Made by a program: the position numbers and the translations under genes | Notes under the pieces: generated by a model | Databases searched by the model: none | What the model was told of the DNA's origin: nothing | What the model saw: the letters and a program-made list of their open reading frames with translations, nothing else | Assembly: GCF_040436315.1 (NCBI RefSeq) | Contig: NZ_AP031572.1 | Span: 248,001 to 312,000, forward strand | DNA length: 64,000 nt | Reading direction: 5' to 3' | From: Synechocystis sp. LKSZ1 | GTDB lineage: Bacteria; Cyanobacteriota; Cyanobacteriia; Cyanobacteriales; Microcystaceae | Shown here: positions 1-64,000 of the stretch, in pieces | Position numbering within the stretch: position 1 is the first letter of the stretch | Layout: each line of letters starts with the position of its first letter

Positions 1-15
1 AGAGGAGACGCGACC

Positions 16-270
16 ATGGAAGTTGACCGCCCCGATGCCCGCCCCCTGACCCCGGCTGAAATGGAGGAGTACGAACAACTCAAGGCCATTATTGAAAAAG
101 CCATTGCTGATCAGGTGCTGACCCACGATGAGTTTACGCGCATTCGTGCCAAGGCCCTGGGCAGTAACCCCAGCCCGGAGCTACTCTACCAAGAATTCAA
201 TCTCTACCGGGAATTGGTGACGTCTCAAATCCAGGCCGGAAAAATCATCCGAGAAGGCGTAGGAGACTAG
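16..270 (+). CDS. Small conserved hypothetical protein (84 aa)
   Basis: I do not recognise a named family. The protein is short, charged and probably all-helical (residues about 13-75), with no membrane segment, no cysteine and no metal motif, so it is likely cytosolic. The ATG has a good ribosome binding site: AGAGGAG at the very start of the window, 8 bases upstream, so the gene is complete and the start is well supported. It is followed by a tRNA-Gly on the other strand. The residue pattern (LTPAEMEEYEQLKAIIEKAI) suggests a soluble helical bundle or a small regulatory or adaptor protein, but no function can be assigned. Confidence 0.6.
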   Translation: MEVDRPDARPLTPAEMEEYEQLKAIIEKAIADQVLTHDEFTRIRAKALGSNPSPELLYQEFNLYRELVTSQIQAGKIIREGVGD

Positions 271-293
271 CTCCAGACTTGATACAAATTAAA

Positions 294-365
294 AGCGGGC
301 AACGCGATTCGAACGCGCGACATTCACCTTGGCAAGGTGACGCTCTACCACTGAGCTATGCCCGC
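294..365 (-). tRNA. tRNA-Gly (anticodon GCC)
   Basis: The reverse strand folds as a complete cloverleaf. The acceptor arms are GCGGGCA and TGCCCGC, the D-arm has AGCTCAGTGGTAGAGC, the anticodon loop TTGCCAA reads GCC, and the T-arm carries GTTCGAATC. The body is 71 bases plus the discriminator. CCA is not encoded. A short A-rich/T-rich stretch follows the 3' end. Confidence 0.96.
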
Positions 366-490
366 TTGTTTGGGACGTTCTTAATATTGCCAAAAAAAAA
401 AGGCTTTGTCAATATCCTGCAGGCAAAAGTTGGTTAGACGGATAGACTAGACTGGAGAAATGCTTCTTCTCCCCGACTTCCTTGTTGCTG

Positions 491-1528
491 ATGGTGACCT
501 CCCCTTTGCTGACCAAATCCCTTGCTGAATTAACGGACTGGGTCGAGGCCCAGGGACAACCCCGCTATCGCGGCAAGCAATTACACCAATGGCTCTACGA
601 AAAAGGGATTCGTTCCCTAGCAGAGGTGTCGGTGTTTCCCAAGGCCTGGCGAGAAAGCCTCCAGGATTATCCCATTGGCCGCTCTAGTATTGATGTTTGC
701 ACAACGGCCCCAGACCTGACCCGCAAGTATCTGTTACGACTCCAGGACGGGCTGATCATCGAAACTGTGGGCATTCCCAGCGCCAAGCGCCTAACAGTGT
801 GTGTTTCTTCCCAGGTGGGCTGTGCCATGGATTGTACCTTCTGTGCCACGGGCAAGGGAGGATTTTTCCGCAATCTGTCGGCCCACGAAATTGTCGATCA
901 AGTTTTGACGGTACAAAATGAATTCCAGACTCGGGTGAGTAACGTCGTCTTTATGGGCATGGGGGAACCCTTACTCAACCTGCCCAATGTGGTTAAGGCC
1001 ATCCATTGCTTGAATCAGGATGTGGGCATTGGCCAGCGCGGCTTAACCATTTCCACGGTGGGATTACCGCAGAAGATTCAACAACTGGCCCAGCATCATT
1101 TGCAGATCACCTTTGCGGTTAGTCTTCATGCCTCTAACCAGGCCCTGCGGGAGCAACTAATTCCCAGTGCGAAGCATTATCCCTTTGAACAATTGCTGGC
1201 GGATTGTCGCGATTACGTGGCCATAACCGGTCGTCGCGTGACCTTTGAATATATTTTGTTGGCCGGTGTCAATGACCACCCCCAGCAAGCCCAAGAACTA
1301 GCCCAGGCCCTGCGGGGTTTCCAAAGTCACGTTAATTTGATTCCCTATAATCCTATCTCTGAAGTGGACTATCAGCGTCCCAGTGAGGCCCGCATTCAGT
1401 CCTTTAGTGAGGCCCTAACCCTGCAACGAGTCGCCGTTTCTGTGCGCTATTCCCGAGGATTACAGGCCGATGCTGCCTGTGGCCAATTACGAGCTACCCG
1501 GGCCCCACAAGACCCCGTTTTGGCCTAG
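491..1528 (+). CDS. rlmN: Dual-specificity 23S rRNA/tRNA adenine-C2 methyltransferase RlmN
   Basis: A radical-SAM enzyme that methylates C2 of A2503 in 23S rRNA and A37 of some tRNAs. The cluster-binding CX3CX2C is seen as [16 protein letters not shown], followed by [10 protein letters not shown], the SAM-binding GEP region. The C-terminal half carries [18 protein letters not shown] and [12 protein letters not shown], typical of RlmN, and a late Cys (DAACGQLR) that acts as the methyl-carrying residue in the family. Length (345 aa) is normal. An in-frame TTG at 482 could add three residues, but the ATG at 491 is the more likely start; no clear ribosome binding site precedes either. The stop lies 5 bp from the convergent PilB-like gene. 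Confidence 0.95.
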
Positions 1529-1533
1529 ATGGC

Positions 1534-3810
1534 CTATTCCTTCCAGGGATCCATAATCGATTTAAAGGGATTAATCACGGTTGCATTGGGGTCAATCTCG
1601 GCCGTGGCTTCCTCACCAGCAACAATGGTCGCGGCCTTGGGGTCGATATGAGCCAAGTCTTCCCAATCCGGAGGTTGACCAATCAGGGTAGCCTGGGATA
1701 AATCAACTTCATCCTCCACTGCTCCCTGGGCCAGGTTTTCAAGGGCCAACAGTTCCGGCATCAGATCCAAATCGGCGGTTGTCGATGGAACGGACGGCTG
1801 GGCGGAGGCAGAGGGGAGGGCTGGATGGAGAGATTGTTTAAGACTGCTGACAGCTTGGGTGAGTTGGGCTAGCTTATCTTCGATGAGCTTGAGTTTTTCT
1901 TCAAAATCCGGTGGTAAGGTAACAGCCGGCTGATTTGTCCCCAAGGTTGTGAGGGCATTGGGAAAAACCCGCAAGAGTTCTTCTAAGGTGGTATTACCCC
2001 GCAAAACCTGAGCCAGGGCCCGCTGGGGAAGGGGCGTTGAGGCCGCCTGTTGGAGGAGCGGTCGTAGTGCCTCTGGTGAGGTGGTTTGGGCAATTGCCTG
2101 ACGAAGGGCCGGGGTTAGCGGAATAAACTCATAGATGGCCACTTGGCCGTGATAACCAACCCCACTACATTGACGACAAAGACGACCTTTGAGGTGAAGT
2201 TGCTGAATGATATCGGGACTTAAGCTATTGGCCCGATAAAATTGGCTGCCCTGCAGTTGGGCCGGGCCCAGACCGAGTTGTTGCAACTCTTGAGCCTCAG
2301 GATGGTGTACCAAGCGACAGGTCGGGCAAACCTGCCGGAGTAGTTTCTGATGAACAATGGCTACCAAGGATTCAGCTAACAAGTGTGGCGAGAGCCATGC
2401 CTGACCTTGAGTAATGGCTGTGGCACTATCCTTGGCATTCACACAGGCAAACACCAAGCGGCCCTGTTGAGTAGCTGTAAAAGCGGCCTGGGCCACCTCA
2501 GCATCCTCGACCAAGTCAATGCCAATGACATCCATGGATTGCTCGGCTAGGGATTGCAGGGCATCGCCGTAGGTAAAGGGGCGCTGGGTGTCCACTTCCA
2601 CTTGAGTAATGCCCGGAAAGGCCCGTCGAATCGGATCTTCAACAGTCCCGACCCGGAGATTGCGCTTAAGATATTGCCCCAGGAAGGCTTCCATCGTGGT
2701 TGATTTTCCTCCATGGGCCGGGCCAGTAATCAACACTAAGCCGGCGGTTTGGGTTACTATCGCCTTAAAATGCTCCTGGTCGTAGGGGTCGGCACTCAGG
2801 TCACTGAAGTCCGGAAGTTGGGGGAGGGACTCCACCACCCGCACTAGAATTTTTTCACCGTAGAAACTGGGCAGAGTGTGGATAAAAAAGTAAACGGGCC
2901 GGCCACTGTAGCTTTTTTTTAGGCGGGCTTTTTGGGGAAACTGGGTTTGCTCGACGTCCAGACCGGCCATGGCCTTCAGCCGTTTAATCACCGCTGGAAT
3001 CATATCCTTGGGTAGGGGTTCCACTAAAGGCCGAAGACTTCCCCCTTGACGAATCTGTACCGTTAACTTGGTTTCTTGGGGGTCGAGGTGAATTTCTGTG
3101 GCCTTTTCCCGCAAGCCGAGAATCAGAATTTTATTCACCAGTGCTGTAATGGGATTTTCCTTTTCTGGAGCCGGACGATTTAATTCTTCGGCGGCAACTT
3201 TCGATGGGGAAGGCATGGGGGAGGGGATATCTTCCATAATCTCGGTAATATCAACGACGGTGGCGTTCTGGAGGCCAGGACTGTGGCCAGGGGAATGGTG
3301 CTCGAGGTATTGAGCCAAAAGGGCCTGATAATCTTCTACCGTAATCCCTAAGCGTTGATAGGTCATCGCCTTGGGATTTAGATAGGTCTCAAGCTGAGCC
3401 AAGGCTGCGGTATGTTCAGGATTGACCATTAACACCATAAGCCGTGACGGTTGCATCTGATGAAGACCGAGGGGCATCAGTTGATGTTGCTGACACACCG
3501 ACCATGGCAGATAGCGGTCAATCAGTTTGGTTACCACCATCAAGTCAATAGGGTCACGGTCTAGATCAAAAAAATTGACCCCGTAGAGAACCTTCAGGGT
3601 AAAGCGATGTTGCTGCCGATACTGTCGCACAAGCTCCTGGGGCAGACTTTCTCCAATCATCCCTTCGACAACAATGGGAAGGGGACGACCCGACTGCCGG
3701 GCTTCCCTAGTAGCCTGCTGAAGTTGAGACAGAGACAGATAGCCCGCTTGGATAAGCTCCCGGCCAAAGGGAGATAGGCCCAAGTCTGAAGGATCAGCGG
3801 CAAAGGACAT
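1534..3810 (-). CDS. GspE/PulE/PilB-like secretion/pilus ATPase with degenerate catalytic motifs
   Basis: The order of domains is that of type II secretion/type IV pilus assembly ATPases: an N-terminal MshEN-like region (about 10-170), the N2 domain, and the ATPase core with a Walker A written GPAHGGKST. Two CX2C pairs (CPTC ... CRQC) form the zinc site and are followed by GVGYHGQVAIYEF. The Walker B region, normally VGEIRD, reads IGIDLVED; the LRSxLRQDPD segment reads LQSLAEQSMD; and the LHTND box reads VNAKD. The invariant Glu, arginine fingers and His are therefore lost although the nucleotide-binding Lys is kept. This suggests a nucleotide-binding but weakly or non-hydrolysing paralogue, perhaps regulating the true PilB. 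A tail of about 150 residues contains a Gln-rich helix (KLIEDKLAQLTQAV) and acidic TLIG/TIVAG segments. No pilC or pilT is adjacent. Confidence 0.8.
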   Translation of the reverse strand: MSFAADPSDLGLSPFGRELIQAGYLSLSQLQQATREARQSGRPLPIVVEGMIGESLPQELVRQYRQQHRFTLKVLYGVNFFDLDRDPIDLMVVTKLIDRYLPWSVCQQHQLMPLGLHQMQPSRLMVLMVNPEHTAALAQLETYLNPKAMTYQRLGITVEDYQALLAQYLEHHSPGHSPGLQNATVVDITEIMEDIPSPMPSPSKVAAEELNRPAPEKENPITALVNKILILGLREKATEIHLDPQETKLTVQIRQGGSLRPLVEPLPKDMIPAVIKRLKAMAGLDVEQTQFPQKARLKKSYSGRPVYFFIHTLPSFYGEKILVRVVESLPQLPDFSDLSADPYDQEHFKAIVTQTAGLVLITGPAHGGKSTTMEAFLGQYLKRNLRVGTVEDPIRRAFPGITQVEVDTQRPFTYGDALQSLAEQSMDVIGIDLVEDAEVAQAAFTATQQGRLVFACVNAKDSATAITQGQAWLSPHLLAESLVAIVHQKLLRQVCPTCRLVHHPEAQELQQLGLGPAQLQGSQFYRANSLSPDIIQQLHLKGRLCRQCSGVGYHGQVAIYEFIPLTPALRQAIAQTTSPEALRPLLQQAASTPLPQRALAQVLRGNTTLEELLRVFPNALTTLGTNQPAVTLPPDFEEKLKLIEDKLAQLTQAVSSLKQSLHPALPSASAQPSVPSTTADLDLMPELLALENLAQGAVEDEVDLSQATLIGQPPDWEDLAHIDPKAATIVAGEEATAEIDPNATVINPFKSIMDPWKE

Positions 3811-3907
3811 GGCATCGATGACGGAAAACGCTCCCTTCTAGAATGCCCTAAATTTTAGGAAAAGCACCATCTTTTTGATAACTAATGAAGTTTGCTTAGT
3901 AGAAAAT

Positions 3908-5092
3908 TTACCGATTTGCCTGGGGCGTTGCCAAGGCAACCTGCTGAGCGCGCAGTAAATTGTCTAGGGCAAACTGTAAATGTTGGCCAGCATCTACGGC
4001 GACCCAACCGTCGTTGGTGAGATGACGCCACTCAAAGTGGAGGTGGGGGCCCGTCGAAAGACCGGTACTACCCACACGGCCAATAATCTCCCCTTGCTGT
4101 ACCTGCTGGCCCGGCTGAACCAAAATTTCGGAGAGGTGAGCATAACGGGACTCTTGGGTTCCCTGGAGGTGGCGCAAAATCACCATCAGGCCATAGCCCC
4201 CAGACCAATCCGCTAGGGCCACTTCCCCGGCATAGGCGGCTAAAACAGGCGTGCCGAGGGGCGCCCCAATATCCGTACCTGAGTGCATCCGACCCTGGCC
4301 CGTGATGGGGTGAATCCGCCAACCAAAGGCCGAAGTAATGGGGGCAGCGCTAGCAACGGGAAAAAGTAAGTCGGTTCCCTGACCCGGCACGCTCGGGGCT
4401 GTCGGTGCATACAAACTAGTAGCGCGGTTATATTCAGGCATAGGGGCGAGGGCAATGGCTAGGCCACGACGAACAATCGGCTCTAGGCTGACGACCTGCT
4501 GAGGACTCACGGGTTGACCCACACCATAGGCCTGATAACGATGGGTTTCCCAGTTGAGGGGTTTGAGGGGAGTTGCTTGGGGAGCCCGACTAATCAAGCT
4601 ACGAGCAGTCAGCGTCCGCTGGGACAAGCGTTGGTGTCGAGGAGGAATGTAGGCCTGGCTAGCCTCTGGCACGGAACGTCGCTGGGCCAGGGCCGGCGTG
4701 GAGGCGCCACAACCTCGACGGAGGGTGCCGTTTTGGACGACGGTCTGACAGCCGGATTTACGCTCGGTCAGAACGACGGCTGGAGCCGGCTGGGATTCCT
4801 GGGCCGCAGTGGTTCCTAAATCAACAGAATCAATGTAACTATTTTTGCTCGGTAAATTATTGCGAATCGCAGTAGGCGGGGCGGCCACGGGATTGGGCAA
4901 TACTAGCGTCGGTGGAGAAAGACGGGGGGCCGCTTCTACTGGCGTGGTTGGCGTGGCGGGCTCCACGATATCCGCTTCAGTGGTTAGGGCCGGCGTTGAC
5001 CAACCCAAAGTCCCCAACATCAGTAAACTACTCAGACCCCTGATGTAGCGTTGGGTCACAGTACGATGGGGCAGATTTAACAGGGATTGCAT
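3908..5092 (-). CDS. M23 (LytM) family peptidoglycan endopeptidase, exported
   Basis: The C-terminal third (about residues 260-380) is a LytM/Peptidase_M23 domain. HSGTDIGAPLGTPVLAAYAG supplies the HxxxD zinc ligands, and STGPHLHFEWR supplies the HxH motif. It should cut peptide cross-links in peptidoglycan or act as an envelope amidase activator. An N-terminal hydrophobic stretch (SSLLMLGTLGWSTPALT) is a signal peptide or anchor. A long Pro/Ala-rich region follows, with two cysteines (CQTVVQNGTLRRGC) that may form a disulfide. I chose the ATG at 5092 because GAGGACG stands just upstream of it. An earlier in-frame ATG at 5128 would add 12 residues and lacks a good ribosome binding site. Confidence 0.88.
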   Translation of the reverse strand: MQSLLNLPHRTVTQRYIRGLSSLLMLGTLGWSTPALTTEADIVEPATPTTPVEAAPRLSPPTLVLPNPVAAPPTAIRNNLPSKNSYIDSVDLGTTAAQESQPAPAVVLTERKSGCQTVVQNGTLRRGCGASTPALAQRRSVPEASQAYIPPRHQRLSQRTLTARSLISRAPQATPLKPLNWETHRYQAYGVGQPVSPQQVVSLEPIVRRGLAIALAPMPEYNRATSLYAPTAPSVPGQGTDLLFPVASAAPITSAFGWRIHPITGQGRMHSGTDIGAPLGTPVLAAYAGEVALADWSGGYGLMVILRHLQGTQESRYAHLSEILVQPGQQVQQGEIIGRVGSTGLSTGPHLHFEWRHLTNDGWVAVDAGQHLQFALDNLLRAQQVALATPQANR

Positions 5093-5294
5093 GGCCACGT
5101 CCTCGCTCACAACACAAATCGTCATCATTGTAGAGCACTCTTGGGGAAATTAGCATTTTTATTGTTAGCCTGAACACAAGTCCCGCCGTTCCAGACTCAG
5201 CGTTGGGGCTTGGGATCTTCCTCAATCAAGGAATGATCTATGCAGGAAAGCTCTTGTCAATCCGTAGGGCTATGTGAGATGATTAACGTTTGCG

Positions 5295-5300
5295 TATAAT
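5295..5300 (+). promoter_or_regulatory. Probable -10 element for rpmG-rpsR
   Basis: A perfect TATAAT hexamer lies 26 bases before the rpmG start codon. No good -35 is visible at the usual 16-18 bp spacing (TGTGAG is the closest), so this is inferred from position and the -10 alone. Confidence 0.45.
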
Positions 5301-5325
5301 TTTGACTGTCGCTTTTTAAACCGCT

Positions 5326-5526
5326 ATGGCCAGTAAAAAAGGAAAGGGGGCCCGACTCATCATCACCCTCGAATGTACCGAATGTCGCAGTAATCCCGCA
5401 AAGCGCTCGCCGGGGGTTTCTCGCTACACAACGACTAAAAACCGTCGCAATACTACTGCTCGTCTTGAACTCAAAAAGTTCTGTCCCCATTGCAACAAGC
5501 ATACTGTGCATAAAGAAATTAAATAG
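5326..5526 (+). CDS. rpmG: 50S ribosomal protein L33
   Basis: A 66-residue basic protein with the L33 signature [13 protein letters not shown] and a second cysteine pair in [17 protein letters not shown]. It is thus a zinc-binding (C+) form of L33 with two CX2C knuckles. The length matches cyanobacterial L33. It is a component of the large subunit near the E site. It precedes rpsR by 109 bp on the same strand, the usual cyanobacterial rpmG-rpsR pair, and the two probably share the promoter upstream of rpmG and the terminator after rpsR. Confidence 0.97.
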
Positions 5527-5635
5527 ATAATCGGCCGAATGCTGGCCCCACTGCTTCTGCTGGCCTTTGACCACCAGAGTTTCCCGTTGCTACCAGCAAC
5601 AACGCCTCGCAGTCCTTTCCGTATTCTCTAAGGTT

Positions 5636-5851
5636 ATGAATTACTATCGTAAACGCCTCTCTCCCCTGTCTCCCAACCAGCCCATCGATTACAAAGATAC
5701 CGACCTGCTTCGTAAGTTTATTACCGAGCGAGGGAAGCTACTGCCTCGCCGTATTACAGGATTAACTGCTAAGCAACAGCGAGACCTGACAACCGCCGTT
5801 AAACGGGCCCGCTTAGTGGCCCTGTTACCCTTTGTCAATCAAGAGGCCTAG
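5636..5851 (+). CDS. rpsR: 30S ribosomal protein S18
   Basis: A 71-residue S18: [13 protein letters not shown], then [42 protein letters not shown] in shortened form. This is the core S18 helix that binds 16S rRNA and partners S6. The ATG at 5636 is preceded by TAAGG and gives the standard cyanobacterial length. An upstream in-frame start at 5567 would add 23 non-homologous residues and is unlikely. It is the last gene before a clear hairpin terminator at 5875-5899. Confidence 0.97.
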
Positions 5852-5874
5852 AGCTTGTCCTGGGGATAAATATC

Positions 5875-5899
5875 AGAGGAGGTTACCGCCTCCTTTTTT
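5875..5899 (+). terminator. Rho-independent terminator after rpsR
   Basis: The stem AGGAGG (5877-5882) pairs with CCTCCT (5889-5894) around a TTACCG loop, extended by two weaker pairs, and is followed by a run of T to 5899. It sits 24 bp after the rpsR stop. Confidence 0.85.
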
Positions 5900-6005
5900 A
5901 TTGGGCGCTAAAAAGAGGGGCCCCTGCCCACTCCACCGGCTTGGGGAGCGATACAGAGGCCAACGGTTGGTCAAAACTAATCAGAGGGAAGCTTCCCCGC
6001 TCAAT

Positions 6006-8090
6006 CTAGGCGGCAGCCTGGCGTTCCTTTGCTTCTTTAATCACAGTTTCTGCCACATTAGCGGGACAGGGAGCATAGTGAGAGAAGCTCATGGAAAATT
6101 GGCCCCGACCGGAGGTCATTGTCCGTAGGTCACCAATGTAGCCAAACATTTCACTCAAAGGTACATCAGCCTTAATACGAGCCCCCATGAGGCCGGTTTC
6201 CTGGGATTTGATCATTCCCCGACGGCGGTTGAGATCACCGATCACATCGCCCATGTAGTCATCAGGAGTAAAGACGTCTACATTCATGATCGGCTCCAGC
6301 AGTTGAGGGCTAGCCTTGGGAACGCTTTGACGGTAAGCCGCCATAGCTGCAATTTCAAAGGCAATAGCCGAAGAGTCCACCGGGTGGAAGCCACCATCGG
6401 TGAGGGTAACTTTTAAGTCAACGCAGGGATAGCCCGCCAAGAGGCCCTTGACAATACTTTTCTCGAAGCCTTTTTGAACGGCCGGCCAGTATTCCCGAGG
6501 GACATTCCCACCGGTAACTTTGGACTCGAATTGGAAGCCTGTACCGGGTTCACCGGGTTCAATGGTGTAGTCAATTTTGGCGTATTGACCAGAACCACCA
6601 GACTGTTTCTTGTGGACATAACCATCGTTGATGGTTTTGGTAATGGATTCCCGATAGGCGACTTGGGGTTTACCCACTTCCACTTCCACACCATGGGTTC
6701 GTTTGAGGATATCCACTTTAATGTCGAGGTGGAGTTCTCCCATCCCTTTAATAATGGTTTCACCGCTTTCTTCATCAGTTTCCACATGGAAGGAAGGGTC
6801 TTCCTGTACCATTTTACTCAGGGCCATTCCCATTTTTTCGTCCATGCCTTTCTTCTTGGGCTTGATGGCGATGGAGATAACCGGATCGGGGAAGACCATC
6901 GGTTCTAGGGTGGCGGGATTTTTGGGGTCACAGAGGGTATGGCCCGTTTGCACGTTCTTCATGCCCACAATGGCAATAATATCCCCAGCTTGGGCCGATT
7001 CGATTTCTTCCCGGTCATTGGCATGCATTTCCACCAGTCGGCCAATGCGTTCCGTTTTGCCAGTGGCCGTGTTGAGGATGGTATCCCCTTTGCTTAGCTT
7101 GCCGGAGTAAATACGAGTAAAGGTCAAGGCCCCGAAGCGGTCATCCATGATCTTGAAGGCCAGGGCCCGCAGGGGTTTTTCTGGGTCAACAATGGCGAAG
7201 GTTCCCGTTTCGTTTCCTTCTAGATCCACCTCCGGTTGGGGATTGACTTCCATGGGGTTGGGCAGGTAGTCCACCACCGCATCTAGGACAAGTTGTACCC
7301 CTTTATTTTTGAAGGAAGAACCGCAGTAGGTGGGGAAGAATGCCAGATCTCTGGTGCCTTTGCGAATACAACGCTTAATCTCGTCAATGGACAACTCTTC
7401 ACCTTCTAGGTATTTTTCCATTAACTCATCGTCCTGCTCAACGGCAATTTCGATCAGTTTTTCCCGGTATTCTTCCACCTTATCCACCATGTCCGCTGGC
7501 ACGTCTTCAATGGTATATTTATCGGGTTCTCCCGAGTCATCCCAAATCCAGGCCTTACGAGTCAGTAGGTCAACCATCCCCGTAAATTGATCTTCGACGC
7601 CAATGGGAAGCACCATCACTAAGGGTTTAGCCCCAAGGACATCCTCAACTTGTTTGACGACTCGGTAAAAATCTGCCCCCGTCCGGTCGAGTTTGTTGAC
7701 ATAGATGAGACGAGCTACTTTGGAGTCGTTAGCATAGCGCCAGTTGGTTTCCGACTGCGGTTCTACCCCACCAGAACCACAAAAGACCCCAATCCCCCCA
7801 TCGAGGACTTTGAGGGAGCGGTACACTTCAATGGTGAAGTCAACGTGACCAGGGGTATCAATAATATTGAATTGATGACCTTTCCAGAAACAACTGGTGG
7901 CAGCGGACTGAATGGTAATACCGCGCTCCTGCTCCTGCTCCATGAAGTCTGTGGTGGCGGCACCTTCGTGAACCTCACCGATTTTGTGGATTTTTCCCGT
8001 CAACTTCAAAATACGTTCGGTGGTGGTGGTTTTGCCCGCATCTACGTGGGCGAAAATGCCAATGTTTCTGTATAACGTCAGGTCTTTCAT
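6006..8090 (-). CDS. fusA: Translation elongation factor G (paralogue outside the str operon)
   Basis: A full-length EF-G (694 aa) with G1 [14 protein letters not shown], switch [11 protein letters not shown]4 NKLD, the central domains, and the domain IV/V segment [11 protein letters not shown] ending in [13 protein letters not shown]. It catalyses GTP-driven translocation. The N-terminus ([20 protein letters not shown]) resembles the second cyanobacterial EF-G (the Synechocystis slr1463 type) rather than the rpsL-rpsG-fusA-tuf copy, and none of those operon partners is present here. I infer it is a paralogue, perhaps specialised for stress or redox conditions. It is transcribed alone, with a leader of up to about 300 bp upstream. 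Confidence 0.95.
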
Positions 8091-8404
8091 ATTTACTTTC
8101 GAGTTAAGAGAGTGAGTCCTTAAGATTTAGGAGCAACCCCTTGCCAAGCTGGATCGGGGGACGGATAGACAGTCCTAGTACCTTGTATGGTTAGCCCCAC
8201 AAGGTCTGCTAGGCCATTCATTTCCCTTCGATGTTTAGGGCGACGGCAGTGAGCGCGATAATGTGCTAAACAATTGTAAAATATTTTTGCGCGACAACAG
8301 AGCAAGGCCAGATTAAGTGCTACTCACCGACAGTCTAGAACGACTTTGGTTAATCTACCTTATTTCTCTTTGAGCCGGGAAACCGAGCAAAGTCTGCAAA
8401 ATAT
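8091..8404. promoter_or_regulatory. Intergenic region with fusA leader and a stem-loop
   Basis: There is no credible gene in these 314 bp. The reverse strand holds the fusA promoter and leader. One clear structure is seen, an exact 7-bp inverted repeat ACCTTGT (8180-8186) / ACAAGGT (8199-8205) about 110 bp before the fusA start codon. A Shine-Dalgarno is not obvious. No promoter hexamers are good enough to call. Confidence 0.4.
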
Positions 8405-9796
8405 TTAGAGGATAAGTTGAGACAAGGTTGCCTCTAAATCTTGGGTCAAAGCGGCAACCGCTTGACGACGATTTTCTTGGTAGGCCGGAAAGCGTTCAGT
8501 CACAGAAATTGGCTTGGCAATGGTCAATTGGGCCCGTTGTTTACCCAGGGCCGGGCGGAAAAAACTGTTATTTCCTTTAATGCGGGCCACCACATCCCAC
8601 AACAGCAGGAGAGTATCGGCAAAGCGTTCGACTGTGGGCTTTTCCTTGACGTAGTAGCCCGTAACCGCCACAAAGGTTTCCACCAGACGCATATGCCACA
8701 ACCGTAAATTGGCCTCCTCCGCCACGATATCCGCCAGGCCCTGTTGCATGGCGGGCAGGGTTTGGCCGTTCTTAAGTTCTTCACGATAAATGTAGTCCCA
8801 GCCGGCTTGCTCTAGGCGACGACAACGGTCTGGCAAGGAACCTTTGGGCGTCAATTTAAAGTACTGTTCCGCCACCTTTAGGGCCACCTGGAGCAAGTTC
8901 TGCAAACGCAGGCCCAGTAGTTGATTTTCCTGATTTTGTACTGTTACTAAATTTTCCGCCAGATTTTTTTCCAGAGTGGCTCGGTCTGGTAACTCCTGGT
9001 GGTAGAAACGCCGATAAAAGGTTTCCATTTCCCCTAGAATCACATCGCCTAAGCGATAGAGTCGTTGATATAGCTGACCTTCGTCCAAGCTATGGCTAGG
9101 ATCCGGGATTAACCCGCAATCCTTTTCTAAATTGCTCAACAGGGCCTCAATTTCTGGCCAAGGTGCCTTGAGATAAAAATACTGAATGCCGACGGGAATA
9201 ATCAGAACCTGCTCGGAACGCTGGGCCTTATGCAAGTCTTCCACGGCCCAAAACCCTAACTGAGCAATGCCGGGTTCCAGGGGACTGATGATTTCATTGT
9301 GGCCATTGGTGGCACCTTCGGGGGCCGCGGCCAGAGGATGGGCTCCATCCGTCAATAACTGTCGCGCAGAGCGGAGGCCAGGCAAGTCTAACTTACCCCG
9401 CTGGATTGGTGTTCCCCCCAAACGGGAATAAAGCCAACCAACAAGGGAACCTGCCCACAGGGGAATTCCCCGGTCGTAGATGAAGTGGGCGTGGGTAGGG
9501 GATTTTAGAGAAATCTTGAGATCCCGAGCGGCCTGGGGCAGTAATTGCCAACAAAGATAACCCAGGCAAAAAGGGTCGTTAACACTGGGGTGACGGAAAG
9601 CTAATATTAATCTGACTTGGCCGGATTGAAACCGTTGATAAGCCGTCACTAAGGTTTCTAGATTAGTCCCAATGATTTCTACTAGGGGGGTTCGCCAGCG
9701 CAACCACCAAGGTAGCAATAATTGGGTACTTTTTAATACCCAAGGACTAAGCTGGGGGGGGATAAACGCGAGAGCAGGCTGGGCAGAGGTAGACAT
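8405..9796 (-). CDS. PlsC-like 1-acyl-glycerol-3-phosphate acyltransferase family protein
   Basis: The N-terminal half has the acyltransferase blocks in order: RHPSVNDPF stands where the catalytic HX4D is expected (H-x-x-x-x-D), then YDRGIPLW, GGTPIQRGK, and the substrate-binding AAAPEGATN (the EGT/EGA block). The C-terminal half (about 230-460) is a helical extension without a known domain, seen in cyanobacterial members. It likely acylates lysophosphatidate or a related glycerolipid at the membrane, but the substrate is inferred. The ATG at 9796 gives a natural N-terminus; an upstream in-frame GTG at 9820 would add eight residues. No lipid gene is adjacent. Confidence 0.75.
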   Translation of the reverse strand: MSTSAQPALAFIPPQLSPWVLKSTQLLLPWWLRWRTPLVEIIGTNLETLVTAYQRFQSGQVRLILAFRHPSVNDPFCLGYLCWQLLPQAARDLKISLKSPTHAHFIYDRGIPLWAGSLVGWLYSRLGGTPIQRGKLDLPGLRSARQLLTDGAHPLAAAPEGATNGHNEIISPLEPGIAQLGFWAVEDLHKAQRSEQVLIIPVGIQYFYLKAPWPEIEALLSNLEKDCGLIPDPSHSLDEGQLYQRLYRLGDVILGEMETFYRRFYHQELPDRATLEKNLAENLVTVQNQENQLLGLRLQNLLQVALKVAEQYFKLTPKGSLPDRCRRLEQAGWDYIYREELKNGQTLPAMQQGLADIVAEEANLRLWHMRLVETFVAVTGYYVKEKPTVERFADTLLLLWDVVARIKGNNSFFRPALGKQRAQLTIAKPISVTERFPAYQENRRQAVAALTQDLEATLSQLIL

Positions 9797-9879
9797 AGGC
9801 AGTTCAAGCAGTATGGCCACCCTATTCTAGACCCAGCCTTCCGGAAAAACGTCCTGATTGTTCCGGTCTGCTATCAGGC

Positions 9880-10233
9880 CTACTGGGCCTGGGCCGCTAG
9901 TTTAGCCACTTCGCTAAAGGCTTGGGGGTCGAGGATAGCCAGTTGGGCCAGCATTTTGCGGTTTAGCTCGATATTGGCTTTTTTGAGCTGTCCGGTCATT
10001 TTGCTGTAGCTCATGCCTTCTGCTCTAGCCGCCGCGTTAATACGAGTAATCCAGAGACGACGAAAATCCCGTTTCCGTTTACGACGGTCACGATAGGCAT
10101 TCCGCAGGGCCTTCATCACCTGTTGGTTAGCGGTGCGGAACAGTTTGGAGTGGGAGCCGCGAAAGCCCTTGGCCAACTTAAGGATTTTTTTACGACGCTT
10201 GCGGGCAACATTGCCCCGTTTGACCCTAGTCAT
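9880..10233 (-). CDS. rplT: 50S ribosomal protein L20
   Basis: 117 residues with the L20 hallmarks [20 protein letters not shown] near the start, then [21 protein letters not shown] and GMSYSKM. It binds 23S rRNA early in large-subunit assembly. It lies 48 bp downstream of rpmI on the same strand, the usual rpmI-rplT unit; infC is not present upstream. In other bacteria L20 represses this operon. The short interval here shows no obvious pseudoknot, so autoregulation cannot be confirmed from sequence. Confidence 0.98.
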
Positions 10234-10281
10234 GGTAGTTTTCTATGGTTTTAAATGAAGAGTTGGGATCTTTTTTAGAAT

Positions 10282-10485
10282 TTACAAATACGGCAGCATT
10301 AAGCGGACGTTTTTTTCATCGGCTTCGTGTACTAGGGCCGAATTGGACAGACGACGGCGCTTCTGCTCAGAACTCTTGTGCTCTAGTAAATGGTTTTTGA
10401 ACGCTTTGCGACGCACAATTTTCTTTCCACTTCCCGTCGGACGAAAACGCTTGGCGGCCGCTTTGCGGGTTTTTAGTTTAGGCAT
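10282..10485 (-). CDS. rpmI: 50S ribosomal protein L35
   Basis: 67 residues: [20 protein letters not shown], then [20 protein letters not shown] and a C-terminal VRLMLPYL, all standard for L35. It is the first gene of a two-gene operon with rplT. The adjacent upstream gene, ubiD, is on the same strand but ends 82 bp away and is functionally unrelated. Confidence 0.98.
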
Positions 10486-10567
10486 AGGGACTGCATGGAT
10501 TTTACACAGTCTTCTAGCATATCACTGCAGAATCGTTTTACACAAGTTTATCGCTAGATCGTCAAGG

Positions 10568-12079
10568 CTACGGTCTCATATCGTACCCAAAGAGATTAGC
10601 ATTGACTTCATTCAGATTAATATCCCCCAGGCCATACTCCCGCCAACGTCGGGACACTTGCTCGGCCATGGTGGGATCGGATTCCAGGACTTCGCCCCAA
10701 TCATGGTCGGTTTCAGGATAGATTTTGGTGGTGGCATCAATGCCCATGCGGCCCCCTAGGCCAATCTTCTCGCTGGCGAAGTCGAGGCTATCGAAGGGGG
10801 TTTCCGGCAAAATGAACACATCTCGCACCGGATCAACCTTGGAGCTAATGGCCCAGACCACCTGCCGAGGATCACGGATGTTAATACTTTTATCGACGAC
10901 GATCACAAATTTGGTGTAGGTAAATTGGGGCAGGGCACTCCAAAAGGCAAGGGCGGCCCGCCGAGCCTGGCCGGGATAGGCTTTGTCAATGGAAATAATC
11001 GCCGCCTTGTAGCTCAGGGCCTCCATGGGTAAGAAGAAATCGGTAATTTCGGAAACCTGTTGGCGCAGGATTGGCGTATAGATGCGATTGAGGGCAATGG
11101 CCATCATTGCCTCTTCCTTGGGCGGCCGGCCGCTAAAGGTGGTGAGGTATACCGGATCTTTGCGATGGGTCAGACATTGGAAACGAATCAACGGTGAATC
11201 TTCGACGCCACCGTAGTACCCCATGTGATCACCAAAGGGGCCATCGGGCAGAACTTCGCCGGGGGTAATAGTCCCTTCTAACACAAACTCCGCGTCGGCT
11301 GGGACCTCTAAATCCACGGTTTTACATTTCGCCAGGGTGACACCGGAGCCACCATAGAGGCCCGCAAAGAGCCATTCCGACAAATCGACGGGAATGGGGG
11401 TGGCCGCGGCCATAATGATCAGGGGATCAACCCCCAGAGCAATGGCTACTTCTAACTTTTGGCCCCGTTCAGCGGCCTTGCGCAGATGCCGAGCCCCGCC
11501 CCGCACCGACAGCCAATGTACCGTCATCGTGTTTTGGGATTGCAATTGCAGACGGTAAACCCCCACATTGGGCGTTCCTGTCTCACAATCCTTGGTAATC
11601 ACCAGGCCCAGGGTAATAATGCGGCCCGCGTCACCAGGATAGGGACGGATCAGAGGAAGCTGGTTTAGGTCAAGCTTCTCGCCCTCAATCACAACCTGTT
11701 GGCAGGGGGGAAAAAAACTGTGGCCCGGTTTGGCCTTGAGCACATCAAATAGAACTTTACCGAAATCAATGGCCTGGGAAATTTTCTTGGGAGGTTTAGG
11801 CTGTTGCAGGAGGGCCAATTTTTTGCCCAATTCCTCTAGCTCCTGGGGCTGTTCCATGTTCATGGCCCAGCAGATACGCTCTACGGTTCCCATGGCGTTG
11901 ACCAGTACCGGAAAAGCCGCATTCTTCACATTTTCAAAAAGTAGGGCTGGCCCGCCGGCCTGGAGCATACGATTAGAGATCTCTGCAATTTCTAGGTCGG
12001 CATTAACTTCTGCCGTAATCCGTCGTAGCTGTCCCCGTTGTTCCAGGAGTTGGATAAATCCCCGCAGGTCTCTGGCCAT
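10568..12079 (-). CDS. ubiD: UbiD family decarboxylase (4-hydroxy-3-polyprenylbenzoate decarboxylase type)
   Basis: 503 residues matching the UbiD family: MARDLRGFIQLLEQRGQLRR at the start, then AGGPALLFENVK, FPPCQQVVIEGEKLDL, a central GPFGDHMGYYG (catalytic Glu/Arg/Asp region that binds prenylated FMN), and TTFSGRPPKEEAMM. In cyanobacteria this enzyme decarboxylates the prenylated 4-hydroxybenzoate in plastoquinone synthesis. It needs prFMN from UbiX, which is not in this window. I use the ATG at 12079: the open frame extends 35 codons further to 12184, but that part has no homology to the family and overlaps the next gene. Confidence 0.93.
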   Translation of the reverse strand: MARDLRGFIQLLEQRGQLRRITAEVNADLEIAEISNRMLQAGGPALLFENVKNAAFPVLVNAMGTVERICWAMNMEQPQELEELGKKLALLQQPKPPKKISQAIDFGKVLFDVLKAKPGHSFFPPCQQVVIEGEKLDLNQLPLIRPYPGDAGRIITLGLVITKDCETGTPNVGVYRLQLQSQNTMTVHWLSVRGGARHLRKAAERGQKLEVAIALGVDPLIIMAAATPIPVDLSEWLFAGLYGGSGVTLAKCKTVDLEVPADAEFVLEGTITPGEVLPDGPFGDHMGYYGGVEDSPLIRFQCLTHRKDPVYLTTFSGRPPKEEAMMAIALNRIYTPILRQQVSEITDFFLPMEALSYKAAIISIDKAYPGQARRAALAFWSALPQFTYTKFVIVVDKSINIRDPRQVVWAISSKVDPVRDVFILPETPFDSLDFASEKIGLGGRMGIDATTKIYPETDHDWGEVLESDPTMAEQVSRRWREYGLGDINLNEVNANLFGYDMRP

Positions 12080-12150
12080 GATTGTAAAACTTTGTAAAGA
12101 ATTGCCTCCTACGATCTTAACCCAGAGATTGTTCGCCGTCTGGCAAAAAT

Positions 12151-12618
12151 TTAGTTCCCAGCAGGGCTGAGCGTATTTAGACAATCCTGAAGAATACGGC
12201 GATCATTATCGCTGACTTCGGCCAAACGCTGGTAGCCTTCGAGGCGGAGTTGGCCTCCAGCAGTTAAAGGCCCTGCAACGGGAGACGGCGGCAAAACAGT
12301 AATGCTGTAGGGGTAGACCGTATTTTCATAGCTGTCTTTTATAGCCAAGGTCATTTTAGTGCCATTTATCTGGCCGGAAACGCAATTATATTCAGAGCGA
12401 GGCAGATACAGCGCCCCTTTCACGCTACCGTTTTTCAGTTGGAATACAAAATATTCCTGGCCAATTTGCTCGGCCTGGGCTGACTGGCCATAAAGATAAA
12501 TGCCATCTTGGAGGGGAGCCGCCATGACTTTTGAAGCTCCTCCCACCAAGGCCATAACCGTAAAGAGCCCCCAGGGAAGGGAGTGAGATAGAAGCCGGGA
12601 TAAGAAGAGAGAAAACAT
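12151..12618 (-). CDS. Conserved hypothetical exported protein (155 aa)
   Basis: The first 33 residues form a classical signal peptide (hydrophobic core LPWGLFTVMALVGGAS, cleavage after VMA). The mature part is beta-rich (GIYLYGQSAQAEQIGQEYFVF, shortened here) with two cysteines that could pair (NCVSGQ and LQDCLN). It should act in the periplasm, thylakoid lumen or envelope. I do not recognise a named domain; similar small secreted proteins are common in cyanobacteria. It ends 72 bp before the corrected ubiD start, on the same strand, so the two could be cotranscribed. Confidence 0.7.
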   Translation of the reverse strand: MFSLFLSRLLSHSLPWGLFTVMALVGGASKVMAAPLQDGIYLYGQSAQAEQIGQEYFVFQLKNGSVKGALYLPRSEYNCVSGQINGTKMTLAIKDSYENTVYPYSITVLPPSPVAGPLTAGGQLRLEGYQRLAEVSDNDRRILQDCLNTLSPAGN

Positions 12619-12787
12619 GACCAGTGGGCAACCAATGCCAGTGATTTATCCTTACACCTTGACCTTAACAAAGGCCAGCCGAGCCACGATTCGCCCAAGC
12701 GGGTGACTCCCCTTCCCTCAATCGACAGAGTCGGGCCCTGATCCCCGATAATCGTTTACAGTCCTTTACCTTTAGCAGAGAGACGTT

Positions 12788-13189
12788 ATGGCAGACATTG
12801 TGGATATTGCTGTTAGCAACGAAAATTTTTCTACCCTTGTCGCGGCCGTTCAAGCCGCTGGCCTGGTGGATACCCTAAAAGGCCCAGGCCCTTTCACGGT
12901 CTTTGCACCGACCAATGATGCCTTTGCCAAGCTCCCGCCGGGAACGATTACTACTCTCCTTCAAAATATTCCCCAACTAACCCGAATTCTCTGTTACCAC
13001 GTAGTCGCTGGGAAGTTAATGCAGGCCGACCTCGAAAAATTAACCACTGTAACGTCGGTAGAAGGTTCTCCCATTACCCTAGACTTTACCGAGGCCTTTG
13101 AAGTCAAAAATGCTACGGTGATTAGCGCCGATATTGAAGCGGATAATGGGGTGATCCACGTTATTGACAACGTTATTTTGATGGGTTAA
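12788..13189 (+). CDS. Fasciclin (FAS1) domain protein
   Basis: A single FAS1 domain fills the 133 residues: H1 motif [16 protein letters not shown], then the conserved YHVVAGKL and H2-like [12 protein letters not shown]. There is no signal peptide, unlike many FAS1 proteins, so the short cyanobacterial cytosolic or non-classically exported type is meant. The start ATG follows GAGAGACG. FAS1 domains mediate adhesion or protein-protein contacts; the specific role here is unknown. It is monocistronic, with stem-loops in the 200 bp after its stop. Confidence 0.92.
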
Positions 13190-13205
13190 AAGATTTCACC
13201 AAAGA

Positions 13206-13237
13206 ATTAGGGGCTACGCATCTATACAGCTCCTAAT
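13206..13237. terminator. Stem-loop after the fasciclin gene
   Basis: ATTAGGGGCT (13206-13215) pairs with AGCTCCTAAT (13228-13237), ten pairs with one G-T, around a 12-base loop. It lies 17 bp past the fasciclin stop. There is no T run after it, so it may stabilise the 3' end rather than be a classic terminator. Confidence 0.45.
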
Positions 13238-13247
13238 GCGTCATAGA

Positions 13248-13333
13248 AAGAGGCCATTCTAGTATCACTCGCTAGAGCTTTCCCCACAGTTGGAAAGTTG
13301 AGGTGTGTTTAACAATTTACCCAATGGCCTCTT
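13248..13333. repeat. 86-bp element bounded by an exact 11-bp inverted repeat
   Basis: AAGAGGCCATT (13248-13258) is perfectly inverted as AATGGCCTCTT (13323-13333). Inside is a smaller hairpin, CTTTCC / GGAAAG, so the whole can fold as a branched RNA. It sits between the convergent fasciclin gene and metH. It may be a transcript end structure, a small RNA or a minimal mobile remnant; there is no direct duplication at its borders that I can see. Confidence 0.45.
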
Positions 13334-13390
13334 GATTTAATGACGAAGCCCTCGAAACCACTATCAACCAGTGCGTTAGTGACAGTCATC

Positions 13391-16300
13391 CTAGGTACTA
13401 AAATATTTAGCCGCAGGATGGTAAGCAATAATTGCCGTGGTGGATTGTTCGGGGTAAACCTGCTCACTTTCATCCATGTACAGGCCAATACGGTCGGTTT
13501 TCAATAGCGCCAACTGGGTATATTGATCTTGCATATTAGGGCAGGCAGGATAACCAAAACTGTAACGAGAACCCTGGTAACGTTGTTGCAAGATATCGCG
13601 GATGTTGTCAGGATCTAAGTCACCAAAACCGAGTTCTCGTCGGATACGAGCATGGGCCCATTCGGCTAAGGCTTCGGCCATTTGTACCGCCATGCCATGG
13701 AAGTAGAGATAATCAGTGTAATTATCTCCCTCAAAGAGTTTTTTTGCGTATTGGGTGGCAATTTCTCCCACTGTTACGGCCTGAAGAGGAAAGACATCCG
13801 TTAAACCGGATTCTTTGGAGGCAAAAAAGTCAGCAATGCAAAGTCGTCGGCCTGATTTTTGGCGTGGGAAGGCAAAGGTCGCGATGGGGTCTGCGGTCGC
13901 AGGAATTTGGTTATTATTTTGGGCCACTAGATCGGGATCATAAATCAGTAACGTATTGCTTTCTGATTGACAGGGAAAATAGCCATAAACCACCGTGGGA
14001 TGGAGTAGATTTTCCTCGATAACTTGAGATTTCCACTTATCTAAAATAGGATAAACTTTTTCGGCTAAAAATCGATCGTATTGCTCACGGGATTGATCCT
14101 TTGGCTTACGAAACTGCCACTGGCCAACAAACAAGGCCTGTAAATCTAAATAGGGAAAGACTTCTGCCAGAGAAATCTCGGAGGCGTTTAAAATACGGGT
14201 TCCCCAAAAGGGCGGCAAGGGCCGGGGAATATCGGCATCAACGGCTTCGGAGCGGCGGGTATCAACTACGGCTTCGGCTTCTGGTTTACCCTCTTGGGCA
14301 TCAATTAGTTTTTCGGCTTCAATACCAAAATTGGTTGCTTGGCCGTGCTCCTGAGTTTTCGCTTTGCCATTTTGGTCGGCGTATTCACCCAGAAACCCCT
14401 GAAGATCATCCCAGCTGTTGGCGCCCTTGGCGGGCATGAGTTTATCCATAAAATGCAGATCAGCAAAGGCATCTTTACCATAGATAACCTGACCTTTGTA
14501 GGTATTTTGGCAATCCTCATGGACAAATTTAGGGGTAAGGGCCGCTCCCCCTAAAATCACCGGGACGGTAATCCCTTCCTGATTAAAAACCTCTAGATTT
14601 TCCTTCATAAAGGCCGTGGATTTCACCAACAGGCCGCTCATGGCAATACAATCCGGCTGGTGTTCTCGATAGGCCTCGATGATATTTTCTACTGGTTGCT
14701 TAATACCGAGGTTAATCACTTTATAGCCATTATTGGACAGGATAATATCGACTAAATTTTTGCCAATATCATGGACATCCCCCTTAACTGTGGCAATCAC
14801 GAAGGTTCCCTTAGCATTACCATCACTCTCGGACTTTTCCATGTAGGGCTCTAGATAAGCCACCGCCGCTTTCATAGTCTGGGCCGATTGCAAAACGAAG
14901 GGCAGTTGCATTTGCCCCGAGCCAAACAATTCTCCCACCACCTTCATGCCATCCAGCAAAAAGACATTGATAATCTCCAAGGGTGGATGACTTTTCAGGG
15001 CCTGCTCTAGGGCCGCTTCTAAGCCGAGCCGTTCGCCATCAATAATGTGTTGTTTGAGCCGTTCCTCAATAGGCAAATTGGCATTTTCAGATTTTTCTTT
15101 TTTCGTCGTTTTTCCTTCAAAAAGTGTCGTTAGCTGGGTTAGAGGGTCGTAGGTACAAATTTCCCCATTAAATTGGCGACGGTCGTAGATGAGATCCAGG
15201 CAGACCTGTTGCTGTTCTGGATCAATTTTGGCTAGGGGCAGAATTTTGTTGGCACTGACAATGGCCGCATCCAGGCCCACGGCCATACATTCATGGAGAA
15301 AGATGGAGTTGAGTACCTGACGAGCCGCTGGATTTAGGCCAAAGGAAACATTGGAAATCCCTAACAGAATATGACAACCCGGCAGTTCCTGGCGAATGCG
15401 TTGAATGGCCTCTACCGTTGCTTTGCCGTTTTCGCGGTCTTCTTCAATCCCAGTGGAAATCGGCAGGGCCAGGGGATCAAAAAAGATTTCGGTCGCCGGA
15501 ATTCCATAGGCCACCGCTGCTTCGTAGGCTCGTTTCGCAATGGCGAATTTTTTCTCGGCCGTGCGGCCCATGCCGTCTTCGTCAATGGTGCCAATGACAA
15601 TCCCTGCGCCGTATTCCTTGGCAATATCTAAGACTTTGTAGAAACGTTCTTCGCCATCTTCGTAGTTAGTGGAGTTGAGGATACATTTTCCACCCGCTAC
15701 CTTCAGGCCAGCCTCCATCTTTTGCCATTCAGTGGAGTCCAGCATTAGGGGCAGAGTGACATTATTCACCAGACGGGCGGCTAACTCCCGCATATCCCGC
15801 ACGCCATCCCGGCCCACGTAGTCCACGTTGACATCGAGAATATGGGCCCCTTCCTTTACTTGGGCCTTGGCCAAGGACACTAAACTATCCCAATCTTCGG
15901 CATTGAGGAGATCTCGGCATTTCTTGGAGCCACTGGCATTGAGGCGTTCACCAATGATCAGGAAGGAATTATCCTGCAAATAGGCCTGGGTGGAGTAGAT
16001 TGAAGCCGCACTGGGTTCGTAGTGGGGCCGGCGTTCTTTGGGCGTAAGGGTTTTGGCAATGTCCGCCAGGGCCTGAATATGATCGGGGCGCGTGCCACAA
16101 CAGCCACCAATCACTTGTACGCCCAGATCTTCAATGAAGTGCATCAGGGCCATCTGCAATTCCACCGGAGTCAGACGGTAAAAGGCCTGGCCCCCGACGT
16201 TTTCTGGTAGGCCCGCATTGGGAATACAGGACACCACAAAAGGAGAATGCTCCGACAGGTACTTGATATACTCCTTCATTTTGTCGGGGCCGGTGGCACA

Positions 16301-16981
16301 GTTCAGCCCCAGAATGTCGATCTTGTAGGGCTCCAGAATAGCCAGGGCCGCACTAATTTCAGTTCCCACTAGCATGGTTCCCATCACTTCCATGGTGACA
16401 GAGACCATAATCGGCAAGCGCGCTCCTTTTTCGGCAAACACGGCTTCAATGGCGTTCAGGGCCGCCTTAATTTGCAGAACATCCTGACAGGTTTCTACTA
16501 AGAGCAAATCGACACCGCCGTCGTAGAGACCCCGGACTTGCTCGATGTAGGCCTGTTTGAGGGTGTCGTAGTCCACATGGCCCAGCGTGGGTAATTTCGT
16601 TCCGGGCCCCATGGAACCGGCCACAAAGCGGGGCTTGTCAGGTGTCGAAAATTCCTGGGCCACTGCTTTTGCCAATTCCGCCGCTGTTTTATTGAGGTAG
16701 TAGGCCTGGTCAGCCAAATCATACTCCGCCAGTACCAGGGGAGTGCCGCCAAAGGTATCGGTTTCCACCACATCGGCCCCGGCCGCAAAAAAGGCCCGAT
16801 GCACCTGGGCCACCGCCTCCGGTTTGGTGTGTACTAAATATTCATTACAACCTTCGTATTCTGGCCCGCCGAAATCCGCCGCCGTTAAGTTTTGCACCTG
16901 GAGATTCGTTCCCATGGCCCCATCAAAGACTAACACCGGACGTTCGGGACTATGGAGACGGTCAAGAAAAGCGCTTTTCAT
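13391..16981 (-). CDS. metH: Cobalamin-dependent methionine synthase
   Basis: 1196 residues in the usual four modules. The homocysteine-binding domain has [17 protein letters not shown] and the zinc cysteines [10 protein letters not shown]. The pterin-binding domain (about 340-620) starts [15 protein letters not shown]. The B12-binding module has the DxHxxG axial ligand in [13 protein letters not shown] and GIKQPVENI. The reactivation domain ends [12 protein letters not shown]. It makes methionine from homocysteine and 5-methyl-THF. An insertion of about 60 residues rich in Lys, Glu and Gln lies between the B12 and activation domains. I saw no B12 or SAM riboswitch upstream; the gap to the next gene is only 107 bp. 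Confidence 0.98.
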
Positions 16982-17088
16982 AGGGTCTGGGGAGAATTCG
17001 GGAGGAATCGAAGTATGAAATATTATACGACGAGCCAGAAAACCCCGCCCCGCTTAGCCGGGGATGGTGAGCCGACTGGCCGGCTTGA

Positions 17089-17562
17089 CTAAGCTAGGCC
17101 GGCGAGAAAGTTATCCTCCAGGTCGTAACCCAACATCTGGGCCAGGGACTTTAAGCGAAAAGCGCTAGGGAGGTTTTGCGTAGGCAGCCAATGGGCTAAA
17201 ACAAACACCTTTTGCATCATCAAGAGTTCCAGCGCCTCAGGATTGTACTGAATGCCTTCCGTGCGGTGAAATTGGTGGGGAACCAGCATCGCGACATATC
17301 GCGCCAGTTCACCGGCCTTCCAGTCCAAGAGAAACGGAAACCAAGGATAGGTCGCATCCAGGCGTAAAAACCAGAGGCGAACCTCGGGAATTTCGGAGAG
17401 TTCCCTGGGGTCATCGGCGGGCCGAGGAAAGTCGATCTGGAATTGAATACTGTGTTCCTGGGGGGCAATGGTTCCTGCGGCTAGCCAGGGAGCCACCAGA
17501 TTGGTAACGGGGGATAAATCTAAACTGAGAATTTGGGCCTGGGAAACGGAGACTAAAACCAT
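17089..17562 (-). CDS. CRR6-like NDH-1 assembly protein (DUF1817)
   Basis: 157 residues with a very conserved-looking block, EIPEVRLWFLRLDATYPWFP then LLDWKAGELARY and LVPHQFHRTEGIQYNPEALE. I recognise this as the CRR6/DUF1817 family. In plants and cyanobacteria CRR6 helps mature NdhI during assembly of the photosynthetic NDH-1 complex. No membrane segment or signal is present, which fits a soluble assembly factor. It has no ndh neighbour here. The assignment is from memory of the family, not a search, so it is held with moderate confidence. Confidence 0.68.
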   Translation of the reverse strand: MVLVSVSQAQILSLDLSPVTNLVAPWLAAGTIAPQEHSIQFQIDFPRPADDPRELSEIPEVRLWFLRLDATYPWFPFLLDWKAGELARYVAMLVPHQFHRTEGIQYNPEALELLMMQKVFVLAHWLPTQNLPSAFRLKSLAQMLGYDLEDNFLAGLA

Positions 17563-17612
17563 GGCACGGTCGTAACGGAGAATTGCTCCTATTATCCGGG
17601 TAAAGTTGGCCC

Positions 17613-18407
17613 CTAGCCCAGAATTGAGCCAGAACCACTGCCCTTAAACATGAGCCAAGACAGGATAAAGTCGGCCACAAAGATAGCCAGGAGGGCCGTT
17701 ACCACGGAGGCTGTTGTGGAAGACCCCACCCCCTTGGCCCCGCCGCGGGTAGTCAGGCCCCAATTACAACCGATTAGAGCAATCAAGGCCCCGAAGACGA
17801 CCCCCTTAATGGGGCCGCAGAGAATATCCCAGGGCGTTGCCAGGGATTTAATGGAGTCCCAAAACACCGAATCAGCAATGTTATAGAAATGGTGGGCAAT
17901 CACCACGCCGCCTAGTAGGCCCATCAGCAGGGCCAAAATACTCAGGGCCGGTACCATCACACAGCAAGCAATCAGGCGAGGAATGACCAGATACTCAATG
18001 GGATTGGTATTGAGCATATAGAGCGCATCAATCTGTTCCGTCACCCGCATCGTGCCAATTTCCGCGGCAAAGGCCGACCCCACCCGCCCGGCCACCACCA
18101 CCGCCGTCATAATCGGGGAGAGTTCCCGGCTCAGGGCCAGGGCCAGAATCCCCCCGACCACACTACTGGCCCCCAGGGCCAAAAATTCTCGGGCCACCTG
18201 GATGGTAAAAATCATGCCGATCACCGTGGCGGTAATCAGAGTAATCACGAGGGACGCCGGCCCCACCGTCACCATTTGCTCAATCGTATTGCGATAATCG
18301 ACCTTGCCTTGAAGCAGTTGGTAAAAGACCTGGCCGGTCAACAAAATCGCTTTCCCAGAACGCTGGAGCCACGATTGAAGTTCTGCAAGAATAATGCCAT
18401 TGCTCAT
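17613..18407 (-). CDS. mlaE: MlaE-family lipid ABC transporter permease
   Basis: A 264-residue membrane protein with five to six hydrophobic segments and the MlaE signature AAEIGTMRVTEQIDALYML followed by PIEYLVIPRLIACCVM. Family members (Slr1045 in Synechocystis, TGD1 in plants) move glycerolipids between membranes with an Mce-domain protein and an ATPase; those partners are not in this window. Its start overlaps the end of the upstream MscS gene by 4 bp (18404-18407), so the two are translationally coupled. Confidence 0.92.
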   Translation of the reverse strand: MSNGIILAELQSWLQRSGKAILLTGQVFYQLLQGKVDYRNTIEQMVTVGPASLVITLITATVIGMIFTIQVAREFLALGASSVVGGILALALSRELSPIMTAVVVAGRVGSAFAAEIGTMRVTEQIDALYMLNTNPIEYLVIPRLIACCVMVPALSILALLMGLLGGVVIAHHFYNIADSVFWDSIKSLATPWDILCGPIKGVVFGALIALIGCNWGLTTRGGAKGVGSSTTASVVTALLAIFVADFILSWLMFKGSGSGSILG

Positions 18408-20365
18408 GGGTCGGGGGGGGAGAAGGGGTCATTGTCAGCATTCTGCAGTAAAAAGGCTTGTTTGGGAATGCCGATGGCGATCCCCTCCTGTTCAAAGGCG
18501 ACCTTAATGCGGAGACGAAGTTCACGGCCCACATCCCACTGGGCCCCCGGCTTGGTTTTCAGCCAAATGCGGAGGGTAATACCTTGATGGGAAATATTTT
18601 CAATACCCTTGAGGTCGGGTTGATCCAGAATCACGGGATGCCACTGGGGGTCGTGATAAAGCTGGTCTGCAATCTCTTTTAGAAGGTTTAAGGCCTGTTT
18701 GATATCGGCATCGTAGGATACTTGAATGGAATAATCTACCCGCGACCAATCCTTGGTTTGATTGCAGACGGTGGTAATGGCCCCGTTGGGAATGGTGATC
18801 AGATCCCCATTCGCACTGCGAAGCCGCGTGACAAACAGGTTCATATCTTCGATCAGACCTTCATGGAGGCCTAGGATCACGTAGTCGCCGGTGGCGTAGG
18901 AATCGTTGATCAGGGCCGTCAGGCCAGCAATCAGGTCTTTAATTAGGTTCTGGGAGCCGAAGGAAATGGCAAAACCAATGATCCCGGCCCCGGTCAGAAT
19001 GGGGGTAATGGGAATTTCAAAGACTGTGAGGGATAAAATCACCCCAACACTGACGTAAAAAAAACTACTGACTCCCTTGAGAGCACTGGCAATGGTGGGC
19101 AAACGCAGGGCCTGGCGGGAATTTTTCGAGGCCTGGAGCAATTTCAAATCCTCTCCCCAGGCCAATAAACTTTTGTCGATCAGTAGTTCTGTCACCTTCG
19201 CCAGGATCAGGATACTCAACCAGATCAGTACTAGGGTCAACGGCACTCCAGCTAATTGGGCACCCCAGGGCCGACTGTAGGGAAAAAGCAAGAGCAGGGT
19301 CGCGGAACCCCTTAGCCAAACGAAGGATTGGAGTAGAAGCAGGAGACGCCGTAAAAAGATCAAGATGCGGATGCGCTGGGTTGTCAGGGTCTTGAGTTCT
19401 TCAAAGCGGATGGCCTGATGGTCGGGGTATAGTAGTTGGTCTAGTCCAAAAATATTGTCGGTCTTGCCCTGGAGATTGGTCGATAGAAAACGGCCCCGTA
19501 GGCGAATGAGAAAAAAGTAAATGGCCAGGGCCAGACGGTCGCCTAATTTGAGTAGAAAGGATTGATTCGTGAGTTGGGGCGAAAAGGTAGAGGGGACGAT
19601 CGATTCATCATCTGCCACGACTTTGGCCTGGCTCAGCAGAGTTTTGAGCACCTGGACACGATGGCCCAGCCATTGGTAAATCCAACTAATGACACAACTG
19701 ATCACCGTAATCAACGCTAAAATTCGCAGGGCCAAGAGCGCACTATCCCAAAGGGCCTGGGGTTGTCGCTCTGCCTGGGCCTTGATTAACGCCTGGCGGG
19801 TAATCTCTGCGGCCTGATTAGCCAAATCTTCAACCGACTGAGCATGAAGTTCTGCATCTGCTTCGGTAACGGTTCCCAATATACGAGGTTGGAGGGTTTT
19901 ATCATCAGCGGCCAGGATTACGGTTTGGCCATTTAATACTGAGGGGTAAACCCGTAGGCTCTGGGGGTCAAAGCCCCGTTTAAGTACCTCTTGTAGTTTA
20001 TTTTCAATGCGTTTAACGCGACTCCGGATCGGCTGAAACTCATCTTTCTTGGCAGGAGCCATGGTAGAAGCCGGCAGGGCCACCAGGAACAGGGGGACGC
20101 CATCCAGGCGCACGGAATCGTAGTTCAGATTGCCAATCTGACCCGATTGATTACGGTTAATATTCCAGAGCAAAGATTGGACATCACTAGAAAGGCCAGG
20201 CAGTTGTGCCTGACTGGGGACTCCCCAAGCGAGACTCAAACCAAGGAACCATAGGCCCATCAGGAGTATCAACCCGAGGCGTTTCTGTCGTCGTCCCCAG
20301 GATCGTTTCGGCAATAGACAGGGCCAGCGGAGGGCCGTCGCAGGATTCACGGAAAAAATCGGCAT
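18404..20365 (-). CDS. MscS-family mechanosensitive ion channel (large form)
   Basis: 653 residues. An N-terminal signal-like segment (LGLILLMGLWFLGLSLAWG) precedes a periplasmic region of about 150 residues. Several membrane helices follow, then the MscS pore motif GAGIIGFAISFGSQNLIKDL and the beta domain NGDLITIPNGAITTVCNQTK. The cytoplasmic vestibule ends the protein. It should open under osmotic downshift. Overlap of 4 bp with mlaE suggests one envelope-stress operon. Its length fits the multi-TM MscM-like subgroup rather than minimal MscS. Confidence 0.92.
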   Translation of the reverse strand: MPIFSVNPATALRWPCLLPKRSWGRRQKRLGLILLMGLWFLGLSLAWGVPSQAQLPGLSSDVQSLLWNINRNQSGQIGNLNYDSVRLDGVPLFLVALPASTMAPAKKDEFQPIRSRVKRIENKLQEVLKRGFDPQSLRVYPSVLNGQTVILAADDKTLQPRILGTVTEADAELHAQSVEDLANQAAEITRQALIKAQAERQPQALWDSALLALRILALITVISCVISWIYQWLGHRVQVLKTLLSQAKVVADDESIVPSTFSPQLTNQSFLLKLGDRLALAIYFFLIRLRGRFLSTNLQGKTDNIFGLDQLLYPDHQAIRFEELKTLTTQRIRILIFLRRLLLLLQSFVWLRGSATLLLLFPYSRPWGAQLAGVPLTLVLIWLSILILAKVTELLIDKSLLAWGEDLKLLQASKNSRQALRLPTIASALKGVSSFFYVSVGVILSLTVFEIPITPILTGAGIIGFAISFGSQNLIKDLIAGLTALINDSYATGDYVILGLHEGLIEDMNLFVTRLRSANGDLITIPNGAITTVCNQTKDWSRVDYSIQVSYDADIKQALNLLKEIADQLYHDPQWHPVILDQPDLKGIENISHQGITLRIWLKTKPGAQWDVGRELRLRIKVAFEQEGIAIGIPKQAFLLQNADNDPFSPPDP

Positions 20366-20544
20366 CGTGGGCAGGGAAAACAGGCCATGGCCTTCAGCAT
20401 AGCGGGGAGCAGATCAAAGCGCTTTTGAATCTCTTTAGGTACATTCCTTGCCCCTTAGGACGAAACAGCCGGGCGAGGAAAGAACCAGCATCCCTCCAGG
20501 CCTGGGTTAAAATAAAGGACTAAGCGTATTTTCAAGTAAAATAG

Positions 20545-21645
<1,101 letters not shown>

Positions 21646-21671
21646 ATTTTTAACTAAACTGCGGCTACGTT

Positions 21672-21850
21672 GAAGACCGTGACGTGAATGGGGCGAAGAA
21701 CATCCTCCAGCGAGGGCTAGAGAAAATAGGTCGGGGCGCGGCCGAATCTACAAGGAGTTTGACTCTCTAGCATCGTTGGAGCAATCCTGCGGCGTTACAG
21801 TTGGACTTTGAATGAAGAATCCCCGTCCTTTAGGATGGAGAGAGCGTCAA
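21672..21850 (+). mobile_element. Remnant of an IS200/IS605-type element (3' end of tnpB and right end)
   Basis: From 21672 the frame reads EDRDVNGAKNILQRGLEKIG, the end of a TnpB/OrfB protein (the DRD motif of the last RuvC segment), to a TAG at 21768. A second frame then gives LNEESPSFRMERAS, a common C-terminus in cyanobacterial TnpB proteins, so a frameshift has split it. The DNA at about 21818-21842 (CCGTCC-TTTA-GGATGG stem) is the imperfect hairpin of the element's right end. The rest of the element, including tnpA and most of tnpB, is gone. In intact elements the right end also encodes the guide (omega) RNA scaffold. Confidence 0.75.
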
Positions 21851-22017
21851 ATACTTCTTTCTCAGACCAGTGCCCACTTCAGCAAGGGGAGGATGTCAAG
21901 TTCTGCTCCCGTTAATTTGAGCGGTGATCTTAGCCCCCAAAAATATACGGCGATCATCCCTTGAAACGCTCCCAAGGACAACCACCGCAACCTAACTAGT
22001 ACAATAAATCGAAACAG

Positions 22018-23811
22018 TTAGCGTTTAGCCAGTTTCTGAGTTTTCATTTTCCGCAGACGGATGGATTCCGGGGTAATTTCCACCAGTTCATCAGGGCCAA
22101 TATACTCTAGGGCCCGTTCCAGGCTCATTTCCACCGGGGCCTGGAGTTGAACTAATTCATCTCCGGTAGCGGAACGGTGGTTGGTTAATTGCTTGGTTTT
22201 ACAAACGTTTAGCTCTAGATCCTGGGGCCGGTTATGTTCCCCAACGATCATACCTTTGTAAACCTTGGTTCCCGGCTTGATGAAGAATACTCCCCGGTCT
22301 TCGGCGTTTTTCAGTGCATAGAAAGTAGCCACTCCTTCCTCAAAAACCGTAATCACCCCGTTGTAACGGGTTTCCAGATCGCCGCAGAGGGCCCGATACT
22401 CTAGGAAGCTATGGTTCATGATCCCTTCCCCCCGAGTCAGACGGATAAACTCACCCCGGAAGCCAATTAGGCCCCGAGCTGGAATCACAAATTCCAACTG
22501 AGTGCGACCATTGGCTCCAGTTTGCATATCCTGCATTTCCCCCCGCCGTTGCCCCAGGCGCTCAATACAGGCGCCGACCGCCGCTTCAGGTACATCTAGA
22601 ACCAGGTATTCGTAGGGTTCACAGGGTTGGCCATTCACTTCCCGATAAATTACTTGGGGCTGGGATACCTGGAATTCGTAGCCTTCCCGCCGCATGGTTT
22701 CGATCAAAATACCCAGGTGGAGTTCTCCCCGACCAGAGACGAGGAATTTTTCAGCACTGTCGCCTTCTTCCACCCGCAGGGCCACGTTGGTTTCCAACTC
22801 GCGGAAAAGTCGGTCACGCAGTTGGCGAGAGGTGACAAATTTACCTTCCTGGCCGGCAAAGGGCGAGTCATTCACCGAAAAGGTCATCTGGAGGGTCGGC
22901 TCATCCACTTTAATTAGGGGCAGGGCCATGGGTTCATCGGGGCAGGTCAAAGTTTCGCCAATATTAGCATCGGCAAAACCCGCCACGGCCACAATGTAGC
23001 CAGCAGTTGCTTCCGGGAGTTCAATGCGTTTTAGGCCCTCAAAGCCTAGGAGCTTCGTTACTTTGCCCTTGGCAATACTGCCATCTTCTTTAACCAGGGC
23101 GGCCTGTTGGCCCGCCTTAATCACCCCATTGTGGATGCGGCCGATAATGATCCGGCCCAAGTATTCAGAATAGTCGAGGGACGTCACTTGCAATTGCAGA
23201 GGTTTGCTGACATCCCCGGCTGGGGGCGGTACATGGTGCAAAATCGCCTCGAACAGGGGTTTCATGTCCTCCGCTGGGTCTTCGAGTTTTTCCTTGGCAA
23301 AGCCTGACAATCCGGAGGCAAATAGAGTTGTGAAATCACACTGGTCATCATCGGCCCCCAATTCCACAAACAGGTCAAAAACTTTATCCACGGCGGTATT
23401 GGGGTCAGCGCGGGGCCGGTCAATCTTGTTGACCACCACCAAGGGCCGTAGGCCTTTTTCCAAGGCCTTTTTCAGTACGAAGCGGGTTTGGGGCATCGGG
23501 CCTTCGTTGGCATCCACGATCAAAATACAACCATCGACCATGCCGAGAACTCGTTCTACCTCACCACCAAAATCGGCGTGACCTGGGGTATCGACGATAT
23601 TGATCAGCGTCTCTTTATATTTAACTGCCGTATTTTTAGAAAGAATGGTAATGCCGCGTTCCCGTTCCAAGTCATTGGAGTCCATCACACAGTCTGGGAT
23701 ATCTTCTCCCTCCCGAAAGATACCGGACTGGCGTAGCAGGGCATCAACCAGGGTTGTTTTACCGTGGTCAACGTGGGCAATGATAGCAACGTTGCGAATG
23801 GGGAGGGACAT
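22018..23811 (-). CDS. typA: Ribosome-associated GTPase TypA/BipA
   Basis: 597 residues with G1 [16 protein letters not shown]3 [17 protein letters not shown]4 NKIDR and the C-terminal TypA block [18 protein letters not shown]. It is a translational GTPase related to EF-G and LepA that helps 50S assembly and growth in stress or cold. The N-terminus ([15 protein letters not shown]) is standard and the start is well placed. It is transcribed alone; the gap of about 370 bp beyond its stop is occupied by the TnpB remnant and sequence I cannot assign. Confidence 0.97.
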
Positions 23812-23898
23812 ACGATCAGGACTTGCTTGAGCAAGAAAAGAGTAACAATTTGTAATAATACTAGCTTAGGGGGCCTGTAACTGACCATGGTCAGATTT

Positions 23899-24681
23899 CT
23901 ATAGCCAGCCCCGCAATTTATAGATGCCAAGACCCAAGTATTCCTTGAGGGCCAAAGTCGTATTTTCTAGGTATTTAGCATCGGGGAAGAGACCCAAAAG
24001 CATGGCCCCCAAGGGAGGATTCGCTTTAAGGCTAGGGGTGCGAAAATCTGTAGGGGTTGGAATCACGGTTAGACCGAGCTTTTCAAAAATCAATTTCGCG
24101 CGGGGCATGTGGAATGCTGAGGTGATCAGCAGGAACGTTTTAATTTGCTGTTCTTGCAGAATTTTTTTGCTAAATAAGGCGTTTTCGTAGGTATTCAGGG
24201 CCTGGGGTTCTAACAGTAGGGCCGTTTTAGGAATACCGAACAATTGCAGTAGGGTTGCCATATCCTCTGCTTCGGAACGTCCTCCCCCTAGCCACGGAAT
24301 TCTCCCTCCCGTTAGCAGTAGCCGAGGAATCTTCCCTTGTTGATAGAGTTGGGCAGCGTAAATCAGGCGATCACCGGCTTCGTTGACCTCTGGAACCCGT
24401 TGGGAATCATTGGAGCCATAGACAGCCCCTCCCAAAACAACAGCGGCCTCTGCGGAAGGGATGGGCTCAGGAGCCAGAACCCCATATTCCAAGGAACCCA
24501 AGAGTGCATCACTGACCCAGACATTCCCCCCAAAATAAAGGACAACGAATCCCACCAAGGCCGGCCCTTGCAACCAAGAACGCTGTTTCCAACTCCAAAC
24601 CGCTATCAGGCCTAGCAGCAGAGTAGCGAGGCCAAGAGGATAGAAGAAGAGGGGTAATAATTTTGATAAAAAGAGAAACAT
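23899..24681 (-). CDS. YdcF/ElyC-like DUF218 membrane protein
   Basis: 260 residues. Two N-terminal membrane helices (LFYPLGLATLLLGLIAVW and LQGPALVGFVVLYFGG) lead into a DUF218 domain: AVVLGGAVYGSND, then RLLLTGGRIPWLGGG, EDMATLL and FLLITSAFHMPRAKLIFE. ElyC and SanA relatives affect envelope integrity and peptidoglycan precursor use in enterobacteria; the biochemical role is not settled. The active part should face the periplasm. It starts 17 bp downstream of the next gene on the same strand and probably shares its transcript. Confidence 0.85.
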   Translation of the reverse strand: MFLFLSKLLPLFFYPLGLATLLLGLIAVWSWKQRSWLQGPALVGFVVLYFGGNVWVSDALLGSLEYGVLAPEPIPSAEAAVVLGGAVYGSNDSQRVPEVNEAGDRLIYAAQLYQQGKIPRLLLTGGRIPWLGGGRSEAEDMATLLQLFGIPKTALLLEPQALNTYENALFSKKILQEQQIKTFLLITSAFHMPRAKLIFEKLGLTVIPTPTDFRTPSLKANPPLGAMLLGLFPDAKYLENTTLALKEYLGLGIYKLRGWL

Positions 24682-24698
24682 GGGCGCTCTGCCGCCGC

Positions 24699-25019
24699 TT
24701 AAATCTCTTCAACTTCTAAACGGCCAGCCGTAACAGCCCCGAAGGCAAAGGCCAGGACAATGGGCATGGGAGACTGCATAAAGTAGGTGGAGAAAACTCC
24801 TGTAACGGCAACAAGGGCTGCGGCCAATAGCCAGTAGCGCTCCTCGGGACACAGGCCCTTTTCAAGCTTAATGCAACGAAGAATCTTTCCGGGAATAGGC
24901 TCTGGCATTACGGCCCCAGGAGGAAAGGCCCAGTAGTGATTGAGACGTTCCATAAACAGATCCGTCCAGCCATTGGCATCACACCATTCCTGAATCCACT
25001 CGTCGCAAAAATGTCTCAT
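24699..25019 (-). CDS. Conserved hypothetical membrane protein (106 aa)
   Basis: An N-terminal soluble part with three cysteines (FCDEWIQEWCDANGW, and RCIKLEKGLCPEERYW) is followed by two hydrophobic segments (WLLAAALVAVTGVFSTYFM and IVLAFAFGAVTAG). I do not recognise a named family. The spacing of 17 bp to the DUF218 gene suggests a two-gene operon acting at the membrane. The ATG at 25019 is the only sensible start. It has the look of a cyanobacterial lineage-specific protein. Confidence 0.65.
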   Translation of the reverse strand: MRHFCDEWIQEWCDANGWTDLFMERLNHYWAFPPGAVMPEPIPGKILRCIKLEKGLCPEERYWLLAAALVAVTGVFSTYFMQSPMPIVLAFAFGAVTAGRLEVEEI

Positions 25020-25157
25020 TACAGCTACAAATTAAGTATTAATAAACGCCTAATTGTTCCAGTTTGTGCCCTGGAATCTTTGCTTTTCGTCATCCTAGCA
25101 AAGGGCTTCCCGGCCCTTTTTAAACTTGATAAAACTTATTTTTACTCGTGATAAAAC

Positions 25158-25718
25158 TTAATTGTTGTCTCCCATCACAATCCCCTCTTCCGTCACCAGA
25201 ACCGTCAGGGGAATATCCCAGGGATCCGTAGGCAAGTGGGGAACCCGAGCCGACGCAAACAGCACCCCCAACGTTCTAATCTTGTGCCAATCGGGTTGAG
25301 CTAGGAGGCGGTCGTAGTAGCCACCACCATATCCCAAGCGATAACCTCGGTCATCCACCGCCAGGGCTGGAATGAGAAGCAAATCCACTGTGGAGGGCAA
25401 AATCAAATCGGCCTCGGCTAAGGGTTCCAGAATACCGTAGGCTCCCTGTTGGAGCGGCTCTCCCGGTTGCCATCGATGCCAGGTGAGGTGCAGGCCCTGA
25501 CACCGGGGAAAGCCCCAAACCTTCGGTAAAGCAAAGAGGGAGGTCAGGTCAGGCTCTTGGCGAATACTGAAATAGGCCAATACCGTTTGGGCCTGTTGAA
25601 ACTGTGGCCATTGGCAGAGGTGATGGCAGAGCCGTTGACTGTTTGCCTGCCAGAGGGATTTTGCCAAGGTGCGTCGAGCCTGGCTGAATTGTTGACGCAA
25701 GCGTTGTTTTTCTTTCAA
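25158..25718 (-). CDS. fau: 5-formyltetrahydrofolate cyclo-ligase
   Basis: 186 residues of the 5-FTHF cyclo-ligase family: KEKQRLRQQFSQARRTL at the start, the ATP/phosphate motif region, and the diagnostic GYRLGYGGGYYDRLLAQ. It converts 5-formyl-THF to 5,10-methenyl-THF with ATP, returning a dead-end folate to the one-carbon pool. The length is standard. The gene stands alone between a hypothetical membrane gene and a hairpin-rich intergenic stretch. Confidence 0.93.
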   Translation of the reverse strand: MKEKQRLRQQFSQARRTLAKSLWQANSQRLCHHLCQWPQFQQAQTVLAYFSIRQEPDLTSLFALPKVWGFPRCQGLHLTWHRWQPGEPLQQGAYGILEPLAEADLILPSTVDLLLIPALAVDDRGYRLGYGGGYYDRLLAQPDWHKIRTLGVLFASARVPHLPTDPWDIPLTVLVTEEGIVMGDNN

Positions 25719-25841
25719 TGTTTAACCCACTCCCATCAGGGCCAATATTTTCAGCTTATGCCACCGCCAGAGTTGTGCCAATTTTATAAGTGTCACAACT
25801 TGGGGTGTCTGGGCTCAAAACTTTATCTATCATCTACTTGT

Positions 25842-25899
25842 GTGTGAGGAGTAAGAGTAATAAAGGAAGCGCATAGAGGGTCGAAACACGGCAAGACTC
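25842..25899. ncRNA. Structured intergenic element: terminator-like hairpin on + strand, Yfr1-like motif on - strand
   Basis: On the + strand AAAGGAAG-C-GCAT pairs with ATGCCTTCCTTT (25904-25915) around a loop that itself can pair, and the hairpin is followed by T6, so it looks like a terminator of a small + transcript. On the - strand, 25842-25852 read ACTCCTCACAC, identical to the core I recall for the cyanobacterial small RNA Yfr1, preceded by the long hairpin. The 3' terminator expected after the Yfr1 core is not visible, so the call is tentative and the orientation is not decided. Confidence 0.3.
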
Positions 25900-25930
25900 C
25901 TTTGATGCCTTCCTTTTTTATTGTCTGAGC

Positions 25931-26428
25931 TTACCAGCCCCAGGTGCCAAGGCCACCCTTGAAGGGACCAAAGATATTTGACGTAATCCAACCACCATAG
26001 AAGTCTCCCGGTTGGGCCTGTACCAGCTCTCCATCCACGTAGCAGGCTTCCATACGGCTAGGATAGAAGGCTACATGGTTTTGTAACCCTTGGAAGGCAG
26101 GGGTTGGCTCGGAATAGCCCCAAGCACTATTTTCGGCTTGCTGGGAACCCACCTGAATGGTGTAGTAATGGGCCTGGCCCTTCCATTCACAGTAGGTACG
26201 CCGTTGCGTTCGGCTCAAGTACTGAGTCTGGATATCCTCTAGAGGAATATAGTAAACCGGCGGATGACTAGTTTCTAGAACCCGTTGACTACGATAGCTA
26301 TCGGCAATCAGCACCTGATTAAACATCACTTGAATGTGTTTGGTATAGGCCTCTAGACGGGGCGGGCGAGGATAATCCCAGACGGATTCTTGGCCGGGTT
26401 GGGGGGGAATGGGTTGGGGAAAAGCCAT
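25931..26428 (-). CDS. DUF427 domain protein
   Basis: About 165 residues, with the DUF427 pattern: the region ESVWDYPRPPRLE, then YCEWKGQAHYYTI, SAWGYSEPTPAFQGLQNHVAFYP in shortened form, and VDGELVQAQPGDFYGGW. The fold is a small beta barrel of unknown function, widespread in bacteria, cyanobacteria and fungi. The start at the ATG at 26428 is favoured over an in-frame TTG at 26443. No partner gene is obvious; the next gene is divergent. Confidence 0.85.
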   Translation of the reverse strand: MAFPQPIPPQPGQESVWDYPRPPRLEAYTKHIQVMFNQVLIADSYRSQRVLETSHPPVYYIPLEDIQTQYLSRTQRRTYCEWKGQAHYYTIQVGSQQAENSAWGYSEPTPAFQGLQNHVAFYPSRMEACYVDGELVQAQPGDFYGGWITSNIFGPFKGGLGTWGW

Positions 26429-26576
26429 GGTGAATTCGTTCAAGGTCTAGGGTTATTGTAGCCTCCTCCTCTGAGCAGTAATCTTCCCTCGGCGATCACG
26501 GTCAGGGCCAGACAATGCCGTAGAATAGGAGCTACTTTGGGTTAATTCCCCGCGCAGTCAGCGGTCAAGGGCTACC

Positions 26577-27494
26577 ATGCAACGATTTTTACAACGAATT
26601 TGGCAAACCGTTCAAAGATTTTGGCAACAATTACTGGGCGGCGGCCTTCGGACGAGTTATTCTGGCCGACGAGGCCAGTCAGCAGGTGCGGTAGCCGTAC
26701 TTTCGGATACGGACTACGAATTTCTCTTCAGTCAATTGCTGGAAGGCATTGCCCATGGTTGGCATGAGGGCCGGATTCTCAAGTTTTTTGAACAATTGGG
26801 AGAGCGGGGACGCACCAAAGCCTGGGTGAGTTGGCTAGACCGCTTTTCTGAGAAAGTTTTGGCCTCGCCTTCACCGAACTTAGTCCTAGCCGCCCGGCTG
26901 ATGCGCCTGGGGGAATTGGCCCAATCCTTTCCCCGTATTGAACCCATTGGCCAAGCCGCCTATCAACTGGCCCATCAACTCTATGCTCGTCAGGCCCCAG
27001 AAACGACCATCTGGGAATACGAAGGCCCAGAAGCTGGCCCGCCCGAGTTACCCACCACACCGGAGGGCTGGTTAACCTTGGGCCTCCAACAGGCTAATGC
27101 AGGCGACTTAGGCTCCGCCATCCATAGCTGGGAGCAAGCCATTTTGCTTGACCCAAACCTGGCAGTGGCCTGGCATAATCGTGGCAGTGCCCTGGGTAAT
27201 CTGGGCCAATTGGAAGAGGCCCTGGCCAGCTTTGAACAGGCGGTTAAATTAAACCCGGAAGACCCCGGTGCTTGGTTCCATCGGGGGGCCATCCTCGAGG
27301 CCCTGGAACAACCGGAAGCGGCCCGGCCTTGTTACGAGCAGGTGCTAGCGTTAGATCCCCAGAGTGAGGCCGCCCAACAACGTCTTCAACATCTCCAGGC
27401 CCTTAGCATGACCTCAATAAACTCACCATCAGAGATCAAGGATAATGTCGTCGGAGACTTGGAAGAGAATCCCGATATCCTTCATGAAGGCTAG
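26577..27494 (+). CDS. Tetratricopeptide-repeat protein
   Basis: 305 residues. The C-terminal half (about 155-275) has three TPR units: EGWLTLGLQQANAGDLGSAI, AVAWHNRGSALGNLGQLEEA and GAWFHRGAILEALEQPEAA, each with the W/L-G-Y-A-F-P pattern. The N-terminal half (about 1-150) is helical without a domain I can name. There is no signal peptide. It probably scaffolds other proteins. Its 3' end overlaps the convergent pixD gene by 66 bp, so the last 22 codons are read on both strands. Confidence 0.85.
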   Translation: MQRFLQRIWQTVQRFWQQLLGGGLRTSYSGRRGQSAGAVAVLSDTDYEFLFSQLLEGIAHGWHEGRILKFFEQLGERGRTKAWVSWLDRFSEKVLASPSPNLVLAARLMRLGELAQSFPRIEPIGQAAYQLAHQLYARQAPETTIWEYEGPEAGPPELPTTPEGWLTLGLQQANAGDLGSAIHSWEQAILLDPNLAVAWHNRGSALGNLGQLEEALASFEQAVKLNPEDPGAWFHRGAILEALEQPEAARPCYEQVLALDPQSEAAQQRLQHLQALSMTSINSPSEIKDNVVGDLEENPDILHEG

Positions 27495-27881
27495 GGCCTG
27501 GCGGGGATTCATGCGGTTGGGTTGGAAAATCGCTGAACCCGAATGACGCAGGGTTAACGTTTTAACCTGTTCCTTGTTCAAATCCGTGAGACGAATGGCC
27601 TGCATTGACCAAATTTCAAAGGCCCGGGTTGTAATCGGCTCACAACTAATAAGCATGGGTGTATGATGTCGTGAGTCTTGGACAATCCGATGATAGGTTT
27701 GATTGACCTTGTCCTGGTAGCCTTCGAGAACCTGTAAAAACATCCCATCTGCATGGCAAAGGAGGCCGGTAATTCCGTCCGTCTGATTATTTTTAATCGA
27801 GCTCTCCATAATATTTTTCAAGTCGGCCAAGCCCAGATCGGGATTTGCATGACTGCTGTAAATTAAGCGGTATAGGTTCAT
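27429..27881 (-). CDS. pixD: BLUF-domain blue-light photoreceptor PixD
   Basis: Counting from the Met at 27881 gives 150 residues, the length of PixD. All key flavin-switch residues are at their PixD positions: Tyr8 (LIYSS), Asn32 (KNNQ), Gln50 (FLQVLEG), Trp91 and Met93 (EIWSMQAI). The C-terminus ends VSDDIILDL. PixD binds FAD and forms a light-broken complex with the PatA-like regulator PixE that controls phototaxis; PixE is not next to it. An open frame continues 29 codons upstream to 27968 but that stretch does not match the family. Confidence 0.93.
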   Translation of the reverse strand: MNLYRLIYSSHANPDLGLADLKNIMESSIKNNQTDGITGLLCHADGMFLQVLEGYQDKVNQTYHRIVQDSRHHTPMLISCEPITTRAFEIWSMQAIRLTDLNKEQVKTLTLRHSGSAIFQPNRMNPRQALAFMKDIGILFQVSDDIILDL

Positions 27882-28019
27882 AAAAAGGCTTGTCCTAAAT
27901 GATTCCGGCAGGTAATTAGAATAAGAATATTGCTTGAGCTTTCCCAAAATGCTTTCATAATCTAGCATTTTGTCTGACTCGAAACCAAGTAATTCCTGAA
28001 AACCGGCCGATCTTTCATC

Positions 28020-29699
28020 CTACCAGATCACCTGGCCGCGCAGGGCGTTAATTTTCTTAGCCTTGAGCCCCGGTACCCGTTCCAAGTCTTCTAGGCCGGT
28101 AAAAGGTTGATTTTGGCGAGCGGTAATAATCTTCTTCGCCAGACTCGGGCCAATGCCGGGTAGGCTTTCTAGTTCCGTCTGAGTTGCGGTGTTGAGATTA
28201 ACCAGGGGCGCTGTCGTTGCAATGGCTAAAGGACTGGGCTGGGGAGTTACATTCTGGCCACAGGCCCTTTCTTGGGCCTTAATTTTTCGTTTTAATCCCT
28301 CTGGGAGACCCCACTGGGCATTGGCCTGGAGGCGTTCCAGTTCCCGCTGATAATGGGCCGCAATTTTAGGATTTTGCAAGATTAGGAGGGTCTCGTCGTT
28401 TTGCAGATTGGCACTGGGAGACCAGTTGTGGGAGCCAGTAATGACAGTCTGGACATCAATTACTGCCAACTTATGGTGGAGTTTATCTCCCTCTACTAGG
28501 GTTGGAATTCCCACAAAGGAAGCGGCCAAGGGCCAGGGCCGGTTGCCAGCTTCGACACGGCATTGTTCCCGCAGGCTTACCCCCAATAGATCCAGTCCCT
28601 CACTGTAGGAGCGAAAGGCAAAACCAGGATCAATCAAGGTTTTAATTTCGACTCCCCGTTGAAAGGGCTGTTGCAGAACATCCACTAAGGGCTGTTCACT
28701 AAACACAAATAGGGCAAGATCTATCGATTTTTGAGCTGTATTGAGGTAGCGAGCGATTAAGCCATTACTGGTTTCTGACCAGGGCAATTGTCGAGAATCG
28801 GGGGAAAATTTGACGGTAACGGTACTCTGACCGACAGTAACAGTTTGGGCCGACCGGTGCGGTTTCTTCAAGCCAAAACGACTGTCTGCCCGGCCACCAG
28901 GGCCATCCCCCCACATCAAATTAAATTCCTCTGAGAAAATGTCCGCTAGGGCCGGCGATTGGATCACCAGGAGGTTATTCGCATTGCCGCGAGTAGCTGG
29001 GCGGCTGTAATCCCCGTGCTGATCGCTGAGGGTGAAGTTAGCAGAGGTGACGATCACCGTCTGGCCGTCCACGACCAAAAATTTATGGTGCATCAGACCC
29101 GTTCCCTTGGAGCCATCTTCCGTATCGTCAATGAGGGGGACTCCTCCCTGGCGTAGGATTTGAATGGCATCGCGCTCTGCACTTTCTGACTCACTAATCT
29201 GGCCATCCCTGTTTTGATCCAGAAAGGCCTGGTAATCCTCCAGACGGTCATCCGCTTGGTCACCGTCTTGATCCGAAGTGGCAGAGGTGGCCCCTGAGCC
29301 TATTTTTTCCGCCACTACAAAATTGTACTGATTTTCTAAAATTACCCGCACCTGACGGCCTTTTTGTTTCTGGGCCACCAAGGCCTGGGCAATACGGGGC
29401 AATCGTAATTCTTGAACCGCCAGGTCTATGCGACTTTGGGCATTGTTAATGGCCTGGAGAATAATCGCTTCAAGATTATCCCCTGGCCGTTGGATTTGGC
29501 GGTAGGGGTCTCGATAATCGGCCCCCTGGGCCTGGTTATGGTTGAAATACACTTGGATCTGGGGATCTTGGGGCAGGGGTGGTAAGCGGCCCCCGTCTCG
29601 CAGATAGGCCCCGATGATAATAGCGGCCGCTACAACTAGGGCCAGGGCCACCAGTAGCCAGCCGCGATAGGCTTTTAACCATTTTCCTGTTGAATTCAC
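28020..29699 (-). CDS. PLD-like nuclease/phospholipase with EF-hand insert and C-terminal helix-hairpin-helix
   Basis: 559 residues with an N-terminal membrane anchor (WLLVALALVVAAAIIIGAYL), so the protein likely faces the periplasm. Two HKD motifs are present: HHKFLVVDGQTVIVTSANF (H204, K206, D211) and HHKLAVIDVQTVITGSHNW, as in phospholipase D-type nucleases such as Nuc. The first domain carries an insert with a canonical EF-hand loop, D161-x-N-x-D-G-x-I-S-x-x-E172, next to an acidic DQDGDQADD stretch. The last 60 residues (LNTATQTELESLPGIGPSLA) are a ComEA-like double helix-hairpin-helix. A calcium-tuned nuclease that grips DNA, for example in DNA uptake, is an inference. Confidence 0.85.
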   Translation of the reverse strand: MNSTGKWLKAYRGWLLVALALVVAAAIIIGAYLRDGGRLPPLPQDPQIQVYFNHNQAQGADYRDPYRQIQRPGDNLEAIILQAINNAQSRIDLAVQELRLPRIAQALVAQKQKGRQVRVILENQYNFVVAEKIGSGATSATSDQDGDQADDRLEDYQAFLDQNRDGQISESESAERDAIQILRQGGVPLIDDTEDGSKGTGLMHHKFLVVDGQTVIVTSANFTLSDQHGDYSRPATRGNANNLLVIQSPALADIFSEEFNLMWGDGPGGRADSRFGLKKPHRSAQTVTVGQSTVTVKFSPDSRQLPWSETSNGLIARYLNTAQKSIDLALFVFSEQPLVDVLQQPFQRGVEIKTLIDPGFAFRSYSEGLDLLGVSLREQCRVEAGNRPWPLAASFVGIPTLVEGDKLHHKLAVIDVQTVITGSHNWSPSANLQNDETLLILQNPKIAAHYQRELERLQANAQWGLPEGLKRKIKAQERACGQNVTPQPSPLAIATTAPLVNLNTATQTELESLPGIGPSLAKKIITARQNQPFTGLEDLERVPGLKAKKINALRGQVIW

Positions 29700-29765
29700 C
29701 CTCTTCCCCCCAGTCGCGTCTCCCCTAGAATAGAGCGATAGGATTCCCGCATTTTCCTGTTCCCC

Positions 29766-30200
29766 ATGGCCCTACTTCGTTACTGCTGTCTTATTCTTTG
29801 CTGTTGCTGGCTCATGGCCTGTCAATCGGCCCCGGCGACGGTTCCCCTGGAATTTGCCCCTGAGGGGGATATTGTGCAGAGGGCCTTGACCTACCAATTA
29901 ACCCAGAGCCAGACTCGGCTCAGTGACCAACTCCAGACTAGCCCACCCGCGTTAGCAATTAGTAATATTCAGGTTAAGCAGATCGAACCGATTGTGGTGG
30001 CAGATCTACCCGCCTATCATCTTACGGGCCAATATAATGTCACCTTAACGCTGCCCCGCCAGACCGTAACCCAAAAGCAAAATCCCTTCGAGATTTATCT
30101 CCAGCGTCAAAGTGAGGGCAAAAGTTGGCGACTACTCCAGCGGGAGGTAAGCAATGATCAGGGCCTGCAGTGGAAAAGTTATCTGATCGAAACAGATTAG
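29766..30200 (+). CDS. Predicted lipoprotein (144 aa), function unknown
   Basis: The N-terminus is a lipoprotein signal with the lipobox LMAC at residues 17-20 (ALLRYCCLILCCCWLMACQS). The mature part is beta-rich, with alternating segments such as QTRLSDQLQTSPPALAISNI and PAYHLTGQYNVTLTLPR. I do not recognise a family. It should be tethered to a membrane. It precedes the phosphohexomutase gene by 71 bp on the same strand; cotranscription is possible but not supported by any seen signal. Confidence 0.75.
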   Translation: MALLRYCCLILCCCWLMACQSAPATVPLEFAPEGDIVQRALTYQLTQSQTRLSDQLQTSPPALAISNIQVKQIEPIVVADLPAYHLTGQYNVTLTLPRQTVTQKQNPFEIYLQRQSEGKSWRLLQREVSNDQGLQWKSYLIETD

Positions 30201-30270
30201 GCCAGAACGCCGGGAGGACTGGCCCTCGGCGGGTAAAATAGGGGCAGTTTTTGTGGATTGACGGCGCACC

Positions 30271-31716
30271 ATGGTTTTTTCTCCTCCCCCGATTAAGTTT
30301 GGTACCGACGGTTGGCGTGGTGTTTTGGGGGCCGATTTTACCTTTGAGCGGGTGGCCCTGGTGGCGGGAATTGCGGCGCAGGTTTTGCGGGCCACCTTTG
30401 CCGGCCCCGGTAGAAAAGACCGGATTATTGTCGGTTATGATCGTCGCTTTATGGCGGAGGACTTTGCCCAGTTGGTAGCAGAAACCGTCGCCGAGCAGGG
30501 ATTTGAAGTCTGGTTATCCCAAAGCTATGCTCCCACCCCAGCCTTTAGTTGGGCCGCTCACCAGGAACAGGCCCTGGGGGCCTTAGTGCTAACGGCTAGC
30601 CATAACCCAGCCCGTTATCTCGGTCTAAAGGTCAAAGGGGCCTTTGGCGGTTCCGTTGGGCCAGAAATTACCAGCCAAATCGAAGCCCAGTTAAGCCAGG
30701 GCCTGAAGCCCGCTCCCCAAGCCGGAGAAATTTTGACCTTTGACTCCTGGCCCAGCTATTGCCAGGCCCTGCAAGCCAAGGTGGACATCACGGCCATTCG
30801 TCGGGTGGTGGAACAGGGCCAATTACAGATTTTTGTCGATGTCATGCACGGAGCCGCCGCCGGGGGCCTGGCCCGTCTGCTCGGTTGTGAGGTGCGGGAA
30901 CTTAACAGTGAGCGCGACCCCCTCTTTGGCGGGGCCTCTCCTGAACCCCTGGCCCGCTATGTGCCGGAATTGTTGCAAACCATTCAAACCGCTGCTCAAC
31001 AAGATCAAGAAAGACTGCGAGTCGGTCTAGTATTTGACGGCGATGCCGACCGAATTGCCGCCGTTGATGGCCAGGGCCAGTTTCTCAGTTCCCAGGGATT
31101 GATTCCCATTCTGATCGACCATTTGGCCCGTCATCGGGGTTTAGGGGGAGAAATTGTTAAAACCATTAGTGGCTCCGATTTGATTCCCCGTTTGGCCCAG
31201 TTGTACGACCGCCCGCTCCAGGAAACTGCCATTGGCTATAAGTACATTGCTGACCGGATGCTCGGTCATGAGGTTTTGATCGGTGGCGAAGAATCCGGCG
31301 GCATTGGCTACGGTTCCCACATTCCTGAACGGGATGCCCTACTCTCGGCACTTTATGTGTTGGAGGCCGTTGTGGAATCCCAACGGGATATTAGCCAGCT
31401 TTACCAAGACCTCCAGGCCAAAACCCATTTCTATGCGGAGTACGACCGCATTGACCTGCCCCTAGCCAGTATGGCCGTGCGGGGCCAACTTCTGGATTAT
31501 CTGGCCCAAACTCCGTTCCCGCAGATTGCGGGTTCCCCCGTCACCGACTGCTTAAACATTGATGGCTATAAATTCCGCCTCCAGAGCGGCGGTTGGCTGT
31601 TGATTCGTTTCAGTGGCACCGAACCTGTTCTGCGCCTCTACTGTGAAGCCCCGACCCTAGAACGAGTGCAAGCCGTTCTGCAATGGGCCAAGGATTGGGC
31701 TCTATCTTTTGCCTAG
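30271..31716 (+). CDS. Phosphoglucomutase/phosphomannomutase family protein
   Basis: 481 residues of the alpha-D-phosphohexomutase superfamily. The four signature loops are all present: the phosphoserine loop TASHNPARYLGLKVKG, the metal loop DGDADR, the sugar-binding GGEESGGIGYG, and the phosphate loop RFSGTEPVLRLY. The N-terminus IKFGTDGWRGVLGADF is typical. It interconverts hexose-1- and hexose-6-phosphates; substrate preference (glucose, mannose or glucosamine) cannot be fixed from sequence. Its stop overlaps the end of convergent dnaG by 4 bp. Confidence 0.93.
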   Translation: MVFSPPPIKFGTDGWRGVLGADFTFERVALVAGIAAQVLRATFAGPGRKDRIIVGYDRRFMAEDFAQLVAETVAEQGFEVWLSQSYAPTPAFSWAAHQEQALGALVLTASHNPARYLGLKVKGAFGGSVGPEITSQIEAQLSQGLKPAPQAGEILTFDSWPSYCQALQAKVDITAIRRVVEQGQLQIFVDVMHGAAAGGLARLLGCEVRELNSERDPLFGGASPEPLARYVPELLQTIQTAAQQDQERLRVGLVFDGDADRIAAVDGQGQFLSSQGLIPILIDHLARHRGLGGEIVKTISGSDLIPRLAQLYDRPLQETAIGYKYIADRMLGHEVLIGGEESGGIGYGSHIPERDALLSALYVLEAVVESQRDISQLYQDLQAKTHFYAEYDRIDLPLASMAVRGQLLDYLAQTPFPQIAGSPVTDCLNIDGYKFRLQSGGWLLIRFSGTEPVLRLYCEAPTLERVQAVLQWAKDWALSFA

Positions 31717-33605
31717 GGGCTGGCTTGGCATCTCTGCTGGTCAAAACTGTGAATTTTTTGCTTGGCCTTGAGCATTTCTTTGTAGTAGTAATGCCCGGTC
31801 TGGGCCGGCATTTGTTGAAAGCGCTGGGAGCAATAGTCATAGTACTTTTGCCAAGTAACCCGCTCCAGGGCCGCAATGGCCTCCGGGATGCGTAGCTCCG
31901 GCCGAAAAATATCCGCCTGGGTTTTTTCCGTCAAGTGTAGTAGGGCCTCAATCGGCCCTGTGTCTTGGCCAAGGTTAAGGTAGGCATCGGCAAGACGAGA
32001 AACCAGGGTATCCGCTGGGACTAAATCGGTAGGGCCTTGGCCCTCTAGCCAGAGGAGCGTCTGCCAAAGGAGCCGGTGGTGGGCAAAGCTAAACAACAGG
32101 TCTTTGTCTTCTAGTTCCTGCTTGATGGTGTTACGAAAATCAGGACAGTGGAGATAGATCAGCAAAAGTAGGCTTTCGGCCTCGGCCAAGAGACTGCTGT
32201 CAGGATTTTTCACCCGTCGCGGGGATCGTTTTTGAGTCGAACGGGCCTGGGGTTGGCGAATTTGCTGACTTAATAGGCCTGTCTGGAGGGGAATCAGGCG
32301 GACATCCCCCTGACAGAGAATCTCGGCACAATACTGAAGATAATAGGCCTGTTTATTGGGGTCTTGAAATTGTCGTAACAGTTGAACCATACCCTGGGAA
32401 ACCCGGTCAAATTGTTCAGCCTGTTTGAGACTATTCTGGGCTAATAATTGCTGGACTTGCCATTCAAACCAGGAAGGGGCCGTAGCCAATAACTGTTGGT
32501 ATTCCGGTTGTGCTTCAAGCTGACTTCCTAGAAATTCATCGGCATCTTTCCCTGCTGGCAGGTTCAAAATTTTGAGATTCACCTGGCCACTATAAACCAA
32601 CGGTTCAATTTCTTGAATGGCCCGCTGGGTGGCCTTAATACCGGCTTTATCGGCATCAAAATTAAAGATAATTTGTTTCGAGTCCGTATAGCGCAACAGT
32701 AATTTAATTTGGTCTTGACTCAGGGCCGTCCCCAGGGCCGCTACGGCATGATTAAACCCATGACGATGCAGGGCAATCACATCAAAATAACCCTCCACCA
32801 CCAGGGCCTGGTCGCGCTGTTGAATCGCTTTTTTCGCCTGATCGAGACCAAAGAGGGTTTTGCCTTTGTTAAATAATTCCGTTTCCGGCGAATTGAGGTA
32901 TTTCGGTTCCTCCGAGCCAAGACTGCGACTGCCAAAGGCAATTACTCGGCCCTGGGCATCGGTAATGGGAATCATCAAACGGTCACGGAATTGATCGTAA
33001 TGGCCACTACCCGACTGACGGGCCTTGATTAAACCCGCTTGTTCCACCAGGGCCAGGGGATAATGTTTCTGTTCGATCAGATAACGGTAGAGGGTTTCCC
33101 AGCCGGCGGGCGCATAACCCAACTGGAATTGCTGAATGGTTTCCTCCGACAGATGGCGCTGGGAGAGGAGGTAATCCAGGGCCTTTTCTCCCTGGGGTTG
33201 GTAGAGGGTATGGTGGTAAAAATGGGCCGCCACGACCAAAATTTCGTAGAGCTGTTCCTTGAGGGACAGTTGGCGCTGAAATTCCTTGCGTTGCTCGGGC
33301 TCTAGGGTTTTAATCGGGACTTGGTAGCGTCGGGCCAGGTCGAAGACGACTTCCTGAAACGAGGCTTTGCCCAACTCCATTAAAAACTTATAGACATTGC
33401 CCCCGGCCCCACAGCCAAAACAATAATACATTTGCTTGGCAGGACTGACGGTAAAGCTGGGGCTTTTCTCCTGATGAAAGGGGCATAGGCCCTGGTAATC
33501 CTTGCCTTTTTTTTTCAGCAGAACTACTTCGCCAATCACATCAACAATATCAACTTTTTGTTTGACTTCTTCAATGGTTTCTGGATGCAGGCGCGGCGCG
33601 TCCAT
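31713..33605 (-). CDS. dnaG: DNA primase
   Basis: 630 residues. The N-terminal CHC2 zinc finger (CPFHQEKSPSF then MYYCFGCGAGG) is followed by the primase core RDRLMIPITDAQGRVIAFGS and the TOPRIM domain VVEGYFDVIALHRHGFNHA with the DAD metal site (FNFDADKAG). A C-terminal helicase-binding domain of usual length ends the protein. It primes leading- and lagging-strand synthesis with DnaB. No rpoD or rpsU lies beside it, which is normal in cyanobacteria. It overlaps the end of the mutase gene by 4 bp. Confidence 0.97.
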   Translation of the reverse strand: MDAPRLHPETIEEVKQKVDIVDVIGEVVLLKKKGKDYQGLCPFHQEKSPSFTVSPAKQMYYCFGCGAGGNVYKFLMELGKASFQEVVFDLARRYQVPIKTLEPEQRKEFQRQLSLKEQLYEILVVAAHFYHHTLYQPQGEKALDYLLSQRHLSEETIQQFQLGYAPAGWETLYRYLIEQKHYPLALVEQAGLIKARQSGSGHYDQFRDRLMIPITDAQGRVIAFGSRSLGSEEPKYLNSPETELFNKGKTLFGLDQAKKAIQQRDQALVVEGYFDVIALHRHGFNHAVAALGTALSQDQIKLLLRYTDSKQIIFNFDADKAGIKATQRAIQEIEPLVYSGQVNLKILNLPAGKDADEFLGSQLEAQPEYQQLLATAPSWFEWQVQQLLAQNSLKQAEQFDRVSQGMVQLLRQFQDPNKQAYYLQYCAEILCQGDVRLIPLQTGLLSQQIRQPQARSTQKRSPRRVKNPDSSLLAEAESLLLLIYLHCPDFRNTIKQELEDKDLLFSFAHHRLLWQTLLWLEGQGPTDLVPADTLVSRLADAYLNLGQDTGPIEALLHLTEKTQADIFRPELRIPEAIAALERVTWQKYYDYCSQRFQQMPAQTGHYYYKEMLKAKQKIHSFDQQRCQASP

Positions 33606-33665
33606 AGGCAGGCGTTAAAAGCGAATTATGCTAAGGTAATGAGGCTTGAACGTGAGATTTTGAGA

Positions 33666-34460
33666 ATGAAAATTGCTACTTGGAATGTCAATTCCATTCG
33701 GTCTCGTCTGACCCATCTGCAGGCCTGGTTAACGGACAATACTGTCGATGTTCTGTGTTTACAAGAAACCAAGGTAGTGGATGCAGACTTTCCCCGCCAG
33801 GCCCTGGAGGAAATGGGCTATATTTGTACCTTTTCGGGCCAGAAATCCTACAATGGCGTTGCTATTCTAACGCGCCAGCCCCTAGAAAACGTCTGGATCG
33901 GTTTTACTCCTCTGCTGGGGCCAGGGCCAGCGGCAACCTTCGATGAACAAAAACGAGTCATAGCCGGAATCTACCAAGGGGTGATGGTGATTAACCTCTA
34001 CGTTCCCAATGGGTCTGCCATTGGCTCAGAGAAATACGATTATAAGCTGGCCTGGTTCGGTCAACTCAAGCAATATCTCCAGGCCTTCCAGGCCCAAGGC
34101 TACTCAGACTTTTGTCTCTGTGGCGACTTCAACATTGCCCTCGAAGACCGGGATATTTACGACCCCAAGGGCAAAGAAACTCACATCATGGCTTCTCCCG
34201 TGGAACGTCAGGCCCTGCAGGGCATTCTAGACCTGGGTTTGCAGGATGTCTTTCGGCACTTTAACTCCGAACCCGGCCACTTCAGTTGGTGGGACTACCG
34301 CACCGGCGGTTTTCAGCGTAATCGGGGTTGGCGCATTGACCATATTTACCTCACCCCTGGTCTGTTGGCCCAGGCCAAAAGCTGTCTGATTGACAAGGCC
34401 CCCAGGGCCTGGGAAAAACCCAGTGACCATACGCCGGTAGTACTGGAGTTGGAGGATTAG
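33666..34460 (+). CDS. xthA: Exodeoxyribonuclease III
   Basis: 264 residues of the ExoIII AP-endonuclease family: MKIATWNVNSIRSRLTHLQ, LCLQETKVVDADFP, GDFNIALEDRDIYDP, and the catalytic SDHTPVVLEL end. It cleaves abasic sites and removes 3' blocking groups in base-excision repair. The ATG at 33666 is the family start. The frame runs upstream to 33558, overlapping the dnaG start, but those 36 codons are not homologous. The gene is divergent from dnaG, with only about 60 bp between their start codons, so the two share a promoter region. Confidence 0.96.
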   Translation: MKIATWNVNSIRSRLTHLQAWLTDNTVDVLCLQETKVVDADFPRQALEEMGYICTFSGQKSYNGVAILTRQPLENVWIGFTPLLGPGPAATFDEQKRVIAGIYQGVMVINLYVPNGSAIGSEKYDYKLAWFGQLKQYLQAFQAQGYSDFCLCGDFNIALEDRDIYDPKGKETHIMASPVERQALQGILDLGLQDVFRHFNSEPGHFSWWDYRTGGFQRNRGWRIDHIYLTPGLLAQAKSCLIDKAPRAWEKPSDHTPVVLELED

Positions 34461-34464
34461 GCGG

Positions 34465-34505
34465 CCCAGTCGCTATGTCCCTTTGCTATGCAGGGAAAGC
34501 CTGGG
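34465..34505. terminator. Stacked stem-loop between convergent xthA and a membrane gene
   Basis: The outer pair CCCAG (34465-34469) / CTGGG (34501-34505) encloses an inner TCCCT / AGGGA stem. It lies 4 bp after the xthA stop and just past the stop of the opposing gene, so it could serve both strands. No T run follows. Confidence 0.4.
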
Positions 34506-34509
34506 TCGC

Positions 34510-35397
34510 TTATGCAAGGCCAAACTGTTGACCAAGCAGACGGATGAGGGTACCGCAGACAAAATAAGTCATGAAGACTGCAGGGACAACCAGATAAATG
34601 CGAAATGAGGGAGTCAAATCGGACGGAAGCTGATCGCAGACGGCCAAATACGGCAGGATGTTCATGGCATGATAATTAGACATTGGGTAGGGAAGGAAGA
34701 AGAACATGGCAGGGGAGCTAACGAAGTAGAATAGCCCGCCGTCCCCTAATACCTGTGCAAAGCCGACAACGAGAACATAGTGCCAGAGGGGAAAGTAAAG
34801 ACGTTTGATGAAAAGCCAGATTACTAAGAAAATGACGAGATAGGCAGGGAGAGTGAAGAGAAGATCAAGCCCGTAGCGGTATAGACCCAGAGCTAGGGGA
34901 GTATCTGGAGAAACGCGCAGGGAGGAAAAAACGGGCTTCGAGAACATATGACAACCCTCAACGACGACGGCCAAAGCAATGCCTATGACAATAAAACGAG
35001 TTCTGGGTGAGATGAGGGGAAGGACTCGCGGCAGCAATGACCGAGCTAGCAGTTGTGCAAAAAGGAAGAGCAGTACGAGGATGCGAGTAAGGCTATCGGG
35101 AGAAAGACCGGCAAAAACAAGGGCGATAAGAATCGAGACGATGGCCCAAATGCAGTAAAGAAAGGGGCCTAGCGGAAGGCGAGGTATCACAAAGAAGGAG
35201 GATATAATACGGGATAATTGATTATAGGGAAAGTTTTCAGCTATCGCGCCAAATACGCATTTTCTAAAAATATTTCTGCATACAAATGCACCTCGTAGAC
35301 CAAGATCCCGTAACGCTAACGCTGTAATTCCAAAGGTATTTGTAATCCAGATTGCTATTGCCAGAGACAGATGTGCATCGATCCAAATAGTTGTCAT
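34510..35397 (-). CDS. Chimeric ORF: DUF5615-like toxin N-terminus fused to a polytopic membrane protein
   Basis: The first about 37 residues (TTIWIDAHLSLAIAIWI, TNTFGITALALRDLGLRGA) match the start of DUF5615 PIN-like toxins, with the acidic residue of the active site in WIDAHLS. After the RDLGLR block the homology is lost. Residues about 65-295 contain six or seven strong hydrophobic segments (for example FLYCIWAIVSILIALVFAGL and LTRILVLLFLFAQLLARSLL) and no motif I know. The ATGA start overlaps the end of the DUF433 antitoxin frame, the usual order in this toxin-antitoxin family. I infer that a deletion joined a broken toxin to a resident or acquired membrane gene. Whether the fused product is made is unknown. 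Confidence 0.55.
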   Translation of the reverse strand: MTTIWIDAHLSLAIAIWITNTFGITALALRDLGLRGAFVCRNIFRKCVFGAIAENFPYNQLSRIISSFFVIPRLPLGPFLYCIWAIVSILIALVFAGLSPDSLTRILVLLFLFAQLLARSLLPRVLPLISPRTRFIVIGIALAVVVEGCHMFSKPVFSSLRVSPDTPLALGLYRYGLDLLFTLPAYLVIFLVIWLFIKRLYFPLWHYVLVVGFAQVLGDGGLFYFVSSPAMFFFLPYPMSNYHAMNILPYLAVCDQLPSDLTPSFRIYLVVPAVFMTYFVCGTLIRLLGQQFGLA

Positions 35398-35618
35398 GCC
35401 ACCAATACAGGATGGTTCAGTTTACGTGCTGCCTATATTAAAGAAGCTCGTATATTATCCATTTCTAAATCTGGTAAGTCTTCTAAAATTTCTTCAGCGC
35501 TTAAACCGACTGCGAACAAATCTAAAACATCAGACACTCGAATTCTCATGCCACGAATACAGGGACGACCCCCACATTGTTTAGGATTTACTGTAATTCG
35601 TTCAAGTAGCTTTGACAT
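35394..35618 (-). pseudogene. DUF433 antitoxin with an internal stop codon
   Basis: From the Met at 35618 the frame reads SKLLERITVNPKQCGGRPCI then RGMRIRVSDVLDLFAVGLS, the DUF433 helix-turn-helix antitoxin fold, and EEILEDLPDLEMDNIRASLI. A TAG (35433-35435) then interrupts it, but the same frame continues AARKLNHPVLVA to a TGA at 35394-35396 that overlaps the ATG of the toxin frame. The tail fits a DUF433 C-terminus (usually LAYAAR...P.LVA), so TAG probably replaced a Tyr codon. The antitoxin is thus truncated by about 12 residues, or a readthrough product is made. The frame could start earlier at 35645. Confidence 0.75.
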
Positions 35619-35731
35619 TTGAAGAAACCTCCATAAAATCAGCATCTATCGAAAAGCTCGTTCATTCATTTCCTCAAAAAACTACTACGCCGCCTCTGTC
35701 TATGGCTTGTCAAATTCATTGTCATGAAGTG

Positions 35732-37240
35732 TTAGACTTCATAAGCTACAGCCTCCTGCACTAATGGTACTTGCAAAACTAACCAGTCTCGTACATCTGA
35801 CACATAAGTATTCCATTCTTGAGTAGAACTGACTAAATCAATTATTTTTGACAAACCAGTGTCTCTATTCCAGTCGAGTCTACTTATAATATCGTCTACA
35901 TATTTATGACTATTGTCAACAACTACAATTTGCTTCGCAATATCAATTATTTCAATTGACTCAGCATCATTAATTGTTTCCAAGTTTATAATAAGGTTAT
36001 GAATATATTTTTCTGGCTTAACATTTTCTGGTAGCTTTAAGCACTTGATTTTTTCAAGACTAGAATTCCGAAGAGATACTGAATGATTATCATCTCCAGT
36101 CAAAACAGCTTTCAATCTAATTTCTTGCTCTTCTCTAGTTGCGTAAACGTCACCATCAAGAACAAAAATGCTATTTCTACAATCTTCGCCTCGAAGACGC
36201 AAGCCAGCTAAAACCGTAAAACAATTGATAGCTGCGCCATATCGCTGAACAGAGACATGTCTCGAAATACTTAATTGACCAGCTATTTTTTTGATTATGG
36301 TTACCGCAAGATCATCTTCGACAAAAACTTCAATAAACCTTGGCTGAACACCTGTTAAACGGTTGATTGCATCTGGCTTTGTATCATTGAAGCAAAGAGT
36401 TTGTTCTGGCGTGCCAAAAATATGTCGTATGTTCATCGAATCTGACATATTAAGAATAGATTCTCGATGAGTTGTAAAAACTACCTGGAGATTATAGTTT
36501 TGTGCTCTTTCGGATATAACTTTAATTAGATTTTTCATGGCTGAGTCATGCAACAAAAGATCTAGCTCATCTATTAATACGAGACTATATTTAGGTGCCC
36601 TATAAATCTTTTCAAGTAATAGAAATAATTTTTGCTCTCCGGCACTCATACTGAGAGCTGAATATCTTATTCCTTCAGCTTCAACACCTATAAATTTACG
36701 TCCTTTTCCATCATCATGGATGTTATAAGCAGTATATCGTCTATTCAGGCAATACGAAGCTTTCTCTAGTATTGTATTTATAATTTCTTCACTCACATTA
36801 CTAGTCGAATAGTTGATTTTTACTTTTCGTTTTTCTGCCTCAATTAGAGGAACACAACTATCTACCCCAAAATAATATACGTTCCTTGTTGGTCTCCTTT
36901 TGTATATCGGTTTCCATCGATCGCTGCTTTTTCCGTAAGCCTGCTCTATGTTTTCGTGCAGTTGAGATGATTGTCTATAAGTATGAACTACTTTAAATTC
37001 GCTACCTTGCCATAAAGCATCAGGACTTGGTAAAAAAAATTCGCTGAATTTATGGTCTTCTGTCCCTTCATTTGGTGGCTGAAAACAGCACGCAAGGGCA
37101 TGAAGAATTGTTGACTTCCCATAGCCATTTGGACCGAGAATGCCAGTTATATTCTTGTCTTCAAATGAAATACAAAGATTTTTAACATTTTTGAGTTTTA
37201 TTATTTCTAGCTTATGTAAACGTTGCTGAGAAAAATGCAT
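35732..37240 (-). CDS. OLD-like AAA ATPase with C-terminal TOPRIM nuclease domain
   Basis: 502 residues. The ABC/SMC-type ATPase has Walker A GPNGYGKST (residues 36-44), a signature LSMSAGEQKL, Walker B YSLVLIDELDLLLHD and the switch His in VVFTTHRES. The C-terminal part (about 335-430) looks like a TOPRIM domain: the acidic FVEDDLAV and the DxD in IFVLDGDVYA. This layout is that of OLD (overcoming lysogenisation defect) nucleases, used in phage defence alone or with partners (GajB, retrons). No helicase or reverse transcriptase partner is next to it. The gene is clearly more AT-rich than its neighbours and lies beside a broken toxin-antitoxin locus and a mobile element, which points to recent transfer. 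Confidence 0.78.
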   Translation of the reverse strand: MHFSQQRLHKLEIIKLKNVKNLCISFEDKNITGILGPNGYGKSTILHALACCFQPPNEGTEDHKFSEFFLPSPDALWQGSEFKVVHTYRQSSQLHENIEQAYGKSSDRWKPIYKRRPTRNVYYFGVDSCVPLIEAEKRKVKINYSTSNVSEEIINTILEKASYCLNRRYTAYNIHDDGKGRKFIGVEAEGIRYSALSMSAGEQKLFLLLEKIYRAPKYSLVLIDELDLLLHDSAMKNLIKVISERAQNYNLQVVFTTHRESILNMSDSMNIRHIFGTPEQTLCFNDTKPDAINRLTGVQPRFIEVFVEDDLAVTIIKKIAGQLSISRHVSVQRYGAAINCFTVLAGLRLRGEDCRNSIFVLDGDVYATREEQEIRLKAVLTGDDNHSVSLRNSSLEKIKCLKLPENVKPEKYIHNLIINLETINDAESIEIIDIAKQIVVVDNSHKYVDDIISRLDWNRDTGLSKIIDLVSSTQEWNTYVSDVRDWLVLQVPLVQEAVAYEV

Positions 37241-37897
37241 GTTTTTCTGAATCTTTGCGCCTAGCTTATCGTACTTGATTTCAAACCTCTTTATTCTAGC
37301 TTAGTTAGGTTTTTGAAGATGAGTGTAGTCTAAGTGTCCTTCTCTAAGATGAATGGCGTGAAAGTCTAACTAGGGATTATACAGAAAGTTTTCGTTGAAT
37401 ATACCAACGAGCATGTTATGTCGATTAGTATACGTTTTTATGAATTCTACATTAACCTGAGTTCGACGGAAGTAAAATCTTGAAAGCCTTACTAAATCAA
37501 GAACTCAAAAATTCAGACCGCACAAAGTTCCGTCAACAATGGATTTTAATTGAGAATGTGAACCGATTTTCTCAGGAGTACGGTTTATTGACATAGAACT
37601 ATTGAACAGCAAATGCTACAAACCTTATTTTGCAAGGGTTCAGTAACTAAATTTTGTCGAACTCAGGTTACATTAATCTAAAAAAATTTGGACTTAGGGA
37701 GCGAGCCGTCACACGTTGCTTTACCTCTCTCCTAACTCCGTGTGGGTAGAGGCGAAAGGCACTCTTCAATTTAGAGACCTCGTACAATAAGGCCGTGGGT
37801 CTAGAAGGCCAGGGCCGCCGCCAATTTCGCTAACAATTCAATAGACCTCAACACGGCCCTAATTAGCCAGGGCCTGTAGAACGTGGCATCAGATGCT
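37241..37897. other. 657-bp AT-rich intergenic region with a MITE-like insertion
   Basis: No intact gene is seen. The region holds the promoter of the OLD-like gene, the mobile element at 37455-37668, and about 220 bp of unassigned sequence up to the NTF2-like gene. Near its end GGCCCT (37855-37860) / AGGGCC (37869-37874) can form a short hairpin past the NTF2-like stop. Confidence 0.5.
37448..37675. mobile_element. MITE-like element (214 bp) with 13-bp inverted ends and 7-bp target duplication
   Basis: The element proper is 37455-37668. The left end ACCTGAGTTCGAC (37455-37467) is an exact reverse complement of the right end GTCGAACTCAGGT (37656-37668). Both sides are flanked by TACATTA (37448-37454 and 37669-37675), a perfect 7-bp direct repeat as left by transposition. 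Inside is a short open stretch (LKALLNQELKNSDRTKFRQQ, then a stop after about 40 codons) that could be a captured or decayed coding fragment. There is no transposase, so it would move only with a helper. Confidence 0.85.
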
Positions 37898-38323
37898 TCA
37901 GGTGCGTTCCCAACGAAATTTGCGGTCTGACTCTTGGATGGGGACATCATTAATGCTGGCAAACCGACGCATCATCAAACCATTGTCCGCAAATTCCCAG
38001 TTTTCATTGCCATAGGCGCGATACCAAAAACCCGCATCATCGTGCCATTCATATTCAAATCGCACAGCAATGCGGTTATCCATAAAGCACCAAAGTTCCT
38101 TCTTCAAACGGTAATCGAGTTCCTTGGCCCATTTGCGTTGAAGGAAGGCTTTGATCGCCTCACGTCCGCTAAAAAATTCGGCTCGATTGCGCCATTCAGA
38201 ATCTTCGGTGTAGGCAAGGGCCACTCGTTCTGGATCGCGGGTATTCCAAGTATCCTCCGCCGCTTGTACTTTGAGCAGGGCGGTTTCTAGGGTAAATGGC
38301 GGCAAGGGGGGTTTCGTTTCCAT
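37898..38323 (-). CDS. NTF2-like protein (DUF1348 / SnoaL-like)
   Basis: About 141 residues of the NTF2-like DUF1348 family: [37 protein letters not shown], and [19 protein letters not shown], followed by GNENWEF. The cone-shaped fold binds small hydrophobic ligands; no catalytic residues can be named. I chose the ATG at 38323 because AAGGAG stands 8 bases before it; the ATG at 38329 would be too close to that site. It is the last gene of a three-gene operon (GST, PNPOx-like, NTF2-like) under the TetR-type regulator. Confidence 0.88.
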
Positions 38324-38367
38324 TCTCATAACTCCTTATTGTGAATAGAGGTGAATAAAGCTTGAGA

Positions 38368-39345
38368 TCACGGGGTCATCGATTGCCAAGGCCCTGTGGG
38401 ATTGAGAAACGGTGACAACTCTGGGTCTGACCAGCGCAGAGGGAGGCCCCCTTCCAATCGGTAGCCGATTTGCAGATGGAAGCGCAGCAAGCGTTCTGCT
38501 CCAGCATAGGTCAGAATTTCCGGCCCTTCCCAAATCACTTCAGCGGTGCCTGTCAAGTAGAGTAAATGGCCCTCGGAAAAATCGATAAACAAAAGGCCAG
38601 CATGGGGATTTAATGCTAGATTGCCAAAGGTATTGAAGTGACGATTACCAGAGAAATCAGGAATGGTTAGGGTACGATCATCCTCGATTTTGACAAAACC
38701 CAGTTTTCCGCCCCGATGGGAGACATCAACCCCGCTGGCAGAACCTGCCGATGTGGACTGATAGGCGGTGGCAATAAAAAAGGTGTCAGCGGCTGTAATG
38801 ATTGCCTGTTCTATTGTCTTGAATTGTTCAACGGGGGATGGGGGTCTGATCGCGGTGGGATCAAGGTCATGGCTCTTGGGGGTACGGGTTTGAATGTACT
38901 GAGGACAATTGCCAAAGGTTTGCTGTACCTGCACCTCAAAACCATCAGGATAGACGGCACTGACGATTCCATTGACTCGATTGCGGCGACGGGTCGATAA
39001 TTCAATCCCCAATAAGCCAATGTCAAGGCCCTCTGTCAGGTTAGTGGCGAAGGGGTCGCCGCATAGGGGTTGGGCCATTACTTTCAAGGTGTTATCGCTA
39101 GGGGTAGAGATAAAACCCGGATTACCGACCAGGATCGAGGCCCAAGGATTACCTGTCGCATCAACTGTACCGATAATCACGTAGGGGAGTTGGGCAAAGA
39201 ATTGCCGAAACTGATCGGGGAGATAGTCCCGAATCACGCGCCGCCCCTGTTTATCCATCTGTTCCTGTAGGCCCAAGCGAGCCTGAATTGCTAACTCTCC
39301 CTGATGAAAAGGGGATGAGGCCTGAGACCAACCGGGGTTTGCCAT
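38368..39345 (-). CDS. Pyridoxamine 5'-phosphate oxidase-family flavin/heme-binding protein
   Basis: 325 residues. The N-terminal part has ANPGWSQASSPFHQGELAI and LPDQFRQFFAQLPYVIIGTV, the PNPOx-like split-barrel start; a second barrel follows, with DVSHRGGKLGFVKI and LALNPHAGLLFIDF. Such proteins bind FMN, F420 or heme. The catalytic role is not set by sequence, but many members protect from oxidants or electrophiles. It sits between the GST and NTF2-like genes on the same strand with gaps of about 45 bp each, so the three are cotranscribed. Confidence 0.85.
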   Translation of the reverse strand: MANPGWSQASSPFHQGELAIQARLGLQEQMDKQGRRVIRDYLPDQFRQFFAQLPYVIIGTVDATGNPWASILVGNPGFISTPSDNTLKVMAQPLCGDPFATNLTEGLDIGLLGIELSTRRRNRVNGIVSAVYPDGFEVQVQQTFGNCPQYIQTRTPKSHDLDPTAIRPPSPVEQFKTIEQAIITAADTFFIATAYQSTSAGSASGVDVSHRGGKLGFVKIEDDRTLTIPDFSGNRHFNTFGNLALNPHAGLLFIDFSEGHLLYLTGTAEVIWEGPEILTYAGAERLLRFHLQIGYRLEGGLPLRWSDPELSPFLNPTGPWQSMTP

Positions 39346-39390
39346 AGTGCTTTTTCTCCATTGGAAATGAGAGCGGTCGAGCTGAAAAAA

Positions 39391-39993
39391 CTACAGTCCT
39401 GTCATGGGAATATAACCGGGTAATTGTTTGATGCGATCAATCCAGGCAAGCACATGGGGATAGGCTTCTAGGTCGATTTTGCCATCCCGTGCAAGCGCGA
39501 CATAAGGGAAGACTGCAATATCCGCGATTGTTGGACATTCAAACTCAAGCCAAGTGTAGACATGCAAGTGCTGATCCAATTGGGTGAGGATGAGCTTGGA
39601 TTTTTGGGTCGCCCGCTCAATGTTAATGTTTGTTCCAGCCCCGAATAAATGGTAAAGACGCGCATTTTCAGGCCCTTGGCGCACCTCTCCCGCCGCCGTC
39701 GATAACCAGCGAATCACCCGTGCTAGCGGCAGGGCATCGGTCGGGAGCCACTGGTCTCCCCCGTACTGGCGAGCGAGATAGACCAAAATGGCTTGGGCAT
39801 CCGCCAGTTGGATCTCTCCATCTACCAGCAATGGTACCTGCCCAAAGGGATTCATGGCGAGGTATTCTGGCGACTTATGCGCGCCTTTCATCAGATCGAT
39901 TCTGACCCATTCGTAGTCCAAGTTGAGTAGTGACAGCATTAGCTGGACTTTGTAGCTATTACCCGAAATTTCGTGACCGTAGAGCTTAATCAT
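39391..39993 (-). CDS. Glutathione S-transferase
   Basis: 200 residues with an N-terminal thioredoxin-like domain (MIKLYGHEISGNSYKVQLML, cis-Pro region FGQVPLLVDGEIQLADAQAI) and a C-terminal helical domain. It should conjugate glutathione to electrophiles or reduce peroxides. The catalytic Ser/Cys near EISGNSYK is consistent with a bacterial GST. The ATG follows AAGGA with good spacing. It is the first gene of the operon, directly behind the paired palindromes at 40021-40063. Confidence 0.92.
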   Translation of the reverse strand: MIKLYGHEISGNSYKVQLMLSLLNLDYEWVRIDLMKGAHKSPEYLAMNPFGQVPLLVDGEIQLADAQAILVYLARQYGGDQWLPTDALPLARVIRWLSTAAGEVRQGPENARLYHLFGAGTNINIERATQKSKLILTQLDQHLHVYTWLEFECPTIADIAVFPYVALARDGKIDLEAYPHVLAWIDRIKQLPGYIPMTGL

Positions 39994-40020
39994 GGGGATT
40001 TTCCTTGTTAGACGAGATTG

Positions 40021-40036
40021 TACCGTCCGTTCGGTA
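40021..40036. promoter_or_regulatory. Operator 1, 16-bp palindrome TACCGTCCGTTCGGTA
   Basis: A near-perfect dyad (TACCGnnCGnnCGGTA). It overlaps the -10-like TACAAT (minus strand, 40022-40017) of the GST operon and lies in its spacer, 28 bp from the GST start codon. Its twin is at 40048-40063. Confidence 0.75.
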
Positions 40037-40047
40037 TGGATAAAATG

Positions 40048-40063
40048 TACCGTTCGCTCGGTA
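40048..40063. promoter_or_regulatory. Operator 2, 16-bp palindrome TACCGTTCGCTCGGTA
   Basis: The second copy, 27 bp from the first centre to centre. Its last two bases begin a TATAAT (40062-40067) that is the likely -10 of the TetR gene. Binding here should therefore repress the regulator itself. Confidence 0.75.
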
Positions 40064-40096
40064 TAATGTCAAGTGTTGCATTCAAAATCATTGCCC

Positions 40097-40645
40097 ATGC
40101 CTAAGGACACCTACATTCCCTGCCTGTTAAGCCTTTTTCGCCAGCATGGTTACGATGGTGCAACCCTATCCAAAATTTCTGAGGCAACTGGATTGGGCAA
40201 GGCAAGTCTGTACCATCATTTTCCGGGGGGCAAGGATGACATGGTTAAGACAGTGCTGGATTATCTAGAAAGCTGGCTGGATCAAAATGTATTGCAACTC
40301 ATCCGCAGACCCGGTGAGCCGTTAATCCGTTTGCAACTAATGTGCGACCGCGTCAGTGAGGTTTATGAGGAAGGACAACAACCGTGCCTCTTTGCTATTT
40401 TGTTATTGGGTTCCGCCCGCGATGTATTTCATGCTCAGGTGAAAGAGATACTTTGCGACTGGATTGAAGCGATCGCCACATTACTAATGGAATCTGGGAT
40501 GGATCCAGCCCTGGCCTGGCAACGGGGAGAAGATGGCGTCCTTGCTATTCAGGGTGCATTGATTTTATCGCAAGGGTTGGACAAGCCGGCCCTGTTTCAG
40601 CGTGTCATCAAACAGTTACCGCAACAACTCTGTCGGACATTTTAA
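40097..40645 (+). CDS. TetR/AcrR-family transcriptional repressor
   Basis: About 182 residues. The N-terminal helix-turn-helix is clear: YIPCLLSLFRQHGYDGATLS, then KISEATGLGKASLYHHFPGG. The C-terminal ligand domain resembles the LmrA/YxaF subgroup (ILLLGSARDVFHAQVKEIL). I take the ATG at 40097 rather than an in-frame TTG at 40073, since the predicted TSS near 40074 would fall on the TTG. It is divergent from the GST operon and most likely represses both that operon and itself by binding the two palindromes between them. The inducer is unknown, probably an electrophile. Confidence 0.9.
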   Translation: MPKDTYIPCLLSLFRQHGYDGATLSKISEATGLGKASLYHHFPGGKDDMVKTVLDYLESWLDQNVLQLIRRPGEPLIRLQLMCDRVSEVYEEGQQPCLFAILLLGSARDVFHAQVKEILCDWIEAIATLLMESGMDPALAWQRGEDGVLAIQGALILSQGLDKPALFQRVIKQLPQQLCRTF

Positions 40646-40678
40646 GCTGACAAAATATCGCGCTTGTACGAGTCTCAA

Positions 40679-40701
40679 AATACTTATCTGATATAAGTAT
40701 T
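40679..40701. terminator. Hairpin between convergent TetR and modBC genes
   Basis: AATACTTAT (40679-40687) and ATAAGTATT (40693-40701) form a perfect 9-bp stem with a 5-base loop. On the minus strand the 3' arm runs into TTTT, so it best serves modBC, whose stop codon it overlaps. Confidence 0.6.
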
Positions 40702-42664
40702 AAGTAAAATCAACTAAAAATAGGCGTTCAGGATCGAGGCGGCAGTGCCAAGGGAAGGGAAAATTCTGTAATAATTGCCAATTTTCTTTAAATAGTTCTA
40801 CTTGTAAATGATAATCTTGAAAATGCTCGGGAGGGTTATTAAGCTTGAGGTAAAGTGTCATTTTAAAGGGAGTTTCACTTTTTTGAACCAGCCAACAAGG
40901 AAAGGTATTGTGACTCGATATTTCTACATGCGCGAGGTAAGAAGGCAAAGTTTCCGGAAATTGAGCTTCAGCTTCTAAACTATAGTTTTCGTTAAAGAGA
41001 ATATTCTTTCTGAGGCGGGGCTGAGATTTTAAGGATTCTACTTCAGCAAAAAGCAGGTGATGGGCGCGAATACAAATATGATTAGCAGTGGCGGGGAACG
41101 GCTCGGACAATGTTAAGGTACAATTCCAATTTAAGGCTCTGACCTGCCGAGGAGAAATAACCTCAATAGCGGAAAAATTCTTACAACCGGTTAAGCGCGC
41201 CACTTCGTATAAATTCGGGTGTTTAAAAATTTCTTGTTTGTCGCCATGTCGTAAAACTTTTCCATCTGAGATCACGAGTAAATCTTGGCAAACTCGATAA
41301 ATTTCTTCTAAATTATGGGACACCATCAGCGTAATGCCTGGATAAAGAGAAAGGGTTTCCAACAAATTTTTCTCCATTTGACTACGTAGTTGTGTATCTA
41401 GGGCCGAAAAGGGTTCATCCAGTAATAAAATCTCTGGCTCAATTACCAACGCTCTAGCGATCGCTACTCGTTGTTGTTGCCCTCCAGATAGATGAGCCGG
41501 ATAGCGGTTTTCTAGATCTTGGAGGTGCATTTGGGAAATTTTGATATCAACCCGCCGTTTTTGCTCAGCAGAGGGTAAATTTCGCACACCAAAAGCAATA
41601 TTTTCTCTAACTGTCAAATGGGGAAAAAGGGCATAGTTCTGAAAAACAAAGCCGACTCTTCGCTGGCAAGGAGGAAGATTAATGCGGCGACGAGAATCAA
41701 ACCAGACCCGGCCATTAACTGTAATTAAACCACGATCGGGGGTTTCTAAACCAGCAATACACCGAAGCGTCATGCTTTTGCCTGAACCTGATGCGCCGAG
41801 AAATCCTAGAGCTTGTTGACCACTTTCTAAGGTTACTGCTAAGCTAAAATCCGCATGTTTTTTTTCAATATCTAAAAATAAACCATCAAAGTTTGAAATA
41901 GATTCACTCCTTTTCAGATCTGATAATTTTAGATCAAAAATATTTCTTAGTAGATTTAAGCCCAGCAATGAATAATTCTTTTTTGTAGGAATAGATTGAT
42001 TCTTGCTTTGCTTTTTTTCTGTCCAAAAATTAACAACAATGATCACTGATAAAGAGATAAATAATAACACCAATACCCAAATGAAAGCCGTTTGGTAATC
42101 CCCCGATTCAGTAGCAAAGAAAATTGCCAAAGGCATGGTTTGGGTTTTACCTGGGATATTGCCCGCTAGCATCAACGTTGCGCCAAATTCCCCTAATGCC
42201 CGGGCAAAAGAAAGAATAATTCCCGCTACAATACCCCGATAGGCTAAGGGAACCATAATTGTCCAGAAAATTCGCCATTCCGAACTACCCAGGGTTCTCG
42301 CCGCGAGGATAATATTATGCTCGATTTGCTCAAAAGCACCCAAAGAAGTACGGTACATTAAAGGAAAAGAAACGACGATAGCACTGATCACCGTGGCTTG
42401 CCAGGTGAAAATAAGATTAATTCCCATTGCCTGTAAAGCTTGACCAATCCAGCTATTTTTCCCGAGAAGTAATAGCAATAAAAATCCCACCACCGTTGGC
42501 GGCAAAACGAGAGGAGCAATAAAAAGCGTATCAATAATGCTTTTGGCTTTACCACGACGATCGAGCATTAAACGGGCGGCGATCAACCCTAAAAAAAAGG
42601 TGATCACAGTGGTGCAAATCGCCGTTTTTAGAGAAATTGACAGAGGGGTAAGATCGAGGGTCAT
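40700..42664 (-). CDS. modBC: Molybdate ABC transporter, fused permease-ATPase (ModB-ModC)
   Basis: 654 residues. The first about 220 form the ModB permease: five hydrophobic segments and the EAA-like loop RTLGSSEWRIFWTIMVPLA, GEFGATLMLAGNIPGK. A short linker leads to ModC (about 270-654): Walker A GASGSGKSMT, signature LSGGQQQRVAIARAL, Walker B EILLLDEPFSALD, and the switch His MVSHNLEE. The last about 120 residues replace the usual TOBE region and are weakly conserved. It imports molybdate for FeMo-co. The fusion is known in cyanobacteria. It is the last gene of modA - DUF364 - modBC. Confidence 0.94.
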   Translation of the reverse strand: MTLDLTPLSISLKTAICTTVITFFLGLIAARLMLDRRGKAKSIIDTLFIAPLVLPPTVVGFLLLLLLGKNSWIGQALQAMGINLIFTWQATVISAIVVSFPLMYRTSLGAFEQIEHNIILAARTLGSSEWRIFWTIMVPLAYRGIVAGIILSFARALGEFGATLMLAGNIPGKTQTMPLAIFFATESGDYQTAFIWVLVLLFISLSVIIVVNFWTEKKQSKNQSIPTKKNYSLLGLNLLRNIFDLKLSDLKRSESISNFDGLFLDIEKKHADFSLAVTLESGQQALGFLGASGSGKSMTLRCIAGLETPDRGLITVNGRVWFDSRRRINLPPCQRRVGFVFQNYALFPHLTVRENIAFGVRNLPSAEQKRRVDIKISQMHLQDLENRYPAHLSGGQQQRVAIARALVIEPEILLLDEPFSALDTQLRSQMEKNLLETLSLYPGITLMVSHNLEEIYRVCQDLLVISDGKVLRHGDKQEIFKHPNLYEVARLTGCKNFSAIEVISPRQVRALNWNCTLTLSEPFPATANHICIRAHHLLFAEVESLKSQPRLRKNILFNENYSLEAEAQFPETLPSYLAHVEISSHNTFPCWLVQKSETPFKMTLYLKLNNPPEHFQDYHLQVELFKENWQLLQNFPFPWHCRLDPERLFLVDFT

Positions 42665-42712
42665 TGTTAACAGATTGAGTAAGAGAAAGCAGGGAGTAGC
42701 ATTAGGGAATTT

Positions 42713-43462
42713 TTATAATTTGAGAAGGCAGTACTGAACACTCGTTTCAAAGATTCGTTTCCCGCCACCTTCAGCAATGGTTTGTCGTAACTGTTGGGGA
42801 TCGATAATATTAACGCCAGCAAGGTCGTCAATGCCCATTTCTGCGAATTCCTTTAGCCAAGGAACAGTTGGCTCCATTAAGACAACTTGGGCCTGTTGAG
42901 CAAGTTCTACAAGGCGAGGAAAGGTTTTGTTAATAATTGAAGTGGCGGTTAAAAAGACCCAGTCGGCTTGGGGAAGTAAATATTCTGCCGCTGGATCGGG
43001 AAAATCTTTATCGATAGGTTGACGTTCAATTACCTGTACATCAAAATTTTTTTCGTAGCGTGATAAGCTAGGATAACGACCAATAATAACGACTTTTTTA
43101 TCGTTAATTTGGGGTAAGAAGTAATCAAAAACAGCTAGATTATGATCACTTTTAGAGAGCAAGGGTTGAGCTTGTTTTAAAAGTGGCGATTGCCCATTAA
43201 TGATCAAATTAATAACAGCCATACCGACGGTAGCTTCGTAAGGGTGCCAAGATTTAAGCCAGGGTGCTAAGTCGGCGATTTTTTTCTGGGCTAGTGTTCC
43301 TGACCAGGCTAAAGTACGAGTTGGAATCCCTGGACTCATCGCTAAACCGATACCGTTGCCATCACAAAAAGTCCAGGTTAGACCGATTAAAATTTCTCTC
43401 ACTAGGGTAGGAGAATTTCCATAGTCTAGCAGTAGGTCATAAATAGCATAGGGAGAAAGCAT
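42713..43462 (-). CDS. DUF364 (DUF4213-DUF364) putative metal-chelating protein in the mod operon
   Basis: 249 residues. The N-terminal part (IGLTWTFCDGNGIGLAM) matches the DUF4213 enolase-like segment and the C-terminal two thirds the Rossmann-like DUF364 domain (VVIIGRYPSLSRYEKNFDV, ATSIINKTFPRLVELA). Structures of the family suggest a heavy-metal or corrinoid-like chelation role, but no function is proven. It lies between modA and modBC on the same strand with gaps of about 50 bp, so it is cotranscribed with molybdate uptake genes and may handle Mo or another oxyanion metal. Confidence 0.8.
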   Translation of the reverse strand: MLSPYAIYDLLLDYGNSPTLVREILIGLTWTFCDGNGIGLAMSPGIPTRTLAWSGTLAQKKIADLAPWLKSWHPYEATVGMAVINLIINGQSPLLKQAQPLLSKSDHNLAVFDYFLPQINDKKVVIIGRYPSLSRYEKNFDVQVIERQPIDKDFPDPAAEYLLPQADWVFLTATSIINKTFPRLVELAQQAQVVLMEPTVPWLKEFAEMGIDDLAGVNIIDPQQLRQTIAEGGGKRIFETSVQYCLLKL

Positions 43463-43512
43463 TAAAATAAGGTTCTTAGATTTAGTTTAATAAATTAAAA
43501 TATGGACATAAA

Positions 43513-44307
43513 TTAGTCTACAAAGCCATATTTTTTTAGAATATTCTTGGCTTGAGTGCTGGTTAAAAATTCCCCAAAGGCTTGGGCTGAATTCGTATTT
43601 TTACTCTCTTTTAAAATGGCAAGGAGATAAACAATGGGGGTATGAGAATTTGGGGGTGCGGTGGCAACAACTTTAACTTGATTGGAAGTTTTTGCATCCG
43701 TGAGATAGACCAAGCCTGCATCGACATTTCCAGTTTCTACGTAGGTTAAAACCTGACGAACGTCTTTGCCATAAATCAGTTTTGGTTGAACTTTATCCAA
43801 GATTTTGTAGAACTTAAAAGCTTCTTCTCCATATTGACCTGCCGGCACAGATTTAGGCTCTCCGATAGCAATTTTAGTCACACTTGGCTTAGTTAAATCG
43901 GAAAACTTCTGAATCCTATTCTCAGTTTTCGGCGTAATTAAAACGATTTGATTGCGGGTAAAAATTTTACGTGAACCTGGCAAGAGCATGTTTTTACTTT
44001 CTAGGGCATTCATCTGCTTATTAGCGGCAGAGATGAAGAGATCCACGCTGGCCCCTTGTTCAATCTGTTGTTGTAGAGAACCCGAGGAGCCGAAATTATA
44101 GGTGATTATTGTTTTCGGGTCTTTTTTCTGATATTCCGTCTTAATTTCGTTTAAAACATCTTTAAGACTAATTGCGGCTGAAACCGTTAAAGCCTGGTTT
44201 TGGGCAAGAGCCGGCTGACTTAAGTTTATTCTTTCAATCGCCAAGAGAGAAATTTGGGAAAGGCCTAGCCCTAAAAAAAGTAGCTTTAAAAACTGCTTTC
44301 TTGTCAT
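43513..44307 (-). CDS. modA: Molybdate-binding periplasmic protein
   Basis: 264 residues: a signal peptide (FLKLLFLGLGLSQISLLA) then the ModA fold, beginning ALTVSAAISLKDVLNEI, with the oxyanion-contacting SSGSLQQQIEQGASVDLF and the later DVRQVLTYVETGNVDAGLVY. It captures molybdate (or tungstate) for ModBC. The ATG follows AAAGGAGA. It is the first gene of the operon and divergent from mop. Confidence 0.95.
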   Translation of the reverse strand: MTRKQFLKLLFLGLGLSQISLLAIERINLSQPALAQNQALTVSAAISLKDVLNEIKTEYQKKDPKTIITYNFGSSGSLQQQIEQGASVDLFISAANKQMNALESKNMLLPGSRKIFTRNQIVLITPKTENRIQKFSDLTKPSVTKIAIGEPKSVPAGQYGEEAFKFYKILDKVQPKLIYGKDVRQVLTYVETGNVDAGLVYLTDAKTSNQVKVVATAPPNSHTPIVYLLAILKESKNTNSAQAFGEFLTSTQAKNILKKYGFVD

Positions 44308-44323
44308 GAGAACTTCTCCTTTT

Positions 44324-44337
44324 GTAGCTTGCTTTAC
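44324..44337. promoter_or_regulatory. GTA-N8-TAC NtcA-like palindrome between modA and mop
   Basis: GTAGCTTGCTTTAC fits the NtcA consensus exactly. It lies only 17 bp before the modA ATG, so if used it would serve mop (a TATAAA is 26 bp downstream on the + strand) or repress modA. The pattern is expected by chance about 16 times in 64 kb, so this is weak. A second dyad, TATAA-GGCA-TTATA, is at 44354-44367. Confidence 0.3.
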
Positions 44338-44440
44338 TTAATCATTGTTTAACTATAAGGCATTATAAATTTGTCCCTGAAGAAATGCCGTATCTCTTAA
44401 TACTTTTCTTCAAAATAATCCGTTTAGGAGGATTAGTTTC

Positions 44441-44653
44441 ATGCAAGTTAGCGCCAGAAATTGTTTGAAAGGAACAGTAACATCTGTTAATATTGGTTCT
44501 GTTAATACTGAAATCACCTTAGAAATTGCCCCCGGTTTTAAGGTCGTTTCTATTATTACTAAGGCCTCTGCAGAACAGTTGGAGCTTACTGTGGGCAAAG
44601 AAGCTTATGCAGTGATTAAAGCCAGCGATGTTTTAATGGCAATCAACGACTAG
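44441..44653 (+). CDS. mop: Molbindin (Mop), molybdopterin/molybdate-binding TOBE protein
   Basis: A 70-residue single Mop/TOBE domain: MQVSARNCLKGTVTSVNIGS, VNTEITLEIAPGFKVVSIIT and VIKASDVLMAIND. Such proteins assemble into hexamers that store molybdate in the cytoplasm, useful when nitrogenase demand changes. An AGGAGG site stands 9 bases before the ATG. It is divergent from modA and ends in a strong hairpin. The protein is complete despite its small size. Confidence 0.95.
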   Translation: MQVSARNCLKGTVTSVNIGSVNTEITLEIAPGFKVVSIITKASAEQLELTVGKEAYAVIKASDVLMAIND

Positions 44654-44681
44654 ATAGTAAACGAAGCTCTTCTTTGGTAGT

Positions 44682-44698
44682 CCCCCCTTGCTGGGGGG
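44682..44698. terminator. GC hairpin between convergent mop and the 83-aa nif gene
   Basis: CCCCCC (44682-44687) and GGGGGG (44693-44698) enclose a TTGCT loop. It lies 29 bp after mop and about 100 bp beyond the stop of the leftward nif operon, so it could insulate both transcripts. No T run follows. Confidence 0.5.
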
Positions 44699-44799
44699 CA
44701 CCTGGACGATCAATACAATGTTTGGGTCAAGGAGTCTTAGCAGAAATGATCCCAATCTGAATCGCCGGAAATAGTTAGTAACAAGGTTAGAAAATTATG

Positions 44800-45051
44800 C
44801 TATCCGTCTTGGGGGGCGGTATACAATCCCAGTTGGCAGGAGAGCTCCTTGGCCAGAAAGACTAAAAATTTGGCGGCTTCTAAATTATCGTTATGGGCAA
44901 AATAGGCGGATGCTTGCATCAATGCCTGAACGAAGCCACCATCAATTAAATCTACGGATTCATCTAGGATCGCTGGCTCCTGACCATTGGGACATTGGAG
45001 AAGGCGATCGATGAGTTCTAGGTAAAGGGTTTGACGGGAAGTGTTAGTCAT
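44800..45051 (-). CDS. Small protein of the nif cluster, function unknown (83 aa)
   Basis: No domain or metal motif is recognised. The sequence is rich in Leu and Ala helices (LYLELIDRLLQCPNGQEPAI, VQALMQASAYFAHND, NLEAAKFLVFLAKELS). It overlaps the upstream ArsC-like gene by one base (45051), so it is translated with it. It is the last gene of the long leftward nif unit. A role as a chaperone or regulator of nitrogenase is only a guess from location. Confidence 0.7.
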   Translation of the reverse strand: MTNTSRQTLYLELIDRLLQCPNGQEPAILDESVDLIDGGFVQALMQASAYFAHNDNLEAAKFLVFLAKELSCQLGLYTAPQDG

Positions 45052-45512
45052 CAGTTATCAGCGGTCAGGAAGGGGTGAACAGGGTTGAGTAGGGGGGGAC
45101 AGGTTTCTAGATCGGGTTTCGGACTAGTCTCACCAGAGAGAGATATGGCTAAAGTTGAAGTCTTTAAGCCGATCCAGGCATCGATTATTTCAAGATCAAA
45201 ACCGACTTCCCAGCGATCGCCGACTCGCAGTATTGGACGGCGAATGAGTAATGGGTCTTGGATCATTAATTGCAACGCCGTTTCTACGTCCAAGGTTTTG
45301 GGGTGTACTTGCCCCGATTTAATGGCTGGCGCTGTGGGGTTAAACCATTTTCCAATCAGGCGATCGCCAAAACAGGCTTGAAGTCGTTGCGGCGTCCATG
45401 GTTCAGTGAGCAAGTTACGGGCCTCCACCGCATGACCCGCCGCCGTCAGTAACGCTTTCTGTTTGGTGTTGTTAATACAACCTGGTTTTTCGTAGAAAAT
45501 AACGGCTACCAT
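45051..45512 (-). CDS. Nitrogenase-associated ArsC-like protein
   Basis: 153 residues of the thioredoxin-fold ArsC/Spx superfamily, in the nitrogenase-associated subgroup (TIGR01616-like, related to NifO): VIFYEKPGCINNTKQKALLT, then ARNLLTEPWTP, GKWFNPTAPAIKSG and DPLLIRRPILRVGDRWEVGF. A single Cys (KPGC) stands at the ArsC position; there is no CX2C. Its role in nitrogen fixation is unclear, perhaps Mo handling or competition with nitrate reductase as proposed for NifO. It is coupled to the 83-aa gene. Confidence 0.85.
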   Translation of the reverse strand: MVAVIFYEKPGCINNTKQKALLTAAGHAVEARNLLTEPWTPQRLQACFGDRLIGKWFNPTAPAIKSGQVHPKTLDVETALQLMIQDPLLIRRPILRVGDRWEVGFDLEIIDAWIGLKTSTLAISLSGETSPKPDLETCPPLLNPVHPFLTADN

Positions 45513-45530
45513 TGGGCATTCCCTCTGTTG

Positions 45531-46151
45531 TTAAAAGTTTTTTGCGGTTTGGGTCATTGGTTCAAATTGAAAGCGTCCTTTGGCGTGGGAATCGCCGTAG
45601 AGTTGAAAGGTAACGGCCGTCTCAGTGCCGATGGTGGTTACCTGATGGATCGCGTCGGGATGAAAGCTAATAATTTCCTCAGGGGTCAACACATATTCGC
45701 CGATGGGTTCTATCTGTAGCGGTTCATCTTTGGCGTTAACGCGATGCCAAAAGGTGTGGTGGTCAGTCCCTTGAATTTGAAACAGAACGCCCCATGCGCC
45801 GTGGTTGTGAATGGCAGTCCCTGTCCCAGGGCGTGTTGCCACGTTCTGCACCGTTAACGGATAGCCAATTTCGTCATACAGGGTGGTGACGTGTACCCCT
45901 GTTTTGGGGTCAGGGGGATGATGCTGTGTTTTAACCCAATAGGAGTTGGTGAGTAGCTGACGCACTTTTTGGCGGATTTGCGGCAGGTAGTCCCATTCCT
46001 CTTGTTCATTAGCGGCCTGGGCCACAATGGCTAGAACCTCCGTTAAAAATTGGTGCAGGTAATAATTTTCCCGTAACAGGTCCCAAGTGCGAACCTTGGG
46101 ACGCGGTTGACAGATACCCGCCGCGTTCACAAACCAGTCTCTACAGGTCAT
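45531..46151 (-). CDS. Cupin (cysteine-dioxygenase-like) protein in the nif cluster
   Basis: 206 residues. An N-terminal helical part (WDLLRENYYLHQFLTEVLAI) precedes a cupin barrel with the first motif PGTGTAIHNHGAWGVLF (two metal His) and the second FHPDAIHQV. The layout is that of cysteine dioxygenase-like enzymes, iron-dependent thiol dioxygenases. In a nif operon it could consume cysteine or O2, or act on a thiol during cluster assembly; this is inference. It lies 20 bp after the flavodoxin gene. Confidence 0.82.
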   Translation of the reverse strand: MTCRDWFVNAAGICQPRPKVRTWDLLRENYYLHQFLTEVLAIVAQAANEQEEWDYLPQIRQKVRQLLTNSYWVKTQHHPPDPKTGVHVTTLYDEIGYPLTVQNVATRPGTGTAIHNHGAWGVLFQIQGTDHHTFWHRVNAKDEPLQIEPIGEYVLTPEEIISFHPDAIHQVTTIGTETAVTFQLYGDSHAKGRFQFEPMTQTAKNF

Positions 46152-46170
46152 GCCATAACTCCCCCTGAGC

Positions 46171-46701
46171 TTAAGCGGATAACGCTGGAAATTCAGCCTT
46201 TAGACTGTCTAACCAACGGGCAATCCGTTCAGCCGTCTTGTCGCTTTCGTTCACTTCGTCTAGGGGGAGGCCCACAAAGCGACCATCCCGAATGGAACTA
46301 GATTGTTCAAAGGAATAGCCATCCGTCGGCACGGCCCCCACGACCTTCGCACCCAAGGCCTTAAATTGATCGTACAAAACGCCCAGGGCCCCCACAAAAT
46401 GCTTGCCATGATCGACACAATCGCCGGGGCCAAACAAGGCGATCGTTTTACCAGAGAAATCGGGCTTATCCATCTCAATATCAAAGAGGGGTTCACGCCA
46501 ATCGTTCTGGACCTCCCCGGCCCCCCAAGTTGAACAACCAATTAGCAAATAATCATATTTGAGCAGATCGTCAACGTCGTCATAGTCCTCCGCCATGCTG
46601 TACAAATCACAGAGGTCTTCACCGATTTCGGCTTGCAGTTTTTCGGCAATTTCCTCGGTAACGCCCGACGTACTGCCATAGAAAATTCCGATGGTGGCCA
46701 T
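46171..46701 (-). CDS. nifF: Long-chain flavodoxin (NifF-type electron donor)
   Basis: About 176 residues: MATIGIFYGSTSGVTEEIAE holds the FMN phosphate loop, STWGAGEVQNDW is the first FMN-stacking (Trp) loop, and FGPGDCVDHGKHFVGALGVL the second, after which YDQFKALGAKVVG follows. The length shows a long-chain flavodoxin. Its place in the nif operon suggests it donates electrons to NifH. The start at 46701 is preferred over an ATG three codons upstream. Confidence 0.92.
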   Translation of the reverse strand: MATIGIFYGSTSGVTEEIAEKLQAEIGEDLCDLYSMAEDYDDVDDLLKYDYLLIGCSTWGAGEVQNDWREPLFDIEMDKPDFSGKTIALFGPGDCVDHGKHFVGALGVLYDQFKALGAKVVGAVPTDGYSFEQSSSIRDGRFVGLPLDEVNESDKTAERIARWLDSLKAEFPALSA

Positions 46702-46773
46702 AATGTTCAAACTCCTATCGTAATGAACGTGTAAAATGAATAGAAGTAATGCAAATTCTCAGGGTAAAACTGT

Positions 46774-47112
<339 letters not shown>

Positions 47113-47137
47113 TTAAGGTTGAAAAAACCTAATGAAT

Positions 47138-47503
47138 TTAAGAACAAGCAACTCCAGCCGGACTACAATCGCCAGCTTGAAAGGATTTACCACAGCCGCA
47201 GGTGTTGGTTGCATTTGGATTGATAAATTTAAAGCCACTTTCCAGCAAACTATCGATGTAGTCCACGACTACCCCCGCCAGCAAAGGCGAGCTTTGGGGA
47301 TCAATGAAAACTTTCAGGCTACCGAATTCCACAATTTCGTCATCGGGCTTCGGTGTTTCAGATACTTTAATGTCGTACTGATAACCGTTACAGCCGCCAT
47401 CTTTGACCGCTAAACGGATACCATGTTGGGGCGTATAGTTAGGAATGCCACGGACAAAGGTCCGTAGTCTGAGTTCTGCTAGTTCAGTAAGGGTAACAGT
47501 CAT
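47138..47503 (-). CDS. hesB: HesB/IscA-family iron-sulfur carrier
   Basis: 121 residues of the A-type carrier family: the DGGCNGYQYDIKV Cys and the C-terminal NTCGCGKSFQAGDC, which give the C-x..-CxC ligands. It delivers Fe or Fe-S to nitrogenase proteins. I take the ATG at 47503, behind a clear AAGGAG site. The open frame continues to 47659 but those 52 residues are unrelated and overlap hesA. Confidence 0.95.
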   Translation of the reverse strand: MTVTLTELAELRLRTFVRGIPNYTPQHGIRLAVKDGGCNGYQYDIKVSETPKPDDEIVEFGSLKVFIDPQSSPLLAGVVVDYIDSLLESGFKFINPNATNTCGCGKSFQAGDCSPAGVACS

Positions 47504-47579
47504 AAAATACTCCTTGGGTGAAATAGGTGAAATAACAACAGATAAAGGAACAATGAGGTAATCAAGCTCGCTGTTTTGA

Positions 47580-48404
47580 TCAGACTCCATCGAGTAAGTG
47601 GGCCGAGAGAGCACCACAAACGGGACAATTTGGGTCGTGGTAAGGACGACGTTTAGCAAATTCAGCGCGGGCTAAGTCCATGGTCAAAAGTTGGCCAAGT
47701 AAAGGCTCCCCTAGGCCGGAGATTAGTTTGATTCCTTCCAAGGCCGCTAAACAGGCCAGGGTGCCCGATACGGCTCCTAGCACTCCAAAGCCCCAGCGGT
47801 CCCATTCGGGTTTTTCGGGAAAAATACAATGGAGACAGGGGGTTTTGCCCGGCACAATGGTGGTGAGATAGGCCTCCATCCCGTTCATGGCGGCTTCCAC
47901 CATCGGTTTTTGCCAGCGCACACAGGCAGCATTTAATAAATCTCGCTCTAGGAAATCAAACGCGCAATCTAGGGCAATGTCGGCTTTCTGAACTAGTGGC
48001 TCGATATTATCGGCGCTGACATAGTCACAAACTGCCTCAATTTCAATATCCGGATTGATTTGGGACAGACTGTGTTGGGCCTTATAAACCCGAGGTTGTC
48101 CTACCCAGTCGTCAGTCATCAGAATTTGTCGATTCAAATCGTCGCGCTGTAAATTGCCGCCCCGAATCAAAATGATTTTGCCCACGCCCGCCACGGCTAA
48201 GTAAAGCGCCGCTGTTCCCCCTAAACCGCCAACACCCGTTACTAACGCAGTGGCATTTTTTAAGCGGCGTTGTCCCGTTTCCCCGAGGCCGGGTAGTATC
48301 ATCTGGCGACGATAGCGCTCAAATTCAGTGGGAGAGAGGGAGGGAAGCATCGAAATCACGGTTTTAGAAAATAAATAAACTATTCGATCAGGGTTGGCGA
48401 TCAT
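47580..48404 (-). CDS. hesA: HesA, ThiF/MoeB-family adenylyltransferase
   Basis: 274 residues: the E1-like core FERYRRQMILPGLGETGQRR, nucleotide loop GVGGLGGTAALYLAVAGVG and DLNRQIL, and two CX2C knuckles (PCLHCIFPEK and CPVCG) for zinc. HesA relatives adenylate a small sulfur carrier; in diazotrophs HesA is linked to Mo or sulfur supply to FeMo-co. An AAGG site before 48404 supports this start, although an internal Met at 48350 would give a more typical N-terminus. Confidence 0.92.
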   Translation of the reverse strand: MIANPDRIVYLFSKTVISMLPSLSPTEFERYRRQMILPGLGETGQRRLKNATALVTGVGGLGGTAALYLAVAGVGKIILIRGGNLQRDDLNRQILMTDDWVGQPRVYKAQHSLSQINPDIEIEAVCDYVSADNIEPLVQKADIALDCAFDFLERDLLNAACVRWQKPMVEAAMNGMEAYLTTIVPGKTPCLHCIFPEKPEWDRWGFGVLGAVSGTLACLAALEGIKLISGLGEPLLGQLLTMDLARAEFAKRRPYHDPNCPVCGALSAHLLDGV

Positions 48405-48425
48405 GCCGAAAACCTTGCAGGGGGC

Positions 48426-48734
48426 CTAGGATTCTAAGGTAATGTCCGACAACATCACCACGTCATGGGGCTTGTCTTGAAAGACTTTGAACAACTTTTG
48501 TTCCACCCCGGAAGAAGTCGTAAATACTTCATAGGCTTGGGTCAAGGCCTGTCGGTAGGTGCTCAATTGGGTGGCCTCATCTTGGGTTTCGTCGGCTAAC
48601 TGCACCAGTTCTGAAAACTTACGTAAGATATGCAGTCGATTGATGTTCACCACATGGGGGTCGTAGGGGATGGCGAAGAACTCAAAATAGTCCTCGGCAT
48701 CTTTAAGCTGATTAAATTGGGCGAGGGTGGTCAC
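48426..48734 (-). CDS. nifW: Nitrogenase-stabilising/protective protein NifW
   Basis: 102 residues with the NifW signature EDYFEFFAIPYDPHVVNINR followed by LHILRKFSELV. NifW binds the MoFe protein and protects it or aids its maturation, especially under O2. It overlaps the CCE_0567-like gene by 4 bp and is followed by hesA with a 21-bp gap, so it is tightly coupled in the operon. Confidence 0.95.
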   Translation of the reverse strand: MTTLAQFNQLKDAEDYFEFFAIPYDPHVVNINRLHILRKFSELVQLADETQDEATQLSTYRQALTQAYEVFTTSSGVEQKLFKVFQDKPHDVVMLSDITLES

Positions 48735-48952
48735 TGGGCGGCCTCCAAAGTTTTTAGTTGGGCTTTTAAGTCCCGGAGTTGGCAGTAGATAGCATAAGTT
48801 TGTTCTGCTACAGCGGGGAGTTGGTCTAGAGCCACAGGCAGACCTTCGGCAATATCGTGAAGATCCATCTTCATTTGACCGGCTTTGCTGTTGAGCTTTT
48901 TAATTTGCTGTTTGAGCGAATCAATATCGACGGGGGCAGTGGAAGTGGTCAT
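48731..48952 (-). CDS. CCE_0567-family nif-linked metal-binding protein (DUF683)
   Basis: 73 residues, helical: DSLKQQIKKLNSKAGQMKMD then LHDIAEGLPVALDQLPAVA and YAIYCQLRDLKAQLKTLE. This is the small helix-hairpin family found in nif clusters of cyanobacteria and proteobacteria (Cyanothece CCE_0567 type); a metal role has been proposed for family members. The start at 48952 is the family-like Met; a longer frame upstream to 49006 is unlikely. Confidence 0.85.
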   Translation of the reverse strand: MTTSTAPVDIDSLKQQIKKLNSKAGQMKMDLHDIAEGLPVALDQLPAVAEQTYAIYCQLRDLKAQLKTLEAAQ

Positions 48953-49088
48953 TTTTAGACAAGAAAAAGAAGAATTCAGGGTGATGGGAGAAATGGTGAT
49001 TCCCATGAAGTCTACGCATTGAGATTCCTCTACACTTTGACAAGCTCAGTGGGCCAATCCCCTATCGTAAAGGGGACTTGGCACTGTC

Positions 49089-49568
49089 CTAAATGTCTGC
49101 AACTTCGGGAAAACGTCTAGCCAGATCAATACCTTTTAGCACTAATTGTTCTCCCTCTTCATGCAATTTTTCGAGACTAGCAAAACCAAAGCGTTGGGCA
49201 TCTCGTAAGGTTTTTGACACCAACAACAGGCGGCCGGAAAAAATCAAGGCCCAGCCAAAACCTTCATGACTGAGATCAATCACCACTTGGGATAATAAGC
49301 CGGTTTCTTGCTCAATGCGGTAGGCGATGGCCCGGTAAAAGGCCAAAATACGGCCTTGGGCGATCGGATCCACCTCGCCTTCCACAGAAATTTGGCGTTT
49401 TTCGGCTTTGCTCAATACATAGGGTTTCAGCAAGAGTTCATCGGACCAGTTCCGAAACGTGCCATAGGGATCGTTCGCACGAATCTGCTGAACCATGGCT
49501 TTTAAAAAGGGAGAACTATCAATAAACAGGGCAGAGCTTAGTTCCAGTGGGGTAGCGACAGAACTCAT
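49089..49568 (-). CDS. NifX-associated protein (DUF269)
   Basis: 159 residues of DUF269: PFLKAMVQQIRANDPYGTFR, NWSDELLLKPYVLSKAEKRQ, RILAFYRAIAYRIEQETG and LLVSKTLRDAQRFGFASLEK. It always lies next to nifX and is thought to assist FeMo-co synthesis, though the exact step is not known. Its start overlaps nifX by 4 bp. Confidence 0.95.
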   Translation of the reverse strand: MSSVATPLELSSALFIDSSPFLKAMVQQIRANDPYGTFRNWSDELLLKPYVLSKAEKRQISVEGEVDPIAQGRILAFYRAIAYRIEQETGLLSQVVIDLSHEGFGWALIFSGRLLLVSKTLRDAQRFGFASLEKLHEEGEQLVLKGIDLARRFPEVADI

Positions 49569-49990
49569 ACAGCGACTTCCTCCTCAATTTCTAGGTATAT
49601 TTCGTCAAATTTGCTTTGTTCCCCTTTTTTCAAGGCTTTGCGTAACCACGGCGGTGGACTGCCGTTGAGGGTGGCTACCAGGCGGTTCAGAATGTCTTTG
49701 ATGTCCGCGTTGGGTTCGGGGGATTTGATGGGGGTAATGTTCATATTGATCAGACGAGCCGCGGCGCTGGGGCCAATGTCGGCAACATAAACGATAGTGC
49801 AATCCTTCAGGGCTTTAAGCTTGGGTTGCAATTTGTCTTCGTTGCCATCTTGCTTGAGGTTGCCGCCAAACTGAACGGATTGATTCAAGGTGTAACCCGT
49901 GACATCAATGTCATAAATATCAATCTGTTTAGCGGAGCCAAAGTGGGCATTGACCGCCTCAGAATCTTGGGTAGTAAAGGCAATTTTCAT
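49565..49990 (-). CDS. nifX: FeMo-co precursor carrier NifX
   Basis: 141 residues: MKIAFTTQDSEAVNAHFGSA then QIDIYDIDVTGYTLNQSV and IVYVADIGPSAAARLINMNI, the NifX/NifY fold. It binds NifB-co or the VK-cluster between NifB and NifEN. It follows nifEN by 55 bp on the same transcript. There is no NifY in the window. Confidence 0.96.
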   Translation of the reverse strand: MKIAFTTQDSEAVNAHFGSAKQIDIYDIDVTGYTLNQSVQFGGNLKQDGNEDKLQPKLKALKDCTIVYVADIGPSAAARLINMNITPIKSPEPNADIKDILNRLVATLNGSPPPWLRKALKKGEQSKFDEIYLEIEEEVAV

Positions 49991-50045
49991 GGTGTTTTCT
50001 CCTAGGGAAAAATAGCGCTAATTGGCAAGGGAATGGGGGCCAGAT

Positions 50046-52796
50046 TTAGCCGGTACCCGCGCGCCAGTGGTGAACCAAACGATGGACTCGCTGTTGATCG
50101 GTGGTTAAAAACAGGTTGCCAATGTCGAACAGCAGATCCAACGTGCCGCGATAGCCGACGGTACAACGGTGAGTGTTGCCGAGATGCTCGAGCAGGGGAA
50201 AGCCGAGTAGATACAGCGGCAAGTTGAGACGACGGGCCAGGGGTCGGGCTTTGGAGTTTGCAATCAGCAAATCAGCCCCGGCCGCGCCATCTTCCAGATC
50301 TTCGAGATCGCCGATGTAAGCTTTTGCAATGGGGAGCGTTTTTAACAGCGGGGATTGGGTGGAAGTCACAGCCGCCTGGATTTCAACCCCTAAGGAATCA
50401 AGCCACCACGTAACGCTGTAAAGCAAATCCGGTTCCAAAGCAATTGCCACTTTTTTCTGGCCAAAATAGAAGTGGGTATCAAGCATGGCATCTAACAGAC
50501 GGCGGCGCTGGCGTTCGTATTTGGTCGGGACGGGGCGATTGCTCAATTGAGACAGGGTCGTCAGGAATTGGTCAACGCCGTTCAATCCAGTTAGTTGATT
50601 AAACGTAAAGGCGGGCGTGCCAAAACGCTCGATCAACACCGTTGCCGCTTTTGTCAAACTCTGACCCAGTACTAACGTTGCTGCCGATCGCCCTACCGCC
50701 CGTAACTGGGCCACCGTTGTTCCGCCCGTGGGTGTACCGTAATATGCTTCGTCATCTAAATGACCGTCTAGGGAAGTTGAGAGATCGGGAACGACAATGG
50801 GGTTTAGCCCAAACGCTTCCACTATTTCCTTTAGTTCCTCCACATCGCCGGGGCCGAGGGCCGAACCCGCTAACACCGTCACCTGTTGGGGATCAATCTC
50901 TCCCGCTTCTGGCAGGGATTGCATCAGGCTGGTAACCGCAGCGGCAAAGCCATCTTCCAAACTGCCTTTGTAATCGGGGGTTGATGCCAACACAATCGGG
51001 GTGGTGACTTCTGGGTGGTGGGTGTGAAATTGGGTTAAGGTTCCAGCCATATCGTCATTGCGTACCTCAGTCAGGGCCGTGCTAAACAAGCCGATCAACT
51101 CTGGCTGATTTTTTTCAATCACTGTCAGCAGTCCTTGCTCAATATTGGTGTCGCCGCCCAATACGGTACTGACTTCACTCATGGCCGTGGTGGCCAGGGG
51201 AATTGACTCCTGAAAATGTCCCACCAGTAGGACTTTGGCAAAAGCCGTACAGCCTTGGGAACCGTGAAATAGGGGCATTGCGCCTTGAATGCCTAAAAAG
51301 GCGAGGGCGGCCCCCAACGGTTGGCTTTGTTTTAAGGGGTTAACGGCGACTGCTTTGCGGCGGGCAATGACCTGGGTAGGCGTTGTTGGGGCTAACGTCT
51401 CTGGCACAGCAGTCTGAGCGGCTGGGGTTTGCCAGGGGGGAACATTGCGTACCGCTTCCCAGACGGGACTGTAGAGGGTTTCGTCTAACTCCTTGGCCAT
51501 CTCCAGCAGTCCCCCATAGCCAGAATAGGGGTTATGGCGTTCTTGGTTGACATGCAGGAAAGGAATACGGGCTTTAAGGGCCGTGAATTGATTCCGTCCC
51601 CCGGCGATCAGCAAATCTGCTTTGGTTTGCTCAATCACTCGCAAGATCTCTTGAGCGCCGCCTTTGTCCATCATGATGCCGTCGGTTCCCAGTAGATTTT
51701 TAATCCGCGCCTTATCCGCTTCAGTACTTTTGCGGGTACTGGTAGCAACCACTTTAATGCCTAGATCCTGTGCAGCAGAAATAATCGACCAACTTTTGAC
51801 ACCACCGGTATAAATGACCACCCGCTTATCCTTCAGACGCTGGCGATAGGGGGCCAACTGCTGATCGAGCTTGGCCGTTTCTTCTGCAATAAGATGTTCC
51901 ACCCGCTCTTGCAGAACCGTATCCCCTAACTGTTGAGCAATATGACGCAGGCAACGATTAACATCAGCAATGCCATAGAAAGACTCTTCGATGTAGGGGA
52001 TGCCATACCGAACTTCCATTTTGGTGGCTAGGTTAATTAAAGCCTTAGAACAGATTAAGACATTCAACTTGGCATGGTGGGCGTAAGTCACTTCCCGGTA
52101 GCAGGCATCTCCCGTGATTTTGGATAAAACCCGAATGCCGAGCTTTTCCAACAACGGCAGTATGCCCCAGGTTTCCCCCGCGATGTTGTACTCGCCAATT
52201 AAATTAATGTCGTAGGGGGTGGTGTAATCGGGTTCGCCAGTGCCAATGACATAGTCTAACAGGGCCTCTCCAGCTAAACGATTGCCCAGATTTTTACTGC
52301 CCGCAAACCCCGGTGCATGGACAGGAATCACCGGTAGGGCCAGTTTTTCGCCCGCCACTTTGCACACTGCATCGAGGTCATCGCCAATCAGCGCCGTGAC
52401 ACAGGTCGAGTAAACAAAGACCGCCGCAGGACTATACCGTTGTTGGATCGTCTGAATGGCGTTATAGAGCTTTTTTTCGCCCCCAAAAATAATGTCGTTT
52501 TCGCTTAAATCCGTCGTAAAGCCTACTTTATAGAGACTCGACCCAGAAGATAAACTCCCCCGCCCCCCCCAGGAATTGCCCGCACAGGCGATCGGGCCAT
52601 GGACTAAATGGGCGGCATCGGTAATCGGAACCAGAGTAATACTAGCGCCATCAAACGCACATCCCCCTTGGGCGGCCCCCGGTTTGGCCTGTTGCTTACA
52701 GGCTTTGTTATGGCCCGCTCCATTTTTTTCGTGATTGTGTTCACAACCCGGTTGGGTCAAAAGGTCATTAAGTTTGCCGGAAGTTACGATGGTCAT
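50046..52796 (-). CDS. nifEN: Fused NifE-NifN FeMo-co scaffold
   Basis: 916 residues in one open frame. Residues 1-about 455 are NifE: GCEHNHEKNGAGHNKACKQQ, GAAQGGCAFDGA, the cluster Cys regions HGPIACAGNSW and YSTCVTALIGDD, ending PVWEAVRNVPPWQ. A linker of about 25 Ala/Thr/Pro-rich residues follows, then NifN from about 482: AVNPLKQSQPLGAALAFLG, LFHGSQGCTAFAK and DTHFYFGQKKVAIALEP. NifEN normally is an alpha2beta2 scaffold on which NifB-co matures. The fusion fixes 1:1 stoichiometry. No frameshift or stop is present at the join. Confidence 0.96.
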   Translation of the reverse strand: MTIVTSGKLNDLLTQPGCEHNHEKNGAGHNKACKQQAKPGAAQGGCAFDGASITLVPITDAAHLVHGPIACAGNSWGGRGSLSSGSSLYKVGFTTDLSENDIIFGGEKKLYNAIQTIQQRYSPAAVFVYSTCVTALIGDDLDAVCKVAGEKLALPVIPVHAPGFAGSKNLGNRLAGEALLDYVIGTGEPDYTTPYDINLIGEYNIAGETWGILPLLEKLGIRVLSKITGDACYREVTYAHHAKLNVLICSKALINLATKMEVRYGIPYIEESFYGIADVNRCLRHIAQQLGDTVLQERVEHLIAEETAKLDQQLAPYRQRLKDKRVVIYTGGVKSWSIISAAQDLGIKVVATSTRKSTEADKARIKNLLGTDGIMMDKGGAQEILRVIEQTKADLLIAGGRNQFTALKARIPFLHVNQERHNPYSGYGGLLEMAKELDETLYSPVWEAVRNVPPWQTPAAQTAVPETLAPTTPTQVIARRKAVAVNPLKQSQPLGAALAFLGIQGAMPLFHGSQGCTAFAKVLLVGHFQESIPLATTAMSEVSTVLGGDTNIEQGLLTVIEKNQPELIGLFSTALTEVRNDDMAGTLTQFHTHHPEVTTPIVLASTPDYKGSLEDGFAAAVTSLMQSLPEAGEIDPQQVTVLAGSALGPGDVEELKEIVEAFGLNPIVVPDLSTSLDGHLDDEAYYGTPTGGTTVAQLRAVGRSAATLVLGQSLTKAATVLIERFGTPAFTFNQLTGLNGVDQFLTTLSQLSNRPVPTKYERQRRRLLDAMLDTHFYFGQKKVAIALEPDLLYSVTWWLDSLGVEIQAAVTSTQSPLLKTLPIAKAYIGDLEDLEDGAAGADLLIANSKARPLARRLNLPLYLLGFPLLEHLGNTHRCTVGYRGTLDLLFDIGNLFLTTDQQRVHRLVHHWRAGTG

Positions 52797-52838
52797 GGCA
52801 ATAAATCGTGAAAGGATGCAAGGGGGAATCAGTCTGCG

Positions 52839-53159
52839 TCAACAGATGTAATGGGAAATATCTTCACCGCAAACATCGGCGAGGTACGATAAAGAACGAA
52901 ATCGGAGTCCCACCAGTTCGTTATAAACCGGGTTCAGTTCGCAGAGGGCAGGAATGTGGATTTCGCGACCCATCAGAGAAAAAGTCCGTTCAAAGGGGCA
53001 ACAGCAGGGAATAATGCGACAAACCTGGTGGGCAAAGAAACGATTATTAACATCAAGGCGGTCAATCCAGTCGCGTAACGGTCGCAGAATCTCTAAACCA
53101 GAGGCAGGGCCGGGGGCGGAAATAGGGTGGGAATGGAGGTGTTCGGTAAAGCTGTCCAT
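52839..53159 (-). CDS. Mo-dependent nitrogenase family protein
   Basis: 106 residues of the Mo-dependent nitrogenase C-terminal family (PF06967-like): LEILRPLRDWIDRLDVNNRF, CRIIPCCCPFERTFSLMGRE and IPALCELNPVYNELVGLRF. The IPCCCPFER cysteine cluster may bind metal. The family is nearly always found in cyanobacterial nif regions; its role is unknown. It lies between nifZ (8 bp) and nifEN (42 bp). Confidence 0.9.
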   Translation of the reverse strand: MDSFTEHLHSHPISAPGPASGLEILRPLRDWIDRLDVNNRFFAHQVCRIIPCCCPFERTFSLMGREIHIPALCELNPVYNELVGLRFRSLSYLADVCGEDISHYIC

Positions 53160-53167
53160 GGGAGTGA

Positions 53168-53458
53168 TTAGGTTTCTTGGGTCGAAGGTGACGGACGGTC
53201 TTCCGCCAGTTCGAGTTCGCGGCTAAGGCAACCGACGACATAGTTACTTTCCAGGAAATGAACAGAGTAGATATAGACCCGTTGCAGATAAGTCCCGATA
53301 CTAACGATGTAACCCACATCCCCCTTTTTTGCTAAATGAAAGCCGATGTCTTTGCCGGGAAAGGTGCCGTCATTACGCAGAACTTTGCGGGTACGAACCC
53401 GTTGTCCGAGATCAAAAAGAGGAGGGCCATCCAGTTCAATTTCTTCGCTGAGTTTCAT
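53168..53458 (-). CDS. nifZ: NifZ, P-cluster maturation factor
   Basis: 96 residues with GPPLFDLGQRVRTRKVLRND, FPGKDIGFHLAKKGDVGYI and QRVYIYSVHFLESNYVVGC. NifZ helps convert the P-cluster precursor in MoFe protein with NifW or NifM-like helpers. nifT, its usual neighbour, is not seen here. It lies 115 bp after nifK. Confidence 0.94.
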   Translation of the reverse strand: MKLSEEIELDGPPLFDLGQRVRTRKVLRNDGTFPGKDIGFHLAKKGDVGYIVSIGTYLQRVYIYSVHFLESNYVVGCLSRELELAEDRPSPSTQET

Positions 53459-53573
53459 GATCGGTTAGCAGTTATTAGTAAGCAAGGCTGGGGCCAGTTG
53501 CAAATACCTTTGAGAGAGGGAAAGCCTCCGTCGCAGGGGAAGTCGGCGAAAGGCCCCTGAGCACTTGTCCTCA

Positions 53574-55142
53574 TTAGCGAATGAGGTCGAAGGAAATATC
53601 CGTTTTGGCAGGGATAATAGTGTTGCGATCCAGTTCTTCTAAAATGGTGTTAATAATCCAGTTGAACTGGTTAATCGCCCCTTGGTAGCCCAGCGTGGGG
53701 TAACGGTGCAGATGATGGCGATCAAAAATGGGATAACCGATACGAACCAAGGGAGTTTTGGTATCCCGCCAGAGGTACTTGCCGTAGGAGTTGCCAATTA
53801 AAAGATCCACTGGCTCGGTGAACATTAAAGAACGGAGATGCCAAAGATCCTTTTTGCCCCAAATGGTGGCGCCTTGGCCGTAGGGATTGTTGGTCAATAC
53901 TTCCCGCAATTCCGCTTCAAATTCGGGGTTGCTGTTGGTGACGACGATATGAAGGGGTTCAGCGCCCATTTCTAAGAGAAACTGGGTTAGGCCAAACACA
54001 TGATCTGGATCGCCGTATAGAGCAATGCGCTTGCCATGAATCCAGGCTTGGGAATCCGTCAAGGCATCGACGGCTCGGCCCCGTTCTTGTTGCAGTTCTA
54101 GGGGAATTGCTTTGCCGGTAATGGCCGACAGGGCCATGAGAAATTCATCGGTTCCCTTAATGCCAAAGGGACGGAAATTATAGGTCTTTTGCCCCCACTC
54201 TTTGGCAATGTATTCCTGGGTTTTAGGGGTGGTGTATTTCTGGAAGAAGAAGGAACCTTCGGCGTTAATGGAATCGCCAGCTTCCTCCAAGGTGGTCAAG
54301 CCGTTGTACATCTTAAATTCACCCGTGTTGGGGGAATCAAAGGTATCTGAGTTGTCCGACAAAATGGTGTAATCAATGCCGAATAACCCTAAAATTCGCT
54401 TCAGTTCCCGAATATTGCCGACGTAGGGGTCAAATCCTAAGTTGAAGTTAAATTTGCCATTACTGCTTTCAGCCTTTTTGCCTTCCGTCAGCGTTTTGAG
54501 GATGCTGATTAGCATATTGTCGTAGCCCGTGATGTGGGAACCGACAAAGCTGGGGGTGTGAGCCGAGGGGACAGGTAAATCGGCGGGAATCAGTTCTTCA
54601 TTCTTGGTGGTTTGAATAAACGCGCCAATATCATCGCCAATCACTTCCGCCATACAGGTGGTGCAGAGGGCAATCATTTTCGGCTTATAAAGCTCGTAGG
54701 CGTTTTGCAAGCCCTGCTTGAGGTTGTTGAGGCCCCCAAAAACCGCTGCGTCTTCGGTCATGGAGGATGAAACCGCCTGGAAGGGTTCTTTGTAATTCCG
54801 GGTTAAGTGAGTGCGGAAGTAAGCAACGCACCCTTGGGAGCCGTGGCTGTAGGGCAATGTGCCTTCAAAACCCGATGCCACAAAAAGAGAGCCTAAGGGT
54901 TGACAAGCTTTAGCGGGATTAATGGTCAGGGCTTCCCGGGCAAAGTTTTTTTCGCGGTAATCCCAGGTTTTTGTCCATTCGGCAATTTCTTGGATTTTTT
55001 CCGGGCTGTGGGCACCTTCAAACTGGCGTTTATACTCAAATAGGTCTTGGTAAGTATCGGTATGGAATAAGTCAAAATGGTCTTGAATCTTACCAGGGTC
55101 AGTGGTTTGTTCGGGGACTTGGGGATTGGTGTTGTTAGTCAT
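53574..55142 (-). CDS. nifK: Nitrogenase MoFe protein beta subunit
   Basis: 522 residues. P-cluster ligands are visible: PAKACQPLGSLF, SHGSQGCVAYF and LCTTCMAEVIGDD, and the regions GFEGTLPYSHG and NNLKQGLQNAYELYKP are conserved. It pairs with NifD to form the alpha2beta2 enzyme. The ATG at 55142 gives the family N-terminus MTNNTNPQVPEQTTD; an in-frame start eight codons upstream is less likely. It is 94 bp downstream of nifD. Confidence 0.98.
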   Translation of the reverse strand: MTNNTNPQVPEQTTDPGKIQDHFDLFHTDTYQDLFEYKRQFEGAHSPEKIQEIAEWTKTWDYREKNFAREALTINPAKACQPLGSLFVASGFEGTLPYSHGSQGCVAYFRTHLTRNYKEPFQAVSSSMTEDAAVFGGLNNLKQGLQNAYELYKPKMIALCTTCMAEVIGDDIGAFIQTTKNEELIPADLPVPSAHTPSFVGSHITGYDNMLISILKTLTEGKKAESSNGKFNFNLGFDPYVGNIRELKRILGLFGIDYTILSDNSDTFDSPNTGEFKMYNGLTTLEEAGDSINAEGSFFFQKYTTPKTQEYIAKEWGQKTYNFRPFGIKGTDEFLMALSAITGKAIPLELQQERGRAVDALTDSQAWIHGKRIALYGDPDHVFGLTQFLLEMGAEPLHIVVTNSNPEFEAELREVLTNNPYGQGATIWGKKDLWHLRSLMFTEPVDLLIGNSYGKYLWRDTKTPLVRIGYPIFDRHHLHRYPTLGYQGAINQFNWIINTILEELDRNTIIPAKTDISFDLIR

Positions 55143-55236
55143 GATCGGTTCCAGGGAAGAGGGCAATGAGAGAGAAAGGGAAACAAAGTGGATTTCTACA
55201 ATCTGATTATTGAAATCTGACCCGTTTCCCGTAGGA

Positions 55237-56682
55237 CTAGGAATTCCAAGGGGCGGTGATTAAATCCCACGTGGGGTTATTGATCGCCAGATCCATGTCA
55301 CGGGCAAATACCTCAAAGCCTTCGTAGCCGTGGTAGGGGCCGGAGTAATCCCAGGAGTGCATCTGACGGAAGGGCAACGCCATTTTTTGGAAAACGTATT
55401 TTTCTTTAATGCCGGCGGCGATTAAATCCGGTTTGAGCTTCTTGGCTAGTTCTTCAAATTCAAAACCGCTCACGTCGTCGTAGATGATGGTGCCTTCAGC
55501 TACGTATTCAGCGGTGCGTTTGTAATCATCGCCATGGCCAAATTCGTAGCCGGTGCCAATCACTTTCATCCCTAAGTCTGTAAAAGCAGGAATAACGTGA
55601 CGGGGACGCAAACCCCCCACCATCATCATCACTTCCTTGCCCTCTAGACGAGGACGGTATTTCGCGGTGATCGCCTGCATCCGGGCTTCATGTTCAGCAA
55701 TCACTTTTTCCGCGTTAGCTTGAATGGTTTCATCAAACTGGGCGGCGATTTTGCGGAGGGAGTAGGCAATTTGGGTAGGGCCAAAGAAATTATATTCCAG
55801 CCAGCCAATGCCGTATTTTTCTTCCATGAAACGACAGATGTAGTTCATGGAGCGGTAACAGTGGATGAGGTTTAATTTAGCCAGCGGGGTCATCACCACT
55901 TCGTTAAAGGTGCCATCGCCGGAAAATTGGCAAATCACCCGGAGGCCAATGGCTTCTAACAAACGGCGACTGGGCCAGGCGTCGCCGCCAATGTTGTAGT
56001 CGCCAATGATGTTGACATCGTAGGGGCCGGGTTCAAAGCCGTCAGGAAGCTTGCGATACTCGTCGGCTTTGGGCATTACCCAATCTCGCACCGTATCGTT
56101 GGCGATGTGGTGACCGAGGGATTGGGAAACCCCCCGGAATCCTTCGCACCGAACGGGAATGACTGGTTTGCCGGTTTCTTTAGCTTTCTTTTTGGAAACG
56201 GCTTCGATGTCGTCCCCAATCAAACCGACGGGACATTCTGATTCAATGGTGATGCCTTGGCTGAGGGGAAATAGTACTTCTAACTCGTCAATCAGTTTGT
56301 CAAGCTTTTTGTCACCCCCAAACACGATGTCGCGTTCTTGGAAATCGGAGGTAAACTGCATGGTGCCAAAGGTGTCGATACCGGTGGTTCCGATATAGTA
56401 ATTACGACGACCCGACCAAGAATAGTAACCACAACCGACGGGGCCATGACTTAGGTGAATCATGTCTTTGACTGGCCCCCAAACTACCCCTTTCGCGCCA
56501 GCATAGGCACAGCCACGGGTAGTCATCACGCCGGGAACAGATTTTTTGTTAGATTTGACACCGCAATCGCTGGCATCGGCTTCCGTCACGTTTAAGTGCT
56601 TAGCACGGATTTTTTTCGCTTTGTCGGGATAGGCGTCCAGGACTTCCTGGATAAGGGCATTTTTATCAATAACAGTGGTCAT
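55237..56682 (-). CDS. nifD: Nitrogenase MoFe protein alpha subunit
   Basis: 481 residues. Cluster residues are present: [43 protein letters not shown] and the FeMo-co His/Cys regions ([37 protein letters not shown]). The Cys-ligand, ESECPVGL and homocitrate-contact parts are typical of the Mo type, not the V or Fe-only type. No V/Fe gene (no anfG/vnfG) follows. The frame is uninterrupted by any nifD element. Confidence 0.98.
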
Positions 56683-56814
56683 GATGACCTCTCTAATAGG
56701 GTAGAAATTGGGGTTGTCCGGAGGAGGAAGGGAACTTCAGAAATTAAAATTTCCAAGATCTGGTTTATTTTCTGACTTCCCTTCCGGTCTGCCATAAAAT
56801 CGCTACGGGGAGGA

Positions 56815-57723
<909 letters not shown>

Positions 57724-57792
57724 TCAATTAGGTGAACTCAAGCCGCGAATAGTCGAGGAATTAAGAAACCCGAGAATAAAGTGTCTGAAGGG

Positions 57793-57807
57793 CTCACTTT
57801 GGGTGAG
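57793..57807. repeat. Short stem-loop in the nifU-nifH interval
   Basis: CTCAC (57793-57797) and GTGAG (57803-57807) form a small hairpin 106 bp before the nifH start. Cyanobacterial nifU-nifH spacers often carry a stem-loop linked to processing of the polycistronic message. No NtcA-like GTA-N8-TAC or TACTnGTCCC box is seen in this spacer. Confidence 0.3.
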
Positions 57808-57932
57808 AATCTTTCGGGGTTGACCGGAGGCGATCGTCCGCAATGGATAAAAAGATTTGTTGGGTTCATCGGAAAACATAGAGTTTGGGTATGACTTTGA
57901 TGGGTTGGGAAGCGGCAAAGGTTAGGCTCGGT

Positions 57933-58832
57933 TTAAACAGTGACTTCTTCGACTGTGAGGGTTGGTAGTCCTCGTTGCCGCAGTTGCGCTTCAATGGCAT
58001 ATTTCACCGTTGCCGTACTGCTGGAACAACCATGACACGCACCTTTTAGGACAACCTGGACGTGGTCGCCGTTAATATCGAATAACTCCACATCGCCACC
58101 ATCAGCGCGTAATACCGGGCGAATTTCTTGATCCAGAACTTGTTGAATCAGGCTAATCTTTTGCAGGGTGGTCATGGGCAGAGCCGCTGTCGTCATGTCC
58201 ACCGTGGCTAGTTCTGCTGCTAACCGGGTCGGCACAGCAGCCTGTTGCTGTTGAATTTCTTGCAGAATGTCTTCCACCGCTGCCAAGCAAGTGCCACAAC
58301 CGCCCCCTGCTTTAAGATAATTGGTGACCTGTTCCAGGGTGGTCAAGTTATTCTCGATAATGATGCGGCGAATGCGGGGTTCCGTCACCGCATAACAGGA
58401 ACAAACCAGATTGCCTTCGTCTTCCTCGTGGTCTTCAACTTTAATGCCCCGGTAACGAAAAATGGCGGCTTCCAGGGCCTCTTGTCCCATCACCGAACAG
58501 TGCATTTTGGCTTCCGGCAGGCCCCCTAAATAGTTGGCAATGTCGTGGTTGCTGACCTGGAGCGCTTCATCCAGGGTTTTCCCTTTGACAATTTCCGTTA
58601 ACGCCGAAGATGAGGCAATCGCACTCGTACAACCGAAGGTTTGAAATTTGGCGTCAAGAATCGCCTCAGTAGAAACTTGGATTTTGAGATGGAGCCGCAA
58701 GGCATCGCCGCAGGCAATACTCCCCACTTCGCCAAACACCACTGCCACATCCGGTTCTTGCTCGTCGGTAATCGCCCCTTGGTTAACTGGGTTATAGAAC
58801 AAATCAAGCACTTTTTGAGAGTAATTCCACAT
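57933..58832 (-). CDS. nifU: Fe-S cluster scaffold NifU
   Basis: 299 residues in three modules. The IscU-like N-terminus has SIACGDALRLHLKI, FGCTSAIASSSAL and MHCSVMGQEAL. The central [2Fe-2S] domain has LVCSCYAVTEPR with GGCGTCLA. The Nfu-like C-terminus has LKGACHGCSSSTATVK. NifU receives sulfur from NifS and hands clusters to NifH and NifB. It is 69 bp after nifS. Confidence 0.97.
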   Translation of the reverse strand: MWNYSQKVLDLFYNPVNQGAITDEQEPDVAVVFGEVGSIACGDALRLHLKIQVSTEAILDAKFQTFGCTSAIASSSALTEIVKGKTLDEALQVSNHDIANYLGGLPEAKMHCSVMGQEALEAAIFRYRGIKVEDHEEDEGNLVCSCYAVTEPRIRRIIIENNLTTLEQVTNYLKAGGGCGTCLAAVEDILQEIQQQQAAVPTRLAAELATVDMTTAALPMTTLQKISLIQQVLDQEIRPVLRADGGDVELFDINGDHVQVVLKGACHGCSSSTATVKYAIEAQLRQRGLPTLTVEEVTV

Positions 58833-58901
58833 AACAATTTCTCAGCTCAAGAAGGAATTTTTTAATGTCGGTCAACAGATTTCAGCAACAGAGGGCCGGC
58901 C

Positions 58902-60086
58902 CTAGGCCACGTTTCGACTCTGCAACCAATCGGCCCGATCGTTGTTGAAAGGAGACAAGGAGCGGAGTTTGTCCACAATGCCGGGCATTACCGTTAATAC
59001 CTGGCGAATTTCATGCTCAGTGGTAAAGCGGGATAGACTGAAACGAATCGAGCCATGCAAAATGACATAGGGCAACTGCATCGCCATCAGCACATGGGAA
59101 GGCTCGAGGGAACCCGAGGTGCAGGCCGAACCGGAAGAGGCGCAAATTCCGTATTGGTTGAGCATGAAGAGAATGGCTTCCCCTTCAATGTATTTGAAAC
59201 CAATATTGGTGGTGTTCGGCAAACGGGATGCACCACCGCCATTCACTTCGCAGTCGGGAATTTGGGACTGCAACTGGGTTTCTAATAAATCCCGCAACCG
59301 CCGTTCGCGCTCCACGTTGTACAAATGAGTCTGAGCTAGTTCCGCCGCTTTTCCTAGCGCCACAATCCCTGGGACATTCTGGGTTCCGGCCCGTCGTCCC
59401 CGTTCTTGATGGCCGCCGAGAAGGAACGGCCGGAAGCGGAAGCCACGACGCACATAGAGAGCGCCAATCCCTTTCGGCGCGTGGAGTTTATGACCCGAGA
59501 GGGTCAGCATATCAATGGTGCTCGTACTCAGATCAATCGGGACTTTCCCCACCGCCTGTACCGCATCCACATGGAAGGTGGCGCCATAGTCCTTGGTGAT
59601 CGCCCCAATTTGTTCGACCGGGAAAATCACTCCCGTTTCGTTATTGGCATACATGGTGGTCACCAGGGCCGTGCCGCCGGTCATGGCCGCTTCCAGTTCC
59701 AGTAGATCAAGTTGACCCCGGCGATCGACGGATAAATAAGTAACGCGATAGCCCTTCTTTTCCAAATGCTTGCAAACATTGAGAATTGCGGGATGCTCCA
59801 CCGCCGTCGTTACAATGTGCCGCTTATCGGGCTGGGCCGCCAATGCAGCATGAATTGCCGTATTATTGCCTTCGCTCCCGCAACTGTTAAAGATAATTTC
59901 CGTTTCTTCCGCGCCTAACAGTTCCGCTACCTGGCCTCTCGCCTTCAGAATATCAGCCCCGACCTGACCGCCAAAACTGTGCATAGAAGAGGGATTACCA
60001 TACAGATCGCTCAAATAGGGCAGCATTGCCTCCAACACGTCGGGGTCAACCCGAGTCGTTGCATTGTTGTCTAAGTAAATGACCAT
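58902..60086 (-). CDS. nifS: Cysteine desulfurase NifS
   Basis: 394 residues of the PLP fold: MVIYLDNNATTRVDPDVLEA, HAPKGIGALYVRRG next to the PLP Lys in SGHKLHAP, and the active Cys loop ICASSGSACTSGSLEPSHVL. It mobilises sulfur from cysteine for NifU. The ATG at 60086 is the family start; an upstream Met at 60104 adds six residues. It is directly downstream of nifB with no fdxN in the 83-bp spacer. Confidence 0.97.
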   Translation of the reverse strand: MVIYLDNNATTRVDPDVLEAMLPYLSDLYGNPSSMHSFGGQVGADILKARGQVAELLGAEETEIIFNSCGSEGNNTAIHAALAAQPDKRHIVTTAVEHPAILNVCKHLEKKGYRVTYLSVDRRGQLDLLELEAAMTGGTALVTTMYANNETGVIFPVEQIGAITKDYGATFHVDAVQAVGKVPIDLSTSTIDMLTLSGHKLHAPKGIGALYVRRGFRFRPFLLGGHQERGRRAGTQNVPGIVALGKAAELAQTHLYNVERERRLRDLLETQLQSQIPDCEVNGGGASRLPNTTNIGFKYIEGEAILFMLNQYGICASSGSACTSGSLEPSHVLMAMQLPYVILHGSIRFSLSRFTTEHEIRQVLTVMPGIVDKLRSLSPFNNDRADWLQSRNVA

Positions 60087-60169
60087 TTCAATATCTCCAG
60101 TCAAAAATCAGTTATCGATCAACAGCGATCAGTCATCAGTAATGGGCGATCAACGAAGAATTTTGAACG

Positions 60170-61624
60170 CTATTCCAGCACGTATTCGTCGTAAAAATGC
60201 CGGGCCGCTGTCTCAATAACATCGAAGGCTTCGATAACTTCTAAACCAGCTTCTTGGAGGGCTTTGGCAGGACAAGGCCCCACTTTGGCGGCCAGGATAG
60301 CCTGACAATCCGCAATGGTGTCGATAATGCCTTTTAAGGCTGCCTCTTCGCCGTAGCCCCCTTGGCAATAGTCCGTAATTTTGCGAGAGCTAACAAACTG
60401 AACGCTGGCGGCATCCACTTCGTAAATCAGGAATTCCTTCGCATGACCAAAGTGCTGATTGACCATGCCGCCCCCTTTACTGGCTACGGCAACAAGGACT
60501 TTCTTGGACTGGGAACGATGAGAGTTGCCCAGGATGGCTTGTTTTTTCTCGGCAATAGCGGCTTTGGCCTGTTCAATGCCTAGATGTACCGCTTGCCGGT
60601 CTGCCAGATTGTAATCCGCCGTCATTTGCATAAATTTCGTTTTAGTAAATTCCTGGCTCCGGTCTTCGCCTAGCAGGCCGACCGCGTCGGCGCGACACTG
60701 ACGGCAATGACGCATGAGTTTCATGTTGCCAGCGCATTTATCTTGAACGGCTTTTAGTTCCGAAGGTTTTGGCCCCCGCTGACCGTTTAACCCAAAGTGG
60801 GTGCCGTGCTCCGGTGCTGAAATCAGCGGCATGATGTTATGGAGGAACGCGCCCCGCTCCCGAATCGCCTGATTGACTTCCGGCATGTGCTCGTCATTAA
60901 TGCCGGGAATGAGCACGGAATTGACTTTACAGAGAATGTCTGCTTCTTTGAGGGCCTGTAATCCCTCCATCTGGCGCTCATGTAGGATCTTGACCCCTTC
61001 GATGCCAGGATAGCGCTTGCGGCGATAGTGAACCCAGGGATAAATTTTTTCGCCGATTGCTGGGTCAACCATATTGATGGTGATGGTGACATGGTCAACA
61101 TTGAGTTGTTTAATGCGATCCACATAATCCGGCAACATTAACCCGTTGGTGGAAAGGCAAAGCTTAATGTCTGGCGCTTTGTCGGCCACCAACTCAAACG
61201 TACGAAAAGTTTGTTCGGGATTAGCTAACGGATCGCCAGGGCCGGCAATGCCCAATACCGTCATCTGGGGAATTTTGCCTGCCACCACCAAGACTTTATG
61301 GGCCGCTTCTTCCGGTGTCAGTAATTCGCTCACTACCCCAGGGCGACTTTCATTGGCACAGTCATATTTGCGATTGCAATAATGACATTGAATGTTGCAA
61401 GCCGGTGCGACTGCTACATGCATACGGGCATAGTGATGATGGGCTTCTTCGCTGTAGCAAGGGTGTTTCTCAATCCTCGCTTTGAGGGCTTCGCTTATCC
61501 CCATCGGATCGGTATTGGTGTTACAGTTACACCCCCCTCCAGATTGAGTCACTTTAGTTTGGGTTTTAGTGAGCGTGATATCCAGATGGGTTGTTGTTGG
61601 CGTCAGAGAAGTCGGTGGCGTCAT
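60170..61624 (-). CDS. nifB: FeMo-co biosynthesis radical-SAM protein NifB with C-terminal NifX-like domain
   Basis: 484 residues. The radical-SAM Cys motif is in [16 protein letters not shown] (CX3CX2C), with [20 protein letters not shown] before it and the SAM-binding [11 protein letters not shown]. The C-terminal about 110 residues ([20 protein letters not shown]) are a NifX/NafY-like domain. NifB makes NifB-co, the 8Fe-9S-C precursor. The family start is the ATG at 61624; an upstream in-frame start at 61657 adds 11 residues. It heads the leftward operon. Confidence 0.97.
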
Positions 61625-61980
61625 TTGATTTTTGGGGGTAAAGGATGAAAAAAGCACGATCGGACATCAAAGCTAGAATCGGAACCTCAAAAGGTTTGGG
61701 GTCGGCGATTACTGCCATGAACTTAAGCCAAAACGCCTGATCAATCTTGGTAAACCAGCTATCAAACTTAAGCACAGAGGCACAAATTGTATTTAGTAAG
61801 CTTCAACAGCGTCATCACTTCTCTTGCATAACGGTGGCTAGATCATTCACTGTGAAAAGCGAAGGAGCTTGCCAATTAACCGACTTTCACCGTTGAAACT
61901 AGATTGCTGGGCGTTGCCTAACGTTATAGCAACCCTTGTAAATAGCGATTGCGACAAGGGCCGCGGTAAAATTGATTAAG

Positions 61981-61986
61981 TTATTA
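61981..61986 (-). promoter_or_regulatory. Candidate -10 (TAATAA) of nifB
   Basis: The minus strand reads TTGCTAATAACTT. The T of TAATAA is 61 bp from the end of the proximal box, the same distance as on the nifP side. No -35 consensus is present, which fits an activator-dependent promoter. Confidence 0.5.
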
Positions 61987-62046
61987 GCAATGTACTTGTT
62001 TCCCAAACTCCTTTAAAAACAAGGTGTTAAGAAAAAATTAAGATCG

Positions 62047-62104
62047 GGGGACGAGACTTTTTTAACTCAGGGGCTGGTATTTTATCGCCTGGGGACTGTT
62101 ATTG
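62047..62104 (-). promoter_or_regulatory. Array of three boxes upstream of nifB
   Basis: On the minus strand: CAATAACAGTCCCC (62104-62091), AAAATACCAGCCCC (62083-62070) and AAAGTCTCGTCCCC (62060-62047). Spacing is 21 and 23 bp. They share AATAC-n-n-G-T/C-CCCC with the nifP array and point towards nifB. Confidence 0.7.
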
Positions 62105-62199
62105 ATGCACTCAGTCAAATTCTTTGCTAGGCAAGCGATTTCAGCTATTTCAGGGAGGGTTGTGCAACGATTTTTCTGAGTACTCAGTCCCTATCTTTT

Positions 62200-62213
62200 G
62201 TAATAAAAGATAC
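62200..62213. promoter_or_regulatory. NtcA-like site GTAATAAAAGATAC
   Basis: An exact GTA-N8-TAC palindrome, the NtcA consensus, between the two box arrays. The usual -10 about 22 bp away is not clear on either strand, so it may act from a distance or be chance. Confidence 0.4.
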
Positions 62214-62715
62214 TAAATCAATGGGGTATTAGTGGAGTCTGATCTCTTATTTGCATCACCAATTTCAAGATTATCACTTTTTTGTATTAATTTACACTAT
62301 TCGTTGAGACGGAAGAGAGTGGGAATCTGTAGTAACCCTTAAGCCAGCTAGATCATAATGATAGAGAGCTCTCAGTAACCCAATGTCCTCTTCAAGCAAG
62401 TCAACCCGACCCGACCCTCTCAAGCCATCTATTACTCAGGCTTCCTCTGTTAATTCAAGGCTCAGAATTACACCGTTGCTGGTGGCCCTCTCCCTAGAAG
62501 TTATCCACAAGTAAAAAGATGTGGTTAGCGAAGCCTGTGTTAAGAAAATTTGAAATAAAAGGATGTTTTTTGGTATTTTATGCTACATTTTCTGTGGGGA
62601 TGTTTATAAATAACACCGCTTTAAGCAAGCGGTTGAGTGCATCAATTATGTGTTTATTTTTTGTCTTTAATTGGTTGCTTAAGGCTTGATAGATAAGGAG
62701 AATGAGCTGAGTACA

Positions 62716-62773
62716 AAATACTTGTCCCTCCCTTGAGAAATACTGACCCCTCACGAAAAAAATACTCGTCCCC
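62716..62773 (+). promoter_or_regulatory. Array of three boxes upstream of nifP
   Basis: AAATACTTGTCCCT (62716-62729), AAATACTGACCCCT (62738-62751) and AAATACTCGTCCCC (62760-62773). Spacing is exactly 22 bp twice, two helical turns, so all boxes face one side of the DNA. They point towards nifP. Confidence 0.75.
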
Positions 62774-62833
62774 CAGCCCAACATTAAAGTTTCTCCCTGG
62801 TACCATCAGGGTTACAGCGATTGAGTGTCAGGA

Positions 62834-62839
62834 TAATAA
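62834..62839 (+). promoter_or_regulatory. Candidate -10 (TAATAA) of nifP
   Basis: In GGATAATAAA, 61 bp after the proximal box. It can also be read GATAAT (62832-62837). Transcription would start near 62845, leaving a very short leader to the ATG at 62855, which may argue for one of the downstream starts of nifP. Confidence 0.5.
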
Positions 62840-62854
62840 AAAAAATAAATCAGG

Positions 62855-63622
62855 ATGGACGCTCAAGTTTTTAGAGCCAAAATCAGGGTTGCTATAAGCA
62901 GGAAAAGATTGTCTTCGAGTGCGATGCCCCTATCCTTTTCCCACCCTTTAATCCCTTCCCTGGCTCCTTCTCCCCAGATGTCAGACGAACCGTTCTCCCT
63001 GTGGATGGACATTAGGATTATTTTTGAACGCGATCCTGCAGCCCGAAATTGGTTGGAGGTATGCTTTTGTTACCCTGGTTTACAAGCGATCACCGCCTAT
63101 CGCCTATCCCACTGGCTCCATGCTCGAGGAATTGTGTTTATTCCCCGGTTGATTGCTCATTTTGCCCGTTTTTTCACAGGGATTGAGATTCATCCAGGTG
63201 CAAAATTGGGTAAAGGGGTTTTTATTGATCACGGGATGGGGGTCGTCATCGGAGAAACCGCCATTGTGGGGGATTACGCCGTGATTTACCAAGGCGTTAC
63301 CTTGGGCGGCACTGGCAAGGAAACGGGCAAACGTCATCCCACCCTTGGTAAGGGAGTTGTGGTAGGGACTGGGGCCATCATTCTCGGTAATATCACCATT
63401 GGCGACCAAGCTCGTATTGGTGCAGGGTCAGTGGTGTTGAGGGATGTACCGGCTAACTGTACAGCAGTCGGTATTCCCAGTCGTAATATCTGTCAGTGCA
63501 ATACCGTGGCGACTCCTTTAGAGCATGGTCAACTCCCAGATACAAATGCGTTAGCACTACAACAGTTGTTAAAACGTATCGAAGCCCTTGAACAGCAATT
63601 ACAACATTGTTTCCCGACTTGA
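62855..63622 (+). CDS. nifP: Serine O-acetyltransferase NifP (CysE family)
   Basis: Up to 255 residues. The enzyme core begins near [20 protein letters not shown] and contains the left-handed beta-helix hexapeptides ([40 protein letters not shown]) with the catalytic His in DHGMG. It makes O-acetylserine to boost cysteine for cluster assembly. Three in-frame ATGs (62855, 62924, 62978) compete; the third matches family N-termini, and the first lies very near the predicted transcription start. Its C-terminus (about 215-255) is a short helix. Confidence 0.93.
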
Positions 63623-63714
63623 GAGCTAGCTTCCCTGACCAATCATCTTAATCATTTTAAGCATTTTGATTGACATCCTCTCGAACGATTCCACCTTTTC
63701 TTGGCGAGACTGCT

Positions 63715-64000
63715 ATGACTTTTGCCCATCAAATCTACATCAATGATACAACCCTCCGCGATGGTGAACAGGCGGCTGGTATCGCTTTCACAATCGCCGA
63801 AAAAGTGGCGATTGCCAAATTTCTCGATGCCATTGGAGTACAAGAATTAGAAATCGGGATTCCCGTTATGGGACAAGACGAGGCGAAAGCCATCCGGGCG
63901 ATAGTGGATTTAGGCTTAAATGCTCAACTTTTGGGCTGGAATCGGGCGCTGATTAGCGATATTCAGGCCTCCCGCCACTGTGGTCTGCAACGAGTTCATC
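63715..64000 (+). CDS. nifV: Homocitrate synthase NifV (5' part, cut by the window end)
   Basis: The first 95 codons are present: YINDTTLRDGEQAAGIAF holds the HMGL-like metal-binding D and R-D-G-E-Q motif, then ELEIGIPVMGQDEAKAIRAI and LGWNRALISDIQASRHCGL. It joins acetyl-CoA to 2-oxoglutarate to give homocitrate, the organic part of FeMo-co. The ATG at 63715 lies 92 bp after nifP on the same strand, so the two are one transcript. The gene continues past the window. Confidence 0.95.
   Translation, partial: MTFAHQIYINDTTLRDGEQAAGIAFTIAEKVAIAKFLDAIGVQELEIGIPVMGQDEAKAIRAIVDLGLNAQLLGWNRALISDIQASRHCGLQRVH

Follow-up and report, generated by a model that had tools for sequence, protein, structure and literature searches.

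The analysed window, a stretch of 64,000 nucleotides from Synechocystis sp. LKSZ1, contains a nif gene region in which nifB and nifP, recognised by their matches to TIGR01290 and TIGR01172, flank a divergent promoter region with one gene on each side. On the plus strand nifP is followed by nifV, and on the minus strand nifB is followed by nifS, nifU, nifH, nifD, nifK and a fused nifEN; apart from nifB, nifP, nifV and nifEN, the genes were named by reading the translations. The nifP reading frame opens at 62855, but since the ATG listed there sits at the promoter, the gene probably begins at ATG 62978. Similarly, the frame of nifB is open up to GTG 61657, and the MTPP start of its Nostoc relatives points to ATG 61624 as the probable initiation codon. 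The nifEN gene (window positions 50046-52796) joins NifE and NifN in one protein of 916 aa with two Oxidored_nitro stretches, and long open frames suggest the same fusion in several relatives. In addition, a small protein with a CPNGQEP motif and no Pfam match is encoded in the nif region (window positions 44800-45051). In heterocystous relatives a CPNGQEP-like protein belongs to a separate operon, which is driven by a promoter module of the kind described below and places it behind a membrane-like protein of ~140 aa; such a protein occurs at loci L117, L125, L128, L130, L131, L134 and L136-L139.

Between nifB and nifP, in the region 61981-62839, two arrays diverge from each other, each consisting of three related boxes (Table 1). 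The first-pass annotation of this DNA had described three copies of a 14-bp box at each promoter, and three related boxes were indeed located on both strands as 15-mers, the match to its 14-mer being weak for some of them (three mismatches each in nifP box 2 and nifB box 1). It had further claimed a spacing of 22/22 bp for the nifP array and of 21/23 bp for the nifB array, a difference that proved to be a register slip and was rejected: counted on AATAC the spacing is 22/22 in both arrays, and counted on CCCC it is 21/23 in both, since in both arrays the stretch from TACT to CCCC is one base shorter in box 2. The TAATAA noted 61 bp past the last base of box 3 was recovered at both promoters. 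Array and promoter together score 49.3 and 41.3; when the intergenic region was dinucleotide-shuffled 500 times, the score never exceeded 4.1, which agrees with the earlier judgement that a chance origin of the matched geometry is very unlikely. The nifB array is degenerate, with AATAACAG as box 1 and AAGTCTCG as box 3. Further elements, absent from the first-pass annotation, are TGAGTACA-like copies that flank each array on either end, a conserved AATAAAT and, in the stretch separating the arrays, two GTA-N8-TAC sites. The two candidate -10 elements on the nifP side would place the transcription start roughly 70-85 bp past box 3.

Table 1. Features of the nifB-nifP promoter region (window coordinates; on the minus strand a box starts at its higher coordinate)
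Feature	Position	Strand	Remarks
nifB, probable start at ATG 61624	60170..61624	-	TIGR01290, E 3.5e-198
AATCAAT, counterpart of conserved AATAAAT	61971..61977	-	position near that of relatives
TAATAA, nifB side	61981..61986	-	61 bp past box 3
nifB promoter element P, CAAGTACA	61991..61998	-	6/8 match; 63 bp after box-3 start
nifB box 3 AAAAGTCTCGTCCCC, proximal	62047..62061	-	relatives-only matrix 29.3, best on minus strand
nifB box 2 AAAATACCAGCCCCT	62069..62083	-	15-mer
nifB box 1 TCAATAACAGTCCCC, degenerate	62091..62105	-	15-mer
nifB distal element D, TGAGTGCA	62106..62113	-	
GTAATAAAAGATAC, NtcA-type GTA-N8-TAC	62200..62213		between arrays; class enriched in relatives
GTATTTTATGCTAC, NtcA-type GTA-N8-TAC	62573..62586		between arrays; TATAAAT then at 62605-62611
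nifP distal element D, TGAGTACA	62708..62715	+	immediately before box 1
nifP box 1 AAAATACTTGTCCCT	62715..62729	+	15-mer
nifP box 2 GAAATACTGACCCCT	62737..62751	+	15-mer
nifP box 3 AAAATACTCGTCCCC, proximal	62759..62773	+	relatives-only matrix 42.7, best in window
TTGAGT, possible -35 of nifP	62821-62826	+	
nifP promoter element P, TGAGTGTC	62822..62829	+	5/8 match to TGAGTACA; 63 bp after box-3 start
TAATAA, candidate -10 of nifP (one of two)	62834..62839	+	12 bp after P start; 61 bp past box 3
AATAAAT, rival candidate -10 of nifP	62844..62850	+	17-bp spacer from TTGAGT; conserved block TTGAGTACAnnCTTAATnAnTCnAATAAAT
nifP, serine O-acetyltransferase, CysE family, probable start at ATG 62978	62978..63622	+	TIGR01172 match from ORF residue 51

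Conservation of the boxes among relatives, on which the first-pass annotation had staked its proposal, was assessed with a matrix built solely from the six window boxes and scanned, in 79 relatives, over the sequence upstream of nifB to a maximum of 1.2 kb. A triple array was detected at 78 of these 79 loci, each of which outscored all 100 shuffles of its own sequence (p 0.01 per locus, the floor with 100 shuffles), and the boxes are present at nifP promoters as well. The box spacing in the nifB arrays of the relatives is nearly always 21-23 and 22 bp, and the retention of three tandem elements among diazotrophic cyanobacteria is likewise borne out by a model derived from the relatives only. 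At the nifB locus of a Rivularia MAG (L036), no module was found within 1.2 kb directly upstream of nifB; a module-like match lies ~2.6 kb upstream of the gene, perhaps owing to an insertion or rearrangement.

Alignment of these regions delineates a module of ~145 bp, which comprises in order TGAGTACA, the three boxes, an A/T tract, TTGAGTACA, TAATnA and AATAAAT. The boxes follow the consensus (T/A)AAATACTnGT(A)CCCC as a direct repeat with a 22-bp period, and the core promoter block reads TTGAGTACA-N3/4-TAATnA-N4-AATAAAT. The distal TGAGTACA element, matched at 7 or more of 8 positions in 80 of 93 modules, keeps a constant distance to the array (51-53 bp before box 3), while the proximal element P keeps a constant distance to the core promoter, TAATnA lying 12 bp after its start in 73 of 91 modules. 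At L048, L059, L067 and comparable regions preceding nifB in Nostocaceae, the distal copy was seen to be preceded, ~71 bp upstream, by a third copy of TGAGTACA. Among the loci sampled in other nif-bearing cyanobacteria, the module precedes nifB, nifP, nifV or small accessory or unknown genes; a protein of 172-176 aa of unknown function, for instance, is encoded right behind a CnfR-type module at L096 and L126 (genomes G261 and G155).

Searching the 3.67-Mb genome with the relatives-only model, which was built from 42 modules of relatives with the window excluded, returned exactly the two window sites (E 2.1e-18 and 2.9e-15), the third match having an E value of 0.34; on that ground, a direct regulon extending beyond these two sites was rejected. 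In a survey of 100 genomes of the order, with a module threshold of E 1e-4 and canonical NifD defined by at least 70% identity, arrays were confined to genomes that have CnfR or a canonical nifD of the cyanobacterial type: the module was found in 28 genomes, namely in all 27 with canonical NifD and in one other, G398, which has CnfR (Fisher p 1.5e-23 for module versus NifD and 5.8e-21 for module versus CnfR). Where the only NifD is a divergent one (best match ~33-48% identity), no module passed this threshold. The divergent nitrogenase clusters devoid of modules are those of G002, G064, G205, G296, G211, G432, G443, G393 and G114, and control of nif may be different in such genomes. In some of them a CnfR-like protein (39-43% identity) is encoded; G114 and G393 combine such a protein with a divergent NifD, and in G127 the module is present and the CnfR match is only partial.

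The proposal that the boxes are candidate CnfR sites is strengthened by the conservation of the arrays, their confinement to genomes with canonical nifD or CnfR, and the occurrence of one CnfR homologue in this genome, encoded just outside the window, ~4.8 kb beyond its end (G000:C1:316767-318404). This protein combines an N-terminal [4Fe-4S] dicluster with a C-terminal helix-turn-helix of the XRE type (in the 536-aa form, Fer4 spans residues 7-57 and HTH_3 residues 486-524). Judged from sequence comparison, each array is very probably the operator of a CnfR-type activator. Since the genome holds only two modules, the direct CnfR regulon would consist of the nifB-side and nifP-side operons. 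According to the mechanism we propose, the [4Fe-4S] clusters of CnfR would report low oxygen, and the protein would occupy the three boxes next to one another by means of its XRE domain, possibly in a cooperative manner as an oligomer, as had been suggested earlier. Bound CnfR would then act on RNA polymerase at the core promoter.

That the boxes are read by a different regulator, such as NtcA, the CnfR paralogue ChlR, DevH or yet another protein, with CnfR acting only indirectly, appears improbable. NtcA-type sites do occur close by, between the arrays, but they fall outside the modules, and the module is missing from 72 of 73 genomes without canonical NifD (E 1e-4), whereas NtcA is general in cyanobacteria. 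No CnfR paralogue was found in this genome at E <1e-3, and ChlR is therefore not evident here. Moreover, CnfR1 of A. variabilis activates nifB1 without NtcA (PMC8510180). Still less credible is a joint action of both arrays as one bridged or looped control structure for nifB and nifP, a view to which their divergent orientation and equal internal geometry lend themselves. The first-pass annotation had spoken of a mirror image, of which the divergence of the arrays holds; the distance between them is not conserved but ranges from ~225 to 633 bp in relatives, so that two separate modules are indicated and a bridge of fixed geometry is rejected. In line with this, the modules of heterocystous genomes stand singly and apart from one another.

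The two GTA-N8-TAC sites belong to a class that is enriched in the same position elsewhere: the inter-array stretches of 30 divergent pairs contain 27 such sites versus 4 expected (~sevenfold), distributed over 15 of the 30 pairs, a count that overstates the number of events because the loci are related and hence not independent of one another. With other spacer lengths from 3 to 14 bp, the same stretches yield 0-5 sites each, and the enrichment is therefore specific for N8. In the inter-array stretches of the nearest relatives (L011, L012 and L016) no GTA-N8-TAC was found, and there is none inside either window module, where an NtcA-activated promoter would be expected to carry it. These NtcA-type sites may add a nitrogen signal beside the oxygen signal.

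A further constraint emerged from the distance between the start of box 3 and the proximal TGAGTACA element, which was searched for over 45-100 bp in 170 modules (those in which only the box 1-2 block had been recognised were shifted by 22 bp). This spacer is two-valued: it measures 62-66 bp in 80 modules and 73-77 bp in 90 modules, with class means of 63.85 and 74.11 bp, about one helical turn apart, and a length of 67-72 bp occurs in none of the 170. The same two classes were obtained by a phylum-wide pattern search and from the model match lengths. Both window promoters, with 63 bp, fall into the short class. On quick trees, the class changed at least seven times for NifB and at least three times for NifP, numbers that are approximate because many branches of these trees are weak and because nif genes are passed between lineages. 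Furthermore, L037, L046 and G155 combine a long nifB spacer with a short nifP spacer, and G170 and L068 show the reverse.

The simplest reading of this pattern would be that the helix has to present array and promoter on the same face. Activation would accordingly be possible only in that phase, and the spacer could change its length only by a whole helical turn; both this reading of the helical face and the contact between CnfR and polymerase are what we infer from the spacing alone. CRP at lac offers a familiar example of an activator whose site must lie whole turns away from the promoter; it shares the dependence on helical phase, albeit with another protein and at a site unlike the triple-box direct repeat of the window, and serves as an analogy only. 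We favour, as the likelier account, an activation by CnfR that is confined to one helix face with spacer jumps of one turn, within a mobile, self-contained unit of nif genes, cnfR, modules and NtcA-type sites. With clearly lower probability, the spacer classes are simply inherited promoter types, the gap from 66 to 73 bp having arisen by accident from few ancestral states. Large clades share one class, nearly all Nostocaceae nifB spacers being long, and under a narrow null of 62-77 bp the chance that ten changes all miss the gap is p ~0.009, which is not overwhelming. Inheritance of this kind is opposed by the repeated changes at both genes, all of about one turn, by the differing classes of the two promoters within one genome in several lineages, and by the recurrence of the same gap in separate measurements. 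A literature search on helical phasing at nif promoters retrieved nothing relevant, and no earlier description of the two-valued spacer was found in the literature examined, although it may stand in other papers.

The CnfR-recognised element of Leptolyngbya boryana reportedly comprises nine motifs, which lie 76 bp before the start sites of nifB and nifP and are said to be conserved in diazotrophic cyanobacteria; these would fit three boxes of three parts. As cited in later work, CnfR was established there as an activator of nif genes (Tsujimoto 2014, cited in PMC8510180, PMC5943405, PMC7699953), and its cis-element was subsequently described (Tsujimoto, Kamiya and Fujita 2016, Mol Microbiol 101:411, cited in PMC8510180, PMC7699953). 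The L. boryana system, as described, resembles the present one in the two divergent genes, the type of regulator and a conserved upstream element; it differs in the organism and in that the window boxes are more degenerate. Elements thought to bind CnfR were also reported upstream of nifB in both A. variabilis and L. boryana (PMC8510180), and CnfR drives the nifB and nifP promoters in Synechocystis (PMC5943405). In Anabaena variabilis, conserved sites CS1-CS3 and TGAGTATA motifs lie upstream of nifB1 and nifB2 (Fig. 11 legend of PMC4284476; PMC8510180), and nifB1 transcription drops by ~50% when one site is lost and by ~75% when two are (PMC8510180). The TGAGTAyA elements upstream of nifB, for which an extended -10 promoter is claimed there, parallel the window, whose promoters are of the short class, whereas Nostocaceae nifB promoters represent the long class. 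Published transcription starts are placed at -328 in A. variabilis (as given in PMC4284476) and at -282 in PCC 7120 (PMC3141674). The window modules are a new instance of the published class of CnfR elements, and the core finding is not new.

With regard to the origin of the cluster, three proteins were compared, on which the reading as a transfer rests. EF-G of the window is 96% identical to that of the genus-mate G078 and 85% to that of Nodosilinea nodulosa (L012, genome G446), whereas NifD (79% and 91%, respectively) and CnfR (46% and 60%) show the opposite order, and no NifD match was found in the genus-mates G074 and G091 at E 1e-60. Since the identities of NifD and CnfR run opposite to that of EF-G, the nif cluster and cnfR (window positions 46774-63999 and L009:7268-8908) look as if they had been horizontally acquired together, promoters included.

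Taken together, the parts of the nif switch are fixed here in a new organism, with boxes at 22 bp, distal and proximal TGAGTACA elements and the core promoter block as constants. The two-valued spacer offers a simple bench test of the action of CnfR on RNA polymerase as well as a design rule for synthetic nif clusters. This genome looks like the outcome of a natural transfer in which nif travelled with a regulator and promoters of its own.
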